Below, one piece after another: positions 1 through 64,000 of a DNA stretch of 64,000 nt. The stretch's first letter is position 1; each line of letters starts with the position of its first letter. The notes beneath the pieces are model-generated. The model ran no database searches, had not been told where the DNA came from, and saw nothing but the letters and a program-made list of their open reading frames with translations. The position numbers were made by a program, and so were the translations under genes. Source of the stretch: Maribacter luteus (GTDB lineage: Bacteria; Bacteroidota; Bacteroidia; Flavobacteriales; Flavobacteriaceae); contig NZ_WKJH01000005.1 in NCBI RefSeq assembly GCF_009674825.1, forward strand, positions 1 to 64,000, given 5' to 3'.

Positions 1-108
1 TTCGGTACAGCAGTAATTTGAGTAACCATATCTTTAATTTTTTGTTCATTTTAAAGATACTCGACTTACTGCTTTTTCATCGATGCTATAAAAAATTGCT
101 AAATTAGT

Positions 109-205
109 GCTTAACCAAAGGTCGTTGCATTTTTGTTACGTCTGATTTTCCTTCGGAAAATCCTCGCACACAAAAACGCAACTTTCCATACACAAACACG
201 TTAGC
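109..205. repeat. attC-like imperfect palindrome upstream of the WG-repeat gene
   Basis: The segment has two nested pairs of inverted boxes. The outer pair is GCTTAAC (109-115) and GTTAGC (200-205). The inner pair is GTTGCATTTTTGT (124-136) and ACAAAAACGCAAC (170-182), which match with one mismatch. A central perfect 8-bp stem, GATTTTCC/GGAAAATC (144-151 and 155-162), closes on a 3-nt loop. The spacers between outer and inner boxes differ in length. Nested boxes around a variable centre recall integron attC recombination sites, but the outer boxes do not fit the canonical GTTRRRY/RYYYAAC consensus exactly. No integrase gene is in the window. It could also be a generic extragenic hairpin repeat. 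Confidence 0.45.
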
Positions 206-212
206 AAAAATT

Positions 213-1577
213 ATGACCCAAATTATGATTAAACCAAAAGTAATATTAGTTCTTTTTATATTCTCATCGTTAATGATGGCTCAAACAAATGAAGTTATGG
301 AAGCAACTTCGCCAAATAATCCTGGAGAAGTTGACTTTGGTGAATTCCAAACTAAAAACAATAAATATGGCATCGTAAAAAAGGACGGGACAGTTATAGT
401 GCCATACGAGTATGATAGTCTTTCAGGAGATATAAGCCGTAATCGTATTAAAGCAATAAAAAAAAATAAAATAGGCTTGATAAGTAGTAGCAACGAAATT
501 ATTATACCTATCAAGTATCAAGAATTAGAATTTATTCAGCCGCACTACCATGATTTTTTAAAAATAAGGGACAAAAACAAATACGGAATAATAAATCTCC
601 AAGAAAAGGTCATTATTACGAATGAGTACGACGATATTAGATGGCACAAAGATAATTTCTTCATAGTCACTAAGAATGGAAAGGTGGGAGCTATTGATAA
701 AAAAGGTACATCTTTAATGAAACTCACGAAAGGAAATGATATTCAGAAAGCCATTTGGAAAAATCGTATCCCCAAATACTTTATATTTAAATCAGATGAT
801 AAATTTGGACTTGTTGACATCAATGGGAACGTTAGCATTCCTCCACTATATTTCAAATTATATTACTGGAATGATTATGATGTTTATAATGCTATAACCA
901 GTGAGAACAAATGGGGGGTATTAGATGAAAAAAATAATGAGTTATTACCTTTGATATATGAACGTATCGTCATTGACCAACCTGATTTCATCGTAGTAAA
1001 GAAAAACAACAAATATGGTGTAGTTGACATCAAGAATAATTTATTAATTCCTTTTGAATATGATAAACTATTCACTATTAGCTCAAAAAAATGTGGGTCA
1101 AGGCATGTTGGAACAAAGGATGGTACAAGGGAACTTTTAGACAATAAAGGCCTGCCTTTAATAAAACAACTAAATTTTGATAATATCAATTTTGTTGACC
1201 AATGTTTGTTTGAGACTAGGATGAATAATAAATTAGGACTTATGGACATGAATGGAAAAATTATATTGAAAAATAAATTTAAAGTTATTAAGCCTATCAA
1301 TAGTAGCAGAATTATTGCGTCGGAAATCAAGAACTTTAAATTATTCGATTTTAAGGGTAGTTTGTTAACAGATGAAGAATTTGAAGAAATCAGAAATATT
1401 AATTCTTCTCAATATTTATCAATCAAAAAAAACAACAAGTATGGTTTAATTAATTTCGAAGGGAAACTTATTAAGGAGCCCGTCTATGATAAGATTCAAT
1501 GGAAACAAAATGCAGATAATTCTATTTATGGCGTAATTGGCATTAAGAAAATAAAAATAATATCGGACGGAAAATAA
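213..1577 (+). CDS. Secreted WG-repeat protein
   Basis: This is a 454-residue protein with an N-terminal signal peptide (hydrophobic residues about 8-22, ending MMAQ). Most of the rest is tandem WG repeats, recognisable by units of the type N-K-[YW]-G-[IVL]-[IV]-[DK]-x-x-G followed by [IV]-P-x-x-Y-[DE]. Examples lie near residues 50, 120, 205, 235, 270, 340 and 410. WG repeats form beta structures usually taken to mediate protein binding; a specific role cannot be read from sequence. The gene is visibly AT-rich and stands alone between an attC-like palindrome (109-205) and a half-site (1583-1610), an arrangement that resembles an integron cassette. The ATG at 213 lies 8 bases after the GTTAGC box. 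Family assignment is firm, function unknown. Confidence 0.85.
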   Translation: MTQIMIKPKVILVLFIFSSLMMAQTNEVMEATSPNNPGEVDFGEFQTKNNKYGIVKKDGTVIVPYEYDSLSGDISRNRIKAIKKNKIGLISSSNEIIIPIKYQELEFIQPHYHDFLKIRDKNKYGIINLQEKVIITNEYDDIRWHKDNFFIVTKNGKVGAIDKKGTSLMKLTKGNDIQKAIWKNRIPKYFIFKSDDKFGLVDINGNVSIPPLYFKLYYWNDYDVYNAITSENKWGVLDEKNNELLPLIYERIVIDQPDFIVVKKNNKYGVVDIKNNLLIPFEYDKLFTISSKKCGSRHVGTKDGTRELLDNKGLPLIKQLNFDNINFVDQCLFETRMNNKLGLMDMNGKIILKNKFKVIKPINSSRIIASEIKNFKLFDFKGSLLTDEEFEEIRNINSSQYLSIKKNNKYGLINFEGKLIKEPVYDKIQWKQNADNSIYGVIGIKKIKIISDGK

Positions 1578-1582
1578 CTTTT

Positions 1583-1610
1583 GCTAACAATGGTAACCGT
1601 TGCACAAGCC
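1583..1610. repeat. attC-like half site after the WG-repeat gene
   Basis: GCTAACA directly follows the stop codon of the WG-repeat gene, then GTAACCGTTGCACAAGCC. It resembles the left arm of the 109-205 palindrome (GCTTAAC, then ...GGT and CGTTGCA in the same order). No matching right arm is seen before the terminator at 1639, so this would be a truncated site. The 18-mer at 1593-1610 recurs with one mismatch at 4321-4338. Confidence 0.35.
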
Positions 1611-1638
1611 CTTGAACAGCAAAAAAAAGACCTCTTTT

Positions 1639-1666
1639 AAGCCCTTTTTAGGGGCTTTTTGTTTTT
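1639..1666 (+). terminator. Rho-independent terminator after the WG-repeat gene
   Basis: AAGCCC (1639-1644) pairs with GGGCTT (1652-1657), and a T-rich tract follows. The remaining gap, 1667-2027, shows no convincing gene, RNA or promoter. Confidence 0.6.
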
Positions 1667-2027
1667 AGGACACTGGGCAATCTAGATTTTTAGGGGGCCT
1701 ACAAGTGTTCTTTCAAGTTCTTGGCACCTGTTTTTTATAAAAAATGACAAAGCAAGCATTCCCATCCCACTTTTCGCTCGTTTCCCGATGAATTTCAGGT
1801 ATTTCCTCAGGTTGTAGGGCAAACAGTTTTTCCTAATAGTACTTCTTTGCTTGCTTACCTATAGTTACGCCCCCCTTCCCGATCGGCAATAATCGATAAA
1901 GACTTTTTTCTTAACTTGGGCAACAGTCATAACACCTATAAACAATAAGGGCTTTGGCCCTGTGTAAAGATGGAAACGATAGGTTCCCTTTCTGACCTAC
2001 TTGGCATAGTTTCATACCATAAATAAT

Positions 2028-2543
2028 ATGAGCAAACAAAAACTGATAAAAAGACTAAAGAGTTATTATCCTATGGAAAGATTTCACGCTTTTGTGACTT
2101 TCCCAGCTATTTTCGTTTATCTAATTTTTAATAACTCATTTTCAAATATATTTTTTCTGTTGTATGGTATTTTAATTTGTATAATAATACTGATTCAAGG
2201 ACAATACTATTGGAAATTAAAGTTATATAGATTAATGAACAAACCCTTCAATCAAGAAAAAAACCTAAATATTTTCAGGATTTCTAAAAAACTAAATTTG
2301 ATATTAATTGGCCTGATTCCGTTAATATTTGCAATTCAATTATATCAAAACGACTGGAAAATTATACCTGAAAACTTAATTTTATGGGGGTTATTTGCCA
2401 ATTTTATCGCAATTCTTGAGCATATAAATTACTATATGCGCCAATTAATGATTGATAATTCAGCTGATTTAAAATATGTAAAGCGGAATATAAAATTAAA
2501 AATCGCAAGTTTAGCCAAGGATTTAAAAGAGAATGAACTATAA
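2028..2543 (+). CDS. Hypothetical integral membrane protein
   Basis: This 171-residue protein has a basic N-terminus and four predicted hydrophobic segments at about residues 18-38, 40-62, 88-106 and 116-137. A charged cytoplasmic-looking tail rich in K and E follows. I recognise no family motif. It is monocistronic with long flanking gaps, and its AT-rich codon use matches neighbouring accessory genes. Real membrane protein is likely; function unknown. Confidence 0.65.
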   Translation: MSKQKLIKRLKSYYPMERFHAFVTFPAIFVYLIFNNSFSNIFFLLYGILICIIILIQGQYYWKLKLYRLMNKPFNQEKNLNIFRISKKLNLILIGLIPLIFAIQLYQNDWKIIPENLILWGLFANFIAILEHINYYMRQLMIDNSADLKYVKRNIKLKIASLAKDLKENEL

Positions 2544-2768
2544 GGTCAGGAACTAACAGCGGCCATTGTTAAGACATATTTCGAAGCTCAACCCAAAGTA
2601 CTGAGCTTTAAACCAAAACCGATAAATTGAAATTTTACCATAGCGGAAAATTCAAAATTTGGCTTTTTAAATAAAAAAGAAAAACAATACATAAAAATTC
2701 GAATCAAAATTCATCTGATAAGTTAATGCCTTTATACACTCTATGTTTCACATACAATACAGGAAAAA

Positions 2769-3365
2769 ATGAATAATCTTAAGAAATATTTAGCGGAAGG
2801 TTTATTGATTGTCTTTAGTGTTTTATTCGCTTTGTTTATCAATAAATTAGTTGATGACCACAAAACCAATAAAAAAAAGACAATAGCCATTGAAAGCATT
2901 AAGAAAGAACTATATCGAAATTCGGCAATAATCAATAAATGGAAAGAGCGACATATAAAAATAAGAAATCGCATTACTGAATTAGTTGAAGGGCGTAATG
3001 ACAGTTTGAAAACCGAACTATTAAAACATGAATTTCTTAATCTTGGTGTATTAACGAACAATGAGAGTTTAATTGATGCTATATTAACAAATACCGCTTG
3101 GGAATCGGCCAAATCAACAGGAATTATATCAGAATTTGATTTTGATACAACCCAAAAACTGACTCATGTATATTCAATGCAAGAGGTTTTAACCGAAAGA
3201 ACCGTAATTAAAATATTAGATTATTATTTCGATCCAAATGCCCACAATATGGAAAACATTGACGAGACCCTAACCCAATTTCAATTGAGGTTTTGGGAAT
3301 TGACCGGGCAAGAAGAACTAATGACCAACTTGTACAATGAGGCCATCAATCAAATAAAAAAATAA
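2769..3365 (+). CDS. DUF6090-like single-pass membrane protein
   Basis: This 198-residue protein has a short basic N-terminus, one hydrophobic segment (about residues 9-27, EGLLIVFSVLFALFINK) and a long helical, charged domain outside. The layout matches the DUF6090-type protein at 6672-7436: a membrane anchor reading G/E-x-x-L-I-V followed by L-x-x-E-L and a helical domain with an N-rich turn. It is shorter and divergent. Such proteins are common orphan genes in Flavobacteriaceae with no established function. The ATG start follows an A-rich stretch. The gap upstream (2544-2768) holds the small palindrome TAACA...TGTTA at 2554-2571. Confidence 0.65.
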   Translation: MNNLKKYLAEGLLIVFSVLFALFINKLVDDHKTNKKKTIAIESIKKELYRNSAIINKWKERHIKIRNRITELVEGRNDSLKTELLKHEFLNLGVLTNNESLIDAILTNTAWESAKSTGIISEFDFDTTQKLTHVYSMQEVLTERTVIKILDYYFDPNAHNMENIDETLTQFQLRFWELTGQEELMTNLYNEAINQIKK

Positions 3366-3549
3366 AACGGTTCCTACCAGAGGGAGCTTTTATATGACTT
3401 TTAATTCCATTTAAAACTTGGGGGAATTTATTATTGGCCAAAATCATTTTTCAAATTACTAACATTAATTTTTCTATTTTTAGGACCTAATAGTTCTAGG
3501 TAAAAATTGGAATTCTTAAGAAGCTTAATAAAAAAACCCTCATATAATC

Positions 3550-3969
3550 ATGAAATATTTATTTACACTATGTATAATGACCTTAAGCTTTGTAAGCTAT
3601 GGGCAATCAATAACCGGACAATGGGAAACCTACGATGATGAAACCAAGGAGAAAAAAGCGATTATTGAAATTTATAAAACAGATAATCTCTATTTCGCCA
3701 AAATAGTCAAAAGTTTCAAGAGCGATAAAAATGCTGTTTGTGACAATTGTAAAGGAACAAAAAAAGGTAAACCAATTAGTGGCCTGGTCATTATTGAAAA
3801 CATAAAAAAAGATGATGATGAGTTTAATGGTGGCACTATTTTAGATCCGGAAAACGGAAAAATTTACAAGTGTTATTTAGAGTTGGTAAACAAAAATAAA
3901 TTGAAAGTAAGGGGCTTCCTTGGAGTTTCCCTTTTTGGTAGGACCCAGTATTGGATCAGGAAGGAATAA
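3550..3969 (+). CDS. DUF2147 family secreted protein
   Basis: This 139-residue protein has a signal peptide (residues 1-19, ending VSYGQ) and a compact lipocalin-like domain. Typical DUF2147 features are visible: an N-terminal G-x-W motif (TGQWETYDD), a central region with a C-x-x-C pair (CDNC), I-L-D-P-E-N-G-K-x-Y near residue 100, and a C-terminal R-G-F-L-G...G-R-T-Q-x-W-I-R. Length and order fit the family. Members are periplasmic or exported and of unknown function. It stands alone. Confidence 0.85.
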   Translation: MKYLFTLCIMTLSFVSYGQSITGQWETYDDETKEKKAIIEIYKTDNLYFAKIVKSFKSDKNAVCDNCKGTKKGKPISGLVIIENIKKDDDEFNGGTILDPENGKIYKCYLELVNKNKLKVRGFLGVSLFGRTQYWIRKE

Positions 3970-4024
3970 ATTCCTATTCCGTGCGTATGACCACAAATAC
4001 CAATCGTTATATTACAACTTTGAA

Positions 4025-4108
4025 ATACGGAAACCCTTTACCTTCCTTATCGTCTTATGGCTCTCATTTCCCCTCTATTCACAAGAAGTATTTTATAAAT
4101 TACCGTAA
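4025..4108 (+). pseudogene. Remnant of a secreted protein N-terminus
   Basis: In one frame this stretch reads as a good signal peptide (IRKPFTFLIVLWLSFPLYSQ) followed by EVFYKLP and a stop. The codon where a start would be expected is ATA (4025-4027), not ATG. The simplest reading is the decayed 5' end of a secreted-protein gene, but chance cannot be excluded for so short a segment. Confidence 0.3.
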
Positions 4109-4122
4109 GCAAAAAACATAGC

Positions 4123-4377
4123 ATGGTATTTAATAAGAAGATCTTTGGGAACGAAAACCTGTTGAATAGTTTAGGAGCTTCAGAACAAGAAATAAAAAAA
4201 CTAGAGGAAGTATATATATTTTTAGAAAAGCAGAACAGAGAACTGAACAACCACTATAATCTCTCCGAACTAGGAATGCTTTTAGTAGATCTCAAAGAAA
4301 TTCCCGAAAGTAAATCAATAGTAACCGTTGCAAAAGCCTATAATCCGGGAAAAGCTACTTCATTTAAGCCGCATTAA
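4123..4377 (+). CDS. Hypothetical small protein
   Basis: This 84-residue protein is largely helical and charged, with a possible coiled coil at about residues 20-45 (EQEIKKLEEVYIFLEKQNRELNN). No family is recognised. Its last 20 codons contain an 18-bp sequence nearly identical to the half site after the WG-repeat gene (4321-4338 versus 1593-1610), so the 3' end may overlap a repeat and the natural C-terminus may have been different. It could be a real small gene or a remnant. Confidence 0.45.
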   Translation: MVFNKKIFGNENLLNSLGASEQEIKKLEEVYIFLEKQNRELNNHYNLSELGMLLVDLKEIPESKSIVTVAKAYNPGKATSFKPH

Positions 4378-4552
4378 GGGTGTTTATTCACCGTTGGTCG
4401 CCCAATATACGGGTGTTCATTGGCCCTTATACTCCGTGGCACCCATGGTTTTATTGCCAATATCATCTAAAACTTTTTATCGTTTTCACTATATTTCCAT
4501 AAGATAATGTGGACCGCAAATAACGCGGTGATATAACCAATTATAAAGAACT

Positions 4553-5092
4553 ATGAATACTGATTTTAATTTCGAAGAGTTGAAAAGCAAAATTGAATTT
4601 GCCGTTAAAAAAAGTTTTAAAGAAAATATTCAAAAATATGGTTCCGATATTTGCTCTTTTTCATTAATAAGTGATGATGGGGCAATGACCTTGGTCCCTT
4701 ATACAAATACTAAAAGTCATTTAGAGAAAATGCAATCTCAAGATCCTAAATACAAGGATTTTTATGAATTTGAACCTGTTGAATGGTTTACCTCTAATGG
4801 GGCCAAAGCTGAATTCCATGACCTATGCCAAACTCTTTCAGTAGAAACCGACAAAGAAGAATTAGACTTTGAAAATTTTAGAAACATAGTATTCGAAACT
4901 TGCGTTCAAGTATTGGAAAAACTGCGTACTGAAGGTTTCTTTCAAAAAGAATTAGGAAAAAACCTGTTGGTACAATTTAATATTTCAGATACAAACGAGC
5001 CTAAAGAAAATTTAATAAAATGGACAAAACGGCTTAATGATAAAAAAAATGGAAAACGTTATCAAGATTATATGAATCACGTATTCGAATAA
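4553..5092 (+). CDS. DUF4303 domain protein
   Basis: This 179-residue soluble protein has no signal peptide. The N-terminal pattern (alpha helix, then YGSDICSFSLISDDGAMTLVPYTNT), the middle F-x-P-x-E-W motif (YEFEPVEWFT) and the C-terminal N-x-x-x-x-K-W-x-x-x-L-N match DUF4303, a cytoplasmic family of unknown function often found in accessory regions near secretion or toxin-immunity genes. No toxin gene is adjacent here, so an immunity role is not supported. Confidence 0.7.
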   Translation: MNTDFNFEELKSKIEFAVKKSFKENIQKYGSDICSFSLISDDGAMTLVPYTNTKSHLEKMQSQDPKYKDFYEFEPVEWFTSNGAKAEFHDLCQTLSVETDKEELDFENFRNIVFETCVQVLEKLRTEGFFQKELGKNLLVQFNISDTNEPKENLIKWTKRLNDKKNGKRYQDYMNHVFE

Positions 5093-5246
5093 AAACTGGT
5101 TACAAAAATGGAGATAGTTTATACGGTTTTTGGTACTTCACCCAAAGTTTAAAGCTTTTAAGCAAGTCCGCAAAATCTTTGGTATTTTGCCTTGGATAGG
5201 AAATAATAAATCAAAAAAACAGAGACATATTTAACACAAATAATAG

Positions 5247-6173
5247 ATGAAAAAATTAATAATTACCACTATAGTCTTGTCATTTATTCTTTCTGTAAAA
5301 GCACAAAGTTCGCCTCCAAAAGTCGTTCATGGTAAGATTGAACGTATTGAGAATTTCGAGTCAAAATATATAACCCCCAGGAATGTTGATATTTGGATGC
5401 CTGAAGGTTATTCACCATCGCAAAAATATTCTGTGTTATACATGCATGATGGACAAATGCTATTCGACCCTGAAAGCTCGTGGAACAAACAAGCATGGAA
5501 TGTAGATGATGTGGCTTCCAAATTATTTCAATCACATAAGATTGAAAAATTTATTGTTGTTGGCATTTGGAATGGAGGAGAAACGAGGCACTCTGATTAT
5601 TTTCCGCAAAAACCATTTGAATTATTATCAAATAGTCAAAGAGATACGGTAAATGCCCAACTTAAAAGCTCTCATGTTCCAATAACAAATACATTCCGTC
5701 CTCAATCTGACAACTATCTTAAGTTTATTGTTAAAGAGCTAAAACCGTATATAGACAAAACCTATTCGGTTTATTCTGACAAAGAGAACACCTATGTGAT
5801 GGGTAGCAGTATGGGAGGTTTAATTTCTATGTATGCTATTTGTGAATACCCAAAGGTATTTGGAGGGGCTGCTTGTTTATCAACGCATTGGCCAGGTACT
5901 TTTACCCTTGACAACAACCCAATACCAGATGCATTTATTACGTATTTGAACAAAAACCTTCCAAATCCTAAAAGCCATAAGATTTATTTTGATTGTGGAG
6001 ATGAAACATTGGATAAGTTGTATCCGGAAATCCAAAAAAAAGTAGACCAGTTGATGGTCGAAAAAGAATACAACGAAGATAATTGGATCACTAAATATTT
6101 CCCTGGAGAAAACCATAGTGAAAATGCCTGGAGTAAAAGGCTCCATATTCCTTTAGAATTCTTGTTAAAATAA
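5247..6173 (+). CDS. Secreted alpha/beta-hydrolase esterase (PF00756-type)
   Basis: This 308-residue protein has a cleavable signal peptide (residues 1-20, ending VKAQ). The hydrolase core shows VLYMHDGQMLFDP, a nucleophile elbow G-S-S-M-G (residues 186-190, Ser188), an acidic candidate in FDCGDETLD and a catalytic His in ENHSENAW near the C-terminus. This is the putative esterase/enterochelin-esterase-like family. It probably hydrolyses an ester of a sugar or siderophore in the periplasm, but the substrate is not readable. It has no operon partners. Confidence 0.85.
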   Translation: MKKLIITTIVLSFILSVKAQSSPPKVVHGKIERIENFESKYITPRNVDIWMPEGYSPSQKYSVLYMHDGQMLFDPESSWNKQAWNVDDVASKLFQSHKIEKFIVVGIWNGGETRHSDYFPQKPFELLSNSQRDTVNAQLKSSHVPITNTFRPQSDNYLKFIVKELKPYIDKTYSVYSDKENTYVMGSSMGGLISMYAICEYPKVFGGAACLSTHWPGTFTLDNNPIPDAFITYLNKNLPNPKSHKIYFDCGDETLDKLYPEIQKKVDQLMVEKEYNEDNWITKYFPGENHSENAWSKRLHIPLEFLLK

Positions 6174-6671
6174 AAAATTCTACCAACAGGGTTTTCAAAA
6201 TACAGTTAATACCGGCTTTTCTAGGAGGTTGTGTCTATTTGCTTGCAACTTTCCAAGCACTACCACCTTGTTTGTAAATTATGGCCCTTCCTGAATAAAA
6301 GCTACAAAATGAGATTGAACCACTTATTCATTATTCCGAAAGCATAATACCATAGTAACATCTATACATATACACTGAAGAGAAACAAGATTGAAATCAG
6401 TATGGCCAGGCAGAGCAATTACTATGAAAACGGCATTGTCTGAGCGTGTAATCGGTATCTTAATCGATAAATTTTATCTCTACCGAACCCTTTGATAGCC
6501 TACAACACGCAAAAAGAGCTACAAAAAATGTAATCAAACTATACAATGAAATTAGATTACATTTATCTTTAAAGTACAAAACATCTAATTAGGTGCATCA
6601 TTATACCGCTTAAAACAAGTATTAACCTGTGCCGTATTTTAGGATAAGTCATTATCGAAAACCATTAACCA
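6174..6671. other. Non-coding gap with a 10-bp inverted repeat
   Basis: No coding frame is convincing here. A perfect inverted repeat, AAATGTAATC (6526-6535) and GATTACATTT (6555-6564), is separated by 19 bases and lies about 110 bases before the next start. It could be an operator or a weak hairpin; there is no T-tract typical of a terminator. Confidence 0.4.
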
Positions 6672-7436
6672 ATGATAAAATTCTTTAGGAAAATTAGACA
6701 AAATTTGATTTCTGAAAACAACTTCAGCAAATATCTGTTGTATGCAATAGGAGAGATTGTTCTTGTGGTGATTGGGATACTCATAGCCCTTGCCATAGAT
6801 AATAGCAATCAAAATCGGGTAATCAAGGAAAAAGAACAGACGTACTTAAATGGCTTAAAAGAGGAGTTCAAGACCAGTAAATTCAAGTTAAATGCGTTGA
6901 TCGAGGTAAACAAGGAAAATTTCCGGGGAGCTAAAAAACTATTGCAATATATCTCCGATAAAAACCATCCCCCTACCGAAACACAGTTTTCACAATTATT
7001 GTTCAATACATTTTCTTCCGATATTTCCTTTAATCCCAACAACTCCCTTTTAAGCGAGATCATAAGCTCAGGAAGTTTAAAAGACATTTCAAACCCAGAT
7101 TTAAGAATACAATTAACCAATTGGATATCTACTTTAGAGGATGTAACCAAACAAGAAAACGAACTCGGTATCCAACGGGAAAAAGTACTTGATATTTTTA
7201 GGACAAATGACAACAGTTTACGGGTCATATTCGACCTAACAGGTGTAAACCAAGAAATAGGTATCGAAAAAACCGGTCAGGATGTCAGTAATCTGGGGTT
7301 ATTGGATTCCAGGGCGTTCGAGAATAATATTTTAATGTTCGTTCTTACCAGTAGTGCTATGGAAAAAGCACATTACGCTCCTTTGATGGAAGATCTGAAC
7401 GCTATTTTGGAGTTAATTGAGCATGAAATAGAATAA
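6672..7436 (+). CDS. DUF6090 family membrane protein
   Basis: This 254-residue protein carries the DUF6090 N-terminus: a basic amphipathic stretch, then Y-A-I-G-E-I-V-L-V-V-I-G-I-L-I-A-L (one membrane helix, about residues 24-44), then the D-N-x-N-Q-x-x-x-x-K-E-x-E linker. A long helical, probably periplasmic domain follows. The family is very common in Flavobacteriia, often in multiple copies; function is unknown. The gene is alone and is followed by a strong terminator shared with the convergent gene. Confidence 0.85.
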   Translation: MIKFFRKIRQNLISENNFSKYLLYAIGEIVLVVIGILIALAIDNSNQNRVIKEKEQTYLNGLKEEFKTSKFKLNALIEVNKENFRGAKKLLQYISDKNHPPTETQFSQLLFNTFSSDISFNPNNSLLSEIISSGSLKDISNPDLRIQLTNWISTLEDVTKQENELGIQREKVLDIFRTNDNSLRVIFDLTGVNQEIGIEKTGQDVSNLGLLDSRAFENNILMFVLTSSAMEKAHYAPLMEDLNAILELIEHEIE

Positions 7437-7488
7437 CCAAAAACCCACTATGTACGAATAAGGGAACAGCGCAGCCCTTAAAAAAGAA

Positions 7489-7518
7489 ACCCCATCAAAA
7501 CCAACGTTTTGATGGGGT
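7489..7518. terminator. Bidirectional terminator
   Basis: ACCCCATCAAAAC (7489-7501) pairs perfectly with GTTTTGATGGGGT (7506-7518) across a 4-nt loop. It sits between convergent genes ending at 7436 (+) and 7557 (-). Confidence 0.8.
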
Positions 7519-7556
7519 CGTTTATTTAAAGGATCAAAAGAAAATCCCTAGGCCCT

Positions 7557-8417
7557 CTACTCTTTTTTAGAACGTCCTAATTTATAGGTTATACCTATAT
7601 TAAGTCCGAAAGAGGAATATGGTACTTTTTGTGATAGTGTTTTAGAGGTATCTGTATTGGTATTCGACAAACTATCCTCATAAGTCGTTTTTCTATTAAC
7701 GCCTTCGGGTAAATTATCCATATTATAATAACCGCTCACGGCAACAGAACCATCGGGCAAAACAATATCAGTATTGAATTCAGATAGTTCGGAATCTTTT
7801 CTTTTTAAACTGATACCGTAGTATTCAGCCTCTACAAAAAGACTCCAATTCGTATTCAAATCATATTTATAACCAAGTGCGGCTACGAGGCCTAAAGGAA
7901 AATGTCCGTGATAATCCTCTTTATAATTTGTTTCGGAATATGACCCTTCCGGCACACCAAAAGCCGCCGCCTCTTCTTCAGAGAAAACAGATTTTTGATA
8001 CACCACGGCTTCGGTTTTACCGCCTAATTTCAATAAAGCCCCAAAACGACCATAAATGTTATTGGTAAATCTATAAACAACAGAAGTTGAAGCTCCGAAA
8101 GCACGGGCCCTGGCCACTGCATTTACCTCCGTACTAGGTAAATCAACAACTGATACATCTTGATCCGTACCATGTAAGTAACCAACTCCTAAATCCACTC
8201 CAAACGATTCGTTAAAGAAATAGGTTCCCCGTACTTGAACGTTGGCCCCTTCACCATAACTACCATAAGAGTTTTCTGTTTCTGAGACATTCACTCGTTC
8301 TCCCAATTTCATGCCAGCGCTTCCTATGGCATATCCAGAACTTGCTGAAAATTGCCACTGCCCATAAGAAAAAGTGCTTACCAAGACAGCTGCGATTACT
8401 GTAATTAATTGCTTCAT
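7557..8417 (-). CDS. Outer-membrane beta-barrel protein
   Basis: This 286-residue protein has a signal peptide (residues 1-19, ending FSYGQ) and alternating hydrophobic/polar strands throughout. It ends with a typical last strand (FGLNIGITYKLGRSKK). Gly-rich strands such as FGVDLGVGYLHG and GLVAALGYKYDLN support an OmpW/OmpX-like or PF13505-type barrel. Ligand or role is unknown. A candidate -7 box, TACCTTTG, is read on the minus strand at 8513-8506, about 90 bases before the ATG; no clear -33 box accompanies it. The rest of the 8418-8906 gap shows no gene. Confidence 0.8.
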   Translation of the reverse strand: MKQLITVIAAVLVSTFSYGQWQFSASSGYAIGSAGMKLGERVNVSETENSYGSYGEGANVQVRGTYFFNESFGVDLGVGYLHGTDQDVSVVDLPSTEVNAVARARAFGASTSVVYRFTNNIYGRFGALLKLGGKTEAVVYQKSVFSEEEAAAFGVPEGSYSETNYKEDYHGHFPLGLVAALGYKYDLNTNWSLFVEAEYYGISLKRKDSELSEFNTDIVLPDGSVAVSGYYNMDNLPEGVNRKTTYEDSLSNTNTDTSKTLSQKVPYSSFGLNIGITYKLGRSKKE

Positions 8418-8847
8418 AATTGATGATTTAGTTAGAATTATTAACAGAAAGTATTATAAAAAATTAGGTTTCCAAAGCCCAACATTAAAACCAAACGACC
8501 TTATTCAAAGGTATATTCTTTTGATTAGAAAAGTGTTACGCGTGCAGTCGACAACCCCATTAAAACCATTGTCAAAGATACTTCAATAATAAACTTGGTT
8601 TTAACAGCTTTTAAGTTTTGATCAATCTTCAAAACTTTTGAAACATTTCCTTTGTTATTGTCAAAATCAGACGTCTTTAATCTAATTAATCTTAAAAACA
8701 TTCTTAAAATAATCTCATTAATTCTCATAACCACAATACAGTATAAAATTGAAAACCGGCCATAACCAGCGTAATACCTTATAAAAAATTAATGAACTCT
8801 TAACACTGTATCCCTTTTACCCAATTACAGGGTAATACATTTTATCC

Positions 8848-8855
8848 TATTTTTG
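8848..8855 (+). promoter_or_regulatory. Candidate -7 promoter box for the DgkA-like gene
   Basis: TATTTTTG matches the Bacteroidota -7 consensus TAnnTTTG and lies 51 bases before the ATG at 8907. A -33 TTTG at the right distance is not evident. Confidence 0.35.
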
Positions 8856-8906
8856 GCGAAAACAATAACCTAGTAAACCTTAGCTACTGGGTGAGGACTA
8901 CATCCA

Positions 8907-9278
8907 ATGAGGAAATTTATCAATGGAAGAATCAAAAGTATCGGTTATGCCCTTAAAGGAGCCCTGCTTTTAATAAAAACAGAACATAGTATCATTGCCC
9001 AATTAATTGTTTTCGTGGTATTGATCATCTTGGGATTCGTATGCGATATTTCCAAACAGGATTGGATCAATCAGATTTTGGCAATTGGCCTTGTCCTAAG
9101 CGTAGAAGGCCTGAATACTACGGCGGAAAAATTGGCCGATTTCGTTCATTTGGAAAACCACCCGAAAATAGGCTTCATTAAGGATATTTCGGCCGGTGCG
9201 GTAACCTTTGCGGCCCTTTCCTGCTTGGTCACTATCATTCTTATCTATTATCCTTATATTATAAACCTTTTGGTATAA
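8907..9278 (+). CDS. dgkA: Diacylglycerol/undecaprenol kinase family protein
   Basis: This 123-residue membrane protein has the layout of small prokaryotic diacylglycerol kinases: an amphipathic N-terminus (RIKSIGYALKGALLLIKTEHS), helices at about residues 31-48, 50-66 and 97-119, and the catalytic-region motif V-E-G-L-N-T-T-A-E-K-L-A-D (near residues 67-79). The family phosphorylates diacylglycerol or undecaprenol using ATP at the inner membrane. Which lipid is used here cannot be told. It is transcribed alone. The following gap (9279-9706) shows no gene or clear RNA. Confidence 0.88.
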   Translation: MRKFINGRIKSIGYALKGALLLIKTEHSIIAQLIVFVVLIILGFVCDISKQDWINQILAIGLVLSVEGLNTTAEKLADFVHLENHPKIGFIKDISAGAVTFAALSCLVTIILIYYPYIINLLV

Positions 9279-9706
9279 ACCATAAGGTTGAAATATTCAG
9301 AAGCATCTTCTCGATAAATCGAGGAAGTTTGCCTCGGTTTCCAATCCAAAATCCTGCCTATTCATATAAAAAATCCGTTTATCATTGGTGTATGTGGCAT
9401 CAATAATCAAACACTGGTACAATATTGTCAAATACCTATTTGTAAATACACAACACTTGTTTTAAAAGCGATCAACCTTTAAATTTGATAGACTTTAAAA
9501 CGCATACGAAAGCCCTACCCGTTTGACCTAAATTCAAAGGAAATTTTGTTCACCAATAAATTTCCGATATAACGGCACCGATCCTTTAAAGATTGGGGAA
9601 AACAGAATAAAAACGGCTCTACCATTAAGAAAGGTTCCTTGACCGAACCTTCTGATGAACTATAGATTAAAAGGCCGTGCCTTTAACATTATGAAAAAAT
9701 AAAACC

Positions 9707-12307
9707 ATGCTAAAAACCACTCGATTACTTCAAACTTTATTTTTTATTATGGCAACTGTTTTTCTCTCTAGTTGTGACAATGATCCATCGGTTTCCGAGA
9801 TTGAAATTGCGCAAAACTGGACCTTCAAAAATACCCAAGACACGCTTTGGAACCGCGCTACCGTTCCAGGAACCGTTCACACCGACCTAATGGAAATCGG
9901 GGAAATTCCCGATCCCTATTATCGGTTGAACGAACACGACCTGCAATGGATAGATAAAGAGGACTGGGAGTACAAAACAAATTTCAACCTTACCAAAGAA
10001 GACCTAGAAAAACAGGAAATAGAACTTGATTTTTCAGGTTTGGACACCTATAGTACCGTTTACCTGAACGAGACATTGATCTTAAAGACCGATAATATGT
10101 TCCGTACCTATTCGGCCGGGGTAAAATCGAAATTGAAAGAGGGTAATAATGTTTTACGAATCGTATTCGAATCGCCAATTAAAAAAGGATTGGAGAAATA
10201 CGATGCCTTGGGCTATAAAATTCCCGTATCGGACAATGATCTTGCAAATATCGGTAAGGTAGAAGGTGATAAACAAGTGAGCATTTTTACCCGAAAGGCA
10301 GGTTACCATTTTGGTTGGGACTGGGGACCACGTTTTGTCAGTTCCGGTATTTGGAGACCTATAAAACTGCGTAGTTGGAACCACCATAAGATCGATGACC
10401 TTTATATTAAACAAGACACCTTGGCCCAAAGTGCCAGCCTAACGGCTCAAATTGAGTTGAGTGCCAATGAAATCAACGAAAAATCGGAAATTGAAATCCT
10501 TGTCAATGATTCCATAATCAAAAAACAAGAAGTTGCGTTAGCGGTAGGAAAAAACAAGTTCAATATTCCTTTCAAAATAGAAAATCCGGAACTATGGTGG
10601 CCCAATGGAATGGGGGAACAGGTATTGTACAATATCGAAGTTAAAGTTATATCCGACTCCTATATCGACCGAAAATCACATCAAATAGGCCTTAGAACGG
10701 TAGAACTGGTCAGGGAACCCGATGCCTACGGAACATCATTCTATTTCAAGGTAAATGGGCATCCCGTATTTATGAAGGGGGCCAATTACATTCCCCAAGA
10801 TGCCTTTCTACCCCGTGCAAAAAAATCCAATTACGAACACATCCTAACCTCCGCCAAGGAGGCCAATATGAATATGCTCCGCGTTTGGGGCGGTGGTATT
10901 TATGAAAACGACGAGTTTTATCAAATGTGCGACGAAATGGGGCTTCTCGTTTGGCAAGATTTTATGTTCGCCTGTGCCATGTTCCCTGGCGACCAAGGAT
11001 TTCTTGACAACGTAAGGCAAGAAGCCATTGACAATGTGAAAAGGCTGCGCAACCATACATCAATCGCCCTTTGGTGCGGAAATAACGAGATTCTTTCGGC
11101 CTGGGAAAACTGGGGTTGGAAAAATCAGGTCACAGAAAATCAATCTCCCGAAATTTCCGATACCATTTGGAAGGCCTATGATGATATCTTTCACAAAATA
11201 CTTCCGGAAGTGGTTCAAAATTTCGATGGTAACCGCGCCTACTGGCCATCATCCCCTGAAAGTGATTTCGGGGAACCGGAATCCTTGGAAAAAGGGGATG
11301 CCCATTATTGGATGGTCTGGTGGGGCAAAGAACCGTTCGAAAAATACACCACTGAAATTCCCAGATTTATGTCTGAATACGGATTTCAGTCCTTCCCAGA
11401 AATGTCAAGCGTTAAAAAATACACCATTCCAGAAGATTATGACATTTATTCAGAGGTTATGAAATCGCACCAAAGATCAAGCATTGGTAATGAGACCATT
11501 GAGGAATATATGCTACGCCATTACAAACGACCAAAAGATTTTGAGAGTTTCCTATACGTTAGCCATCTTTTACAGGCCCATGGGATTAAAGTTGGCATTG
11601 AGGCCCACAGAAGAAACAGGGACCGCTGTATGGGCAGCTTGTACTGGCAGATCAACGATTGTTGGCCAGTGGCTTCTTGGTCCAGTATTGATTATTATGG
11701 TAAATGGAAGGCCCTTCATTACGAAGCAAAAAAATCTTTTGAAAATTTCTTGGTCACTTTCGAAGAGCAGACAGACAGTCTAAAGGTACACATCGTATCC
11801 GATTCCCTGCAACCACTGGATGCAAAATTGAAGCTTCGCCTGCTCGATTTCGAAGGTAATGAAATCAACCAACGGGAAAAAGAGGTGGTTGTGGCACCCA
11901 ACCGATCCCAGTCCTATTTTTCAATTCCAAAAAATGATTTGGTCAACAGGACAGTTTCGAAAAATGTGCTTTTACAGGGTGAATTGATCGTTGATGAGAA
12001 GGTGAAAATGGAGAATTTGCATTATTTCTCCCCTTACAAATCCCTCGATTTTCCCAATCCGGAACTTTCTTTCTCGATAAAGGAAAATACCGATAGTTTT
12101 GAAGTAACTTTGAGTACCCGAAAATTGGCCAAGAACGTCTTTCTATCTACTGGATCCGATGCCAATTTCTCGGATAATTATTTTGATATGCTACCGAACA
12201 CCAAAAAAACCGTCTCCATCGAAAAGAATGAAAACGACGATTTAGATTCATTCAAAAACAATCTTAAAGTGATAACCTTGGTAGATACTTATAAAACGGA
12301 TATTTAG
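9707..12307 (+). CDS. Beta-mannosidase-like glycoside hydrolase family 2 lipoprotein
   Basis: This 866-residue protein has a lipoprotein signal (FLSSC, Cys about residue 23), then a sugar-binding jelly-roll, an immunoglobulin-like domain and a TIM barrel. The general acid/base is Glu461 in WCGNNE and the nucleophile is Glu557 in MSEYGFQSFP. The G-N-N-E form and the GWDWGPRFVSSGIW stretch are typical of GH2 beta-mannosidases. It would release mannose from beta-mannosides at the cell surface or in the periplasm. The next gene, a second GH2 enzyme, starts 38 bases after the stop, so the two are probably co-transcribed. Confidence 0.88.
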   Translation: MLKTTRLLQTLFFIMATVFLSSCDNDPSVSEIEIAQNWTFKNTQDTLWNRATVPGTVHTDLMEIGEIPDPYYRLNEHDLQWIDKEDWEYKTNFNLTKEDLEKQEIELDFSGLDTYSTVYLNETLILKTDNMFRTYSAGVKSKLKEGNNVLRIVFESPIKKGLEKYDALGYKIPVSDNDLANIGKVEGDKQVSIFTRKAGYHFGWDWGPRFVSSGIWRPIKLRSWNHHKIDDLYIKQDTLAQSASLTAQIELSANEINEKSEIEILVNDSIIKKQEVALAVGKNKFNIPFKIENPELWWPNGMGEQVLYNIEVKVISDSYIDRKSHQIGLRTVELVREPDAYGTSFYFKVNGHPVFMKGANYIPQDAFLPRAKKSNYEHILTSAKEANMNMLRVWGGGIYENDEFYQMCDEMGLLVWQDFMFACAMFPGDQGFLDNVRQEAIDNVKRLRNHTSIALWCGNNEILSAWENWGWKNQVTENQSPEISDTIWKAYDDIFHKILPEVVQNFDGNRAYWPSSPESDFGEPESLEKGDAHYWMVWWGKEPFEKYTTEIPRFMSEYGFQSFPEMSSVKKYTIPEDYDIYSEVMKSHQRSSIGNETIEEYMLRHYKRPKDFESFLYVSHLLQAHGIKVGIEAHRRNRDRCMGSLYWQINDCWPVASWSSIDYYGKWKALHYEAKKSFENFLVTFEEQTDSLKVHIVSDSLQPLDAKLKLRLLDFEGNEINQREKEVVVAPNRSQSYFSIPKNDLVNRTVSKNVLLQGELIVDEKVKMENLHYFSPYKSLDFPNPELSFSIKENTDSFEVTLSTRKLAKNVFLSTGSDANFSDNYFDMLPNTKKTVSIEKNENDDLDSFKNNLKVITLVDTYKTDI

Positions 12308-12345
12308 TTAAATCAGTCACGATAAAGTTCCATTCAACCCGAAAA

Positions 12346-14169
12346 ATGAAATTGAAAATGCACATGAAACCAATTAAAAGCTTAATCATCCTATTGTTTA
12401 TCTCCTCATTTACTACCCTTTTTTCACAGGAAAAGGAATTTGCCGATCTACTTCAAAATATTGATTCAAGGGAAAAAGTTTCTTTGAACGGCTTGTGGGA
12501 TATCATAATTGACCCGTTGGAGAATGGCTATTACAATCACAGGCTACAACCCATGGATAATGGATACTTCAAAAATGCCAAAATGCAATCGCCTTCCGAT
12601 TTAATAGAATACGATTTTGACACCAGTTACCAGATTATGGTACCAGGAGACTGGAACACCCAAATGGAAAAACTGTATTATTACGAAGGTACCGTATGGT
12701 ATAAAAAAGATTTTGACTACACCGCCAAAACCAACGAATTGGTCTATCTCTACTTTGAAGCCGTTAATTACGAAGCAATCGTTTACCTAAATGGAGAACG
12801 AATAGGTGCCCATACAGGTGGCTATACACCTTTTCAGTTTGAGGTTACTGATAAGCTGAAAGAGGGGAATAATTTTGTAGTCGTGAAAGTGGACAATAAA
12901 CGTAAACGTGAAAATGTACCCACGGTCAACCAAGATTGGTGGAACTACGGTGGCATTACCCGATCCGTTCATTTGATCTCAACACCTAAAACCCACATAA
13001 GCGATTATTCCATTCAATTGGCAAAAGGCAGTACCAACAACATTGAAGGTTGGGTAACCGTCGAAAATAGCACGGATGACGATAACGTGGAAATCAGTAT
13101 TCCCGAACTACGTAAAAATGTGAAATCCGTTATTAAAAACGGAAGGGCGAATTTTTCGATAAAAGCAAAACCCACCCTATGGGAGCCGAAAAATCCAAAG
13201 CTTTACGAAGTAACCATAAAAACAGGGGCCGATAAACTTACCGATGCCATCGGTTTTAGAACCGTATCTACCCAAGGATCCAAGATATTACTAAACGGGA
13301 AGGAAATTTTCCTTAAGGGCATAAGTATTCACGAAGAAGCCCCATTTAAAACTGGTCGGGTAACCTCTAAAGAAGAATGCAGGATATTGTTGCAATGGGC
13401 CAAGGAACTAGGGTGCAATTATATTCGTTTGGCCCACTATCCCCATAGTGAGACCATGGTTCGTGAGGCTGAAAAAATGGGCTTTATGATCTGGTCGGAA
13501 ATACCTGTGTATTGGACCATCTTATTCGACAATATGGATACGTATGCCAATGCAAAAAACCAACTAACGGAAATGATTTCCCGTGACAAGAACAGGGCAG
13601 CGATCCTTATGTGGTCAGTGGCCAATGAAACCCCTGAGGGTGAGGCCCGACTTTCGTTCTTAAGTAACCTTGCCAATGAGGCCAGAAAATTGGACAATAC
13701 ACGATTGATAACCGCCGCCTTGGACACCCAGAGTGAGGGAGAAGGCGGCAAAATGATCGAAGATCCATTAGGTGAAGCTGTGGATGTTATCGGGATAAAC
13801 CATTATTGTGGCTGGTACGTTGACGAACCGCAAAAATGTTCTTCGGTAAAATGGGCAAGTGCTTACGACAAGCCCATGATCATGAGCGAAGTTGGCGGTG
13901 GTGCGCTCTATGGCTTACATGGAAATAAAAATGAACGGTGGACCGAAGAATACCAAGCCGATGTGTATAAGACCAATATTGAAATGATGCGGAACATTAA
14001 ATTTTTGTCAGGATTATCCCCTTGGATCTTAATGGATTTCCGCTCTTCAAGAAGACCTTTAAAACGAATTCAGGAAGATTTCAATAGAAAAGGCCTAATC
14101 TCTGAACAAGGCATGAAAAAACAGGCTTTTTATATACTTCGCGATTACTATCTCAAAGAAAATAATTAA
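12346..14169 (+). CDS. Secreted GH2 beta-glucuronidase/beta-galactosidase-like enzyme
   Basis: This 607-residue protein has a signal peptide (hydrophobic residues about 8-25, ending TLFSQ). Sugar-binding, Ig-like and TIM-barrel domains of GH2 follow. The acid/base is Glu428 (VANETPEGE) and the nucleophile is Glu515 (IMSEVGGGA). HYPHSETMVREAEKMGFMIWSEIPVYW is the usual barrel signature. The short length and N-E-T-P context are closest to beta-glucuronidase-type GH2 enzymes, but beta-galactosidase cannot be excluded. ATG codons at 12346, 12358 and 12364 all leave a usable signal peptide. The pairing with the beta-mannosidase points to shared use of a mixed glycan. Confidence 0.85.
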   Translation: MKLKMHMKPIKSLIILLFISSFTTLFSQEKEFADLLQNIDSREKVSLNGLWDIIIDPLENGYYNHRLQPMDNGYFKNAKMQSPSDLIEYDFDTSYQIMVPGDWNTQMEKLYYYEGTVWYKKDFDYTAKTNELVYLYFEAVNYEAIVYLNGERIGAHTGGYTPFQFEVTDKLKEGNNFVVVKVDNKRKRENVPTVNQDWWNYGGITRSVHLISTPKTHISDYSIQLAKGSTNNIEGWVTVENSTDDDNVEISIPELRKNVKSVIKNGRANFSIKAKPTLWEPKNPKLYEVTIKTGADKLTDAIGFRTVSTQGSKILLNGKEIFLKGISIHEEAPFKTGRVTSKEECRILLQWAKELGCNYIRLAHYPHSETMVREAEKMGFMIWSEIPVYWTILFDNMDTYANAKNQLTEMISRDKNRAAILMWSVANETPEGEARLSFLSNLANEARKLDNTRLITAALDTQSEGEGGKMIEDPLGEAVDVIGINHYCGWYVDEPQKCSSVKWASAYDKPMIMSEVGGGALYGLHGNKNERWTEEYQADVYKTNIEMMRNIKFLSGLSPWILMDFRSSRRPLKRIQEDFNRKGLISEQGMKKQAFYILRDYYLKENN

Positions 14170-14186
14170 GCTTATTTATCGCATTG

Positions 14187-14233
14187 AACCTTGGTGATTG
14201 CCATCCGTTTTAGCAATGATCAAGGTTTTTTTG
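14187..14233 (+). terminator. Terminator after the GH2 pair
   Basis: AACCTTG (14187-14193) pairs with CAAGGTT (14221-14227), with inner pairing of GATTGC and GCAAT and a run of T after the stem. Confidence 0.7.
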
Positions 14234-14362
14234 CGCCATATCCTTAACATAATCACTTAAAGTCAATAGAAAACACTTTTTCAACCCTGCATTTTTCTTA
14301 TAGGTTTCTTACCTTTCAGAGGTAGCTCTCGGGCACTAGTCAAAATCCTAAAAACCAACCGT

Positions 14363-17300
14363 ATGAAATCCTTGCAGTTTATTCTCCTTGCATTACTCAT
14401 TTTTCCGCTATCCGTACAATCCCAAAAACGTAAAAAGAAGTCAGCGATTCCTGTAATCACCGTGCAGGATTCCATGTTCCATGGACTCAAATGGCGTAAT
14501 ATAGGTCCGTTTCGTGGCGGCAGAAGTGTAGCCTCGACCGGAGTTGTAAAACAACCGATGACCTATTACATGGGAAATACCGGTGGTGGGGTCTGGAAAA
14601 CCGTTGATGACGGTATTACTTGGAAGAACGTTTCTGACGGATTTTTTAAAACGGGAACGGTTGGCGATATAGCCGTTTCCGAAAGTAATCCGAATATAGT
14701 CGTTGTCGGTATGGGGGAGCATGCCGCCCGTGGGGTCATGACCTCTATGGGTGATGGCGTGTACAAATCTAATGATGCCGGTAAAACTTGGCAACATATG
14801 GGTTTAGACCATACGCGACATATCTCCGACATCATTATTCACCCGACCAATCCAGATATTCTATTTGTTGCGGCGCAAGGAGCACAGTACGGGCCATCTA
14901 CCGATCGTGGTATCTACCGTTCTTTGGATGGTGGGGCAACTTGGGAAAAAGTGCTCTATATAAATGACATTACCGGAGCTTCTTCTCTATCTATGGACAT
15001 GAAGAACCCTCTGATCCTATATGCGGCCATGTGGCAGCACCAACGCTTTCCTTGGACCATAACCTCGGGAGGAAAAGATTCCGGCTTGTACAAATCAACC
15101 GATGGAGGGGATACTTGGAAAAAAATGAAAGAAGGATTGCCCAAAGAATTCGGTAAAGCAGGAATTTCTGTTTCAAGGGCCAATCCTGAACGCGTATTTG
15201 CCGTCCTTGAGGCCAAAGGTGAGAAAGGAGGCGTTTATCGCTCTGATGATGCCGGTAAAAAATGGACGCAAGTAAACAAAGATCGAATCAATATTGCCCG
15301 ATCTTGGTATTACATGGAAATTTTTGCGGATCCACAGGATGAAAACTTGGTATATATACTCAATGCCCCAGTAACTAAATCCATCGATGGTGGTAACAGC
15401 TTTAAGCCCTTATCCACACCCCATGGCGACAACCATGACCTTTGGATCAACCCGATCGATAACAATAAAATGATCAATTCGAATGATGGCGGTGCCAATG
15501 TTTCGAATAATGGGGGAAAGACCTGGAGTTCCCAGCAATATCAACCTACCTCACAGTTCTACCGCGTAATAACTGACAATTTAGTGCCCTACAATGTTTA
15601 TGGTGGCCAACAAGACAATTCGGCCATTGCGATTGCCAGTAGAACCAACGACCAAGGAATCGATTGGAAAGACTGGTACTCCGTCGCTGGTTGTGAAAGT
15701 GCCTATTTAGCCTTTGATCCGGATAATCCCGAGGTGGTTTTCGGAGGTTGCTATCAAGGAATCATCGAGAAATGGGTTCGGGCTTCTCGTGAAGGAAAAC
15801 CCATTAAGGAATATCCCGAATTAGCCCTCGGAAACGCTCCTGAAGATTTTAAATTCCGATACAACTGGAATGCCCCTATTATAAGTTCCCCACATAAAAG
15901 AAGCACCATTTACCATGCGGGAAATGTGGTTTTCAAATCTATGGATAACGGAAATAGCTGGGACATAATAAGTCCCGACCTTACCCGAAACGATAAATCT
16001 AAACAAGGGCCTGGTTCAGGTCCGTATACCAATGAAGCCGCTGGTGGTGAAAATTATAATACCATTATGTATTTGGTTGAATCTCCCCATGAAAAAGGGG
16101 TACTATGGGCTGGTAGTGATGACGGACTTATACATCTTACAAAAGATGGAGGCCTGAATTGGACCAATGTAACACCCCCGAATTTAAAAGAGGGAATCGT
16201 GAACAGTATTGAGGTATCACCACATGATCCAGGTACAGCCTACGTGGTAGTGATGCGTTACAAGCAAATGGACCTCAAACCTTATATTTTTAAGACCTCG
16301 GATTACGGAACCACTTGGTATAATATAACAAATGGTATAACTGGTGAACATACGTTCGTACGGGTGGTTCGGGAAGATAAACGCAAGAAAGGTTTGCTCT
16401 ATGCCGGTACGGAAACCGGTTTGTTCATTTCATTGGATGACGGACAAAATTGGCAACCTTTCCAGTTGAATTTGCCTATTGTTCCAATCAATGATTTGAT
16501 CATTCAGGATAATGATTTGGTAGCCGCCACAGCCGGTCGTTCTTTTTGGATTCTAGATGACCTTGCGCCCATTCAGAATATGGATTCTCCAAAAAAACAA
16601 ATCAGTATTTTCAAACCCAAAGATACTTACCTGATATTTGGTGGGCATACCGATAAACCCGTTCCTGGACTTGGACAAAACCCTAAATCCGGAGTAACGT
16701 TCGATTACTATTTAGATACCGATGCCGATAGTTTGGATTTGAAATTAGAGGTTTTGCACAAAGGCAAAACCATAAGAACCTATACGAACAAAAAACCGAA
16801 AGATTTTAAATCATGGCCCGGTGGCCCATCCAAACCAGAAACACTTCCATCCAAAAAAGGATTCAATAGATTCACATGGGATTTCAGAAAAGAAAATCTA
16901 CCTGCTGTAGACAAGGTTTTCGTATACGGTAGTTATGCAGGATCACGAGTGGGTCCAGGCACCTACCAATTAAAACTGACCGTAGACGGATTGACATCCG
17001 AAACAGAAGTTACGGTAATGAAGAATCCAAAGGTAGAAGGTACAACAGCCAACTACGAGGAACAACAAACTGTTTTGGGACACATTGAAAGTGGTATAAA
17101 AAGTATTCACGAATCGGTTACATCCATGCTATCGGCAAAAGCACAATTGAAAAGTTACGCCGAGTTGCTGAAAGGCAATGATAAGGCCGAAAAACTATTG
17201 GAAAAGGGCAAATCATTAATTGAGCGTATTGAAACCTGGGAAGGGAAATTAATACAACCCAAACAAAAAACTTTTCAGGATGTAATCAATTTCAATAACC

Positions 17301-17509
17301 GACTCAATGCGGAATTTATGGAGCTAAAGAGTTATGTGGATGTTGCGGAACCTAAAGTGACCCAAGGGGCTAAAGAGCGACTTAAAGACCTTATGGCCGA
17401 ATGGAAGACTTATGAAAATGAAAGAAATGCCATCGTAAACGATGAAATGGAAGCATATAACAAATTATATAATGACTTAGGATTGCCAGCCATAATCCTA
17501 AATGAATAA
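14363..17509 (+). CDS. Large secreted BNR/sortilin-like repeat protein
   Basis: This 1048-residue protein has a signal peptide (residues 1-20, ending SVQSQ). A long beta-propeller region holds repeated Asp-box (BNR) motifs of the form S-x-D-x-G-x-T-W, at about residues 73, 132, 185, 250, 295, 380, 535, 600 and 655. This is the VPS10/sortilin-like exo-alpha-sialidase-fold family common in Bacteroidota. The C-terminal quarter (about 880-1040) is helical with coiled-coil character. Sialidase catalytic residues are not evident, so an enzymatic role should not be assumed; protein binding or a peptidase-associated role is equally possible. Confidence 0.8.
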
Positions 17510-17522
17510 AAAAAGATGACTG

Positions 17523-17951
17523 TTGAAAGTTTATAAATCAAAAATAGGAATAGGCCTAGTGCTCGTTATTGTCTTGGTTTTTATTATTAGTTCCTACAAC
17601 CTGATATTGGATAAAAGTTGGGGCGGACTTTTATTCATGACCCTTACCGCTGCCTTTATTGCCCACCTTTTCCATCAGACCTATTACACCATTGACGGTA
17701 ATATACTGAAAGTGAAATCGGGGTTTCTTTTGAAACAATCCTACGAAATAAGCCAAATAACAAGGATTACCGAAACCCATAATCCTATTAGTGCCCCAGC
17801 CGCATCGTTGGATCGATTGGAAATAAATCTGGACAACGGTAAAAATGTCATCATATCCCCAAAACTTAAATATGATTTCATTGATGACCTCAAAAAAAGG
17901 AACCCGAAAATAAAAATTGAACTTAGAACCAGATCAAAGGCCAAGCAATGA
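17523..17951 (+). CDS. Bacterial PH-domain membrane protein
   Basis: This 142-residue protein has two membrane helices (about residues 8-24 and 33-50) and a pleckstrin-homology-like beta domain (YTIDGNILKVKSGFLLKQSYEISQITRITETHNP...). Its best start is TTG at 17523, 13 bases after the preceding stop, since an ATG at 17517 closes within six codons. Its stop overlaps the next start by 4 bases (ATGA), implying translational coupling to the pentapeptide-repeat gene. Function unknown. Confidence 0.75.
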   Translation: MKVYKSKIGIGLVLVIVLVFIISSYNLILDKSWGGLLFMTLTAAFIAHLFHQTYYTIDGNILKVKSGFLLKQSYEISQITRITETHNPISAPAASLDRLEINLDNGKNVIISPKLKYDFIDDLKKRNPKIKIELRTRSKAKQ

Positions 17952-18523
17952 TAAAACCTTTTATAGCCGATAAAACTTTCAAAGGGCAGGATTTCAGTAA
18001 AAACCGCCTTCAAACCGGGGAGTACGAAAACTGTATTTTCAGTAATTGCAATTTCGCAGATGGTTATCTCGACAACCAGAATTTTACTGAATGCGAATTC
18101 ATCGAATGTAATTTGAGCAACACCAATGTTGTCGAAACGGTCTTCAATGATGTTCTGTTTACACAATGTAAAATACTAGGGGTCAAATTCAATCAATGCA
18201 ACAAATTCATAATGTCCTTCAGTTTTTCTGACTGTATATTGAATTTCTCCTCTTTCTATACCATGAAATTGCCCAAATTCAGATTTGACCATTGCAAATT
18301 GATCGATGTTGATTTTACCGAAGCCGACCTTACCCAAGCCATATTCCAATCCTGTGATTTGGGAAAAGCGGTATTTAACAATACCATATTGGAAAAGGCC
18401 GATTTCAGTACTGCTTACAATTATAAAATAGACCCTGAACAGAACAAAATAAAAAAGGCACGTTTTTCCAAGGAAGGGTTAGAGGGCCTGTTGTTCAAGT
18501 ACGACATTCAAATCGACGATTAA
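17948..18523 (+). CDS. Pentapeptide-repeat protein
   Basis: This 191-residue cytoplasmic protein is dominated by A/C-x-[LF]-x-x pentapeptides (for example CIFSNCNFADGYL, CEFIECNLSNTNV, ADLTQAIFQSCDLGKAVF). These form a right-handed quadrilateral beta-helix. In length and start (MIKPFIADKTFKGQDFS) it resembles the Qnr/McbG-like group, which can mimic DNA, but quinolone protection cannot be claimed from sequence. It overlaps the PH-domain gene by 4 bases. Confidence 0.88.
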   Translation: MIKPFIADKTFKGQDFSKNRLQTGEYENCIFSNCNFADGYLDNQNFTECEFIECNLSNTNVVETVFNDVLFTQCKILGVKFNQCNKFIMSFSFSDCILNFSSFYTMKLPKFRFDHCKLIDVDFTEADLTQAIFQSCDLGKAVFNNTILEKADFSTAYNYKIDPEQNKIKKARFSKEGLEGLLFKYDIQIDD

Positions 18524-18582
18524 TATACCAATCGTTCGTAAACCGATATTTCGTATATTGCTATGAACTAAAGTGTTATTGT

Positions 18583-19077
18583 ATGAAATTATCCACTATA
18601 CTTTTACTATGCTTTTCGGTAAGTTGCTTTGCCCAAAACACAATGTCTTTTTCTGATAACGACATACCACCTAAAGCTACCTTGGAAGATGTTTCTTGGG
18701 TTACAGGCCATTGGAAAGGAGAAGCCTTTGGTGGCATTGCCGAAGAAATATGGAGTCCGCCCTTGGGAGATTCCATGATGTTCGTATTTAAACTGGTAAC
18801 CGAGGGTAAGGTACAATTCTACGAAGTGGGCCATATTCAACAGCGCGATGAAACCTTGATATTACAACTGAAACATTTTCATGGTTCGTTGAAAGGATGG
18901 GAAGAAAAAGATGAAACCGTAGATTTTAAACTGGTTAAGTTAGAAGGTGACAAAATTTATTTCGATGATTTCACCATAGAAAGAATAAGCGAAAACGAAA
19001 TAAACATGTATGTCGTCGTTGGTGATGAGGATGGATCTTCAAAAGAAGTAAAGTTCAATTATAAAAGGGAGCAATAA
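18583..19077 (+). CDS. DUF6265-like secreted protein
   Basis: This 164-residue protein has a signal peptide (residues 1-17, ending SCFAQ). The DUF6265 signature follows: L-E-D-V-S-W-V-T-G-H-W-K-G, then EEIWSPPLGDSMMFVFKLV and a lipocalin-like run of strands. The family is widespread in Bacteroidota with unknown function. Its stop is one base from the start of the zinc-ribbon gene, suggesting co-transcription. Confidence 0.75.
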   Translation: MKLSTILLLCFSVSCFAQNTMSFSDNDIPPKATLEDVSWVTGHWKGEAFGGIAEEIWSPPLGDSMMFVFKLVTEGKVQFYEVGHIQQRDETLILQLKHFHGSLKGWEEKDETVDFKLVKLEGDKIYFDDFTIERISENEINMYVVVGDEDGSSKEVKFNYKREQ

Positions 19078-19078
19078 G

Positions 19079-19429
19079 ATGCAGAGAAAATGTTTGGAAT
19101 GTGGTACCGAGGTCAAGGGGCGTATAGACAAAAAATTCTGCTCTGACCATTGCAGAAACGCCTATAACAACAAGATCAACAAAGTCAGCAAAAACCTCAT
19201 CCGGAATATAAATAACCGACTGCGTAAGAATTACCGTATTTTGGATAGCTTTCCGTTAAAAGACGGCAAAACGAAAACCACCAGAACCCGGTTGATGAAC
19301 AAAGGTTTCGATTTCGAATTCATCACTAACCTTTATACCACCAAAAAAGGCACTACTTACTACTTTGTATACGACTTAGGATATTTGCCGTTGGATAACG
19401 ATTATTATATGATCGTTAAACGGGAATAG
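19079..19429 (+). CDS. Small zinc-ribbon protein
   Basis: This 116-residue basic protein begins with a treble-clef/zinc-ribbon pattern C-L-E-C-G (residues 4-8) and F-C-S-D-H-C-R-N-A-Y (about residues 20-29), like DUF2116-type ribbons. A basic helix and a small C-terminal beta domain follow. A nucleic-acid or protein contact is plausible but unproven. Confidence 0.75.
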   Translation: MQRKCLECGTEVKGRIDKKFCSDHCRNAYNNKINKVSKNLIRNINNRLRKNYRILDSFPLKDGKTKTTRTRLMNKGFDFEFITNLYTTKKGTTYYFVYDLGYLPLDNDYYMIVKRE

Positions 19430-19430
19430 A

Positions 19431-19895
19431 TCACTTCCAATTATGTCCGCTAAGTTTTAATGCGGCAATAACCACATCTTTACGGCTTATTTGCCCAACT
19501 ACCAGTCCGTCTTTCATTACGGGCAACCTTCTGCGGTTATGCTTATCAAAAATACCCGCTGCATCAAAAATGGAAATATCATGAGGTATGGTCTCTACCT
19601 CTTTAGACATATATTTCTCAACGCTTTTATCGAGAATCGGTTGATTAAAATACCGACTTTCTGAAATTTGCTTCATACAATCCGCTTCCGAGATTATTCC
19701 AACCAAAAAACCATTATCGTCCAATACCGGTCCACCGGAAATATGATGGGACGCAAACTGTTCCATAACCTCTAAGATAGATTGCTCCGGTGAAAAAGTA
19801 ACCAACTTGGTGCTCATATAATCCGATACCAAAATAGGGGCATCAAACTCTTTTTTTATTGTCTTTCTAATTCCTTGAAAACTTTTGATAGCCAT
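19431..19895 (-). CDS. CBS-domain protein
   Basis: This 154-residue soluble protein consists of two CBS domains (about residues 22-80 and 89-148). Each carries the typical end motifs (GPVLDDNGFLVGIISEADCM and LPVMKDGLVVGQISRKDVV). CBS pairs sense adenosine ligands and usually regulate a partner. No enzymatic domain is attached, so it may act in trans. It converges on the zinc-ribbon gene with one base between the stops. Confidence 0.9.
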   Translation of the reverse strand: MAIKSFQGIRKTIKKEFDAPILVSDYMSTKLVTFSPEQSILEVMEQFASHHISGGPVLDDNGFLVGIISEADCMKQISESRYFNQPILDKSVEKYMSKEVETIPHDISIFDAAGIFDKHNRRRLPVMKDGLVVGQISRKDVVIAALKLSGHNWK

Positions 19896-20011
19896 ATTCT
19901 TGTCATTTAGGTTCCTTTTAAAGATAGAAAAAAATATCGGAAAGGATAAAGTGATCGATATGACTGAAGAACTTTCGATTATTTCATACTTTTAAAGTCC
20001 AAGTATTTATT

Positions 20012-22297
20012 ATGAAGCGATTTACAAAAGTAATTACCCTTTTACTCATTCTATTTGCTGTTTATTGGAGTTTTAAATCGGCCATGCCATCCTATCATGA
20101 AGATGCCACTGCCCCTTTGACCGAGTTCTCTACCGACCGGGCCTTGACCTATGTTGAAAAAATGTCCAAAGAACCGCATGCCGTGGGTTTCCCCGCCCAT
20201 ACCACAGTACGCAATTATATTATTTCCGAATTAAAGTCAATGGGCTTGGAAACCACCATTCAAGAAGGCCATACAGCAGGGGATTGGGGTAATTTAAGTA
20301 AGGCGACCAATATACTGGCCCGTATTAAAGGTTCCGGGAAAGGAAAGGCCCTTCTACTACTTTCCCACTATGACAGCAATCCACATTCCTCTTTGGGAGC
20401 CAGTGATGCCGGTAGTGGGGTCGCAACCATATTAGAAGGTGTACGCGCCTTTCTGGCCAGCAATAAGCAACCAAAAAACGACATTATTATATTGATCTCA
20501 GATGCCGAGGAATTGGGACTTAACGGTGCCGATCTGTTCGTAAACGGGCATCCTTGGGCCAAGGAAGTAGGACTTACCTTGAATTTTGAGGCACGTGGCA
20601 GTGGCGGACCCAGTTATATGTTGGTCGAGACCAATCGGGGAAATGGAAAATTAATCAGTGAATTCATAAAAGCCAATCCAGAATTTCCCGTAGCTAATTC
20701 CCTGGTCTACAGTATTTATAAAATGCTCCCCAATGATACCGATCTGACCGTTTTTAGGGAAGATGGGGATATCGAAGGATTAAATTTCGCATTTATCGAT
20801 GATCATTACGATTATCATACCGTTCGTGATTCTTATGAACGATTGAACCGGAATACCCTTGCCCACCAAGGCAGCTATCTAATGCCTTTGTTATATCATT
20901 TTGCGGACGCCGATTTAAATAACTTAAAGAGCCTGAACGATCTCGTCTATTTCAACGTGCCCTTTTTTAAAATGGTTTCCTATCCCTTTGAATGGATTTG
21001 GCCCATGTTCGCCTTGGCCTTATTGTTTTTTGGGGTATTATTAGTAAATGGTTTCCGAAAAAAAACATTGGATGCGCGTCAATCATTACTAGGCTTTGTC
21101 CCCATGTTGATCACTTTGACCATCAATGGCATCGTAGGCTATTTCAGTTTTAAGGTCCTTAAGTGGTTGTATCCGGCGTATGCGGATATTTTACATGGAT
21201 TCACCTATAATGGCCATACATATATCGCTGCATTTGTACTTTTCTCCTTGGCCATTTGTTTTTGGGTGTATCATAAGTTCAAACATATTAACACCCCCAA
21301 CCTCTTGGTTGCCCCTATTATAATTTGGTTGGTCATTTGTGGATTGGTAGGTACATATTTACCAGGGGCAAGCTTTTTCATTATTCCCCTATATGCCCTA
21401 TTGGTTTCGTTCATGGTAATTATCAACCAAAAGAACCCCAGTGCATATTTACTGGTATTCTTAGCCTTACCCGCCCTCTTCATTTATGCTCCCTTTATAA
21501 AAATGTTCCCTATTGGACTGGGATTGAAAATGATGGTTGCCACTACCCTATTGACCACTCTAACCTTTTATCTGCTTCTACCGGTATTCGGATTTTACAA
21601 GAACAAGCATCGATTGGGCATATTGGGTCTTCTACTTTTTATGGGTTTCATGGTGTCTGCCCATATAAATTCCGGCTTTAATGAAGAAAATGCCAAACCG
21701 ACGAGCCTTTTATATGTTTATGATGCCAACAGCAACCATGCAAAATGGGCGACTTATGAACAAGTGATATCCGATTGGACATCCCAATACATAGGTGATA
21801 CAAAAAAGGTTCCCGAAAAACTAGCCGACAAAACCATTAGTAGCAAATATTCATCTGGGTTTACCTATGTTACCGATGCGCCGATAAAGGAAATCATTGC
21901 ACCCAAGATAGAAACAACCTTGGATACCCTAATTGGGAACGAACGTGTTTTGGAACTCTGCATAACACCACAACGTAACGTGAACCGGCTAGAAGTCTTT
22001 ACGAATACCGTAGAGATTAAAAAAGCCGTGATCAATGGTATAGAATTAAGCGAATATTACTTGACCCATAGAAAAAATGGCAAATTGGTCACACATTATA
22101 TTAGCAATAATGAATACACCGAAATTCGATTGACATTACCAAAGGACACCCCATTGGAATTGACTTTATATGAAGCCTCTAACGATTTGCTTACGAATCC
22201 ACAATTCACGATACCCGAGCGGCCCACGAATAACATTCCTATGCCATTTATATTGAACGATGCCATTTTATGGACAAAAACCCTTTATTATGAATAG
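20012..22297 (+). CDS. M28 family zinc peptidase with membrane domain
   Basis: This 761-residue protein has one N-terminal membrane helix (about 6-24), a lumenal M28 aminopeptidase domain (about 40-300) and a multi-helix membrane region (about 330-560), ending in a beta-rich periplasmic domain. Zinc ligands and catalytic residues are visible: H in LSHYDS, D in GASDAGSG, the E-E pair in DAEELG, E in NFEARG and H in YDYHTVRD. The architecture resembles eukaryotic ER metallopeptidase 1/Pff1-like proteins. It probably cleaves N-terminal residues from exported peptides. Its stop overlaps the start of the next gene by 8 bases. Confidence 0.9.
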   Translation: MKRFTKVITLLLILFAVYWSFKSAMPSYHEDATAPLTEFSTDRALTYVEKMSKEPHAVGFPAHTTVRNYIISELKSMGLETTIQEGHTAGDWGNLSKATNILARIKGSGKGKALLLLSHYDSNPHSSLGASDAGSGVATILEGVRAFLASNKQPKNDIIILISDAEELGLNGADLFVNGHPWAKEVGLTLNFEARGSGGPSYMLVETNRGNGKLISEFIKANPEFPVANSLVYSIYKMLPNDTDLTVFREDGDIEGLNFAFIDDHYDYHTVRDSYERLNRNTLAHQGSYLMPLLYHFADADLNNLKSLNDLVYFNVPFFKMVSYPFEWIWPMFALALLFFGVLLVNGFRKKTLDARQSLLGFVPMLITLTINGIVGYFSFKVLKWLYPAYADILHGFTYNGHTYIAAFVLFSLAICFWVYHKFKHINTPNLLVAPIIIWLVICGLVGTYLPGASFFIIPLYALLVSFMVIINQKNPSAYLLVFLALPALFIYAPFIKMFPIGLGLKMMVATTLLTTLTFYLLLPVFGFYKNKHRLGILGLLLFMGFMVSAHINSGFNEENAKPTSLLYVYDANSNHAKWATYEQVISDWTSQYIGDTKKVPEKLADKTISSKYSSGFTYVTDAPIKEIIAPKIETTLDTLIGNERVLELCITPQRNVNRLEVFTNTVEIKKAVINGIELSEYYLTHRKNGKLVTHYISNNEYTEIRLTLPKDTPLELTLYEASNDLLTNPQFTIPERPTNNIPMPFILNDAILWTKTLYYE

Positions 22298-23099
22298 GTC
22301 TGTTGCCATTATGGGGTGTGGATGGTTAGGGCTGCCATTGGCCCTCACATTTATTGAGCAAGGTTACAAGGTCTACGGCACCACAACCTCTGAAGAAAAA
22401 ATGAAAGCCTTAGAAAAGGTAGGGATCGTACCATATACCATAAAGCTGTCCGAAAATGGCCTAGAAGGACCTATTGGGGAAGTATTGGAAAACACTGAAA
22501 TCCTCATTATCAACATACCCCCAAAATTACGTGGTGACAATGCCGAAAACTATGTGCATAAAATGAAATATCTTAAAACCGCCGTAGAGAGTTCAAAGAT
22601 CAAGAAAATCATTTTTATCAGTAGTACATCGGTCTATGGGGAAGACCAAGGAAAAATTACGGAGTGCACTCCTCCATATCCAACTACGGAGGCTGGTGCA
22701 CAATTGTTGGTATCAGAGTATTTATTTAGACGAATACCTGGTATTGTAACCACCATTATCCGTTTTGGGGGCTTGATCGATAAAAACAGGCATCCTATCA
22801 ACATGCTTTCTGGTAAAGAAGGTTTACGCAATGGCAACTACCCTGTCAATTTAATTCATTTAAATGATTGTATCGGCATCATAACATCTATTGTAAATAA
22901 ACAATGGTGGGGCGAAACCTTCAACGCTGCATACCCTTTGCACCCTCCTAAAAAAGAATACTATCAACAAATAGCCGATCAAAAAGGACTTATTTCACCA
23001 AAATATGATCAAAATTCAAGTTTTTCAGGTAAAATTATAGATTCAAGTAGGCTAATTCTTGTTAAAAAGTACGTTTTTCTTACTTCAATTTACAATTAA
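22290..23099 (+). CDS. NAD(P)-dependent epimerase/dehydratase-like protein
   Basis: This is a Rossmann-fold protein with the nucleotide loop G-C-G-W-L-G-L-P-L-A near the N-terminus and SSTSVYGEDQG in the SDR active-site region, as in YeeZ-like proteins. I start it at the ATG at 22290 (269 residues) because MNRSVAIMGCGWLG is a normal N-terminus; the longer frame from 22260 adds an unlikely leader. The normal YxxxK triad is weak, so catalysis is uncertain. The C-terminus is slightly unusual (...KKYVFLTSIYN). The ATGAATAG overlap with the M28 gene implies co-translation. Confidence 0.78.
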   Translation: MNRSVAIMGCGWLGLPLALTFIEQGYKVYGTTTSEEKMKALEKVGIVPYTIKLSENGLEGPIGEVLENTEILIINIPPKLRGDNAENYVHKMKYLKTAVESSKIKKIIFISSTSVYGEDQGKITECTPPYPTTEAGAQLLVSEYLFRRIPGIVTTIIRFGGLIDKNRHPINMLSGKEGLRNGNYPVNLIHLNDCIGIITSIVNKQWWGETFNAAYPLHPPKKEYYQQIADQKGLISPKYDQNSSFSGKIIDSSRLILVKKYVFLTSIYN

Positions 23100-23221
23100 T
23101 ACACCACAAAAATTACACATTTCACAACAATTATGGGCATATTTTGTTAATACACCTTCGTTAAACAGGGGTTTTATCGATAAAATGCATAACTTTAAGT
23201 AAACCATAAAATTCGATTGAC

Positions 23222-23596
23222 ATGGAAAATTCAACATTGAAACTCAAAATTAAATCGGAGATTGAAAAATTGATTTCCGAAAGTTGCGCCAACCCCCAAT
23301 CGACCAAAAAATTCGAAACCTTACATGTTGCACTTCTAAAAAAACATTATAATGCAGCAGATGTATCCATCGACTATCACAGAAAACGAATAGTCCTGGA
23401 TATTGTAATGGATGACACCTTTTATGAACCTTCAAAAGTGAACATGACCCTTCCTATTCTACATGCAAACCTATTTTTTAAAAATCTAAAGGAATTTCTA
23501 AAATCATGTATTGTCACAGACACTGAAAGTATGGGTTTTTATGCAGGATTACTCCGTACTTTTACCAATAAGGAGGTAAAACTTACAGCTGCTTGA
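23222..23596 (+). CDS. Conserved hypothetical cytoplasmic protein
   Basis: This 124-residue protein has no signal or membrane segment. It has an N-terminal helix, a beta hairpin (ADVSIDYHRKRIVLDIVMDDTFYEPSK) and C-terminal helices. No family is recognised. It is followed by a strong terminator, which supports an independent transcription unit. Confidence 0.6.
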   Translation: MENSTLKLKIKSEIEKLISESCANPQSTKKFETLHVALLKKHYNAADVSIDYHRKRIVLDIVMDDTFYEPSKVNMTLPILHANLFFKNLKEFLKSCIVTDTESMGFYAGLLRTFTNKEVKLTAA

Positions 23597-23622
23597 AAGA
23601 ATGAAGCTCTGATTAAAGAACT

Positions 23623-23645
23623 AGCGCCTTTCGGCGCTTTTTTTA
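23623..23645 (+). terminator. Rho-independent terminator
   Basis: AGCGCC (23623-23628) pairs with GGCGCT (23633-23638) across a TTTC loop, followed by a run of T. Confidence 0.85.
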
Positions 23646-23728
23646 TGCCCAATTAAAGGTTTCATTAACAGATTTCTATCAATAATTTTAATAGCTTAGC
23701 ACACTTTAAATTATCAAAATAGAATACC

Positions 23729-24427
23729 ATGAAAAAGATTGCTTTTGTAATCCTATTTGCCATCAGTTTTACGATAAGTGCGCAAACCAATAACGAACTT
23801 CTAAAACATTATGAGGCATTTTACAAAGAAATGAGAATGCAGGCCGATATTAACGGAATGACCAATGCGTTGACACATTTGAACGTGCTTTCCCCTTCAA
23901 AAGCAAGAAAAGATACGTTGGCGTATATCTATGCCAATAACAATCAGCATATGCAAGCGCTTAATACTATTGGTTACGAAAAAAACGATTCCGATTCTGA
24001 CTTGGCCGTACAAGTAAAGGCCATTTCCTTAAAAGCGATCAACCAGCCTAAAAGGGCTTTGGAACAAATGGAAATCCTGAACAAACGAACCCCTAATGCT
24101 TATCTGGCTTATGAACTGGCCGATCTTAAAATACAGACCGGGGACAATATCGGGGCAAGTACCAATATCGAATACGGATTGGCCAACGCCAAGGACGATA
24201 TGAAATACGCTTTTTACGAAAGACAACAGCCTTATGAAGTTCCATTGAAGGCCGCATTTTTACATTTAAAGGCACTTGTAAGCTATAATCAGGATAAAGC
24301 TAAAATCGATGAGGCCATTGCCTTAATAGATGAAGCCTTGAAAATAGAACCTAACTTTAACTTGGCGAGTTTAAGCAAACAAGCTTTGGAAGCAAGAAAA
24401 GCAGAACCCACTGAGGAGAAAAAATAA
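23729..24427 (+). CDS. Secreted TPR-like repeat protein
   Basis: This 232-residue protein has a signal peptide (residues 1-18, ending TISAQ). Helical pairs that look like degenerate tetratricopeptide repeats follow (KAISLKAINQPKRALEQMEILNKRTPNAYLAYELADLKIQTGD; IDEAIALIDEALKIEPNFNLA). It probably acts as a periplasmic scaffold. It is a single gene, followed by a hairpin (24443-24469). Confidence 0.75.
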   Translation: MKKIAFVILFAISFTISAQTNNELLKHYEAFYKEMRMQADINGMTNALTHLNVLSPSKARKDTLAYIYANNNQHMQALNTIGYEKNDSDSDLAVQVKAISLKAINQPKRALEQMEILNKRTPNAYLAYELADLKIQTGDNIGASTNIEYGLANAKDDMKYAFYERQQPYEVPLKAAFLHLKALVSYNQDKAKIDEAIALIDEALKIEPNFNLASLSKQALEARKAEPTEEKK

Positions 24428-24442
24428 CCCTTTTATTCTCAC

Positions 24443-24469
24443 CTTATTTTTTGCTGCTTGAAAAATAAG
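24443..24469. terminator. Probable bidirectional terminator
   Basis: CTTATTTTT (24443-24451) and AAAAATAAG (24461-24469) form a stem between convergent genes. The stem is AT-rich, so strength is uncertain. Confidence 0.45.
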
Positions 24470-24525
24470 TGGGTAGTGCTGTTACTTTTTTAATTTGTTC
24501 TATCTAGGCAAAGTGCAATACCGGC

Positions 24526-25023
24526 CTATTCATCATCCAATATCAATTGGGCATCGAAAGTATGGTTGACCACTGCGTTGAACTGTTGGCGCATAATGTT
24601 ATAAGAATCGATCATTTCATTGACCGATGCCTCTGGGTCCAAATAATAATATAGATCACCCTTTACCTTTAGTAGATAGGTTTTGAATACTTTCTGTCTA
24701 CTTTTTATCTGCGGTGTATCGAACTGTTCCGGATAAGTAGATTTCTCGAGCAATTTTTGCTCTTCTATAATATTATCGATAGTAAGGCTTAGGTCATCCC
24801 TATTTCCGGCATTGTACAAAGCATCAAAACTGACATCCATAGCCATGAACTCTGGCCATTCTTGTAAAATGGCACTGGCCTTGGAATCCAAAGAACGTTT
24901 TTTTGGCCATTTTTCGGTACTGATTACGTATCCCGAAGCATCTTGATCCACTTCCTCTTTTTGGGTTTCCTTACAGGAAACGGCTACAAAAAACACCAAT
25001 AAGGTAATAAAGAATTTATGCAT
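24526..25023 (-). CDS. Hypothetical lipoprotein
   Basis: I start this at the ATG at 25023 (165 residues), giving MHKFFITLLVFFVAVSC with a lipobox ending at Cys17; the longer frame uses a TTG and adds five residues. The mature part is acidic and helical, with no recognised domain. The gene is divergent from the threonine dehydrogenase, with their start codons only 63 bases apart, so they share one intergenic promoter region. Confidence 0.7.
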   Translation of the reverse strand: MHKFFITLLVFFVAVSCKETQKEEVDQDASGYVISTEKWPKKRSLDSKASAILQEWPEFMAMDVSFDALYNAGNRDDLSLTIDNIIEEQKLLEKSTYPEQFDTPQIKSRQKVFKTYLLKVKGDLYYYLDPEASVNEMIDSYNIMRQQFNAVVNHTFDAQLILDDE

Positions 25024-25086
25024 GGAGCGAATGTACAAATTTTAATAAAAGCTATATTTACCAAGTATTCATTTAACTACATTTTA

Positions 25087-26037
25087 ATGCAAAAATCCAT
25101 CTTAATATTAGGGGCTTGTGGACAAATAGGAACAGAACTTACTTATGTACTTCGGAAAAAACACGGAGCGAACACTGTCATAGCAAGTGATATTCGTGAA
25201 GGCAACGAAAGCTTGATGAATTCGGGACCTTTTGAACTTTTGGATGCAACGGATTACAATGCGCTTGAAGAAGTAATTGCCTATTATGAAATCAGCGAGG
25301 TATATTTAATGGCCGCGATGTTGAGTGCCACTGCTGAAAAATTTCCGATGCGGGCCTGGAACCTGAACATGAACTCTCTTTTCAATGTCTTGAACCTGGC
25401 AAAGGAGAAAAAAATAGATAAGATTTTTTGGCCATCGAGTATCGCGGTATTCGGCCCAAATACCCCTGTGGACGATACGCCCCAGAACACTATTATGGAA
25501 CCTAGTACCGTTTATGGCATAAGTAAACAATCCGGAGAACGTTGGTGTAATTATTATCATCAAAAATTCGGGGTAGACGTACGTAGTATCCGTTATCCCG
25601 GCCTTATCAGCTATAAAACGATGCCAGGTGGGGGAACCACTGATTATGCCGTGGAAATATACCATAAGGCACTTTCTTCCCAAACATATACTTGCTTTTT
25701 AAAAAAGGACACCAAACTACCCATGATGTTCATGGATGATGCCATAAGGGCAACACTCATGTTAATGGAAAGCCATCCTAATTCTATTAAAATACGATCC
25801 TCGTACAATCTTGCCGGAATGAGTTTTTGCCCAGCAGAAATAGCAGAAAGCATAAAGCGTGAGATTCCTGGATTCACAATCGATTACAAGCCCGATTTTA
25901 GACAAGAAATCGCCGATTCCTGGCCCAACAGCATCGATGACTCAATGGCTCGTATGCATTGGGGTTGGCAATCGGAATTCGACTTGGAAAGAACTACCCG
26001 GGAAATGCTCTATAATCTGAAAGAAAACAAACAATAG
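25087..26037 (+). CDS. L-threonine 3-dehydrogenase, SDR type
   Basis: This 316-residue protein, started at the ATG at 25087, begins MQKSILILGACGQIGTELTYVL with the NAD-binding G-x-x-G-x-x-G loop. It has the SDR catalytic pair in TVYGISKQSGE (YxxxK) with WPSSIAVFGP before it. PGLISYKTMPGGGTTDYAVEIYHKAL and NLAGMSFCPAEIA are characteristic of the short-chain TDH found in Bacteroidota and animals. It oxidises L-threonine to 2-amino-3-ketobutyrate. No Kbl ligase gene is adjacent. Confidence 0.9.
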   Translation: MQKSILILGACGQIGTELTYVLRKKHGANTVIASDIREGNESLMNSGPFELLDATDYNALEEVIAYYEISEVYLMAAMLSATAEKFPMRAWNLNMNSLFNVLNLAKEKKIDKIFWPSSIAVFGPNTPVDDTPQNTIMEPSTVYGISKQSGERWCNYYHQKFGVDVRSIRYPGLISYKTMPGGGTTDYAVEIYHKALSSQTYTCFLKKDTKLPMMFMDDAIRATLMLMESHPNSIKIRSSYNLAGMSFCPAEIAESIKREIPGFTIDYKPDFRQEIADSWPNSIDDSMARMHWGWQSEFDLERTTREMLYNLKENKQ

Positions 26038-26040
26038 AAA

Positions 26041-26071
26041 GCTTCTTAAGGCTACCTGAACCCTAAGAAGC
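26041..26071. terminator. Bidirectional terminator
   Basis: GCTTCTTAAGG (26041-26051) pairs with CCCTAAGAAGC (26061-26071) with one mismatch. It lies between the convergent threonine dehydrogenase and RimK-fusion genes. Confidence 0.75.
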
Positions 26072-26084
26072 CGATTTTTTGATT

Positions 26085-27461
26085 CTAAATACTGAATTTC
26101 AACTTTCGTTCAATGGCCATGATCATTTCATTGGCGATATCTTTTCCTGTGGCATTTTCGATACCCTCAAGGCCGGGGGAGGAATTCACCTCCAGTAAAA
26201 GAGGTCCTTTGTTCGATCGGATTATATCAACACCGGCAACGGCCAAGTTCAGCACTTTGGCTGCTTTTATGGCCAATTTTTTCTCCTCGGACGTAATTTT
26301 GATAATCGATGCTTTTCCGCCTTGATGTATATTGGCCCTAAATTCCCCTTTTTCGGCCTGTCTCTGCATTGATGCGACTACCTTACCGTTAACAACGAAA
26401 CAACGGATATCCTGCCCATTGGCCTCCTTGATGAACTCTTGTACCAAAATATTGGTGTTCACACTTTTAAAGGCATTAATAACACTCTCAGCGGCCTTAT
26501 TGGTCTCGGCCAGAACAACACCCTTACCTTGGGTACTTTCCAATAATTTTATGATGAGCGGTGCGCCATTGACCATTTTAATAAGGTCCTTGGTATCCAT
26601 GGGGGATTTTGCAAAACCCGTTATCGGAATATGGATGTCATTTTTCGAAAACAACTGGGAAGCGAAAAGTTTGTCCCTAGACTGGGTAATAGCTTCAGCG
26701 GTATTCTGGCAATACACTCCTAAATTATCGAATTGTCGAATTAAAGCACACGCATAAAAAGTCACCGATGGTTTGATCCGTGGAATGACCGCATCGAACT
26801 CATTTAGAATATTACCTCCCCTATATCGAATTTCAGGCGAATGCGCATCTAACTTCATATAGGCCAATTCAACATTGAGGAAAACGATTTCATGCCCCCT
26901 AGCCTCTGCCGCCTCTATAATACGTTTGTTACTATAAAGTTGGGGATTACTCGCCAGAAGGGCGATTTTCAATCCGGTCTTCTGCTTATAAAATGGTCGA
27001 TATTTTAAGTCAATTTCTTCATCGGTAAAGTACTGCACTTTATAACTTTCAGCAGGATTTACCATATACCTGTCCATTAAAGCCTCCCTACCCAAAAGCA
27101 TGCGAAACTCCATGGTATCCCTATTCGCCAGCGTCAATTCAATGTCAAAGGTATCCTCACCCAATGTAACCGGAGTCTTCACGACCAAACGTTCTTCGGA
27201 TATTCCACTGGAACTTTTGACCATTCTCCTGTCGACCAACCTAGCTTCGCACTGCAAGGTTATACTTCTGTTTTCCTGTAATGGATTTACCTCAAATTTC
27301 ACCCATTCCTGAGCTCCTTTATTGATTACCTTAATATTGGTTGCTTGTAGCGATGAGGTTTTTGCGCCTGAGTCTACCCTAGCCTTGATACTCGGTATGC
27401 CCAAATGATCAAAAACACACCATTCCTCACTACCGATAATACGCAATTCGTTCTGCGCCAT
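26085..27461 (-). CDS. rimK: RimB-like zinc protease domain fused to RimK-type glutamate ligase
   Basis: This 458-residue two-domain protein carries, at about residues 5-145, the ATP-dependent zinc protease/RimB-like fold (PF05618 type: [25 protein letters not shown], then [19 protein letters not shown]). Residues about 165-458 are an ATP-grasp RimK ligase with [20 protein letters not shown], the [15 protein letters not shown] strand and [15 protein letters not shown] metal-binding end. RimK adds glutamates to the C-terminus of ribosomal protein S6; the aspartic-protease-like RimB trims them in some bacteria. Fusion would put writer and trimmer in one chain. S6 as substrate is inferred, not shown. 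Confidence 0.85.
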
Positions 27462-27557
27462 AAATTTATTTTGTTATTAACTCTTAGTATTCGATATACT
27501 TTTTAGAAGTATTTACTTTGATGCACACCCGTCTTTTACCTTTATGTCAAAAAGCAA

Positions 27558-27580
27558 AACCCAGAATTTTATTTCGGGTT
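27558..27580 (-). terminator. Terminator of the polyamine gene cluster
   Basis: AACCC (27558-27562) and GGGTT (27576-27580), with inner GAA/TTC pairing, lie just after the stop of the GNAT-nitrilase gene. Read on the minus strand, the hairpin is followed by a T-rich stretch. Confidence 0.5.
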
Positions 27581-27585
27581 AAAGT

Positions 27586-29112
27586 TTACTTTTTCTTCAA
27601 TTCATAAAGATCGGTTCTTCTATCCTTTAGATTATGTACTGCCCCGAACTGGTTAAGTTCCCTTAGTAGATCAATGTCCACATCCGCGATAAGTATCATT
27701 TCGGTATTTGGGGTAGCTTCCGCCTTTATACCATTGGTAGGAAATGAGAAATCACAGGGTGTAAAAACCATTGATTGTGCAAATTGGATATCCATGTTCT
27801 GTACATTGGGTAAATTACCCACACTACCTGCAATCGCTACATAACACTCATTTTCTATGGCTCTTGCCTGCGCACAATTACGAACCCTTGAATAACCGTT
27901 TTGGGTATCGGTCAAAAATGGAACGAACAGTATATTCATTCCTTCATCGGCCAAAATACGGCCCAATTCAGGAAACTCGACATCATAGCATATTAAAATA
28001 CCGATTTTGCCACAATCGGTATCGAATGCCTTTATCTGATTACCTCCTTGCATTCCCCATACCTTTGCCTCATCGGGTGTTACATGTATTTTTTCATAGC
28101 GCTCCACACTGCCATCCCGTTTACACAAATACCCCACATTCAATAAACGGCCATCTACGATTTCGGGCATACTACCCGAAATGATATTGATGTTATATGA
28201 AATAGAAAATTCGGAAAATTTTTGAACTATGGCCTCTGTATGTTTGGCCAATTCCCGGATGGCATCCGGTGTGGACAAATGGTTATGATCGGCCATAAGC
28301 GGTGCATTGAAAAATTCGGGCATCATAGCAAAATCGGAACGATATCCCGATACGGCATCAATAAAGTATTCTGCCTGTTGCAACAAAGCCTCCAAATCTT
28401 TATAGGGTCTCATTTGCCATTGGATCAAGCCCAACCGAATAATGGTTTTCTTCGTTGCTGCTTTCTTTGAAGGTTTATGGTAATAGATATTGTCCCACTC
28501 CATTAAAATGGCAAACTCATTAGATGCTTCATCCCCTTCTAAATAACCCTTCATCACTTTTGCAGGGTGAAAATCATTACTGATCTGAAAATTAAGCACG
28601 GGATCCTGAATTTCTTTCAATCTGACCTTTGCAATATATTCCTTGGGGGTAAGTTTCTCGGCATATTTATGGAAATTGGGCATTCTTCCCCCAAAAACAA
28701 TACTCTTCAAATTCAATTTCTCACAAAGTTCCTTGCGGTAGTCATATAATCTTCGACCTAATCGTAAACCACGGAACTCAGGTTTTATGAAAACATCGAT
28801 ACCATATAATACATCTCCATCATCAGTATGGGTATTGAAAGTGTAGTTGCCCGTAATCTCCTCATAAGTGTGGTCATCTTCGTACTTGTCATAATCAACA
28901 ATAATCGATAAGGCACAACCGGCCAAATGGCCATTGATCTTTATGACAACCTGGCCTTCAGGAAACTTGTCGATCAATAACCGAAGTTGTTCCTCTTTCC
29001 AATAGGACCCGGGCATATTGGTATAGGAAGACAACATAGCTTCCTTAAGTTCCTTGTAATCATCAAGATCCAGGAACTTTAATTCGATATTTTCAATTTC
29101 TTTTATTTTCAT
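27586..29112 (-). CDS. GNAT acetyltransferase fused to carbon-nitrogen hydrolase
   Basis: In this 508-residue protein, residues about 10-165 form a GNAT domain (acetyl-CoA loop region VFIKPEFRGLRLGRRLYDYRKELCE). Residues about 225-500 form a nitrilase-superfamily domain with the catalytic triad Glu266 (MMPEFF), Lys341 (YEKIHVTP) and Cys375 (ILICYDVEFPE). The fusion is known as a family, but its substrate is not established. Its position next to arginine decarboxylase and agmatinase suggests an amide or N-acetylated amine from arginine/polyamine metabolism; this is inference only. There are 108 bases between its start and the preceding acidic-protein gene. Confidence 0.87.
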   Translation of the reverse strand: MKIKEIENIELKFLDLDDYKELKEAMLSSYTNMPGSYWKEEQLRLLIDKFPEGQVVIKINGHLAGCALSIIVDYDKYEDDHTYEEITGNYTFNTHTDDGDVLYGIDVFIKPEFRGLRLGRRLYDYRKELCEKLNLKSIVFGGRMPNFHKYAEKLTPKEYIAKVRLKEIQDPVLNFQISNDFHPAKVMKGYLEGDEASNEFAILMEWDNIYYHKPSKKAATKKTIIRLGLIQWQMRPYKDLEALLQQAEYFIDAVSGYRSDFAMMPEFFNAPLMADHNHLSTPDAIRELAKHTEAIVQKFSEFSISYNINIISGSMPEIVDGRLLNVGYLCKRDGSVERYEKIHVTPDEAKVWGMQGGNQIKAFDTDCGKIGILICYDVEFPELGRILADEGMNILFVPFLTDTQNGYSRVRNCAQARAIENECYVAIAGSVGNLPNVQNMDIQFAQSMVFTPCDFSFPTNGIKAEATPNTEMILIADVDIDLLRELNQFGAVHNLKDRRTDLYELKKK

Positions 29113-29220
29113 TTTTGGATAGGTGATTGGGTTAGCCTTTAATCCGCATAGGATAAAGACTTTTAATCATAAGATAGGTTGTACAAAACGAAAGTTAGCC
29201 GTTCAATGAATTCTTAGAAC

Positions 29221-29538
29221 CTAATCATCATCATTACCATCTTCCGGTAAATCCGGATCTGGAACTCCTTCTGGATCGTCATCGTCAAAGTCATCGTAAT
29301 CATCCTCATCGTAATTTTCCATGGTATACTCCAGCTTGGCACTGATCTTTACCAAATACTTGGTATCCTCGGTCAATACCTCAACGGCCTCGACCCTTTC
29401 GCCATTGGCATTTCTAAATGAAATGATATTACGATCATCATAACCATCGGGATACCTTTCTACCAAAAGCTTAAGCACCTCTGGTGTAAGTTTTTTGAAA
29501 TCGACTATTACTCGTTTTAAATGTGCGTGCTTGTCCAT
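29221..29538 (-). CDS. Small protein with strongly acidic C-terminal tail
   Basis: This 105-residue protein has a small globular N-terminal part (about residues 1-75, HLKRVIVDFKKLTPEVLKLLVERYPDGY...) and a tail (about 76-105) made almost only of D, E, G, P and Y. No catalytic motif is seen. The start lies two bases after the stop of the DHS-like gene, so translation is probably coupled. Role unknown; the tail could bind polyamines, metal ions or a basic partner. Confidence 0.75.
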   Translation of the reverse strand: MDKHAHLKRVIVDFKKLTPEVLKLLVERYPDGYDDRNIISFRNANGERVEAVEVLTEDTKYLVKISAKLEYTMENYDEDDYDDFDDDDPEGVPDPDLPEDGNDDD

Positions 29539-29540
29539 AA

Positions 29541-30518
29541 TTACATGTCTAAAAGGTAAGCAAAAATTAAAGGCGCCACTATGGTCGCATCACTTTCTAT
29601 TATAAATTTAGGGGTATCGATATCCAACTTACCCCAAGTAATCTTCTCATTGGGAACAGCTCCGGAATATGACCCATAACTGGTGGTCGAATCGCTGATC
29701 TGACAAAAATAACTCCAGAACGGCGTATCTGTGCGCTCCATATCTTGGTACAACATCGGTACCACACAAATTGGGAAATCGCCTGCAATACCCCCTCCTA
29801 TCTGGAAGAATCCGATACCGTTCTTTGAATTATCGGTATACCAATCTGCCAAGAACGTCATATATTCTATTCCTGATTTCATGGTACTGGCCTTAAGTTC
29901 CCCTTTTAAAACATAGGAAGCAAAAATATTTCCCATGGTGCTATCTTCCCATCCGGGGCAAACAATGGGTAGGTTTTTCTCCGCTGCCGCATACATCCAA
30001 GAATCTTTTAGGTCTATTTCATAATATTCTTCCAAAACTCCGGAAAGCAACATTTTATACATATACTCATGAGGCAAATAACGTTCACCTTTTTCCTCGG
30101 CTTCTTTCCAAATCTTAAATATATGTTCTTGTAAGCGTCGAAACGCCTCTTCCTCCGGAATACAGGTATCGGTTACCCTATTGAGTCCTTTTTCCAAGAG
30201 ATCCCATTCTTCCTGGGGTGTTAAATCCCTATAGTTAGGTACTCGTTTATAATGGGAATGTGCAACCAGGTTCATGATATCCTCTTCCAGATTGGCCCCA
30301 GTGCAAGAAACGATCTGAACTTTATCCTGACGGATCATTTCGGCAAAAATCTTACCCAACTCCGCAGTACTCATTGCCCCTGCCAAGGACACCAACATTT
30401 TAGAACCATTCTGCAATTGTGCTTCATAACCTTTGGCCGCATCGACCAAAGCCGCAGCATTGAAATGCAAATAATATTTCTCTATAAAATCGGAGATAGC
30501 TCCTTTAGTCTTCATCAT
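29541..30518 (-). CDS. Deoxyhypusine-synthase-like enzyme
   Basis: I start this at the ATG at 30518 (325 residues); the longer frame uses a TTG two codons earlier and an ATG also lies at 30515. The deoxyhypusine synthase fold is indicated by SLAGAMSTAELGKIFAEMI and the SCTGANLEEDIMNLVAHSHY region. The conserved catalytic lysine lies in ITWGKL (near residue 297), as in eukaryotic DHS (VSWGKI). Bacteria lack eIF5A, so bacterial homologues are thought to transfer an aminobutyl group to free amines, as in homospermidine synthesis. Its start overlaps the agmatinase stop by 14 bases, placing it directly after putrescine formation. Confidence 0.85.
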   Translation of the reverse strand: MMKTKGAISDFIEKYYLHFNAAALVDAAKGYEAQLQNGSKMLVSLAGAMSTAELGKIFAEMIRQDKVQIVSCTGANLEEDIMNLVAHSHYKRVPNYRDLTPQEEWDLLEKGLNRVTDTCIPEEEAFRRLQEHIFKIWKEAEEKGERYLPHEYMYKMLLSGVLEEYYEIDLKDSWMYAAAEKNLPIVCPGWEDSTMGNIFASYVLKGELKASTMKSGIEYMTFLADWYTDNSKNGIGFFQIGGGIAGDFPICVVPMLYQDMERTDTPFWSYFCQISDSTTSYGSYSGAVPNEKITWGKLDIDTPKFIIESDATIVAPLIFAYLLDM

Positions 30519-31446
30519 CCTCAAATTTTGATTGGGTGTTCCCCGATTTATAATTTACATCATAGGTGTTATCATAGTCATCATCAACATCTTCGCCCAT
30601 GAATTTATAGCTTAACATTTTATAATACAACTTAGCGGCCAAAAAATCGGATGATTTATCATGGACATTGGGGCATAGTTCAACGATATCAAAGCCTACC
30701 ACGTTCTTCTCCTCGAACACTTGCTTTAAGAACTCCAAGGTCTCGTACCAGAACAAACCTCCCGGTTCCGGTGTTCCTGTTGATGGAAGAATGGAGGGGT
30801 CTAGGGCATCTAAATCAAAGGTAATGAACACATTCTCTGTCATTAGGTCTATGACCTTATCCATCCAGTATTCATCATTGACCATATCATGTGCAAAAAA
30901 TGTTTTTTCCTCATCCATGAACGTCTTCTCAATAGCATCCATGGAACGAATTCCGATCTGGATAAGATTTGTTGTTTGACTGGCCTCGTGCACCGCACAT
31001 GCATGGCTGCAACGGGAACCATCATAAGACTCCCTTAAGTCGGCATGGGCATCAATATGTAAAACGGTCAGGTTGTCGAAACATTCATTGAACGCCCTAA
31101 TACTTCCTATTGAAATTGAATGTTCCCCTCCAAAAAGGGTAACGAATTTATTTCGTTTAATATATTCCTTGGTCACTTTGTGTACAGCATCTACCATTGA
31201 TTCGGGAGAATCGTCTTCGGATACCGGTTTTGTTAAGTGAACACCTTGTTTATACACTTCGGAATCGGTTTCAATATCATACAATTCCATATTTTCAGAA
31301 GCATCCAAGAAGGCTTCCGGACCTTTATCGGCCCCTTTTCCCCAAGTGCTTGTACCGTCATAGGGCACAGGAATCAAAACTACCTTCGAAGTTTCCAATT
31401 GTGCGAATTCGTCGGCAATACCAGCGTAATTCTTTGTTGTACTCAT
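30505..31446 (-). CDS. speB: Agmatinase (ureohydrolase family)
   Basis: This 313-residue enzyme has all manganese-binding ureohydrolase motifs: G-G-E-H-S near residue 110, D-A-H-A-D (IDAHADLRESYDG) near 135 and F-D-L-D-A-L-D-P-S (ITFDLDALDPSILPSTGTPEPGG) near 215. It hydrolyses agmatine to putrescine and urea. The C-terminal 30 residues form an unusual acidic extension (GEDVDDDYDN...FEDDED) beyond the catalytic fold. It lies between arginine decarboxylase (24 bases upstream) and the DHS-like gene (overlapping), so the pathway order equals the gene order. A proclavaminate-amidinohydrolase-like specificity is less likely given the neighbours. Confidence 0.9.
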   Translation of the reverse strand: MSTTKNYAGIADEFAQLETSKVVLIPVPYDGTSTWGKGADKGPEAFLDASENMELYDIETDSEVYKQGVHLTKPVSEDDSPESMVDAVHKVTKEYIKRNKFVTLFGGEHSISIGSIRAFNECFDNLTVLHIDAHADLRESYDGSRCSHACAVHEASQTTNLIQIGIRSMDAIEKTFMDEEKTFFAHDMVNDEYWMDKVIDLMTENVFITFDLDALDPSILPSTGTPEPGGLFWYETLEFLKQVFEEKNVVGFDIVELCPNVHDKSSDFLAAKLYYKMLSYKFMGEDVDDDYDNTYDVNYKSGNTQSKFEDDED

Positions 31447-31470
31447 CTCTTTAAAATTAATTTGTTTTTA

Positions 31471-32931
31471 TTATCCGTTAGATGGAATTGTTTGTTCATT
31501 TAGTGCGCCGTTATGGGAGTATGTGGGCTCGTTATTACTATCATAGCCCAGTATACTTAACATCTGCTCTGCTTTTTGCTGGGGTTTGAAAAGGGTAGTC
31601 GTCAATTCCCCATTTTCATCCCTATCAATTATGATATGTTTGGGTTGTGGAATAAGGCAATGCTGTAAACCACCTACACCCCCAATAGAATCTTGATAGG
31701 CCCCAGTATTGAAGAATCCAATATAAAGTGGTTTGCTTTTACTGTATTTTGGCAAATAAATAGCGTTCCTGTTCTGTTCGCTATTGTAATAATCATCACT
31801 ATCGCACGTGAGTCCGCCCAAAAGTACACGCTCATATTCATCGTTCCATCTATTGATGGGTAACATTATGAATCTTTTATTTATGGCCCAAGTATCTGGA
31901 AGGGTAGTAATGAAAGATGAATCGATCATGTTCCATTTTTCCCGGTCATTCTGTTGTTTTTGGTATAAGATCTCATAAATGGCTCCTCCACTCTCACCAA
32001 CCGTAAAACTGCCGAACTCCGTAAAAATATGTGGTACGGCAACTTCTGCCTCGTTACAGGCAATATTGATCTGGTTTATGATCTCATCGACCATATACTC
32101 ATAATCATACTCGAAGGCCAATGAATTCTTTATTGGGAACCCACCGCCAATATTAAGACAATCAAGAGAAGGGCAAATCTTCTTCAATCTTACATACACC
32201 TTTAGGCACTTGGCCAATTCGTTCCAGTAATAGGCATTGTCACGGATTCCCGTGTTAATGAAAAAGTGGAGCATTTTAAGTTCTACCTTGTCATTGTCCT
32301 TGATTTGGTTTTCATAAAAGGGCACTATGTTCTTATATCCAATTCCCAATCGCGAGGTATAAAACTCAAACTTAGGCTCTTCTTCAGACGCAATACGGAT
32401 ACCTACCTTGAAATTATCTTCCACAACATCTGACAATAGATCTATCTCTTCATAATTATCTATGATAGGAATGCAATTTCGATGGCCGGAATTTATGAGT
32501 CGACCAATATTATCAATGTACTGCTCACGTTTAAAACCATTACAAAGAATATATGCATCGTCTTTTATTTTACCCTTTTCCTTTAGGTTTTCAATGATAT
32601 TGATATCAAAGGCCGATGAAGTCTCTATATGGATATCATTTTTTAAAGCCTCATGCATCACGTGCTGAAAATGGGAACTTTTTGTACAATAACAATAATT
32701 GTACTTTCCCTTATACCCGTTCTTTTCGATAGCCTTTGAAAACCAATTCTTGGCCCGCATTATATTTTCAGAAATTTTGGGTAAATAGGTGAATTTCAAT
32801 GGACTTCCATATTTCTGAACAAGCTCGTTCAGAGGAATACCATGAAATAGCAAGTTGTCGTTATTGAGTGAAAACTCCTCTTGCGGAAAATCAAATGTTT
32901 GATCGATTAGATCAATATATTTTGTGTTCAT
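31471..32931 (-). CDS. speA: Arginine decarboxylase, PLP-dependent (alanine-racemase fold)
   Basis: This 486-residue protein is of the fold-III decarboxylase family. The PLP lysine is probably Lys84 in YCYCTKSSH. G-G-G-F-P near residue 265 binds phosphate, and the C-x-S-x-D motif in LGGLTCDSDDYYN contributes the active-site cysteine of the partner subunit. FNTGAYQ near the end is typical. The enzyme is shorter than the ~630-residue SpeA of Proteobacteria but similar to the Bacteroidota type. It converts arginine to agmatine and is the first gene of the cluster. Ornithine or lysine preference cannot be fully excluded; the adjacent agmatinase strongly favours arginine. Confidence 0.88.
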   Translation of the reverse strand: MNTKYIDLIDQTFDFPQEEFSLNNDNLLFHGIPLNELVQKYGSPLKFTYLPKISENIMRAKNWFSKAIEKNGYKGKYNYCYCTKSSHFQHVMHEALKNDIHIETSSAFDINIIENLKEKGKIKDDAYILCNGFKREQYIDNIGRLINSGHRNCIPIIDNYEEIDLLSDVVEDNFKVGIRIASEEEPKFEFYTSRLGIGYKNIVPFYENQIKDNDKVELKMLHFFINTGIRDNAYYWNELAKCLKVYVRLKKICPSLDCLNIGGGFPIKNSLAFEYDYEYMVDEIINQINIACNEAEVAVPHIFTEFGSFTVGESGGAIYEILYQKQQNDREKWNMIDSSFITTLPDTWAINKRFIMLPINRWNDEYERVLLGGLTCDSDDYYNSEQNRNAIYLPKYSKSKPLYIGFFNTGAYQDSIGGVGGLQHCLIPQPKHIIIDRDENGELTTTLFKPQQKAEQMLSILGYDSNNEPTYSHNGALNEQTIPSNG

Positions 32932-33378
32932 TGAACAGATGAATATTTAAAATTAAAACAATAAAATTTTGGTAAAAGATCGAAACCTTTTAAATCCGGT
33001 CCTATGTTTTAAAATCAAATAACGAATTGTTCCGCCGTGGTAGGAATGAAAAAATAATCGTGCTGGCTGCAGACGATAGTAGAGTTCTTATCAGAAGTAA
33101 GCTTTAAATTCCGGTTACCCAATCCCTGGGCTGACAATGGGTTTGACTTCCTAATTCCCATAGTCCCGAACATACAAACACTATTCATTATGTTCAGCTA
33201 AAAGCCTTATACCAAACTAGTACGTTCCTAGTTTGATGGTACAAATAAAATCAAAAAATATATAAAACAAGCTTTTTACAAAAAAAATACTTCAAAAAAT
33301 ATTTTCACAACCACAATTACACCTAACCAATTCACTCATAGCTAATTAATCCTTATATTTAGAATTAAAACCAGTGAC
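32932..33378. other. Non-coding divergent intergenic region
   Basis: This AT-rich region lies between divergently transcribed arginine decarboxylase and a secreted protein. No coding frame, RNA gene or exact TAnnTTTG box is seen; TATATTTA close to 33355 is the nearest promoter-like sequence for the plus gene. A leader-regulated switch is possible but not visible. Confidence 0.4.
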
Positions 33379-34092
33379 ATGAAAACAATAAATACGATAT
33401 TTTGCTTATTATGTTTTTTAGTCAGCTCAGTTACACTTCCTATTTATGCGCAAATCGCAACAGGAGTGTATTTTTCAACAGCCAAAAACACCACCCATGA
33501 GGTAAAACTATCCGATAACTATTTTACCTATTCGATCTACGAAAACTCTCCGGCAAAATTTATAAAGACCCTTGGGGGATTCTATCAGGTCGAGGATAAT
33601 CAATTAGTGGTACTTCTTGAATTCAATTCTAATTATGCGCAAGATTCCATTAGACAATTGAGTATTCCTTTTGAAAAAAATGGTAATAAATTGATTCTTG
33701 AAATGAAATCCAAATTGCAATTTAAACATGCTGCAAAAATAAACCAGGATTTAGATGGGCAATGGTTGTTCGGTATTCGTGGGCCAGACCAGGGACAAGA
33801 GCGTAGAGGGGACAGCAAAGCCCGAAAAACATTGAAATTCTTATTGGACGGAAGGTTCCAATGGATCGCATACAATACCGACACCATGAAATTCCACGGA
33901 ACCGGTGGTGGCTCTTTCTCCTCTAAAGACGGGGTTTATCAAGAGAATATAGCCTTTTTCTCCAAAGATGATTCCCGGGTCGGGGCAGAACTTTCCTTTG
34001 GGTATAAAATCATGGGAGATGACTGGCATCACCAAGGAAATAATAGCAAAGGGGAGCCTATGTACGAAATATGGATGAAGAGGAAAAAATAA
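33379..34092 (+). CDS. Hypothetical secreted protein
   Basis: This 237-residue protein has a signal peptide (residues about 1-24, ending IYAQ). The rest is two beta-rich halves: ATGVYFSTAKNTTHEVKLSDNYFTYSIYE..., then a second part with GQWLFGIRGPDQGQERRGDSKARKTLKFLLDGRFQWIAYNT. The second part looks like a small lipocalin-type fold (membrane anchoring not seen). No named family is certain, and there is no operon partner. Confidence 0.65.
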   Translation: MKTINTIFCLLCFLVSSVTLPIYAQIATGVYFSTAKNTTHEVKLSDNYFTYSIYENSPAKFIKTLGGFYQVEDNQLVVLLEFNSNYAQDSIRQLSIPFEKNGNKLILEMKSKLQFKHAAKINQDLDGQWLFGIRGPDQGQERRGDSKARKTLKFLLDGRFQWIAYNTDTMKFHGTGGGSFSSKDGVYQENIAFFSKDDSRVGAELSFGYKIMGDDWHHQGNNSKGEPMYEIWMKRKK

Positions 34093-34186
34093 TCCTAGCT
34101 ATCTTTCAGTTGAATGCTTCTCAAAAAATCTTGTTTGAAGTACCTAATTATTCCAAAATACTTTATTTTTGCCTTCTTATTTCAAG

Positions 34187-34258
34187 GGCCTCGTAGTTCA
34201 ATGGATAGAATAGAAGTTTCCTAAACTTTAGATGCAAGTTCGATTCTTGCCGAGGCTA
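34187..34258 (+). tRNA. tRNA-Arg (CCT)
   Basis: A complete cloverleaf can be folded. The acceptor GGCCTCG pairs with CGAGGCT (one G-U end pair), the D arm is GTTC/GAAT, and the anticodon stem is GAAGT/ACTTT. The loop TTCCTAA gives anticodon CCT, which reads AGG. The T arm is GCAAG/CTTGC with loop TTCGATT. The CCA end is not encoded. Confidence 0.95.
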
Positions 34259-34287
34259 CTTAAAATAAATACACTTTACCTCCCTTT

Positions 34288-35100
34288 TCAATTCCTTTGT
34301 TTTTTTACAAAATTCAGTAATAATGGTATTGCCGGATAAACCATATCATGGGCATACCCATCCAACTCCATCAACTCAATATCAGGATGTTCTACAATCT
34401 TCATCATTCTATAGAAATAGGCATTTTCCTCGTATCTTCCCAATAGTTCCAACTCCCGGTTTCCTGTTATCAACAAAAAAGGAGGGGCATTTTTACGTAC
34501 ATGGTACAGCGGAGCGAAAGCATCAACAATAGGTTGTGTGCCTTCTATACCCCTTTCCTTGCGAATTGTAAAGTGGGTTATGGTATGACCGCTGAAAGGG
34601 ATTATCCCGGCCAAACTATCGGCATCAACTTGATATTTTGCTAAATAATGTTTGTCCAAGGCAATCATACTCGCCAAATATCCCCCAGCCGAATGTCCGC
34701 TTACGAATACCTTCGAAGCATCGCCATTATATCTCTTTATGTTCTTTACCACCCATGCGACAGCCGCCGCCGCATCTTCAATATAAACGGGGTTTTTAAC
34801 CTTGGGGTGCAACCTGTAGTTAACAGCTACGACAATTACCCCTTTCTTTAATAAACCTTCTGGTATATGTTTGGAGCCAAATTCAAGTCCACCACCATGA
34901 AACCAAACTATTGTAGGGACGTTCGTGGTGTCCTTAGGAAAATAAACGTCTAACTTACAGCGCTCTTTTAAATAGGCATCGGTTGCCTGCGTTGACATAC
35001 TATAATAGTGTAAATCCTCAATAAGTTGATATCCTTTTTGGGCCAATACGAAATATGAACTTAAAAGAAACCCAATTAAAACAAGTTTTGTTTTGGCCAT
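34288..35100 (-). CDS. Secreted alpha/beta-hydrolase (hormone-sensitive-lipase-like)
   Basis: I start at the ATG at 35100 (270 residues); the longer frame uses a TTG. It has a signal peptide (MAKTKLVLIGFLLSSYFVLAQ). HGGGL (IVWFHGGGLEFGS) forms the oxyanion hole, G-H-S-A-G (VSGHSAGGYLASM) the nucleophile elbow, and the His in GYAHDMVYPAIP near the end completes the triad. It is an ester hydrolase of the HSL/BD-FAE type; the substrate is unknown. The start is 5 bases after the stop of the RidA-like gene, so the two form an operon. Confidence 0.85.
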   Translation of the reverse strand: MAKTKLVLIGFLLSSYFVLAQKGYQLIEDLHYYSMSTQATDAYLKERCKLDVYFPKDTTNVPTIVWFHGGGLEFGSKHIPEGLLKKGVIVVAVNYRLHPKVKNPVYIEDAAAAVAWVVKNIKRYNGDASKVFVSGHSAGGYLASMIALDKHYLAKYQVDADSLAGIIPFSGHTITHFTIRKERGIEGTQPIVDAFAPLYHVRKNAPPFLLITGNRELELLGRYEENAYFYRMMKIVEHPDIELMELDGYAHDMVYPAIPLLLNFVKKQRN

Positions 35101-35105
35101 GACGA

Positions 35106-35687
35106 TCAATCTTCAAATATTTCAACGACCATTTCAATTTCAACAGCCATATTATTTGGTAATGAACCCATACCAACGGCAGCTCTTGCGTGCTTACCCC
35201 TATCACCAAAAACATCGACCATTAGATCCGAATACCCATTGATTACTTTTGAATGATCTTTAAATTCAGGTACTGCATTGACCATACCTGTGACTTGTAC
35301 AATACGTTTTATCTTATTCAGGTTCCCCAATTCAGATTTAAGTACGGATAATTGCTGAATACCTACGGATTTTGCCGCAGCGTAACCCTGATCTACATTA
35401 TACTCATCTCCCAATTTACCAATGATTGTTTCCCCTACTTCATTTTTTGGCCCTTTACCGGCTAAAAAAACAAGGTTCCCAGCACGAACGGCATGGACAT
35501 AATTAGCCAAAGGTGCTGAAATTTCCTGCAATTGCAGACCTAATTCTTCAAGCCGTTTTTCGGGATCGTACCCCTCGGGTGATTTCTGTTTCGAAATTTC
35601 CGGGGCTTTTACTTCTAGGTTATTTTTATTTCCGGATGTGCAGGAGGAGGCTATGATCAATACTGCCAGCAAGGTTAGATATTTCAT
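35106..35687 (-). CDS. RidA/YjgF-family lipoprotein
   Basis: This 193-residue protein has a lipoprotein signal (SSCTS, Cys near residue 16) followed by a linker. The RidA fold covers about residues 45-190: LGLQLQEISAPLANYVHAVRAGNLVFLAGKGP, then ARAAVGMGSLPNNMAVEIEMVVEIFED. The Arg of the ligand site (HARAAVG) is present. RidA normally destroys reactive enamines in the cytoplasm, so an outer-envelope lipoprotein form implies a different, extracytoplasmic role or substrate. A candidate -7 box, TATTTTTG, is read on the minus strand at 35713-35706. Confidence 0.82.
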   Translation of the reverse strand: MKYLTLLAVLIIASSCTSGNKNNLEVKAPEISKQKSPEGYDPEKRLEELGLQLQEISAPLANYVHAVRAGNLVFLAGKGPKNEVGETIIGKLGDEYNVDQGYAAAKSVGIQQLSVLKSELGNLNKIKRIVQVTGMVNAVPEFKDHSKVINGYSDLMVDVFGDRGKHARAAVGMGSLPNNMAVEIEMVVEIFED

Positions 35688-35740
35688 GGATAAGGTTCTT
35701 TAAACCAAAAATACTAAATTAGAATACAGTATATAAAAAA

Positions 35741-35773
35741 AGGGATAACCGAAATCACTTTCGAATTATCCCT
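35741..35773 (-). terminator. Terminator of the small-protein locus
   Basis: AGGGATAA (35741-35748) pairs with TTATCCCT (35766-35773), with an inner CGAAA/TTTCG stem. On the minus strand it is followed by a run of T, so it ends transcripts coming from the 35926-36247 genes. Confidence 0.75.
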
Positions 35774-35925
35774 GGGGGAACGTAACAAACACAACCCTCA
35801 TTATCTTACATCATGGATTTGAACCACGCTTGTCCAAAAATTGGATTTAGCTTATATGATATATCCTATGATTATAATTTTTGTCCTTGTCAGTCCTTTT
35901 TTCTTTTTCATTGATTTTTAACCGC

Positions 35926-36009
35926 TTACAATATGTTGTTAAGGATCTGTAGCATGATCATTATACTGAACAGAATTAATAACCCATAACCATTCTCTTT
36001 TCTTTTCAT
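35926..36009 (-). CDS. 27-residue single-helix membrane peptide
   Basis: The frame encodes MKRKENGYGLLILFSIMIML followed by QILNNIL. This is a basic N-terminus then one hydrophobic helix. The ATG lies 7 bases after the preceding stop, and GAGGAA at the end of that gene sits at ribosome-binding distance. The short length means chance is possible, but the operon position and the terminator downstream make a real small protein plausible. A further possible 19-residue frame at 35852-35911 is weaker. Confidence 0.45.
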   Translation of the reverse strand: MKRKENGYGLLILFSIMIMLQILNNIL

Positions 36010-36016
36010 AGCAATT

Positions 36017-36247
36017 TTACTCTTCCTCAATTGCGAAACCCATTCTTTTCAACTGATTCTCGTTACGCATTTCTTGCAATTCAAATTTTAGCACATCGCC
36101 AATAAAGGCCGATCCAACAAACAATTCCTCATCACGCCCAGCGCGTTTTATTTCTTGGCCCCTATTTGTGTCCTTCTTAATTCCTGAATCCTTTAAATAA
36201 TTATTCCTTAACGTTAAAAGATCGTTCCATTTTCCCTGATTAGGCAT
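36017..36247 (-). CDS. Small charged hypothetical protein
   Basis: This 76-residue soluble protein is rich in charged residues (MPNQGKWNDLLTLRNNYLKD...). It has two short helices and an acidic C-terminus (...GFAIEEE). No family is recognised. It probably shares a transcript with the tiny membrane peptide that follows. A strong hairpin (36306-36334) lies upstream, isolating this unit from the next gene. Confidence 0.55.
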   Translation of the reverse strand: MPNQGKWNDLLTLRNNYLKDSGIKKDTNRGQEIKRAGRDEELFVGSAFIGDVLKFELQEMRNENQLKRMGFAIEEE

Positions 36248-36305
36248 TGTGCATTATATTTTGTCCATTCAACGTTGTTGACCCTACGGGTCTTTTATTC
36301 TATTA

Positions 36306-36334
36306 AAAAAAGACCCTGCAAGCAGGGTCTTTTA
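36306..36334. terminator. Bidirectional terminator
   Basis: A perfect stem, AAAAGACCCTGC and GCAGGGTCTTTT, closes on an AA loop between two minus-strand genes. It ends the upstream unit (36532-36696). Confidence 0.85.
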
Positions 36335-36531
36335 AACCAACCAACTAATTAAAACCTAAATTACTTTAATTACTATCAAAACCCTGGTTGGTTTTTTCAG
36401 TCCATTGGAAAAACCAATTAAAATTCCAATGGATTTAAACGGATAAAACGGTTAGTGTTAGTATAGCATTCTATCCCTTAATATTTTTGGGATGGTCTTT
36501 TAGGTTTTACCTTTCGGCCATCCTTAGATTT

Positions 36532-36696
36532 TCACTTTTCCATTCTGATAATCCTATTCAGATTGTTCTGACCAACTTTTGATTTTATCATTATTTTGCG
36601 TTTCAGCAATTTAGTCGGTAGAATAATGTATAGTGTCGTTAAAAAGACAATTACACTGATTCCAAAAAATAGTTCTACTAAAATAGATGTGTTCAT
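36532..36696 (-). CDS. Small membrane protein
   Basis: I start at the ATG at 36696 (54 residues, MNTSILVELFFGISVIVFLTT); the longer frame uses an upstream start and adds 17 polar residues. It has one hydrophobic helix (about residues 5-25) followed by a very basic tail (KLLKRKIMIKSKVG). A candidate -7 box, TAGATTTG, is read on the minus strand at 36752-36745. No family is recognised. Confidence 0.5.
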   Translation of the reverse strand: MNTSILVELFFGISVIVFLTTLYIILPTKLLKRKIMIKSKVGQNNLNRIIRMEK

Positions 36697-36922
36697 ATGT
36701 GTTCGATAACTGTAGAATCGTTCTCCTTGAATTCTAATTACACACAAATCTAAACAAGTGTTTAATCTTAAATTGAAGAAAAGAGTGAAGAGAATTATTT
36801 GTCGATAAACAGCATGTTTTATTCGATGTAATACATTTTTATAGGTATTTTCTTACTTTTTTGCTTAATATAAGTAGAATCAGCAAAGAAAAATATCCCT
36901 GATTGATCTAGTATCGTGCTTC

Positions 36923-38455
36923 TTACTTAAGAAACTTGACCATGGTGTTAAGGAGTTCATCAAAATCGAATGGTTTTGTTACAACGGCATTCATTCCCAA
37001 TGATAAATAATCCTCAATGCTTTCCTCGAAAACATTGGCTGTAACCCCGATAATCGGGATTTTTTTAATGTTCTTAAAAGGGAATTCACGTATTAATTTG
37101 GTTATTTGATCCCCAGAAACATTGGGAAGGTCAACATCCATAAGAATGATGTCATAGGAATTGTTGATCACGGTCTCGAAAACCAGCGCCCCGTCATTGA
37201 CCAAATCAATATAAAAGAAATTGGTGTCCATAAGTGTTTTGAACAATACCATTTGTGTTCGTTCATCATCCTCAACCAGTAAAACCTTATATTTTTTATC
37301 TGCCTTCAACTTACTTATATCAGGATTCTTCTTTTTGGCCCTATCTATCGGTTTTGATGCAAGATCTAAAGCATATGTAAGTGTAATATCAAAATAAAAA
37401 GTGGTGCCTTTGCCCAGTTCGGATTTTACATGGACCTCACTTCCCATTAAACCGACCAACCCCTTTACGATTGAAAGTCCCAAACCTGCCCCTTCCTTTT
37501 TACCCTCGGATTCTAATTGGATAAAGCTTTCAAATATGGCATTTGTCTTTTCCGAAGGTATCCCCACACCGGTATCGGAAACTTCGAATCGCAAACTAAC
37601 CTTATTCGCCCTTTTTTGGTTAAGCGATACATTCAGGGTTATCGTACCTTCTTCGGTAAATTTCAAGGCATTGTCAAGTAAATTCGTAAGAACCTGGAAT
37701 ACCCTTAAACGATCACCTTCTATAAATTCAGGGATTTTCTTATCATAATCCATTTTAAAACGAATGGCACCCCCATTGGTTTTTGACCGGTAGGTAAAAT
37801 CGATTAGCTCTAGCAAACTAATAAGACTGAATATCTTGTTCCTTAACTGTAATTTACCGGAAGCGATCATGCTTATACTCATGATGTCATCGAGCAATAA
37901 TTTTAGATTGGTATTCGATTCTTTCAGAAAATCGACCATTTGGCTTTGCTCGTTATTCAATTTACTACCTTCAAGTAGTTTGGTAATTGAAATTATACTC
38001 GTTAACGGATTTCTTAATTCGTGACTGAAATTACGGATAAAAGCATTTTTAAACCGTTCCCTTTCTTCCAGTTCCAAATTCTTTAGAACAACCAATTCCG
38101 AATTGATTATAGATTCGTTCCTTGCCTGTGCAATCTGTTGGTACGAGTTATAATGCCCGGTAAGGTTATAAATAACGAGAAGGACCAGCTTCCCCTTCTT
38201 CATCATTTTTACATCGGTAATGAACTCTTTTTCATTAAACTCCAGATGAACGCAATTATAGGTCATCGTTTCGTCAGAAATATCTAAAAAAGCCGAATAT
38301 GTAGCGAAAAAAGGGTGTAATTCATAGATATAATCCCCTAAGTTCAGTTCTATGAATGTCTGATCACTTTCAAGGATCGTCCCTTCTTGATCGATAAGGA
38401 CAAATTGTATGTTCTGATTAATGTATTGTTCTTTGTACTGCTTAAGAGAGGTCAT
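36923..38455 (-). CDS. Hybrid sensor histidine kinase with receiver domain
   Basis: In this 510-residue protein, residues about 1-110 look like a PAS-type sensor (VLIDQEGTILESDQTFIELN). The HisKA helix follows with the phosphorylated His145 (FSHELRNPLTS). The HATPase has N-box Asn262 (TNLLDNALKF), G1 SDTGVGI and G2 GAGLGLSIV. The receiver (about 388-510) has acidic residues DD in VEDDERT, acceptor Asp440 (IILMD) and conserved TKPF. No membrane helix is seen, so it is cytoplasmic. Its ATG overlaps the GTPase stop by 14 bases, linking it to the small-GTPase operon as the last gene. Confidence 0.92.
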   Translation of the reverse strand: MTSLKQYKEQYINQNIQFVLIDQEGTILESDQTFIELNLGDYIYELHPFFATYSAFLDISDETMTYNCVHLEFNEKEFITDVKMMKKGKLVLLVIYNLTGHYNSYQQIAQARNESIINSELVVLKNLELEERERFKNAFIRNFSHELRNPLTSIISITKLLEGSKLNNEQSQMVDFLKESNTNLKLLLDDIMSISMIASGKLQLRNKIFSLISLLELIDFTYRSKTNGGAIRFKMDYDKKIPEFIEGDRLRVFQVLTNLLDNALKFTEEGTITLNVSLNQKRANKVSLRFEVSDTGVGIPSEKTNAIFESFIQLESEGKKEGAGLGLSIVKGLVGLMGSEVHVKSELGKGTTFYFDITLTYALDLASKPIDRAKKKNPDISKLKADKKYKVLLVEDDERTQMVLFKTLMDTNFFYIDLVNDGALVFETVINNSYDIILMDVDLPNVSGDQITKLIREFPFKNIKKIPIIGVTANVFEESIEDYLSLGMNAVVTKPFDFDELLNTMVKFLK

Positions 38456-38939
38456 TCAATAACGTTGCTAAATGGGTGAACATTTCATTTACACTGTCCC
38501 CTGTTTTTGCACTGGTGAGATAATCCGCTTTTATACCATTGTCCTTAAGGAGAATTTGCAGTTCATCATTGATTACCAGATCTTTTTTGTTGCCTACGAC
38601 GATCAATGGTGTGTCGGGGGTTTTCTGGGCAACAATTTCTAAATCCCTATTTAAATTTTGGAAGGTAGATGGTCTACTAACATCAAAAACGAAGACTACC
38701 CCGTGGGTGCCCAATAAATAGGCCTGCCTGATCATCTGTACCTCATCTGTCCCTTCAAGGTCCCAAATTATCAATGAAACCGATTCATCAGCATTTACCT
38801 CAACAACTTTTTTAGTGATATGAACACCTATTGTTACCTTGTATTTATCTGAAAAACTATCTTCTACAAATCTGCGGATCAATGATGTTTTACCAACACC
38901 GAAATGACCCAGTATTACTATTTTCTTAGATTTTTGCAT
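38442..38939 (-). CDS. Ras-like small GTPase
   Basis: I start at the ATG at 38939 (165 residues); the longer frame uses a TTG two codons before. The G-domain motifs are intact: G1 GHFGVGKT (residues 11-18), G2 Thr36, G3 D-L-E-G-T (60-64), G4 NKKD (117-120) and G5 SAK (143-145). Position 64 is Thr where Ras has the catalytic Gln61, so intrinsic hydrolysis may be low and a partner needed. It is in the Rab/Ras-like (Rup-type) group of prokaryotic GTPases. It overlaps both flanking genes by 14 bases each, so strict co-expression is expected. Confidence 0.9.
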   Translation of the reverse strand: MQKSKKIVILGHFGVGKTSLIRRFVEDSFSDKYKVTIGVHITKKVVEVNADESVSLIIWDLEGTDEVQMIRQAYLLGTHGVVFVFDVSRPSTFQNLNRDLEIVAQKTPDTPLIVVGNKKDLVINDELQILLKDNGIKADYLTSAKTGDSVNEMFTHLATLLNDLS

Positions 38940-39777
38940 TGCCAAAATATTCTGCGAGCTTTTTTTCTATGAGTTTTGTACTTATTGTATCTGCAGGATG
39001 TTCAAGATGACGACTCGTATAAATCAAATCGAGGTTCATTTCCATGAAATTATGGTAAAAATCAAAAATGATATCCTGCACTTTGTCTTTTGTCTTTAAA
39101 CTATAAGAGCCAGAAATTACTACGGCAACGTAATAGTTCACGAAACTTTGTATGTGAATATTATATAACTCGTATTCGATAAGTTCCAGTTCCTGGTTTT
39201 TCTGGTTAAAAGCATCCTCAACAAAAGATTTAATCGCAGTCAGCATTCCGGAGATCATCTCTTCGTCAATAGTTTCGGTCTTGGAGTAACCTGCTTTTAA
39301 CAGTCCCGAATCCCTTTCTATCAACAAAACCTGTTCTACCTTTTCTGAAGATAAGTCATTTAATAGTAATTCTTTCTCTTTACTTCCTCCGAAAAATGAT
39401 CGTAACCTTCTTTTCCATGCGGATATAAAGCTCAACTGGTTATCTATCTTTTCCGATAGCACCTTTATTTCTTGAGCAACATATTTTTTGACCATTTTAC
39501 CTAAAATAGGGTACAACGCATCGACAACCTCATCTTTATGGTTGTGGATTTCCCTCTTTAAGGTTTCGGTAATTACAGGGCCAAGGGTGTTGGGTATGTT
39601 CTTTGCGAAATCATCTATTTGCCTTTCCACAATGGGATTGACCCTAGACGCGAATTTTTCCCTGTTGTTATAGGTTTGCTCCAACAATTCGATACGGTCG
39701 GCGATTTTATCAATATCTTCCCGATCCTCGGTGAATAAAATATCCTTAAGAATTTCCAGCCTATCTTTTTCGCTCAT
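38926..39777 (-). CDS. Roadblock/longin-like domain protein, putative GTPase partner
   Basis: This 283-residue soluble protein has an N-terminal half (about 1-125) that is helical and charged (LLEQTYNNREKFASRVNPIVERQIDDF, KMVKKYVAQEIKVLSEKI), with a basic patch WKRRLRSFFGG. The C-terminal half (about 145-250) has the strand-helix-strand order of Roadblock/LC7 or longin domains: EQVLLIERDSGLLKAGYSK, a helix MISGMLTAIKSFVEDAF, then IEYELYNIHIQSFVNYYVAVVISG. Such domains include MglB, which acts on the small GTPase MglA. The domain call is by pattern only. The stop overlaps the GTPase start by 14 bases, favouring a direct complex. Confidence 0.7.
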   Translation of the reverse strand: MSEKDRLEILKDILFTEDREDIDKIADRIELLEQTYNNREKFASRVNPIVERQIDDFAKNIPNTLGPVITETLKREIHNHKDEVVDALYPILGKMVKKYVAQEIKVLSEKIDNQLSFISAWKRRLRSFFGGSKEKELLLNDLSSEKVEQVLLIERDSGLLKAGYSKTETIDEEMISGMLTAIKSFVEDAFNQKNQELELIEYELYNIHIQSFVNYYVAVVISGSYSLKTKDKVQDIIFDFYHNFMEMNLDLIYTSRHLEHPADTISTKLIEKKLAEYFGNAKI

Positions 39778-39798
39778 TCGAATTGCCGTTGGGGCGTA

Positions 39799-40155
39799 TT
39801 ATTTACTACTGACTTTTTCACCCAATTCTATGAGCAATTTACCAAGTGTGTCCTTGGCTATACTTTTTTCCTCCAAATCTTCCATCTTGGTTTCCAAACT
39901 TTTCTCCAAGTCGGTAATCCTGATATTAACATCTGTCGAAACATCGTCGATTGATTTTCTCAAATCGGACCCAACTTCCTCGATTAAATCCTCTAACACC
40001 TTTTTCTTATTGAGAATATCTTCTTTTAAAGCTTCGAATTCAGCATCATAAGCTTCAATACTCTCACCGAATATAAGATTTTTGATTGCCTCGATCTTTG
40101 AGTCTGGGTCTTGGTTTCCGTGTAATTTAATTACAGCCTTTTGGTTCTTTGACAT
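39799..40155 (-). CDS. Coiled-coil protein opening the GTPase operon
   Basis: This 118-residue soluble protein has almost continuous helix with heptad-like leucine/isoleucine/valine spacing (about residues 35-115: YDAEFEALKEDILNKKKVLEDLIEEVGSDLRKSIDDVSTDVNIRITDLEKSLETKMEDLEEKS). No membrane or catalytic motif is seen. It is first in a four-gene unit and ends 21 bases before the Roadblock-like gene. It may scaffold or oligomerise the GTPase system; no family is recognised. Confidence 0.75.
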   Translation of the reverse strand: MSKNQKAVIKLHGNQDPDSKIEAIKNLIFGESIEAYDAEFEALKEDILNKKKVLEDLIEEVGSDLRKSIDDVSTDVNIRITDLEKSLETKMEDLEEKSIAKDTLGKLLIELGEKVSSK

Positions 40156-40511
40156 TTAGGTTTTATTTAGAAGGTTTTGATGTTTTTATTGGCAATTGAA
40201 TTTACTTTCTACCCGAGTTCATTCAACTTCACTCCAAAGTGGGGTAATTAATCCCAAGTCAATGAAATATAGTGATTTCGAGCAAGTTTTCAAAGATATA
40301 ATATTTTAGGTTTCTAATTCACATATATCAAAAGCAAACCATTAATGGCCGTAAAGTACCGCTACTATTAAGAAAATAGCCGTTTTTTGGGACATTTTCA
40401 GGTTGTTTCCTTTGGGAAATTGTATACAACATGCATGCCAAGAAGTCGGCACTTTTGGAAACAAAGCCATATTTAATCGAAAAAACCTTGTTTTTGCGGC
40501 CTTGAATGCAG
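40156..40511. other. Upstream region of the GTPase operon
   Basis: The gap holds no coding frame. No exact TAnnTTTG box or TTTG pair is apparent on the minus strand. Regulation of the operon cannot be read from it. Confidence 0.4.
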
Positions 40512-41672
40512 CTAAAGATTGAATATTTGGTGAATATTCACCTTTGCAAAACCCGGACTACCGGTTAAGCCATTTTTCCCGATCCCAGTAACAATGTGTA
40601 TGTTTTCGCCTATCGTTTCCCGGTAAACATCAGCCGTTTTACAATGGGAATAAAGTCCGTACCACCGTCGCTGTATTTCATAGGTTGGAAGGTCAAGTAT
40701 TTTTTTAGCTTCCTCAATAATAAAATTATCAATATCCACATTCAAATCCATTCCCAATCTATTGACCTTGGATATATCTGCGGATTCGTGAGAATTACCA
40801 AGGATAACAGAACCGTCCAAACCTTGTTTAAAACTGATTTGTACCCCCCATTTGTCCTTAATGGAATTTTCCTTCTCTTTGGCTTTTATAGCAGCATACG
40901 AAGGACATTCATGAAATGCTGCATATGTACGTATCGATTGACCGGTAAGAACTGAACCCGGTAATTTATAGTTTGGTTGTGGTTTGGTCTGCATCATCTG
41001 TAGCTTTGAAACCACAAGATCACTTTCATTGAACAAAGTCGGGTATAAGGTCTTAAAATCCGTGCCATTACAAATGACAACTTTGGCCGCTGAAAGGGAT
41101 TTATTGTTTGAACATTGTATTTCAATTCCGTTAGACAAGATATCGCAGTCTATCACATTGCAATTGGCAAAAATGACTAATCCGGCGGCCTTGAGATAAT
41201 CATGTAACCTATTTACCATTAATCGGGGCTCAACCATTATCTCCTCAGGGAAAAAAAGTCCGGATGCAACATAATCCTTGCACAATCCAGGATAATTATC
41301 CAGACATTCCGATTTAGTCAACAAAACAGAAGGGTAATCGTTATTCCTATTTATCCTGTTCAGCTCTACAAGTAGTTGTTCCTCTTCAGGGGTAGATGCA
41401 AAATACACGCTTCCTTCTTTCCGTACTGTAATATTGAACTGTTGTTGTATCTCTTTGTATATCCTTAAACTCTCCCTTCCAAAAAGTTGCCACTTGCTGT
41501 TCATTCCCGAAGGTAACACTTGGCCATAATTACATACCGTTGCCCCTTGCGGAGTATCATCTTTTTCAACCAAGGCCACTTTCAAACCTCTTTCGAGCGC
41601 ATGATAAGCATGAAATGTCCCCAGAATCCCACCTCCTACTACAATAAGATCATACTGTGGTCGTATCCTCAT
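40512..41672 (-). CDS. FAD-dependent oxidoreductase (DAO/TIGR03364-like)
   Basis: This 386-residue cytoplasmic protein has the FAD dinucleotide fold at the N-terminus (YDLIVVGGGILGTFHAYHALERG...LVEKDD). The GQVLPSGMNSKWQLFGRESLRIYK and C-terminal GIGKNGLTGSPGFA regions are typical of the TIGR03364 branch of D-amino-acid-oxidase-like enzymes. Members oxidise amines or phosphonate-derived amines; no phosphonate gene is adjacent, so the substrate is open. The gap 41673-42018 to the divergent operon has no visible gene. Confidence 0.85.
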   Translation of the reverse strand: MRIRPQYDLIVVGGGILGTFHAYHALERGLKVALVEKDDTPQGATVCNYGQVLPSGMNSKWQLFGRESLRIYKEIQQQFNITVRKEGSVYFASTPEEEQLLVELNRINRNNDYPSVLLTKSECLDNYPGLCKDYVASGLFFPEEIMVEPRLMVNRLHDYLKAAGLVIFANCNVIDCDILSNGIEIQCSNNKSLSAAKVVICNGTDFKTLYPTLFNESDLVVSKLQMMQTKPQPNYKLPGSVLTGQSIRTYAAFHECPSYAAIKAKEKENSIKDKWGVQISFKQGLDGSVILGNSHESADISKVNRLGMDLNVDIDNFIIEEAKKILDLPTYEIQRRWYGLYSHCKTADVYRETIGENIHIVTGIGKNGLTGSPGFAKVNIHQIFNL

Positions 41673-42018
41673 ATATTTATAAATTGTATATCAATTTCAT
41701 CTGGTATAACCCCAAAATATTTTCTTTTATAATATTCATGAATATTACATTGAAAACGAATTTTTTCAGGTTAAGGGAAGGTTATAAAAAAAGACATAAA
41801 AAATATATTGTTAAACTTTGCTTAACCTAACTTTAAAAAGGGCTTTACAGAAGTATCGAAAATTATTCGAAACCTTTGGTACAGCTGAAGCCCTGTTATG
41901 AAAATTATTTCAGTTTCACTTACATCTTTACTAATCGATGTTCTTCTTGATCGTTTAGTCACATATGGTTCACCCCTAAAGGTGAAAAATACCTACAAAC
42001 CAATCAGACCCTATAAGC

Positions 42019-42894
42019 ATGAAAAAAAGACCTGTTGATATTGTGGTCATTTCCGATGTTCATCTTGGCACCTATGGCTGCCATGCCAAAGAACTCCTGA
42101 AATATTTAAAGTCGATCAAACCCAAACGAGTCATATTAAATGGGGATATTGTTGACATTTGGCAGTTTAGCAAGAGGTACTGGCCCAAGTCGCATATGAA
42201 AATCATCAAATTGCTTTTAGAATGGGTTGCCAAGGGAATAAAAGTACAATACATTACCGGAAACCATGATGAAATGCTTCGGAAATTCGCAGGTTTTAAA
42301 ATGGGATCTTTCAGCATTTCAAATAAGGAATTGCTCAACGTTGATGGCAAAAAAGCTTGGGTATTCCATGGTGATGTGTTCGATGTTACCATGCAACATT
42401 CCAAATGGATAGCCAAATTGGGGGCCATGGGTTATGACTTTTTGATCCTTCTGAACAGTGCGTTTAATTTCATCTCCAAAAAATTGGGCAAAGGTCCTGT
42501 TTCCATGTCCAAAAAAATAAAAAACGGGGTAAAATCGGCCATCAAGTTCATCAGTGACTTTGAGCAGACCGCGGCCGATATTGCGATAGAGAAAGAATTC
42601 GATTACGTCATATGCGGCCATATACACCAACCGGTAATCCGAAAGGTCACATCTACCAAAGGTTCTGTGATGTACTTAAATTCAGGGGACTGGATAGAAA
42701 ACCTAACAGCACTTGAATTCACTAACGGCAGTTGGAATTTATACAAATACGATGATGATATTGCCATACATTCCCGGGATATGGAGGTTTTTGATCCTAC
42801 CGAATTATTGGAGAAAAACGAACTTTTCGAACGTTTGATGCAAGAGTTCCAAACCATTACAGTGTCTAGTAGCAACCTAAAATCAAAGAAGTAA
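42019..42894 (+). CDS. LpxH-like metallophosphoesterase
   Basis: This 291-residue protein has calcineurin-type metal motifs: SDVHLG (residues 12-17), NGDIVDIW (about 41-48), GNHDE (about 81-85), H-G-D-V-F-D and CGHIHQP near residue 200. It resembles the UDP-2,3-diacylglucosamine diphosphatase family but has an inserted helical cap. The reaction is probably hydrolysis of a sugar-nucleotide or lipid-linked diphosphate at the membrane face. The next gene begins 7 bases after the stop; together with the glycosyltransferase and GH1 gene it forms an operon. Confidence 0.85.
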   Translation: MKKRPVDIVVISDVHLGTYGCHAKELLKYLKSIKPKRVILNGDIVDIWQFSKRYWPKSHMKIIKLLLEWVAKGIKVQYITGNHDEMLRKFAGFKMGSFSISNKELLNVDGKKAWVFHGDVFDVTMQHSKWIAKLGAMGYDFLILLNSAFNFISKKLGKGPVSMSKKIKNGVKSAIKFISDFEQTAADIAIEKEFDYVICGHIHQPVIRKVTSTKGSVMYLNSGDWIENLTALEFTNGSWNLYKYDDDIAIHSRDMEVFDPTELLEKNELFERLMQEFQTITVSSSNLKSKK

Positions 42895-42901
42895 GACCTT
42901 A

Positions 42902-43909
42902 ATGAAGATATTATACGCCATACAAGGCACCGGTAATGGACATTTAAGCCGGGCCAGGGACATTATACCCCTACTGCATAAAAAAACCCGTGACCTGGAT
43001 ATTTTGGTCAGTGGTACCCAAGCTGATGTTCAAATACCTTACCCTATAAAATATCGACTAAAGGGTTTAAGTTTCATATTTGGCAAAAAGGGGGGTGTTG
43101 ATATGTGGCGAACCTATCTCAAAACAAACTCTTCCAACCTTCAAAAAGAAATCAAGAGTATTCCGGTTTCCGATTACGATTTGATCATTAATGATTTTGA
43201 ACCCATATCGGCATGGGCCTGTAAATTAAAAAATAAAAAGTGTGTAGGCTTTAGCCATCAAGCAGGTGTTATTTCGCCAAATGCACCGAAACCCGAAAAA
43301 AACGACCTTTTAGGCAAGATGATATTGAAAAAATATGCTCCTACGACCCAATCTTACGGTCTACATTTTAAGTCCTATGCGGATAATATCTTCACCCCGA
43401 TCGTTAGGCAGGAGGTTAGGAATTCAACAAGATCTGTTGGTGACCATTACACGGTATACCTCCCCTCTTATAGCGATGATAAAATATTAAAGGTACTTTC
43501 TAAATTGAAAAGGGTTAAATGGGAGGTTTTTTCCAAACATACCGATATCGACTTCTTTTACAAGAACATATCGGTACGTAAAATAAAAAACGAAGCATTC
43601 ATAAACAGTATGGCCAATTGCAAGGGGGTTTTATGCGGTGCCGGATTTGAAACTCCAGCCGAGGCCTTACACTTGGAAAAGAAATTGATGGTAATTCCGA
43701 TGAAAGGACAATATGAACAGCAATGCAACGCATCGGCACTTAAAGAAATGCAGGTCCCGGTTTTGAAATCCTTAAAAACGAAACATCTGGAAACGTTGGC
43801 CAATTGGATAGAAACAGACCATAGAACCCACATATACTATCCAGATATGACATCGGATATTGTTGACCAGATCCTTCAAGAAGCTTCTGTAGGCCAAATG
43901 AATTATTAG
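42902..43909 (+). CDS. Glycosyltransferase (MJ1255/PF13528-like)
   Basis: This 335-residue protein has the GT-B-like opening motif YAIQGTGNGHLSRARDIIPLL and a C-terminal donor-site-like region (CKGVLCGAGFETPAEALHLEKKLMVIPMKGQYEQQCNA). These match the MJ1255/VC2487 glycosyltransferase group, close to UDP-N-acetylglucosamine transferases. The donor and acceptor are unknown. Its neighbours, an LpxH-like phosphoesterase and a beta-glucosidase, suggest assembly or remodelling of a glycolipid or lipid-linked sugar. Confidence 0.85.
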   Translation: MKILYAIQGTGNGHLSRARDIIPLLHKKTRDLDILVSGTQADVQIPYPIKYRLKGLSFIFGKKGGVDMWRTYLKTNSSNLQKEIKSIPVSDYDLIINDFEPISAWACKLKNKKCVGFSHQAGVISPNAPKPEKNDLLGKMILKKYAPTTQSYGLHFKSYADNIFTPIVRQEVRNSTRSVGDHYTVYLPSYSDDKILKVLSKLKRVKWEVFSKHTDIDFFYKNISVRKIKNEAFINSMANCKGVLCGAGFETPAEALHLEKKLMVIPMKGQYEQQCNASALKEMQVPVLKSLKTKHLETLANWIETDHRTHIYYPDMTSDIVDQILQEASVGQMNY

Positions 43910-43911
43910 AT

Positions 43912-45282
43912 TTGGGACCATCTTTTTCATCTGAGTCGGGTTTTGGGTTAAAATCGTCCGATTTCGGTCCCGATTTTATTTGGGGGGTATCTACAGCTGC
44001 CTATCAAATTGAAGGTGCGTACAATAGTGACGATAAGGGTGAGTCTATCTGGGATCGCTTCACTATGGACTATAAAAATATTCATGAAGGCCAAAACGGC
44101 CAAATCGCTTGCGACTTCTACAATAGATATAAAACGGACATTCTTTTGATGAAGTCCATGAACATTCCCCATTTTAGATTTTCGCTGGCATGGTCAAGAT
44201 TGATACCGAAAGGTCAAGGCAATTTAAATACCGCTGGAATCGATTTTTACAACCGTGTCATAGATCTTTGTCTAGAATGTGGCATTACACCATGGGTAAC
44301 CCTTTATCATTGGGATCTTCCCCAAGCCTTGGAAGAAAAAGGCGGATGGACCAACAGGGAAATCCTAAATTGGTTCGAAACCTATGTAAGGCATTGCGGC
44401 CGGTTATTCGGGGATCGGGTAAAAAACTGGATCGTATTGAACGAACCCATGGTATTCACGGGAGCCGGATATTTTCTTGGTGCCCATGCGCCAGGGAAAA
44501 AGGGCTTAAAGAATTTCTTGCCTGCCGTTCACCATGCGGCTTTATGCCAAGCCCTGGGAGGCAAGATTCTACGTGAAACCGTAGAAAATGCAATTATAGG
44601 CACTACCTTCTCATGCTCCCAAATTACTCCTTATTCCACAAAAAGAAGAGACATAAAAGCGGCTAAGAAAGCAGATGCTCTATTGAATCGTTTGTTCATA
44701 GAACCTAGTTTGGGAATGGGTTATCCTGTCAAAGATCTGAAAATACTACGTCGTTTGGAAAAGTACCATAAACCAGAGGATTGCAAAAACCTAATATTCG
44801 ATTATGACTTTATCGGTATTCAAAACTATACCCGTGAAGTCGTAAAACACAGTTTTACCGTGCCCTATATTAGGTCAAAACTTGTAAGTGCCACCAAACG
44901 GAATGTCCACACCACCCTAATGGATTGGGAGGTGTACCCCAAAAGCATACACGCTATGATAGCACAATTCAATGCGTACAAAGGCATAAAAAAATTGATC
45001 GTCACAGAAAATGGTGCGGCATTTGAAGATACCCTTATAAATAATACCGTAGATGATAAGCGTAGACAATCTTACCTTAAAGAATACCTTAAAGAAGTAT
45101 ATAGGGCCAAGAAAGAAGGATTGGCCATTGATGGATACTTCGTATGGACCTTTACCGATAATTTCGAGTGGGCAGAAGGGTATTATCCCCGATTTGGACT
45201 TGTCCATATCGATTTTGAAACCCAAAAAAGGACCATTAAGAACTCCGGCATATGGTATTCCGGTTTTTTGGCAAATCAATGA
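43912..45282 (+). CDS. Family 1 glycoside hydrolase (beta-glucosidase-like)
   Basis: This is a 456-residue (beta/alpha)8-barrel enzyme. The acid/base is Glu178 (VLNEPMVF) and the nucleophile Glu366 (VTENGAAF). The N-terminal FIWGVSTAAYQIEGAYN, Q-I-E-G and C-terminal W-T-F-T-D-N-F-E-W-A-E-G-Y fit beta-glucosidases (-galactosidases). The start is probably TTG at 43912, two bases after the glycosyltransferase stop; no in-frame ATG gives a full N-terminus. No signal peptide is seen, so it is cytoplasmic. Co-occurrence with a glycosyltransferase is uncommon for a purely catabolic GH1. Confidence 0.88.
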   Translation: MGPSFSSESGFGLKSSDFGPDFIWGVSTAAYQIEGAYNSDDKGESIWDRFTMDYKNIHEGQNGQIACDFYNRYKTDILLMKSMNIPHFRFSLAWSRLIPKGQGNLNTAGIDFYNRVIDLCLECGITPWVTLYHWDLPQALEEKGGWTNREILNWFETYVRHCGRLFGDRVKNWIVLNEPMVFTGAGYFLGAHAPGKKGLKNFLPAVHHAALCQALGGKILRETVENAIIGTTFSCSQITPYSTKRRDIKAAKKADALLNRLFIEPSLGMGYPVKDLKILRRLEKYHKPEDCKNLIFDYDFIGIQNYTREVVKHSFTVPYIRSKLVSATKRNVHTTLMDWEVYPKSIHAMIAQFNAYKGIKKLIVTENGAAFEDTLINNTVDDKRRQSYLKEYLKEVYRAKKEGLAIDGYFVWTFTDNFEWAEGYYPRFGLVHIDFETQKRTIKNSGIWYSGFLANQ

Positions 45283-45738
45283 GACTAAATAAATGAAAAA
45301 TATGAATATAAAAAAAGCCAATGTTGCCACCAGCTTTAAACTAAACTAACTCATACAAAGAACGTCTCCTCCGAAAAGAGGCCAAACAAAAATACCGAAT
45401 AACAGCCATGACAGGGTTAGCTTACGTTAAACCTTAGGTTAAGTTTATGTTGCATTGTATGAACGCATTAACATAACTTTAAATGAGGCCTAGAGCAATA
45501 CCGGGAAACAAGTATGGCCCTAAATGTTTTTCATAAGTAGAACATTATATAATGCTACGTATTAAATAGATACGGCCATCTACATACTTAGAAAAGCAAG
45601 CTGACCAAATTTTTAACCTAAAACGTAATGCGTTAAAAATCAAATGGATTACATCAAAAGAAACCAACGTATTTAAAGACCTTTACATTATTAAGTTGAT
45701 AAAGCATCAACATAACAACAACCCTTAAAACAAACTCT
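45283..45738. other. Non-coding gap with imperfect inverted repeats
   Basis: No gene is convincing here. ACCTTAGGTT and a loose inverted pair, GTTTATGTTGCA and ATTAACATAACTT, lie around 45430-45480. This may be an operator region for the small genes that follow; no exact -7 box is seen. Confidence 0.35.
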
Positions 45739-45900
45739 ATGTTACGTTGGACAGTTACTTTTATAATTTTGGCGATTATCGCCGCAATATTCGGATTTGG
45801 TGGAATAGCAGCCGGTGCTGCAGGAATAGCAAAGGTGCTTTTCTTTATTTTTCTAGTACTTCTAGTAATCTCATTACTGACCGGAAGAAAAAAGGTGTAG
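45739..45900 (+). CDS. DUF1328 small membrane protein
   Basis: This 53-residue protein starts [20 protein letters not shown] and continues [22 protein letters not shown] to a basic end (TGRKKV). The two-helix pattern with the [12 protein letters not shown] motif is the DUF1328/YtjA-like family. Members are often under general stress or envelope-stress control. It is missed by length filters but is clearly coding. Confidence 0.88.
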
Positions 45901-45976
45901 TCATAGTTAATTGGCCTATTTGACCTTTTCATAAACAATCAAAACATTCAGATTAACATTAAAAACCCAAAAAAAC

Positions 45977-46168
45977 ATGAGAAAATCATTAGTTTATTTT
46001 ATAGTAGCCTCTTTTTTTACACTATCGTTATCAACTTTTGTTGGTTGTAGGGAAGATAAATCAGCAAAGGAAAAAGTTGAAGAAGGTATTGAAGAAGTGG
46101 GAGACGGAATTGAAGAGGGTGCGGAGGAAATCGGAGATGAAATCGATGATGCAACCGACGACAATTAA
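45977..46168 (+). CDS. Small acidic lipoprotein
   Basis: This 63-residue protein has a signal peptide with lipobox (TFVGC, Cys about residue 24). The mature part is 40 residues of nearly pure E, D, G and K with an amphipathic V/I spacing (EEGIEEVGDGIEEGAEEIGDEIDD). No catalytic fold is likely. The tail recalls heptad repeats and may bind divalent metal or partner proteins in the envelope. It follows the DUF1328 gene by 76 bases. Confidence 0.72.
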   Translation: MRKSLVYFIVASFFTLSLSTFVGCREDKSAKEKVEEGIEEVGDGIEEGAEEIGDEIDDATDDN

Positions 46169-46250
46169 AATTTTAAAGTCGAAACCAAGAATCAATCATT
46201 TTTGCATCAAGAATTCTTATCCGATTTTGCAGTAATTCAAAAAATAATAT

Positions 46251-46394
46251 ATGGGAGTATTTAAAGATAAAAGAAAATTTAAACGCAAAGTAGAACAAAG
46301 TAATCCTACCAACCCTACTGGGAACATCAATATCGAAACCAATACATTCGATATAGAAAAGGATTCGATCAGAGAGCAACAGAATAAAAAATAG
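46251..46394 (+). CDS. 47-residue hypothetical peptide
   Basis: The frame MGVFKDKRKFKRKVEQSNPT continues to ...DIEKDSIREQQNKK and ends just before a terminator. It has a basic N-terminal stretch and polar centre, and no family is recognised. Its place in the run of tiny genes (45739-46394) and the following terminator support expression. Confidence 0.5.
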   Translation: MGVFKDKRKFKRKVEQSNPTNPTGNINIETNTFDIEKDSIREQQNKK

Positions 46395-46420
46395 TTGTTG
46401 CTTATGAATTGAAAGAATAA

Positions 46421-46448
46421 ATGGCACAGTGGATTTACACTGTGCCAT
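46421..46448. terminator. Terminator after the tiny-gene cluster
   Basis: ATGGCACAGTG (46421-46431) pairs perfectly with CACTGTGCCAT (46438-46448) across a 6-nt loop, followed by T-rich sequence. Confidence 0.85.
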
Positions 46449-46553
46449 TTAATATTGTGTCTTTAGAAAATGACTTCCTGAACAAATGCGAATACGCTTG
46501 ACAGAAAATCATTCCTGATTTATTCGATAGTCAAGAAAGAACATTCTCGTTTA

Positions 46554-47969
46554 TTATTTTTTCCATACCCCTTCCATTTCCTCAAGGGTTTTTCCTTTGG
46601 TTTCGGGAACGAACTTCCAAACTAAAATCATCGCAAGGATTCCCATGACACCGTAAATCCAATATGCAAAGCCATGATTGAATTTTTCTAAAAGAAAACT
46701 GTTTTTGTCCATCATAGGGAATGTCCATGATACCAAGTAGTTGGATATCCATTGTGCAGCTACGGCAACGGCCAATGCCCTACCCCTAATTTTATTTGGA
46801 AAAATCTCTGATAGTAACACCCAAGTAACAGGACCCCAGCTCATCGCAAAACTTGCCACATAGACCAACATACAGATCAATGCAATTATTCCAACGGTTT
46901 CCGAAAAGAATACGGTGCCAAGACCGAACATGGATAATGCCATACCCAATGCCCCGATGATCATCAAAGGTTTTCTACCATATTTATCTACAGTCATAAT
47001 GGCCAAGACGGTAAACAATAAATTGACCGCCCCTACAATAATGGTCTGTAACAAAGCCGTATCTGTACCGGAACCCATATTCTTGAATATTTCGGGCGCA
47101 TAATACAATACGACATTAATACCGACGAATTGTTGAAATACCGAAAGTAGCACCCCGATAACGATGACCGTTATCCCGAACGAAAACAATTTTCCAGAAC
47201 GGTGTTCTACCGTACCCTGAATTTCTTTAAGAATTTTTTGCGCGGTTTCTGCTCCGTTCACTTTAGTTAAAACAGATAATGCTTTTTCTGGTTTCGATTT
47301 TAGCACCAATGACCTTGGCGTATCAGGAACAAAAAACAACAATACAAGGAAGAGTGTAGCAGGAATGGTCTCTGAAGCGAACATCCAACGCCACCCTATA
47401 GTATTCAACCAAGAATCATCACCTTGGCTAGCTATATAGTAATTCACAAAATATACCACCAACATACCGAAAATAATGGCGAATTGGTTCAAGGATACCA
47501 GTTTACCCCTAATATTCGCGGGGGCTATTTCAGCTATATACAGTGGAGAAAGCATCGATGCCAAGCCCACGCCAATACCGCCTATAATACGATATACCAC
47601 GAAAATATAAATAAAGGTATGATCCCCTTCGCCAATAGGTTTTAAGAACATTTCCGGCATTGCAGAACCCAAAGCTGAAAAAAGAAAAAGAATGGCTGCC
47701 AGGATCAAACCTTTTTTACGCCCTAAGGTTTTACTGATGACCCCCCCTGAAATACCTCCTATTACGCAACCGATCAGGGCACTTGATACTACCATTCCCA
47801 ATCGGGAATTGGCAGAAATTTCATCCAAGCCGAACGGCATTACGAAAAAATGGTCTAATGAGCTTACGGTTCCTGAGATTACGGCTGTATCATAACCAAA
47901 AAGTAGCCCTCCTAAAGTGGCTACCATGGTTATGGCAAATAGATAGGTTGAATTGGTTGATTTGTTCAT
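46554..47969 (-). CDS. MFS sugar/H+ symporter (sugar porter family)
   Basis: This 471-residue protein has 12 membrane helices. Sugar-porter signatures are visible: GGLLFGYDTAVISG in helix 1, a G-R-K-K loop (TLGRKKGL) and R-I-I-G-G-I-G-V-G-L-A-S near helix 4. The PESPR-like motif reads VPDTPRSL, then QQFVGINVVLYYAPEIF in helix 7 and GRKPL between helices 8 and 9. It is of the GLUT/XylE/GalP type and probably imports a hexose or pentose with protons. The GH63-like glucosidase upstream on the same strand suggests it takes up the released glucose, though a 337-base gap lies between them. Confidence 0.9.
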   Translation of the reverse strand: MNKSTNSTYLFAITMVATLGGLLFGYDTAVISGTVSSLDHFFVMPFGLDEISANSRLGMVVSSALIGCVIGGISGGVISKTLGRKKGLILAAILFLFSALGSAMPEMFLKPIGEGDHTFIYIFVVYRIIGGIGVGLASMLSPLYIAEIAPANIRGKLVSLNQFAIIFGMLVVYFVNYYIASQGDDSWLNTIGWRWMFASETIPATLFLVLLFFVPDTPRSLVLKSKPEKALSVLTKVNGAETAQKILKEIQGTVEHRSGKLFSFGITVIVIGVLLSVFQQFVGINVVLYYAPEIFKNMGSGTDTALLQTIIVGAVNLLFTVLAIMTVDKYGRKPLMIIGALGMALSMFGLGTVFFSETVGIIALICMLVYVASFAMSWGPVTWVLLSEIFPNKIRGRALAVAVAAQWISNYLVSWTFPMMDKNSFLLEKFNHGFAYWIYGVMGILAMILVWKFVPETKGKTLEEMEGVWKK

Positions 47970-48306
47970 TGTGCAATCGATTAAATTGGTTTTAATTACT
48001 GTGCAAGATAACCCTAATTTTTAAGTTAAGAATCACTTAAGTAATGAAGATTTTAAACATTGAGGACAGAAATGATTTTCAGGATAAATTAATTTTAAGT
48101 AATACAATAACATAGGAAATTTCGACCTTTTTAGAACCGATTTAATGTGTTGTATTCTTTTTCCCTTTCCGATTGAATAATCCTAAAAATAAAGCTAAAA
48201 GCATTTTAAAAGAGAAACGATTACCTAGAAACCATGAATTAATACATTGTTCCACATAAACCTTTAAAATTCCTTATCTGTCATGAAAAACAAAATAGCG
48301 ATGAAA
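47970..48306. other. Non-coding gap between transporter and glucosidase
   Basis: No coding frame, terminator hairpin or exact promoter box is seen here. The transporter may use its own unseen promoter. Confidence 0.4.
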
Positions 48307-50943
48307 TCACTTTTTTGAACGATTTATCTCTTCGATAAGATTAGCTACCAATGCGGTCCAACCTGTTTGATGGGAAGCACCGACACCACGGCCATTGTTA
48401 CCATCAAAATATTCGTAAAAAAGAATAAGGTCCTTAAAATGTTCGTCTTTGTATTTTTCTTTATCCAACGCATGAATAGGTCGATTACCTTCTTTATCCT
48501 TTTCAAACATCCCAATTAACCTTTTGCTAATTTCAAAACCAATTTCCTTTAAATTCAAATAATTACCACTTCCTGATGGAAATTGAAACTTAAGATCATC
48601 TTCAAAGTAATTATGATATTCCTTTAAAGTACCGATGAACAAATAGTTCATTGGCATCCAAATAGGCCCTCTCCAGTTAGAGTTGCCCCCGAAAAGATTC
48701 GTTTGGGATTCGGCCGGTTCATAGCTAATGCCGTAATTGGTCCCATTAATTTCAATATTATAAGGTTTCTCGTGCCCTTTGGATAAAGAACGTATACCAT
48801 GGCTTCCCAAAAATTCTGATTCGTTCAGCATACTTCTAATCAAAATATCCATACGCTTTTTGGGTACCAAGGAAAGTAAAACATCTTTATCGTTGGCATA
48901 ATCCTCGATAACCTGATATTTGGCGTTTTCCTTACGGTATTTACGAAACCACTCCATACTTGCACGAAAACGGGGTAATTTATCCAAGGTTTCTTTTCGA
49001 ATATTAAGTACTGCCGCTAGGGATAACAAGCCCGAAATGGAACGAACCTTAATGGGTACCGATCGCCCATCGGGCAAAATCAACGTATCATAGAAAAATC
49101 CTTCATTCTCATCCCATGAGCCTGAGGAACCTTCCCGCAACTTGTTCAAAGCCTCTGCGATAAACACAAAGTGACCAAAGTATTTAATGGCCATATCCTC
49201 GAAAGTATCATCTTCAATGGCAATTTCCAGGGCAATTTCCAACATATTAAGACAATAAAGGGCCATCCACGAAGTGCCATCTACCTGTTCTAAAATACCG
49301 CCTCCCGGGATTCCACCACTTCGATCAAAAACCCCAATATTATCCAAGCCTAAAAACCCTCCTTCAAAAATATTCTTATCGAACCTGTCCACACGGTTTA
49401 TCCACCAAGTAAAATTAAGGGCCAGCTTATTGAACATTCGCTTTAAGAATTTCAGATCCCCTTTACCGGTGTCCCGTTCCTCGATTTGGTAAATATGAAT
49501 GGCCGCCCATGCCTGTACCGGCGGATTCACATCACTGAAATTCCATTCATAGGCTGGTATCTGACCATTAGGCGCCATAAACCATTCTTTGGTAAACAGT
49601 AGCAACTGTTTCTTTGCGAATTCAGGATCTATCATGGCGAAAGAGACACAATGAAAGGCCGAATCCCAAGCTGCGAACCAAGGATATTCCCAAGCGTCTG
49701 GCATGGAAAGGATATCATGGGTTCTTAAAGTTTTCCAATTACTGTTGCGCCCATTGGTTCGTTCAGGTACGGGATTATCTTCCGAATCGGTATTTAACCA
49801 TTTCTCTACTTCGTAATTATAGTACTGCTTGGACCAAAGAAGTCCGGCAAAGGCCTGTTTTTGAATTTCCCGCTGTTCTTTGGATGATTTTCGGGTCACC
49901 TCATTCAAAAACTCTTGGGATTCTTCTTTCCTTTTCGAGAAAACAGCTTCAAAACCTTTGTCAAAAGGTGCAGATTCGGGCTCCTTTGTTAATCTTAGTT
50001 TTATGACCCGGGTTTCTCCCGCTTTCAGGCTTAGTTCATAGAGTGGTGAAAATTTTGTTCCTTCACGCCGCTTCTCCGCCAGCGAATAATCATTTTTGAT
50101 TACCGCATCATGAAAAAGGTCTTTTTTAAAAGGATGGTCATTTTCCTCACCAAAAATCCTTTTACGATTCGTTTCATTTTCAGTGAACAAAAGTTTTGAA
50201 GGTTCTTCAAAATATAATCTATAATCCCCTACATAGGGATGCCTTATGGAAACGGAAGATGACCCCTTAACCTTTTTGATTATCGGTTTTTCCTCCATAT
50301 CAATAAAGCTCCAAAAATTGCGTATCCACAAAGTAGGAAGCAGATACACCGGTGCTTCTTTAGGTCCTCTATTGCTAATCGATATTTTAATAAGTAAATC
50401 TTCCGCATCGTCCTTTGCATATTCGGTAACGACATCAAAATATTCATTGTTATCGAAAATACCTGTATCAAGAAGTTCATATTCATGCTCTGCCTTACCC
50501 CGTATTCTATTTTCCTCAACTAGTTTTGAATAAGGAAACCGGTTCTGAGGATATTTGTACAGATGTTTCATGTACGAATGTGAAGGCGTGTTCTCTAAAT
50601 AGTAATAAAGCTCCTTAACGTCCTCTCCATGGTTGCCCCGAGGTCCCGAAAGACCGAACATACGTTCTTTTAGTATAGGATCTTTCCCGTTCCAAAGGGT
50701 TACCCCAAAACAGATGTTACAATAACGATCGGAGATTCCCGCAATGCCATCTTCACCCCAACGATACGTTCTGCTTCTGGCATGATCGTGTGGCAGATAA
50801 TTCCATGCATCACCGTGTGAACTATAATCTTCCCGCACAGTTCCCCATTGGCGTTCACTTAGATAAGGACCCCACTTAAGCCAATCTTTGTCTTTTGAAT
50901 AGTGTTCTTTTAGTCGTTTTTGCTCTTCGGATAGATTTTGCAT
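48307..50943 (-). CDS. GH63/MGH1-like glucosidase
   Basis: This 878-residue cytoplasmic-looking protein has no signal peptide. The C-terminal (alpha/alpha)6 barrel shows EYPWFAAWDSAFHCVSFAMIDPEFAKKQLLLF, GGFLGLDNIGVFDRSGGIPGG and the sugar-site stretch GGNSNWRGPIWMPMNYLFI, all typical of GH63-like alpha-glucosidases. The N-terminal half is beta-rich with EDYSSHGDAWNYLPHDHARSRTYRWGEDGIAG. Catalysis on alpha-glucosides such as glucosylglycerate or a storage sugar is plausible; substrate specificity cannot be read. A -7 box lies about 30 bases before the start. Confidence 0.87.
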   Translation of the reverse strand: MQNLSEEQKRLKEHYSKDKDWLKWGPYLSERQWGTVREDYSSHGDAWNYLPHDHARSRTYRWGEDGIAGISDRYCNICFGVTLWNGKDPILKERMFGLSGPRGNHGEDVKELYYYLENTPSHSYMKHLYKYPQNRFPYSKLVEENRIRGKAEHEYELLDTGIFDNNEYFDVVTEYAKDDAEDLLIKISISNRGPKEAPVYLLPTLWIRNFWSFIDMEEKPIIKKVKGSSSVSIRHPYVGDYRLYFEEPSKLLFTENETNRKRIFGEENDHPFKKDLFHDAVIKNDYSLAEKRREGTKFSPLYELSLKAGETRVIKLRLTKEPESAPFDKGFEAVFSKRKEESQEFLNEVTRKSSKEQREIQKQAFAGLLWSKQYYNYEVEKWLNTDSEDNPVPERTNGRNSNWKTLRTHDILSMPDAWEYPWFAAWDSAFHCVSFAMIDPEFAKKQLLLFTKEWFMAPNGQIPAYEWNFSDVNPPVQAWAAIHIYQIEERDTGKGDLKFLKRMFNKLALNFTWWINRVDRFDKNIFEGGFLGLDNIGVFDRSGGIPGGGILEQVDGTSWMALYCLNMLEIALEIAIEDDTFEDMAIKYFGHFVFIAEALNKLREGSSGSWDENEGFFYDTLILPDGRSVPIKVRSISGLLSLAAVLNIRKETLDKLPRFRASMEWFRKYRKENAKYQVIEDYANDKDVLLSLVPKKRMDILIRSMLNESEFLGSHGIRSLSKGHEKPYNIEINGTNYGISYEPAESQTNLFGGNSNWRGPIWMPMNYLFIGTLKEYHNYFEDDLKFQFPSGSGNYLNLKEIGFEISKRLIGMFEKDKEGNRPIHALDKEKYKDEHFKDLILFYEYFDGNNGRGVGASHQTGWTALVANLIEEINRSKK

Positions 50944-50973
50944 ATTGTTAATGAATAGGAATGGTTAGTGTAA

Positions 50974-50981
50974 CAAAGTTA
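50974..50981 (-). promoter_or_regulatory. Candidate -7 box of the GH63-like gene
   Basis: Read on the minus strand, TAACTTTG matches TAnnTTTG 30 bases before the ATG at 50943. No clear -33 TTTG is spaced correctly. Confidence 0.4.
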
Positions 50982-51253
50982 AACCATTGGAAGGGTTTTT
51001 ATAGACTTTTAAACACATCTTGTTTTCTTCAATTAGCAACTTATCCTATTCAAAATACTCCGGTGATTATCATCTAAAAGCCATGAATACTTCATACCTC
51101 GCAAACTCTTGATGAGTAGGTTCTGCGAACGGAAATGAACACACACAACATTCAAATGCCTATAAATCAATAAATAAGAAAAATTAATTGTTTTTGTCAA
51201 TGGTTCTCACCAAAACCGAAGAAAATTCATTTGTTGTATCTATACAAAACAAA

Positions 51254-51282
51254 AAAGCCTTTCGATTTCTCGAAAGACTTTC
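51254..51282 (-). terminator. Terminator after tRNA-Asn
   Basis: AAAGCCTTTCGA and TCGAAAGACTTT form a 12-bp stem with one mismatch. On the minus strand a T run follows, just downstream of the tRNA. Confidence 0.8.
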
Positions 51283-51292
51283 TATTTTTATG

Positions 51293-51366
51293 CTCCTCCT
51301 CTTGGGCTCGAACCAAGGACCCTCTGATTAACAGTCAGATGCTCTAACCAACTGAGCTAAGGAGGA
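51293..51366 (-). tRNA. tRNA-Asn (GTT)
   Basis: The minus strand gives a full cloverleaf. The acceptor is TCCTCCT/AGGAGGA, the D arm contains AGCTCAGTTGGTTAGAGC, and the anticodon stem TCTGA/TCAGA encloses CTGTTAA (anticodon GTT). The T arm is GGTTCGAGCC with flanking CTTGG/CCAAG pairing. The discriminator base is G and CCA is not fully encoded. Confidence 0.96.
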
Positions 51367-51466
51367 ATTTACATTGCTTTATTACCTAAAGCGGGTGCAA
51401 ATATAAATGCTTTTTTCAAATACGCCAAACAAAAACTGTTTTGCGATTAAAAAAAATAGAATTAAA

Positions 51467-51493
51467 AAATCGGGGAAATAAATCCCCCGATTT
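51467..51493 (-). terminator. Terminator of the susC-susD operon
   Basis: AAATCGGGG (51467-51475) pairs with CCCCGATTT (51485-51493). On the minus strand it follows the SusD stop and precedes a T-rich tract. Confidence 0.8.
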
Positions 51494-51513
51494 AAATACA
51501 CATATTTTACCAA

Positions 51514-52998
51514 TTATTCGGCCCACCAAACATCTACCGTAGGTTCTTGCCAATTAGCGTTAACAACATCTTCATTGGAGTTCTGTTCAGAATCCGGATA
51601 AACGGCCCTTCTATACCATAGACCTGTATATTCGGAATCATCACCCTCTCCTTCTAAACGTAATGCTAAATCTTTAAAAACATCACTAGAAAAATCATAT
51701 CGTCTAAAATCATTATACGTTTCAACATTTAAATAATTGGCAATATACTTTTCTTTCATAATATGGTTCAGCATTAAGTTATTGACTCCAACATCCACTG
51801 CGCTATCCGCCATATAATCTGATCCGTCCGCGCTCAATTTCTCCATACTTGCCGTTATTCCCTCCATATATGCCTCATAAGCCGTGATATTGGCCCCAAC
51901 ACTGGTTTCATTACCCCCATTGGCTAAGAAAGCAGCCTCGGCCTTAATGAACATGGCCTCTGCATAAGTTATAAGTGCCAAAGGAGATGTAGCATTAGTG
52001 TAATACCCACCATCTTTAAAAAACGTATTGGCATCTTCCCCATCAGAGGATTCTCCTTCTCCACCATTAACAAAACCCCTCCAGGGATCACCTTCAGAAC
52101 CATCATTTTGAAACATAATGGGCAAACGCGGGTCAATATCTACCAAACCACTCTCAAAAGGGTAGCTAGTACCATTCATCATACTTACAATTTGATCATT
52201 GGGAGCCCTATAATAGTTACCCGTGTTCCTAGTGAGAACGTTATTGGAATACCATGGGTTCAACTCTTCACTTGGAAAGTCCATCTGAAAATCATCATCT
52301 ACGGAAGTAAAACCATTTTCAATAGTACCCAACACGTCTGTTGCTGAATAAATTCCCTTTGCTATCAAATGTAATTGTAACCTCGCCTTAATGGTAAATG
52401 CAGCTTTCAACCATTGGTCAATATCCCCTCCATAAATCAAATCCTCATTACCGACAGAGATATTTGAGTTATCTTCAGACTGAAGTGAAGAGATGGCGCT
52501 ATCCAACAAAGTTATAGCAGATGCATATACTTGTTCCTGGGTATCAAAATCGGGATATGGATTCTCGGTTCCGTCAGTTGCTTCGGTATAAGGTATGTTG
52601 TCCCACATATCGGCAGCCAAACTGATATTGATAGCTTCAAGGATCTCTGCAATGGCCCCATAATGTATGGCCCCACTATCTTCTGCCTTCTCCTTAATTG
52701 CCTCTGTGTTGGGCAAAATATAAAGATAAATCTCACTCCATGCAGAGGACATTTCAGAGAATCCCGCCGCGGCATAACCATACCCTCCAAAATACTGTGT
52801 ATAATTTCCTGCCACGGTTTCGGCGTAGTATTGCGTATAAAGGGTACTATGTATAACAGGACCTAAAAGATCGCTCATACCCAAATCATCAACGTTAACC
52901 GATGCCGAAGGTGTGTTCACATCAAAATAATCGTCGCTACAGGCTATAAAACCAAAAAGCAAGGTTCCAATAAATATATTTTTAATTACATTTCTCAT
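51514..52998 (-). CDS. SusD/RagB-like nutrient-binding outer-membrane lipoprotein
   Basis: I start at the ATG at 52998 (494 residues); the longer frame begins inside the SusC 3' end. The N-terminus MRNVIKNIFIGTLLFGFIAC is a lipoprotein signal (Cys20). SusD features include the helical TPR-like core (SDYFDVNTPSASVNV, QEQVYASAITLLDSAIS) and the C-terminal MKEKYIANYLNVETYNDFRRYDF. This belongs to the SusD_2/SusD-like subgroup. It caps the SusC transporter and captures an oligomeric ligand at the cell surface. The start is 16 bases after the SusC stop; ligand unknown. Confidence 0.92.
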   Translation of the reverse strand: MRNVIKNIFIGTLLFGFIACSDDYFDVNTPSASVNVDDLGMSDLLGPVIHSTLYTQYYAETVAGNYTQYFGGYGYAAAGFSEMSSAWSEIYLYILPNTEAIKEKAEDSGAIHYGAIAEILEAINISLAADMWDNIPYTEATDGTENPYPDFDTQEQVYASAITLLDSAISSLQSEDNSNISVGNEDLIYGGDIDQWLKAAFTIKARLQLHLIAKGIYSATDVLGTIENGFTSVDDDFQMDFPSEELNPWYSNNVLTRNTGNYYRAPNDQIVSMMNGTSYPFESGLVDIDPRLPIMFQNDGSEGDPWRGFVNGGEGESSDGEDANTFFKDGGYYTNATSPLALITYAEAMFIKAEAAFLANGGNETSVGANITAYEAYMEGITASMEKLSADGSDYMADSAVDVGVNNLMLNHIMKEKYIANYLNVETYNDFRRYDFSSDVFKDLALRLEGEGDDSEYTGLWYRRAVYPDSEQNSNEDVVNANWQEPTVDVWWAE

Positions 52999-53014
52999 TA
53001 CTTCAAATTTTTTA

Positions 53015-56000
53015 TTAAAAACCAATTTTTAGACCCATGGAATAGCTTTCGGTCAAAGGAATCCCTTTACCTGAGAATCCATAAATGTTACTTCCTGCGC
53101 TATATGCACTTCCTTCTGGGTCGTAACCATCATAAGGGGTCCATAACAATATATTATTGGCACTGACACTAAACACCAAATTATCAAAAAGATCCTTTTT
53201 CCCAAATAATTGTGTAAAGTCATAACTAAGTCCTATACTCCTTAACTTTACCCATGACGCATCTTGCAGGTAGTTTTCCGCAGCACCTGTAAAATATGTC
53301 CAGCTTCTGTAATAACTTTCATCCAAACCATATGCGGTCGGTGTTGTATTGGTAACATAAGTACCGGGGGAATTAGGATCTTCCATAACCCCATCGAATA
53401 CATAATCGTCTATGTTTCTATATTCTGTAACTTTACTTGTGCCGTTACGAATCATGTTTCGTCTTGCCCAACTGTATTTATCCCCTCCTTCTTTCCATTC
53501 TACTAAGAAATTGAGTCCTAAATTTTTCCATTTGATATTAGTGCCCAGAGACATTATAAAATCAGGTAATGCGTTCCCGACGATAACATAGCCTTCACTA
53601 TCATCTATCTCTGGATAGCCCTCGGAATTAATAAAAAGCTCCCCGTCAACATAGGTCCAATTGTATCCATAAAGGGATCCCATTTTATCTCCCTCCTTGA
53701 CCCTAAGGTACAATTCAGGAGCCCCATCACTGGCAAAAGTCACACTTTCTACATCATCGGGTAAATCAATTACCTCCCCTTCGGTTGTTGAGAAATTATA
53801 GACCAATTCCACATTTAGGTCATCGGTTTTCACAACATCACCACTTACTAAAAGTTCGTGCCCCCAATTTTTATAGTCCCCTGCATTTCTTGTGACTGAG
53901 GACAAACCTGTTGAATAGGCCATATTCACATCGAATATCTGGTTATTGACCTTTGAGGTGAAGTAAGAATAATCGAACCGCAACCTGTTTTTGAAAAACC
54001 TGAGATCCGTACCAACTTCCCATGTTCTTGTTCGTTCAGGAACAAGGTTCAAACCCGTACTGGTACTTGACCTAAACCCTCCTACACCATCAAAAGGAAA
54101 ATCCCCATCGGCTACGAAATAGTGCCCACTATCACCAAAACCAGGTCCTTTACCTACTTCTGCCCATGAAGCCCTTAATTTACCAAAGGATAAAATGGTA
54201 CTTTCCGAAGCTATATCCTCAGAAAACAAATAGGCACCACTTACCGATGGATAAAAGAACGAACGGTCTTCTTGGGGAAGTGTGGACACCCAGTCATTTC
54301 TTCCGGTAAATGTCACGAACAACTTATCTAAATACTCTAACTTCAATTCTCCGAACAAACCTACATTACGAACTTGGGTGACACTATTTGAATTATCCAA
54401 AATGGTAGCATTACTAATATCATTATAATGCGCAATATTCAAATTTTCACCATACATACGATCATAGTTGCTTTTGGTATCCGAGATTTGATTACCCAAA
54501 GAAAATGTGGTGTTGAAATCTTCGCTCCAATCCTTGGTCATAGTTGCCAAAAAATTAGATTCAATACCTGTGAAAAGTATGTTTTCATTTACTATAAAAC
54601 CACCAACCTGAGAGCCTGTATCCAATTCAGGTGGAACAAAACGATTACGATGGTCCGAATAATTGTCTATTTGTGCCTGATAGGAAAAATTAAGCCACTC
54701 CAAAGGGCTCCAATTAAAGGTAACATTACCGATCCATCTATTCACATCATCTGTCAAGGCACTAACTTCGGCAAAATAACGGGGGTTATCGATCCAAGGC
54801 GTGTAATTACGTTGTGTGCCATCAGCATTTTTATAATCATTCATGTCAAACGTTGGTGAATAATAGGCCAAAGAACTTATAATCGACTTGTCACCACCAT
54901 TCGCCCTTCGCCCTCCGGAATTCGTGAATTGTACCGATGAACTTATCTTGAAATTGTCCGTTACCTTATATCCTCCCTTAAACCTGAAGGATAACTTGTC
55001 ATAATACGAGTTTGGAACAATACTCTGATCGCTGCTGTTACCTACCGAAAAGAAGTAATCGAACTTATCATCTGCACCACTGATATTAAAGTTCACTTGA
55101 GTATTGATTCCTGTAGAGAACAAATCATCAAAAATATCATGGAATTTATCATTGCTCAAATCCAATACGGTATCATCATCATATTGAAAAGTATCAACTG
55201 AGTATTCAGGGCCAAAAGAATAGAATGGTGTGCTGCTACCGGTTAAGGTATAACCCGTTTCCGTATCTGGTGTATAAAGCACTCTGGGTGAACCAAGATA
55301 ACCTTCCCTATATTTTGTCTGTAATTCCGGTACTTTGGTCACATTTCTAAAGGTGGTGTTCATGGTAACATTAATCCTTGCCTTGCCGAACTTCCCTTTT
55401 TTAGTGGTAATGATAATTGCGCCGTTTGCAGCCCTAACACCATAAAGGGCGGTTGCCGCTGCACCTTTAAGCACATTATAACTTTCGATATCCTCAGGGT
55501 TTATGTCGCCCGACCTACTGGAAAAAGCAAATTGCTCAGAACTACTTGGTGCATTAGAACCTGCACTTGGCAACACATTCCCCGATATATTATCGTTGTT
55601 GATTGCTAAACCATCTACAATAATCAAGGGCTGGTTATTTCTCCCAGGATTAATGGAAGAAATTCCCCTAACCAAAATATCAACACCTCCACCGGCCGAA
55701 CCCGAAGCCCGGTTGATCTGCACACCTGCAACACGGCCTTGTAAAGCCTCAACGGCACTTACCTGACCAGCTAAAATAACATCCTCTGTATTTACTTTGG
55801 TCACGGAATAGCCCAAGGACTTTTCCTTTCTTTCTACACCAAAAGCCGTTACCACAACCTCGTCCAGTTCATTAGTGTCCTCTTCCAACGTAACATCCAA
55901 TCGATTCCCTGTCACCTCGATTTCCTTGCTGGTAAATCCTAAATAGGAAAAAACCAGAATCTCACCCTTAGAGGCCGCAATCTGAAATTTGCCGTCAAAA

Positions 56001-56167
56001 TCGGCCGAAGCACCTCGCTGTGTTCCTTTTACCTGAATATTTACCCCAGGCAATACATTTCCGGTACCATCAACTACAGTACCCGAGACCATCATTTCCT
56101 GTGCCATAACAAATGATGCAATGGCATTTAAAAAAACAAGAAAGAATAGAATAGTTCTTTTTCTCAT
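53015..56167 (-). CDS. SusC/RagA-like TonB-dependent transporter
   Basis: This 1050-residue protein has a signal peptide (residues 1-22, ending FVMAQ), a carboxypeptidase-regulatory-like domain (about 28-100: VSGTVVDGTGNVLPGVNIQVKGT), the TonB box DEVVVTAFG (about 102-110), the plug (about 125-250, ALYGVRAANGAIIITTKKG) and a 22-strand barrel ending SMGLKIGF. It imports a large nutrient energised by TonB. It is the first gene of the susC-susD pair; no anti-sigma/sigma or hybrid two-component regulator is adjacent, and no dedicated glycosidase lies in the operon, so the ligand may be peptide or glycan. Confidence 0.95.
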   Translation of the reverse strand: MRKRTILFFLVFLNAIASFVMAQEMMVSGTVVDGTGNVLPGVNIQVKGTQRGASADFDGKFQIAASKGEILVFSYLGFTSKEIEVTGNRLDVTLEEDTNELDEVVVTAFGVERKEKSLGYSVTKVNTEDVILAGQVSAVEALQGRVAGVQINRASGSAGGGVDILVRGISSINPGRNNQPLIIVDGLAINNDNISGNVLPSAGSNAPSSSEQFAFSSRSGDINPEDIESYNVLKGAAATALYGVRAANGAIIITTKKGKFGKARINVTMNTTFRNVTKVPELQTKYREGYLGSPRVLYTPDTETGYTLTGSSTPFYSFGPEYSVDTFQYDDDTVLDLSNDKFHDIFDDLFSTGINTQVNFNISGADDKFDYFFSVGNSSDQSIVPNSYYDKLSFRFKGGYKVTDNFKISSSVQFTNSGGRRANGGDKSIISSLAYYSPTFDMNDYKNADGTQRNYTPWIDNPRYFAEVSALTDDVNRWIGNVTFNWSPLEWLNFSYQAQIDNYSDHRNRFVPPELDTGSQVGGFIVNENILFTGIESNFLATMTKDWSEDFNTTFSLGNQISDTKSNYDRMYGENLNIAHYNDISNATILDNSNSVTQVRNVGLFGELKLEYLDKLFVTFTGRNDWVSTLPQEDRSFFYPSVSGAYLFSEDIASESTILSFGKLRASWAEVGKGPGFGDSGHYFVADGDFPFDGVGGFRSSTSTGLNLVPERTRTWEVGTDLRFFKNRLRFDYSYFTSKVNNQIFDVNMAYSTGLSSVTRNAGDYKNWGHELLVSGDVVKTDDLNVELVYNFSTTEGEVIDLPDDVESVTFASDGAPELYLRVKEGDKMGSLYGYNWTYVDGELFINSEGYPEIDDSEGYVIVGNALPDFIMSLGTNIKWKNLGLNFLVEWKEGGDKYSWARRNMIRNGTSKVTEYRNIDDYVFDGVMEDPNSPGTYVTNTTPTAYGLDESYYRSWTYFTGAAENYLQDASWVKLRSIGLSYDFTQLFGKKDLFDNLVFSVSANNILLWTPYDGYDPEGSAYSAGSNIYGFSGKGIPLTESYSMGLKIGF

Positions 56168-56428
56168 AAATATTTTAGTTTGATTAACACTCTAAGCTAG
56201 TAATTAATCAAACTTTTCTTAAATTATTTACGATATAAGTTGTGTGGGAAAATGTTAATTCAACAATAGATAATATTGCTTCATTTATTAACAATACTCA
56301 ATAAAAAGAAGGGGGTAATCTTAAATTATTGTTAATTGGTTTTCCAAACCCTTGTAGGCAATTTGAATATCCGTTTCTTAATGGAAAGTATACCCCTAAA
56401 TAATGGATACTTTTATTAAATAAATATT
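56168..56428. other. Non-coding region upstream of susC
   Basis: This AT-rich region lies between the susC start and the rseP stop, both on the minus strand. No exact TAnnTTTG box or terminator with a good stem is seen. Confidence 0.35.
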
Positions 56429-57784
56429 CTATTTAAATAACCATTTATAAACATCGTTACCATTTGCAAAAAGCAATAGTGCTATTAATATAAAGAACCC
56501 GATCATCTGGGCATATTCTAAAAATTTGTCGCTCGGTTTTCTTCCCGTAACCATCTCATAGAGTAAAAAGGCTACATGGCCACCATCCAATGCAGGTATA
56601 GGTAGAATGTTCATAAAGGCCAATATAATGGAAATAAATGCCGTTGTGTTCCAAAAGACAGGCCAGTTCCAACTTTCGGGGAACAAACCACCAATGGCTG
56701 CAAAGCCACCAACTTCTTTATAAGCCCCCGTATCCGGATTGAATATTTTCTTCATACCCTTTATATAGGTACTCAAGGTTGAGACACCTTTGTCAACTCC
56801 TGCTGGGATCGACTCCAAAAAGGAATATTTCCTCGTTTTTATATCAAAATAACCCCTTTCCGCATAGTCCTCCATGGTCAATCCGCCAATATGAACCCCA
56901 ATGGTTGCCTCATCGCTCACCTTTGTGTTCAAATCAACAAGATCACCACCTTGCCTTTTTACGGTTACCACAACTTCCTTACCTTTATTAGCCTCTAAAA
57001 TGGGTTTTACCTGATCTACATAAGATACTGCTGTACCGTTTACCTTTATAACCTCATCGAAAGCCTGGAAACCAACATCTTTATTCAACGAACCTTCTGC
57101 AACATCCTTAATGATAAAAGGCAGACGGTAGCTTAAAAAACGAACTTTGTCCTTATCCTCTGACAGGGTAGCGATAAAATCAACAGGTATTTCCTGTTCA
57201 AAAGTATCCCCATCCCGCACAACGGTCATGGTCTCACCATAAACGATTTCGGGCAATATATTCCTAAAGGCCTCTATCTTGTTACCATCTACAGCAATGA
57301 TCTTATCCCCGGTTTGCACACCTAATTTATCACCAAGGGATTTTTCGGTCACTAAAAACCCGTCTTTTAAACTATCTGCAGGTACATATTCATCGCCATA
57401 GGCAAAAGCGAGTCCCACGTAGATAATTACGGCCAAAATAAAGTTTACCGTAACCCCACCCAACATAATGATCAAACGCTGCCAGGCCGGTTTGCTTCGA
57501 AACTCCCATTCTTTAGGTTCTTCTTTCATAGCTTCGGTATCCATACTCTCATCGATCATACCGGCAATCTTCACATACCCCCCAAGAGGCAACCAGCCGA
57601 TACCGTAAACGGTTTCCCCGATTTTTTTCTTGAAAAGTGAAAATTTAATATCGAAAAAGAGATAGAATTTTTCAACCCTGGTCTTAAAAATCTTTGCTGG
57701 AATAAAATGTCCTAGCTCGTGGAGCACTATTAAAAGGGACAGACTTAAAAAGAATTGAATAATTTGTATTACTATCGGACTCAT
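56429..57784 (-). CDS. rseP: RseP-type site-2 membrane protease
   Basis: This 451-residue protein has four membrane segments (about 1-24, 105-125, 370-395 and 425-448). The zinc site is His22-Glu23-Leu-Gly-His26 (VLHELGHF) and the second ligand lies in ALDGGHV near residue 400. Two PDZ-like regions are between (about 135-220 and 220-310: KDVGFQAFDEVIKVNGTAV). Members cleave anti-sigma factors or leftover signal peptides inside the membrane. A strong Bacteroidota promoter precedes it. Confidence 0.93.
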   Translation of the reverse strand: MSPIVIQIIQFFLSLSLLIVLHELGHFIPAKIFKTRVEKFYLFFDIKFSLFKKKIGETVYGIGWLPLGGYVKIAGMIDESMDTEAMKEEPKEWEFRSKPAWQRLIIMLGGVTVNFILAVIIYVGLAFAYGDEYVPADSLKDGFLVTEKSLGDKLGVQTGDKIIAVDGNKIEAFRNILPEIVYGETMTVVRDGDTFEQEIPVDFIATLSEDKDKVRFLSYRLPFIIKDVAEGSLNKDVGFQAFDEVIKVNGTAVSYVDQVKPILEANKGKEVVVTVKRQGGDLVDLNTKVSDEATIGVHIGGLTMEDYAERGYFDIKTRKYSFLESIPAGVDKGVSTLSTYIKGMKKIFNPDTGAYKEVGGFAAIGGLFPESWNWPVFWNTTAFISIILAFMNILPIPALDGGHVAFLLYEMVTGRKPSDKFLEYAQMIGFFILIALLLFANGNDVYKWLFK

Positions 57785-57808
57785 TTATTATTTCTAAAAT
57801 TGATCGCA

Positions 57809-57838
57809 CAAAAGTACGCTTTTACAAGGTCTTACAAA
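57809..57838 (-). promoter_or_regulatory. Promoter of rseP
   Basis: On the minus strand TTTG (57838-57835), 18 bases, TACTTTTG (57816-57809) exactly fits the Bacteroidota TTTG-N17/23-TAnnTTTG pattern. The ATG is 25 bases further on. Confidence 0.7.
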
Positions 57839-57899
57839 AAGAAACTGTTAGAGCGACTCCCTTTTTGTGAAATATTTAGCAGCATCGACACCCCCAATA

Positions 57900-57931
57900 T
57901 TTGATAACCGCAGTAGACTAATGTACCTTTG
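57900..57931 (+). promoter_or_regulatory. Promoter of the SCO-family gene
   Basis: TTTG (57900-57903), 20 bases, TACCTTTG (57924-57931) match the same consensus. The ATG at 57943 is 11 bases after the -7 box, so the leader is very short or absent. Confidence 0.65.
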
Positions 57932-57942
57932 AAAAAAAAATC

Positions 57943-58617
57943 ATGCGTTCCTTTTTCGGTAAATACAAACTCTTCGCCATTGTGTTTTCGATTATATCGA
58001 TTATCATTATGGTGCTCTTCTACAAAGCCCTTCAACCCAAAAAAACGTTGACCATTTACCAGCCTACAATGGTTAATCCGGAACTTGTTGACAGCACTTT
58101 GCAGCATGTAAAGAAATACCACACCGTAGCGGACTTCTCTTTAACCAATCAAAATGGAAAGACCATTACCCAAAAAGATTACGAAGGTAAAATCTATATT
58201 GCCGATTTTTTCTTTACCACCTGCCCCACCATTTGCCCTATCATGACAAAGAATATGGCCGGTATTCAGGAAATGATCAAAGAAGACGATGATGTTCTTC
58301 TACTTTCCCATTCGGTAACCCCTGTAATCGATTCCGTTGCACAATTAAAGAGATACGCAATGGAGAAAGGGGTTGATGATACTAAATGGAATTTGGTCAC
58401 TGGTGATAAAAAACAGATTTATGAACTGGCACGAAAATCATATTTGGCCGTTAAGACCGATGGGGATGGTGGCCCGTTTGATATGATCCATACCGAAAAC
58501 TTCATATTAGTTGACAAAGAACGTAGGATCCGTGGTTTTTATGATGGTACGAAAACAGAGGACATCGATAGATTAATGGATGATCTTAGGATATTGAAAG
58601 CCTCTTACTCAAAATAA
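57943..58617 (+). CDS. SCO1/SenC-family copper chaperone
   Basis: This 224-residue protein has an N-terminal membrane anchor (about residues 9-29) and a periplasmic thioredoxin-like domain. Copper ligands are Cys94 and Cys98 (TTCPTICPIM) and His183 (FDMIHTENF). It delivers copper to the CuA site of cytochrome oxidase or acts as thiol reductase. No oxidase gene is adjacent. Its promoter is distinct from the feo genes that follow. Confidence 0.93.
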   Translation: MRSFFGKYKLFAIVFSIISIIIMVLFYKALQPKKTLTIYQPTMVNPELVDSTLQHVKKYHTVADFSLTNQNGKTITQKDYEGKIYIADFFFTTCPTICPIMTKNMAGIQEMIKEDDDVLLLSHSVTPVIDSVAQLKRYAMEKGVDDTKWNLVTGDKKQIYELARKSYLAVKTDGDGGPFDMIHTENFILVDKERRIRGFYDGTKTEDIDRLMDDLRILKASYSK

Positions 58618-58640
58618 AATCTTGGAAGATTTACATCGAC

Positions 58641-58676
58641 TTTGGCGCTCTAATTCACTTTTTTCCTTTACTTTTG
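58641..58676 (+). promoter_or_regulatory. Candidate feoAB promoter
   Basis: TTTG (58641-58644) and TACTTTTG (58669-58676) match the Bacteroidota boxes with a spacer of 24 bases, slightly longer than the usual 17-23. The FeoA start is 29 bases downstream. A Fur-type operator is not evident. Confidence 0.45.
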
Positions 58677-58705
58677 CTCTTACTTATAATCATTCTAAAT
58701 AAAAA

Positions 58706-58951
58706 TTGAGAACAAGCATTGCACATCTCAAGCGCGGGCAGAAAGGAGTCATCAGGGAATTTCCGGATGACCTTTTGCCCATTAAATTGCTCGAACTGGG
58801 ATGCTTGCCTGGTAATGAAGTTGAATTGGTGCAAGTGGCACCATTTAAAGACCCTTTATATATCAATGTCAATGGCTCCCATATAGCGATACGGCGTTCC
58901 ATGGCACTTAAGATTGAGTTGGATCTTATTGAAGATATCCCAAGCATATGA
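58706..58951 (+). CDS. feoA: Ferrous iron transport protein A
   Basis: This 81-residue SH3-like protein starts with a TTG (58706), as no in-frame ATG is upstream. The motifs RGQKGVIREF, LLELGCLPGNEVELVQVAPFKDPLYINVNGSHIAIR and the C-terminal A-L-K-I-E-L match FeoA. It assists FeoB in ferrous iron uptake. Its stop overlaps the FeoB start by four bases (ATGA). Confidence 0.9.
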   Translation: MRTSIAHLKRGQKGVIREFPDDLLPIKLLELGCLPGNEVELVQVAPFKDPLYINVNGSHIAIRRSMALKIELDLIEDIPSI

Positions 58952-61185
58952 GTAAGCAAATAAATGTTGCTCTAATCGGCAATCCCAACACAGGTAAAAC
59001 CTCGGTTTTCAACCAATTGACCGGATTGAACCAGAAAGTAGGCAATTACCCTGGGATAACCGTTGAGAAAAAAGAAGGGATCTGCAAACTACCACGAGGT
59101 GTAAAAGCCCATATAATAGACCTTCCGGGAACGTATAGTCTTAATACAACCTCTCTCGACGAAAGTGTTGCCGTTGAATTGCTTTTGAACAAAAATGACA
59201 AGGACCATCCCGATTTGGCCATTGTTATTTCCGACGTTGAAAACCTAAAACGGAATCTGTTACTGTTTACCCAAATCAAGGACTTGAAAATACCAACCAT
59301 TCTGGTCATAAACATGGCAGATAGAATGGCTCGCAAGGGAATTTCAGTGGATATTGAACTACTGGAAAAAAAGTTGGATACCAAAATTGCCTTGGTAAGC
59401 ACCCGAAAGAAAATAGGCATAGAAAGGTTAAAAGAGTTGATAGCCGACTATAAAAACCTATCGATTGCACCAAATGTGGATACAACGGTAATCGCCCCAG
59501 AGTATTTTAAAAGTTTGCAGGAAACATTCCCCAAGGAAGACCTATACAAGCTTTGGCTCGTTATCACGCAAGACGTGAACTTTATGCCTTTGGAAAAAAA
59601 TCTGGTGAAAGATGCTTCATCATTCAATACCAAATCAAAATCTGAGCTTAAGAGGCTACAACAAAAAGAGACCATAAAACGGTATCAATTCATCAATTCC
59701 ATTTTAAAAGAGACCTATAAAGTCGATATCAATGCTGCCAAAGGAATTAAGGCCACTCTTGATAAAATATTGACACATAAAATATTCGGCTACCTGATTT
59801 TCTTGGTCATTTTAATGACGATTTTCCAAGCGATCTATGACTGGAGCAGTATTCCGATGGATTTTATTGATGAATCTTTCGCAGCGGCCAGTGAATGGGT
59901 AAAGACATCATTACCCCCTGGAATGCTGACCGATCTCATAGCTGAAGGCATCCTTTCGGGAATCGGTGGAATCGTCATATTCATTCCTCAGATCGCATTC
60001 CTGTTTTTGTTCATTTCACTCCTGGAAGAATCCGGATATATGAGTAGGGTCGTTTTCCTGATGGACCGTGTAATGCGACCATTCGGTTTAAGTGGCAAGA
60101 GTGTTGTCCCATTAATTTCGGGTACGGCATGTGCCATACCTGCCGTAATGGCAACAAGGACCATCGAAAATTGGAAAGAACGGCTAATAACCATCTTAGT
60201 CACTCCCTTTACTACGTGTTCTGCTCGGCTTCCTGTTTATCTTATCATCATAGCATTGGTCATTCCCGAAGGTCGCTTTTTAGGGTTGGGATACCAAGCC
60301 ATGACCTTAATGCTTTTGTATTTAATAGGATTCGGCGCCGCGATAATTTCAGCGATGCTCCTGAATAAAGTGTTGAAGATCAAAAGCCGCACTTTTTTCG
60401 TTATGGAAATGCCCAATTACAAACTCCCTTTGTTGAAAAACGTAATATATACGGTATGGGAAAAAACAAAAAGCTTTGTTTTTGGAGCAGGTAAAATTAT
60501 TCTGGCCATATCTATCATTCTATGGTTTTTGGGCTCTAACGGATTTACCGACAAGTATGAAAATGCAGAATCGATCATTGAAAAAAGGATACAGGACGAA
60601 GGTCTGTCTGCATTCAATCAAGAAAATATCGCGAACGATATTGCCGTATACGAAATTGCCCTTAACGATAGCATTGCAAAAAATGTATATAAAATAGGCC
60701 CTGAACAGGTTACCGATTCTATAAAAAGCTATCAGAAAGAATTGTTCGAAAAGGCCAAACATCAGGAAATAGCGAGCTTTAAATTGGAGAATTCCTATAT
60801 CGGAAACATGGGTAAGGCCATTGAGCCCATGGTTAAACCCTTGGGTTATGATTGGAAAATAGGCATTGCCCTGATCACTTCATTCGCTGCGAGGGAGGTA
60901 TTCGTTAGCACCTTGGCCACCATTTACAGCGTTGGAAGCGATGAGGAAGACACCATAAAAAACCGCATGTCAGCTGAAATGAATGCGAACACCAATAAAC
61001 CGTTGTTCAATTTGGCCTCGGGAATATCCTTACTACTTTTTTACGCCTTCGCCATGCAGTGCATGAGTACATTGGCCATCGTAAAACGTGAAACCAATTC
61101 ATGGAAATGGCCATTGGCACAATTGGTTTTTATGACTCTATTTGCTTATATTGTAGCATTGATCGCCTATCAAATATTGAAATAA
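58948..61185 (+). CDS. feoB: Ferrous iron transporter B
   Basis: This 745-residue protein has an N-terminal G domain: G1 GNPNTGKTS (about residues 11-19), G3 DLPGTYSL, G4 NMAD. A helical linker and then gate and core membrane regions follow (CxxP-type SGTACAIPAVMATRTIENWKERL and TPFTTCSARLPVYLIII near residues 390-430; FAAREVFVSTLATIY near 655). It imports Fe2+ across the inner membrane. It is coupled to FeoA and followed by a Cys-rich partner. Confidence 0.96.
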   Translation: MSKQINVALIGNPNTGKTSVFNQLTGLNQKVGNYPGITVEKKEGICKLPRGVKAHIIDLPGTYSLNTTSLDESVAVELLLNKNDKDHPDLAIVISDVENLKRNLLLFTQIKDLKIPTILVINMADRMARKGISVDIELLEKKLDTKIALVSTRKKIGIERLKELIADYKNLSIAPNVDTTVIAPEYFKSLQETFPKEDLYKLWLVITQDVNFMPLEKNLVKDASSFNTKSKSELKRLQQKETIKRYQFINSILKETYKVDINAAKGIKATLDKILTHKIFGYLIFLVILMTIFQAIYDWSSIPMDFIDESFAAASEWVKTSLPPGMLTDLIAEGILSGIGGIVIFIPQIAFLFLFISLLEESGYMSRVVFLMDRVMRPFGLSGKSVVPLISGTACAIPAVMATRTIENWKERLITILVTPFTTCSARLPVYLIIIALVIPEGRFLGLGYQAMTLMLLYLIGFGAAIISAMLLNKVLKIKSRTFFVMEMPNYKLPLLKNVIYTVWEKTKSFVFGAGKIILAISIILWFLGSNGFTDKYENAESIIEKRIQDEGLSAFNQENIANDIAVYEIALNDSIAKNVYKIGPEQVTDSIKSYQKELFEKAKHQEIASFKLENSYIGNMGKAIEPMVKPLGYDWKIGIALITSFAAREVFVSTLATIYSVGSDEEDTIKNRMSAEMNANTNKPLFNLASGISLLLFYAFAMQCMSTLAIVKRETNSWKWPLAQLVFMTLFAYIVALIAYQILK

Positions 61186-61186
61186 C

Positions 61187-61336
61187 ATGGAACTGTTTCA
61201 ACAAATAGTCGTTTATATCATCGTTGCATTGGCCATAGTTTATATGGTGGGTAAGTTCTTATGGCCAAAATCGTTGTTTTCTTCTAAAAAAAGTCCAAAA
61301 AAAGTTTGTGGGGAAGATGGTTGCGGTTGCCATTAA
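61187..61336 (+). CDS. FeoB-associated Cys-rich membrane peptide
   Basis: This 49-residue protein begins one base after FeoB stops. A hydrophobic helix (about residues 6-24, IVVYIIVALAIVYMVGKFLW) is followed by a lysine-rich loop and a Cys-rich end (CGEDGCGCH). The layout is that of FeoB-associated Cys-rich proteins, thought to bind metal near the transporter. It is too short for length-filtered gene finders. Confidence 0.85.
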   Translation: MELFQQIVVYIIVALAIVYMVGKFLWPKSLFSSKKSPKKVCGEDGCGCH

Positions 61337-61650
61337 ACCATAGGAACTACTCTTTTCTACCCTGCCCATTTAATTTTCTTAACAAAACCGGTAACTATTT
61401 ATCTGCAAGGTCGTCTTGCTTTTATAAGGACAATTTTAAATATGTGATCATAATTCCCATAGGTCACTTTTGATATATTATGAGACGAAATAGTCCACAA
61501 ATAGGTAAATAAAAACAATTGACATTTTTTTAAACAATCTTGGGCCGTAGCTCATAATAAAAAGCTAAATGTGTCATAAAGAAAATAAAAAATGAACCCA
61601 CATTAATTCAAGTATGTGTTAGTTTGTTTTCAACTAATCAACAATCATCC
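61337..61650. other. Non-coding gap after feo genes
   Basis: AT-rich sequence with no convincing gene or hairpin terminator. TTAGTTTG close to 61622 is one base short of a full TAnnTTTG box. Confidence 0.35.
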
Positions 61651-63192
61651 ATGGACAAAATTATTTTGTGGCTAATCGCCGCATTGCTCACCGTTGTTTG
61701 TAGCACCGTACAAAGTCAAACCCTTACCTCCCGAGTATTGGATTCTGTTACTCAAGAACCTATCCCCTACGCCACGGTACAATTGAACAAAAAAGGCGTA
61801 ATTACCAATGAGGAAGGTAGATTCAGCTTTCTTTTAGATGGTACTGTTTCGGAAACCGATTCACTTTTCATTTCATGTATCGGTTATGCATCAATCGGAA
61901 AGCCATTGAAAGAATTCTCGGAGAACGCAGTTTACTTAAGTCCGAAAGCCATTGAACTAAATCCCGTAATCGTTTCCAATAAAAACTATTCCGCAGATGA
62001 AATCATAGATTTGATAGAAGAGAATCTAGACAAGAATTACAACACCGACCTTAGTCAAAAAAGGATGTTCTTCAGGGATTCCTACTTTCAGAATTTCAAT
62101 AAGACCGATTATACTTTCGTAAAATCCACGATCAAGGAACTCAACAAAAAATTCCTGGACAGTGTCTTGAACACCGTGCCGAAAAAATCTAGCTATTACA
62201 CAGAGATACTTTGTGACCTTTATGGCAATACAGAGGAAGATAACCAGAAAATGGATATCATAAAAGCATCCGAACTATATGACAAAAGTAAAGAACTGGA
62301 TTATGAAAAATTAGAAGAGAAGTTCAACGAGATCATAAAATCGAACATTAAAAGAGATTCCTATTTCAAGATAAAATCAGGATTGTTCGGCACTAAGATC
62401 AAGGGAGAGGATTTTGACGAAATATTCGAATCGGATATCGATTCAACCGATCAAGTCGCCTTGGAAAAAGAATTGGAAGAAAAGAAAAAAAGGGAGATTG
62501 ACCGTAAGACCAATTTCGCAAAATATCGCAAGAACAGTATTGTGGACATGATGAATGACCTCTTTTATCTGGACGATTCACCGCTGAACTTCATCAGTAA
62601 GTCAAGAAAATACGATTACACCTTAAAAGAGTTTACCTATATGGGTAAAGATGCGGTCTACATCTTGGGATTCACCCCCAAAGGTTCGGCGGATTACCAA
62701 GGAACACTTTACGTAAATTCTGACGATTTTGCCATTGTACGCCTGGATTATGAAAACGTAAAGTCATTAAAGAAATTCAATTTATTGGGCATAAGTATGA
62801 ACCAATATCTAAACAAGGGTAAAATGATTTTCGCAAAATCAACCAACGACAAATACGATCTACGGTTTCTGGAACAAGAAGAGGGCACTAATGTAGGTAT
62901 ACGAAGACCGCTCAAAATCATAGAGAAAAACAAACATGTAAAGGGTCGAAACAAGCAAAATGAGCTTTTCGTAAAATTGGATATGGGTACGATCGGCACC
63001 AATAAACGAGAACTGATCGTATTCGATTCAAAACCTATAAGCAAATCCGCTTATGAGGCATTCAAAGAAAAAAATGACATTCTACCTACCTATATGCCCA
63101 ACTATAATCCTGAATTTTGGCAAGGTTATTCCATCATTGAACCCAACAAGGCCATTAGGGAATTTACCTCTGAAGAAGAAATTGCCAAATAG
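61651..63192 (+). CDS. DUF5686-like protein with carboxypeptidase-regulatory domain
   Basis: I start at the ATG at 61651 (513 residues), giving a signal peptide (residues about 1-24, ending VQSQ); the longer frame uses a TTG. Residues about 27-100 form a CarboxypepD_reg-like domain (SRVLDSVTQEPIPYATVQLNKKGVITNEEGRFSF). The rest is a beta-rich region similar to the front of DUF5686 outer-membrane proteins (YTLKEFTYMGKDAVYILGFTPKGSADYQGTLYVNSDDFAIVRLDYEN), but the C-terminal barrel is absent. It is a surface or periplasmic protein of unknown role, ending three bases from a convergent gene. Confidence 0.75.
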   Translation: MDKIILWLIAALLTVVCSTVQSQTLTSRVLDSVTQEPIPYATVQLNKKGVITNEEGRFSFLLDGTVSETDSLFISCIGYASIGKPLKEFSENAVYLSPKAIELNPVIVSNKNYSADEIIDLIEENLDKNYNTDLSQKRMFFRDSYFQNFNKTDYTFVKSTIKELNKKFLDSVLNTVPKKSSYYTEILCDLYGNTEEDNQKMDIIKASELYDKSKELDYEKLEEKFNEIIKSNIKRDSYFKIKSGLFGTKIKGEDFDEIFESDIDSTDQVALEKELEEKKKREIDRKTNFAKYRKNSIVDMMNDLFYLDDSPLNFISKSRKYDYTLKEFTYMGKDAVYILGFTPKGSADYQGTLYVNSDDFAIVRLDYENVKSLKKFNLLGISMNQYLNKGKMIFAKSTNDKYDLRFLEQEEGTNVGIRRPLKIIEKNKHVKGRNKQNELFVKLDMGTIGTNKRELIVFDSKPISKSAYEAFKEKNDILPTYMPNYNPEFWQGYSIIEPNKAIREFTSEEEIAK

Positions 63193-63195
63193 CCA

Positions 63196-63582
63196 TTAAA
63201 CAAGATTGACAATAAAATTATAGAACAACAGTCCCCAACCTATTACCAAAAGCAGACCTCCCAAGGGAGTTACAGGGCCGATAAACGCCATGTTCTTTCC
63301 TTTGGATTTTCCTATGACCAACAAGTAAATACTAAAAGAAAACAATAAGATCCCGAAGATAAAACAGTAAATCATATATCGTTGAACATTCGTATCAAGA
63401 TTCAGGTTAAAACTTAACACCAACAATAGAATAGCATGGTACATTTGGTATTTTAAACCTGTCTCGAAACTTTTTAACTGATCGTTGTTCAATGATTTTT
63501 TTAGTGCATGGGCTCCAAAAGCACCAAAAACAACCGCTAACAAACCTAACAAAGAACCAATAACTTGAGCTAAAAGAACCAT
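63196..63582 (-). CDS. DUF423 family membrane protein
   Basis: I start at the ATG at 63582 (128 residues, the usual family length); the longer frame adds an unlikely polar leader overlapping the next gene. Four helices are visible. The family motif V-F-G-A-F-G-A-H-A-L-K near residue 18 and L-K-Y-Q-M-Y-H-A follow, with F-I-G-P-V-T-P-L-G-G at the end. The function of DUF423 proteins is unknown. Confidence 0.9.
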   Translation of the reverse strand: MVLLAQVIGSLLGLLAVVFGAFGAHALKKSLNNDQLKSFETGLKYQMYHAILLLVLSFNLNLDTNVQRYMIYCFIFGILLFSFSIYLLVIGKSKGKNMAFIGPVTPLGGLLLVIGWGLLFYNFIVNLV

Positions 63583-63649
63583 TATTCCTATTTTGGTCCT
63601 AAGATATATAAACCTATTGAAGTGATGGTTTTCTTCCCAAACATTCTTA

Positions 63650-64000
63650 CTAAAAAGAATGCGTCGGGGATATGGAACCATCTTTCTGAAGTGACATATA
63701 AACCGGCGAGGTCATAAAAAGTTGCTGCACCTGTTCATCCCAATTACGGGCAATATTGAAATAACTGGTATTGGTTTCCGCCATGATCTCATTGCAATCG
63801 TTACAGGTGTGTTTATAATCTAAGAAATGGTGTGCAAATTCATGGAATGCAACTACTTTGAGAATCTCATTATCCAACAAAGCGGCCCAACTGATATAAA
63901 TGTTATCGATATTCCCAGAATTATCCCGAGAGACCATTCCCAAAACGGTGTTATGTTCCTCCAAGGGTAGATTATTTACAATATCGATTCCTTGCAACTG
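63650..64000 (-). CDS. Zinc metallopeptidase, partial at right edge
   Basis: The frame stays open to the window edge, so the N-terminus is missing; the first visible in-frame start is a TTG at 63997. The zinc motif H-E-F-A-H (AFHEFAHHFLDYKH) is present with CNDCNEIMAE after it. The conserved two-cysteine pair (CNDC) is noteworthy. It belongs to small putative metallopeptidases; no transmembrane segment is seen in the visible part. Confidence 0.7.
   Translation of the reverse strand, partial: QLQGIDIVNNLPLEEHNTVLGMVSRDNSGNIDNIYISWAALLDNEILKVVAFHEFAHHFLDYKHTCNDCNEIMAETNTSYFNIARNWDEQVQQLFMTSPVYMSLQKDGSISPTHSF

Follow-up and report, generated by a model that had tools for sequence, protein, structure and literature searches.

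A four-gene cassette of Maribacter luteus with a Rab-like GTPase, a predicted Roadblock/longin-class partner and a PAS-bearing hybrid kinase as a probable flavobacterial Group 1 Rup system

Four minus-strand genes of Maribacter luteus, analyzed within a window of 64,000 nucleotides (contig NZ_WKJH01000005.1), most likely represent a flavobacterial version of the Group 1 Rup neighborhood of Wuichet and Sogaard-Andersen (2014; PMC4316618), an assignment that is well supported. According to the parts of that paper covered here, Group 1 Rup comprises a Rab-like GTPase whose G3 motif lacks the glutamine, a coiled-coil protein, a further protein with a conserved unknown domain, often with a membrane helix and an OmpA tail, and a signaling protein with an invariant glutamine in the N-terminus; Bacteroidetes are among the listed holders. 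The sequence-only reading of this DNA had regarded the genes as an undescribed system; this could not be upheld, since the neighborhood has been in print since 2014. New with respect to the covered parts of PMC4316618 are a predicted Roadblock/longin identity for the unknown domain, a PAS identity for the N-terminal region of the output protein, and the predicted location of its glutamine, Gln110, on the PAS exit helix. We consider it rather probable, as the best explanation overall, that the longin-type protein (RB) sets the GTPase, and that the GTPase would switch the output through the PAS helix and Gln110.

The cassette and its parts are located as follows (all on the minus strand):

39799..40155, minus: CC, 118 aa, first gene of the cassette (open reading frame)
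38926..39777, minus: RB, 283 aa (open reading frame; profile homology to OmpA-tailed proteins)
39343..39777, minus: RB residues 1–145, helical, low model confidence (AlphaFold2)
38929..39342, minus: RB residues 146–283, predicted Roadblock/longin-superfamily domain, b-b-a-b-b-b-a-a (AlphaFold2, VIA-align, Foldseek, hhalign)
38442..38939, minus: GTPase, Rab-like, Rup type, 165 aa counted from ATG (Pfam Ras, G1–G5 motifs)
38751..38762, minus: GTPase G3 motif DLEG, followed by Thr where Gln is expected (alignment)
36923..38455, minus: HK, 510 aa, hybrid histidine kinase (PAS, HisKA, HATPase_c, receiver), output protein (Pfam; PAS from model)
38162..38416, minus: HK PAS domain, residues 14–98 (model, VIA-align)
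38063..38161, minus: HK PAS exit (signaling) helix, residues 99–131, running into HisKA (model)
38126..38128, minus: HK Gln110 codon, invariant glutamine (alignments)
38021..38023, minus: HK His145, phospho-acceptor, in HELRN (Pfam, neighborhood comparison)
37136..37138, minus: HK Asp440, receiver phospho-acceptor, in LMD (Pfam, neighborhood comparison)

On recheck, the coordinates, lengths and strand of the reading frames, as well as His145 and Asp440, agreed with the sequence-only reading, as did the spacing: a 21-base gap between CC and RB, and 14-base overlaps between RB and GTPase and between GTPase and HK. The RB/GTPase overlap was of exactly this length in 81 of 108 loci. No RNA families were found in positions 35600–40600. 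Promoter-like sites numbered 11 (13.4 expected), and the Bacteroidetes-type promoter pattern occurred four times in the window (4.8 expected), never upstream of the cassette. Terminator-like sites numbered six (2.8 expected), every one inside genes, and are given no weight here.

The CC, RB, GTPase and HK genes are inherited together. Among 149 genomes of the same family as the window, homologues of CC and RB were found in the identical 32; GTPase orthologues (E≤4e-37) were present in 30 of these 32 and in none of the remaining 117, where the GTPase matches were frames of 462–508 aa. All four genes followed the order CC-RB-GTPase-kinase in 29 of 31 same-family neighborhoods: 23 had no additional gene, 4 contained a further short PAS gene within the set, and in 2 a second kinase followed. 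Of the remaining two neighborhoods, one was a degraded copy and one lay at a contig edge. The overlapping set of 80 loci returned by a scan of named genomes had the full order in 79, the kinase being divided between two frames in 4 of these. The gene set singled out by the sequence-only reading is conserved far outside close relatives: it reaches distant families within the phylum and is also carried by plasmids of Mesorhizobium, Rhizobium and Nostoc (the latter two read from open reading frames). Flanking genes reading like aspartate kinase and GNAT acetyltransferase, named by reading, were common to 19 of the 29 neighborhoods, the window being left out of this comparison.

The GTPase matched Pfam Ras with an E value of 4.4e-32 and contained eukaryote-like G1–G5 motifs, including LGHFGVGKTS (G1) and SAKTG, confirming the Ras-like assignment made from the sequence. 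The five G motifs reported earlier were all present, but the absence of the catalytic glutamine at G3 (DLEG-T) had gone unmentioned. Of 125 aligned cassette GTPases (from overlapping sets), just 6 had Gln in the column after DxxG, Thr standing there in the window; the GTPase is without the usual catalytic glutamine. Its closest solved chains, within the best 60 of 878 relatives, were Sec4 (1e-25), Rab35 and Ypt7, and MglA was absent from these 60. The GTPase profile gave 14.7–14.8 bits for two neighbors, which we take to be MglA-type by their P-loop, versus 132.6–252.2 bits for seven cassette GTPases among those listed. Judged by these comparisons, the GTPase is Rab-like rather than MglA-like. 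The whole protein contains zero cysteines and thus carries no prenyl tail.

These data bear on the polarity or gliding role raised by the sequence-only reading. A switch of the MglA/MglB kind would agree with the position of a Roadblock/longin-class partner next to a Ras-like GTPase, as in MglAB, and the earlier comparison with MglA/MglB stands as to fold and logic. It fails as to the GTPase, which is not MglA-type by profile bits and solved relatives, and as to the Roadblock model PF03259, which matched neither RB at E≤1 nor any protein of the whole genome at E≤10. In addition, gldJ matched in 148 of the 149 genomes of the family (over the cut-off in 143), against 32 of 149 for the cassette, and in other lineages the cassette is coupled to cyclases or transcription activators. 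A polarity or gliding role is not indicated by these counts; such a switch is very improbable, and an obligate role in gliding control is disfavored.

No Pfam or NCBIfam family was found over the cut-off for RB, and Roadblock/longin Pfam families were not among the 25 commonest of the 103 matched by 64 RB relatives (E≤10), a point against the best explanation. A search of PDB sequences with the RB profile gave a lone match, nitrile hydratase (E 0.14), which we attribute to chance. The AlphaFold2 model of RB had a mean pLDDT of 65 and a pTM of 0.45, which we count against the best explanation; by block, pLDDT was 39–72 for residues 1–145 and 51–87 for residues 146–283. Residues 146–283 are predicted to adopt a Roadblock/longin fold, with a profilin-like b-b-a-b-b-b-a core and an extra helix. 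The best solved matches among the VIA-align rows listed were longins (Sec22b, AP/COPI small subunits, and Mon1-Ccz1), and the best 50 rows were all read as longin-type folds. Sec22b aligned with a Z of 13.7 over 123 residues at 2.6 A, Mon1-Ccz1 with 12.2, and TRAPP subunits with 10.6–11.8, the sequence identity of RB to the matched chains being just 5–14%; Foldseek matched the domain to zeta-COP (E 6.1e-5). Alignment of RB to the Roadblock profile by hhalign scored 29.5 over 86 columns (P 1.7e-4; maximum of 60 shuffles 15.5). The controls RB-PAS, PAS-Roadblock and GTPase-Roadblock scored 10.5, 21.1 and 15.4, but RB-GTPase reached 28.0 (40 columns); because this control nearly equals 29.5, the profile match was kept as weak support. 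The Roadblock/longin part recognized earlier is predicted by the RB model, with weak profile support, at a size nearer 138 residues than the 110 first given. The extra helix lies at the C-terminus in longins and before strand 1 in Roadblock proteins. RB has a predicted C-terminal helix (residues 267–278) with nearly invariant L274 and F278; a low-confidence helix at residues 134–143, ahead of strand 1, would equally suit the Roadblock arrangement, and it is here that the alignment to the Roadblock profile starts.

RB was profile-homologous to OmpA-tailed proteins of 589–1021 aa (full-sequence E from 9.9e-58 to 4.8e-23), and OmpA was found by Pfam in all five tailed homologues scanned. The maximum 19-residue hydrophobicity mean was 1.04 in RB versus 1.88–2.53 in 13 tailed homologues; flavobacterial RB has neither a membrane helix nor an OmpA tail. 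By the same measure, no strongly hydrophobic stretch was found in CC, RB, GTPase or HK, so all four proteins of this small flavobacterial version could be purified and assayed. The OmpA tail of other lineages makes RB look like a cell-wall anchor or sensor, and the invariant glutamine belongs to the output protein rather than to RB. Both facts fit a reading in which RB is a scaffold or anchor only and the PAS output alone acts as GAP and effector, with no longin-based exchange. The predicted longin-class fold of RB speaks against this, as does its helix 172–191, which carries invariant residues across 64 aligned sequences; we consider this reading unlikely.

For CC, no Pfam or NCBIfam family was found over the cut-off. 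The protein was judged by reading to be helical and coiled-coil-like, and its profile matches adjoined 12 of 13 distant cassette copies, the exception being L172. An N-terminal docking motif seemingly shared by CC and RB (IEAIKNLIF and LEILKDILF, alike by eye) was rejected: hhalign of CC to RB scored 17.7–18.1 at a different place, 30 shuffles reached 17.9, and a matrix derived from RB failed to single out the motif in CC against shuffles.

HisKA, HATPase_c and Response_reg were all found over the Pfam cut-off in HK, in line with the hybrid kinase recognized previously. Pfam gave no PAS match for HK; the PAS-like part noted in the sequence-only reading is supported by the model (pLDDT 91.8), which aligned to photoactive yellow protein with a VIA-align Z of 10.9. 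The best 50 VIA rows (Z 10.0–10.9) were read as PAS or PAS-containing chains, and Foldseek also returned Roadblock-fold chains, e.g., an outer-arm dynein entry (E 4.9e-4) and Ragulator. According to its model, the HK N-terminus is a PAS domain. In the Gln110 column, Gln stood in all 87 of the flavobacterial N-termini from the named-scan loci, in 35 of 36 sequences of alignment A2, and in 22 of 22 of an alignment with distant outputs; its loss in a short PAS paralogue (L054) is counted against the best explanation. This column probably corresponds to the invariant glutamine of figure 4A in PMC4316618.

The fourth gene varies. Kinases (L164, L169), kinases with receiver and Hpt (L160, L174), sigma-54 activators (L161, L163) and nucleotide cyclases (L173, L175) were found in this position; lineages differ in the catalytic part but retain the N-terminal region and the glutamine. 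The sigma-54 activator and cyclase outputs are beyond those named in the covered text of PMC4316618. In three loci (L046, L048, L051), a GTPase gene is directly followed by a 198–200-aa PAS protein without a kinase domain, then by a second GTPase and the kinase, so the GTPase duplicate came together with a PAS duplicate. L047, L057 and seven more named-scan loci have an extra PAS kinase and no extra GTPase, which is counted against the best explanation.

The signal could also run in reverse, the kinase sensing and the phosphorelay setting the GTPase as the system output. Conservons (kinase, Roadblock, DUF and MglA-type GTPase) are read in this direction in the covered part of PMC4316618, and the HisKA, HATPase and receiver domains of the window kinase are all complete. 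Against this, the cyclases and sigma-54 activators encoded elsewhere by the fourth gene are non-phosphorylating outputs, its constant part is the N-terminal region with the glutamine, and the PAS copies of L046, L048 and L051 are paired with a GTPase yet lack a kinase domain. The reverse direction is possible, though the less probable one.

In the preferred explanation, RB, probably a dimer with CC as scaffold, would be a platform setting the GDP/GTP state of the GTPase by exchange or hydrolysis. The GTP-loaded GTPase would bind the output protein at its PAS/exit helix, and Gln110 may reach into the GTPase, supplying the missing catalytic glutamine. Binding would switch the kinase, cyclase or sigma-54 activator, and hydrolysis would end the signal; in the window, the signal would exit as a phosphate on Asp440 toward a phosphotransfer partner. 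A glutamine acting in trans and this gene set have already been proposed in print (the gene set in the part of PMC4316618 covered here); as six GTPases retain Gln after DxxG, a glutamine in trans may not apply to every member. A bolder version, in which bacteria possess a Rab-longin pair with the Rup GTPase as the Rab and RB as a true longin exchange platform, the Gln110 helix completes the active site and the kinase is both effector and GAP, is speculative and would surprise us. If true, Rab-longin control predates eukaryotes and Asgard archaea, and MglA-Roadblock is a sister arrangement. The predicted RB fold and Gln110 on the PAS exit helix convert a list of genes into a circuit open to experiment, made up of GTPase regulator, switch, receptor helix and exchangeable output, and bear on the origin of Rab-longin control.

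The literature considered for the cassette included PMC4316618, PMC10933270, PMC3521125, PMC4917890, PMC4915359 and PMC13343842. As of 2014, the Rup family was experimentally uncharacterized beyond one transcribed member, according to the covered part of PMC4316618. The open literature gave, among the matches listed, no Group 1 Rup experiment and no longin described in Group 1 Rup; nor did it contain assays of binding, nucleotide exchange, hydrolysis or phosphotransfer, which counts against the best explanation. The cassette shares with Group 1 Rup the GTPase without the G3 Gln, the coiled coil, the conserved-domain protein and the Gln-bearing output; unlike the often OmpA-tailed Group 1 Rup proteins, its RB has no membrane helix or OmpA, and its output is a hybrid kinase with a receiver, a difference from Group 1 Rup as described in the part covered.

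The actinobacterial conservon/AGPS (CvnA-D; covered part of PMC13343842) is also a four-gene operon of kinase, Roadblock-class protein, small protein and Ras-like GTPase. The covered part of PMC4316618 places the conservon GTPase in MglA group 2 and describes CvnB as homologous to MglB and the kinase as membrane-spanning, with a C-terminal LPxR; there, the kinase is proposed to sense and the GTPase to be the output. The cassette, in contrast, has no MglA group 2 GTPase, membrane-spanning LPxR kinase or MglB homologue; CC has no Pfam family over the cut-off (no CvnC-type DUF), and a receiver forms the C-terminal end of HK. MglA/MglB of Myxococcus and Thermus likewise combine a small GTPase with an adjoining Roadblock/longin-class partner, but in the window the GTPase family differs, RB escapes the Roadblock model, and a kinase belongs to the gene set. 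As in the eukaryotic pairs Mon1-Ccz1/Ypt7 and TRAPP/Ypt1, a Rab-like GTPase stands beside a longin-type domain, predicted in the window; unlike them, the set is bacterial, the GTPase is without a prenyl tail, and RB is distant from the matched chains at the identities given above. By analogy, the pairing in the window resembles the control of Rab switches in human cells.

The four minus-strand genes had been read from the sequence alone, and their positions agreed exactly with the open reading frames, which encode a 118-residue coiled-coil-like protein (CC), a 283-residue protein (RB), a 165-residue GTPase and a 510-residue kinase (HK). Pfam assigned the GTPase to the Ras family and found HisKA, HATPase_c and receiver domains in HK. 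Neither CC nor RB matched any Pfam or NCBIfam model over the cut-off, and the Roadblock model PF03259 matched no protein of the whole genome at E ≤ 10. The closest named relatives of RB in the named-genome scan were from Maribacter (best identity 89%). The only strong match of the GTPase within its own genome was itself; the next (E 0.004) was a 472-residue frame.

The structure of RB was predicted with AlphaFold2 from 64 sequences. Mean pLDDT was 65; the helical N-terminal half was poor, while residues 146–250 lay in blocks of 60–87, and the C-terminal part had the order b-b-a-b-b-b-a-a. Foldseek ranked zeta-COP and the small subunits of AP complexes first (E values from 6.1e-5 upwards; TM-scores of the first five 0.47–0.66 by target length), followed lower down by Rag, Ragulator and Mon1-Ccz1. 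VIA-align gave Sec22b a Z of 13.7 over 123 residues (2.6 Å), AP sigma chains 13.1–13.2, COPI 13.2, Mon1-Ccz1 12.2, the SRP receptor 10.9 and a Lokiarchaeal longin 10.7. A Roadblock profile built from 46 sequences of Bacteroidota aligned with RB over 86 columns in matching order (P 1.7e-4), with an unrelated control scoring nearly the same. In the accessible text of two papers, longins are described as a feature of eukaryotes and Asgard archaea, and Roadblock (MglB) as one of bacteria (PMC10933270, PMC3521125); a table in that of a review marks "Longin/Roadblock" as present in bacteria, without separating the two (PMC4917890). The evidence for the proposed Roadblock/longin assignment is good but not decisive: the C-terminal domain probably belongs to this superfamily, as longin or as Roadblock.

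CC and RB had matches in the identical 32 of 149 genomes of the family, and GTPase orthologues (E ≤ 4e-37) occurred in 30 of these and in none of the others. The remaining GTPase matches lay mostly in the C-terminal half of frames of 462–508 residues; by reading, these frames resemble the tRNA GTPase MnmE. Of the two genomes lacking an orthologue, one (G079) had the locus at a contig edge and the other (G062, contig C53) carried a copy with stop codons, three in the RB match and two in the CC match; the cassette seems to be decaying there. The same gene order was indeed found in other genomes. It held in 29 of 31 fetched family neighbourhoods: 23 were plain, four contained an additional short PAS gene (accompanied in three of them by a second GTPase) and two had a second kinase behind. 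The named-genome scan supplied 80 loci, the best 80 among 441 relatives and in part shared with the family set; 79 had all four genes, four of these with a kinase divided between two frames, and one (L105) lacked a GTPase frame. Among 108 loci, 81 had an overlap of exactly 14 bases between the RB and GTPase genes. The cassette was flanked by the same genes, by reading an apparent aspartate kinase and an apparent GNAT acetyltransferase, in 19 of the 29 loci L034–L062 (e.g., L037, L043, L060), pointing to an old, fixed locus. Gliding control had been named as a function by inference only; gldJ matched in 148 of the 149 genomes (143 over its cut-off) against 32 for the cassette, which therefore has no obligate role in gliding.

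Of 395 genomes sampled across the phylum, 14 had an RB match (E ≤ 1e-4), two of the 14 being the window's genome and genus. RB was longer in 12 of 13 distant neighbourhoods (589–636 residues) and in plasmid copies (763–1021 residues); that of L160 was tail-less (280 residues). OmpA was found by Pfam in all five long RB proteins scanned, and a hydrophobic stretch in all 13 measured. The GTPase was present in ten of the 13 distant neighbourhoods, arranged co-linearly with CC-RB in six of these and divergently in the other four, and absent from L165, L167 and L170; these three contained CC and a long, tailed RB, with no GTPase or output match within ~4.5–5.7 kb on either side. No CC match was found in the neighbourhood of L172. 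A Mesorhizobium plasmid (L173) was annotated in the order hypothetical protein, OmpA family protein, Rab family GTPase, adenylate/guanylate cyclase; the same order, read from reading frames without listed genes, was found on plasmids of Rhizobium (L175, cyclase output) and Nostoc (L174, kinase output). By reading, both rhizobial OmpA-tailed proteins (L173:5854-8919, L175:5842-8907) contained about four near-identical repeats of some 120–140 residues, placed after the membrane helix and ahead of the OmpA domain. Also by reading, the N-terminal halves of RB in L161, L163 and L174 seem to contain ~22-residue A-L-x-P repeats in variable number, in the helical stretch that precedes the longin-like domain and more numerous than in the RB of the window; the RB profile had two matches in this region.

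The eight output proteins (fourth-gene products) scanned by Pfam comprised four kinases (L160 and L174, both with receiver and Hpt, L164 and L169), two sigma-54 activators (L161, L163) and two cyclases (L173, L175). According to the accessible text of Wuichet and Sogaard-Andersen (PMC4316618), Group 1 Rup GTPases are without the G3 glutamine, and the N-terminal region of their output protein holds an invariant glutamine, possibly acting in trans. The G3 position was Thr in the window GTPase and Gln in only 6 of 125 aligned GTPases. One output column, Gln110 in HK, was Gln in all 22 sequences (nine from near and 13 from distant loci), in each of the 87 flavobacterial N-termini from the named-scan loci and in 35 of 36 aligned N-termini, the exception being a short paralogue of L054, where only a 139-residue PAS protein was kept and Gln110 was lost. 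Gln110 probably corresponds to that invariant glutamine. Residues 14–98 of the HK model form a PAS fold, with Gln110 on the helix leaving it; Foldseek matched phytochrome and other PAS chains, some Roadblock-fold chains, which have the core in common with them, appearing in the same list. The N-terminal region and the glutamine were constant, and the enzyme behind them was exchanged. In L046, L048 and L051, a GTPase and, directly behind it, a kinase-less PAS protein of 198–200 residues were inserted inside the cassette, ahead of a second GTPase and the kinase.

We infer all functional steps of the cassette. Given the GTPase-PAS pairs without a kinase and the constant N-terminal region and glutamine, the simplest reading would be signalling from GTPase to PAS, with the longin-type protein upstream. 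In OmpA-tailed lineages the cell wall could be the input; in these Flavobacteriaceae, where the tail is absent, it would have to be a cytosolic one or arrive by way of another partner. The sequences closest to the GTPase are those of Sec4, Rab35 and Ypt7; taken with its longin-class partner, the GTPase looks like a Rab-type switch paired with a regulator, like those of eukaryotes. The sequence-only reading took the system for the window's best candidate for an undescribed one; going by the accessible text, the cassette is a member of a kind already reported in a 2014 genome survey (PMC4316618), to which our analysis adds a predicted fold for the formerly unassigned subunit, the location of the glutamine, more kinds of output and a tail-less flavobacterial form.
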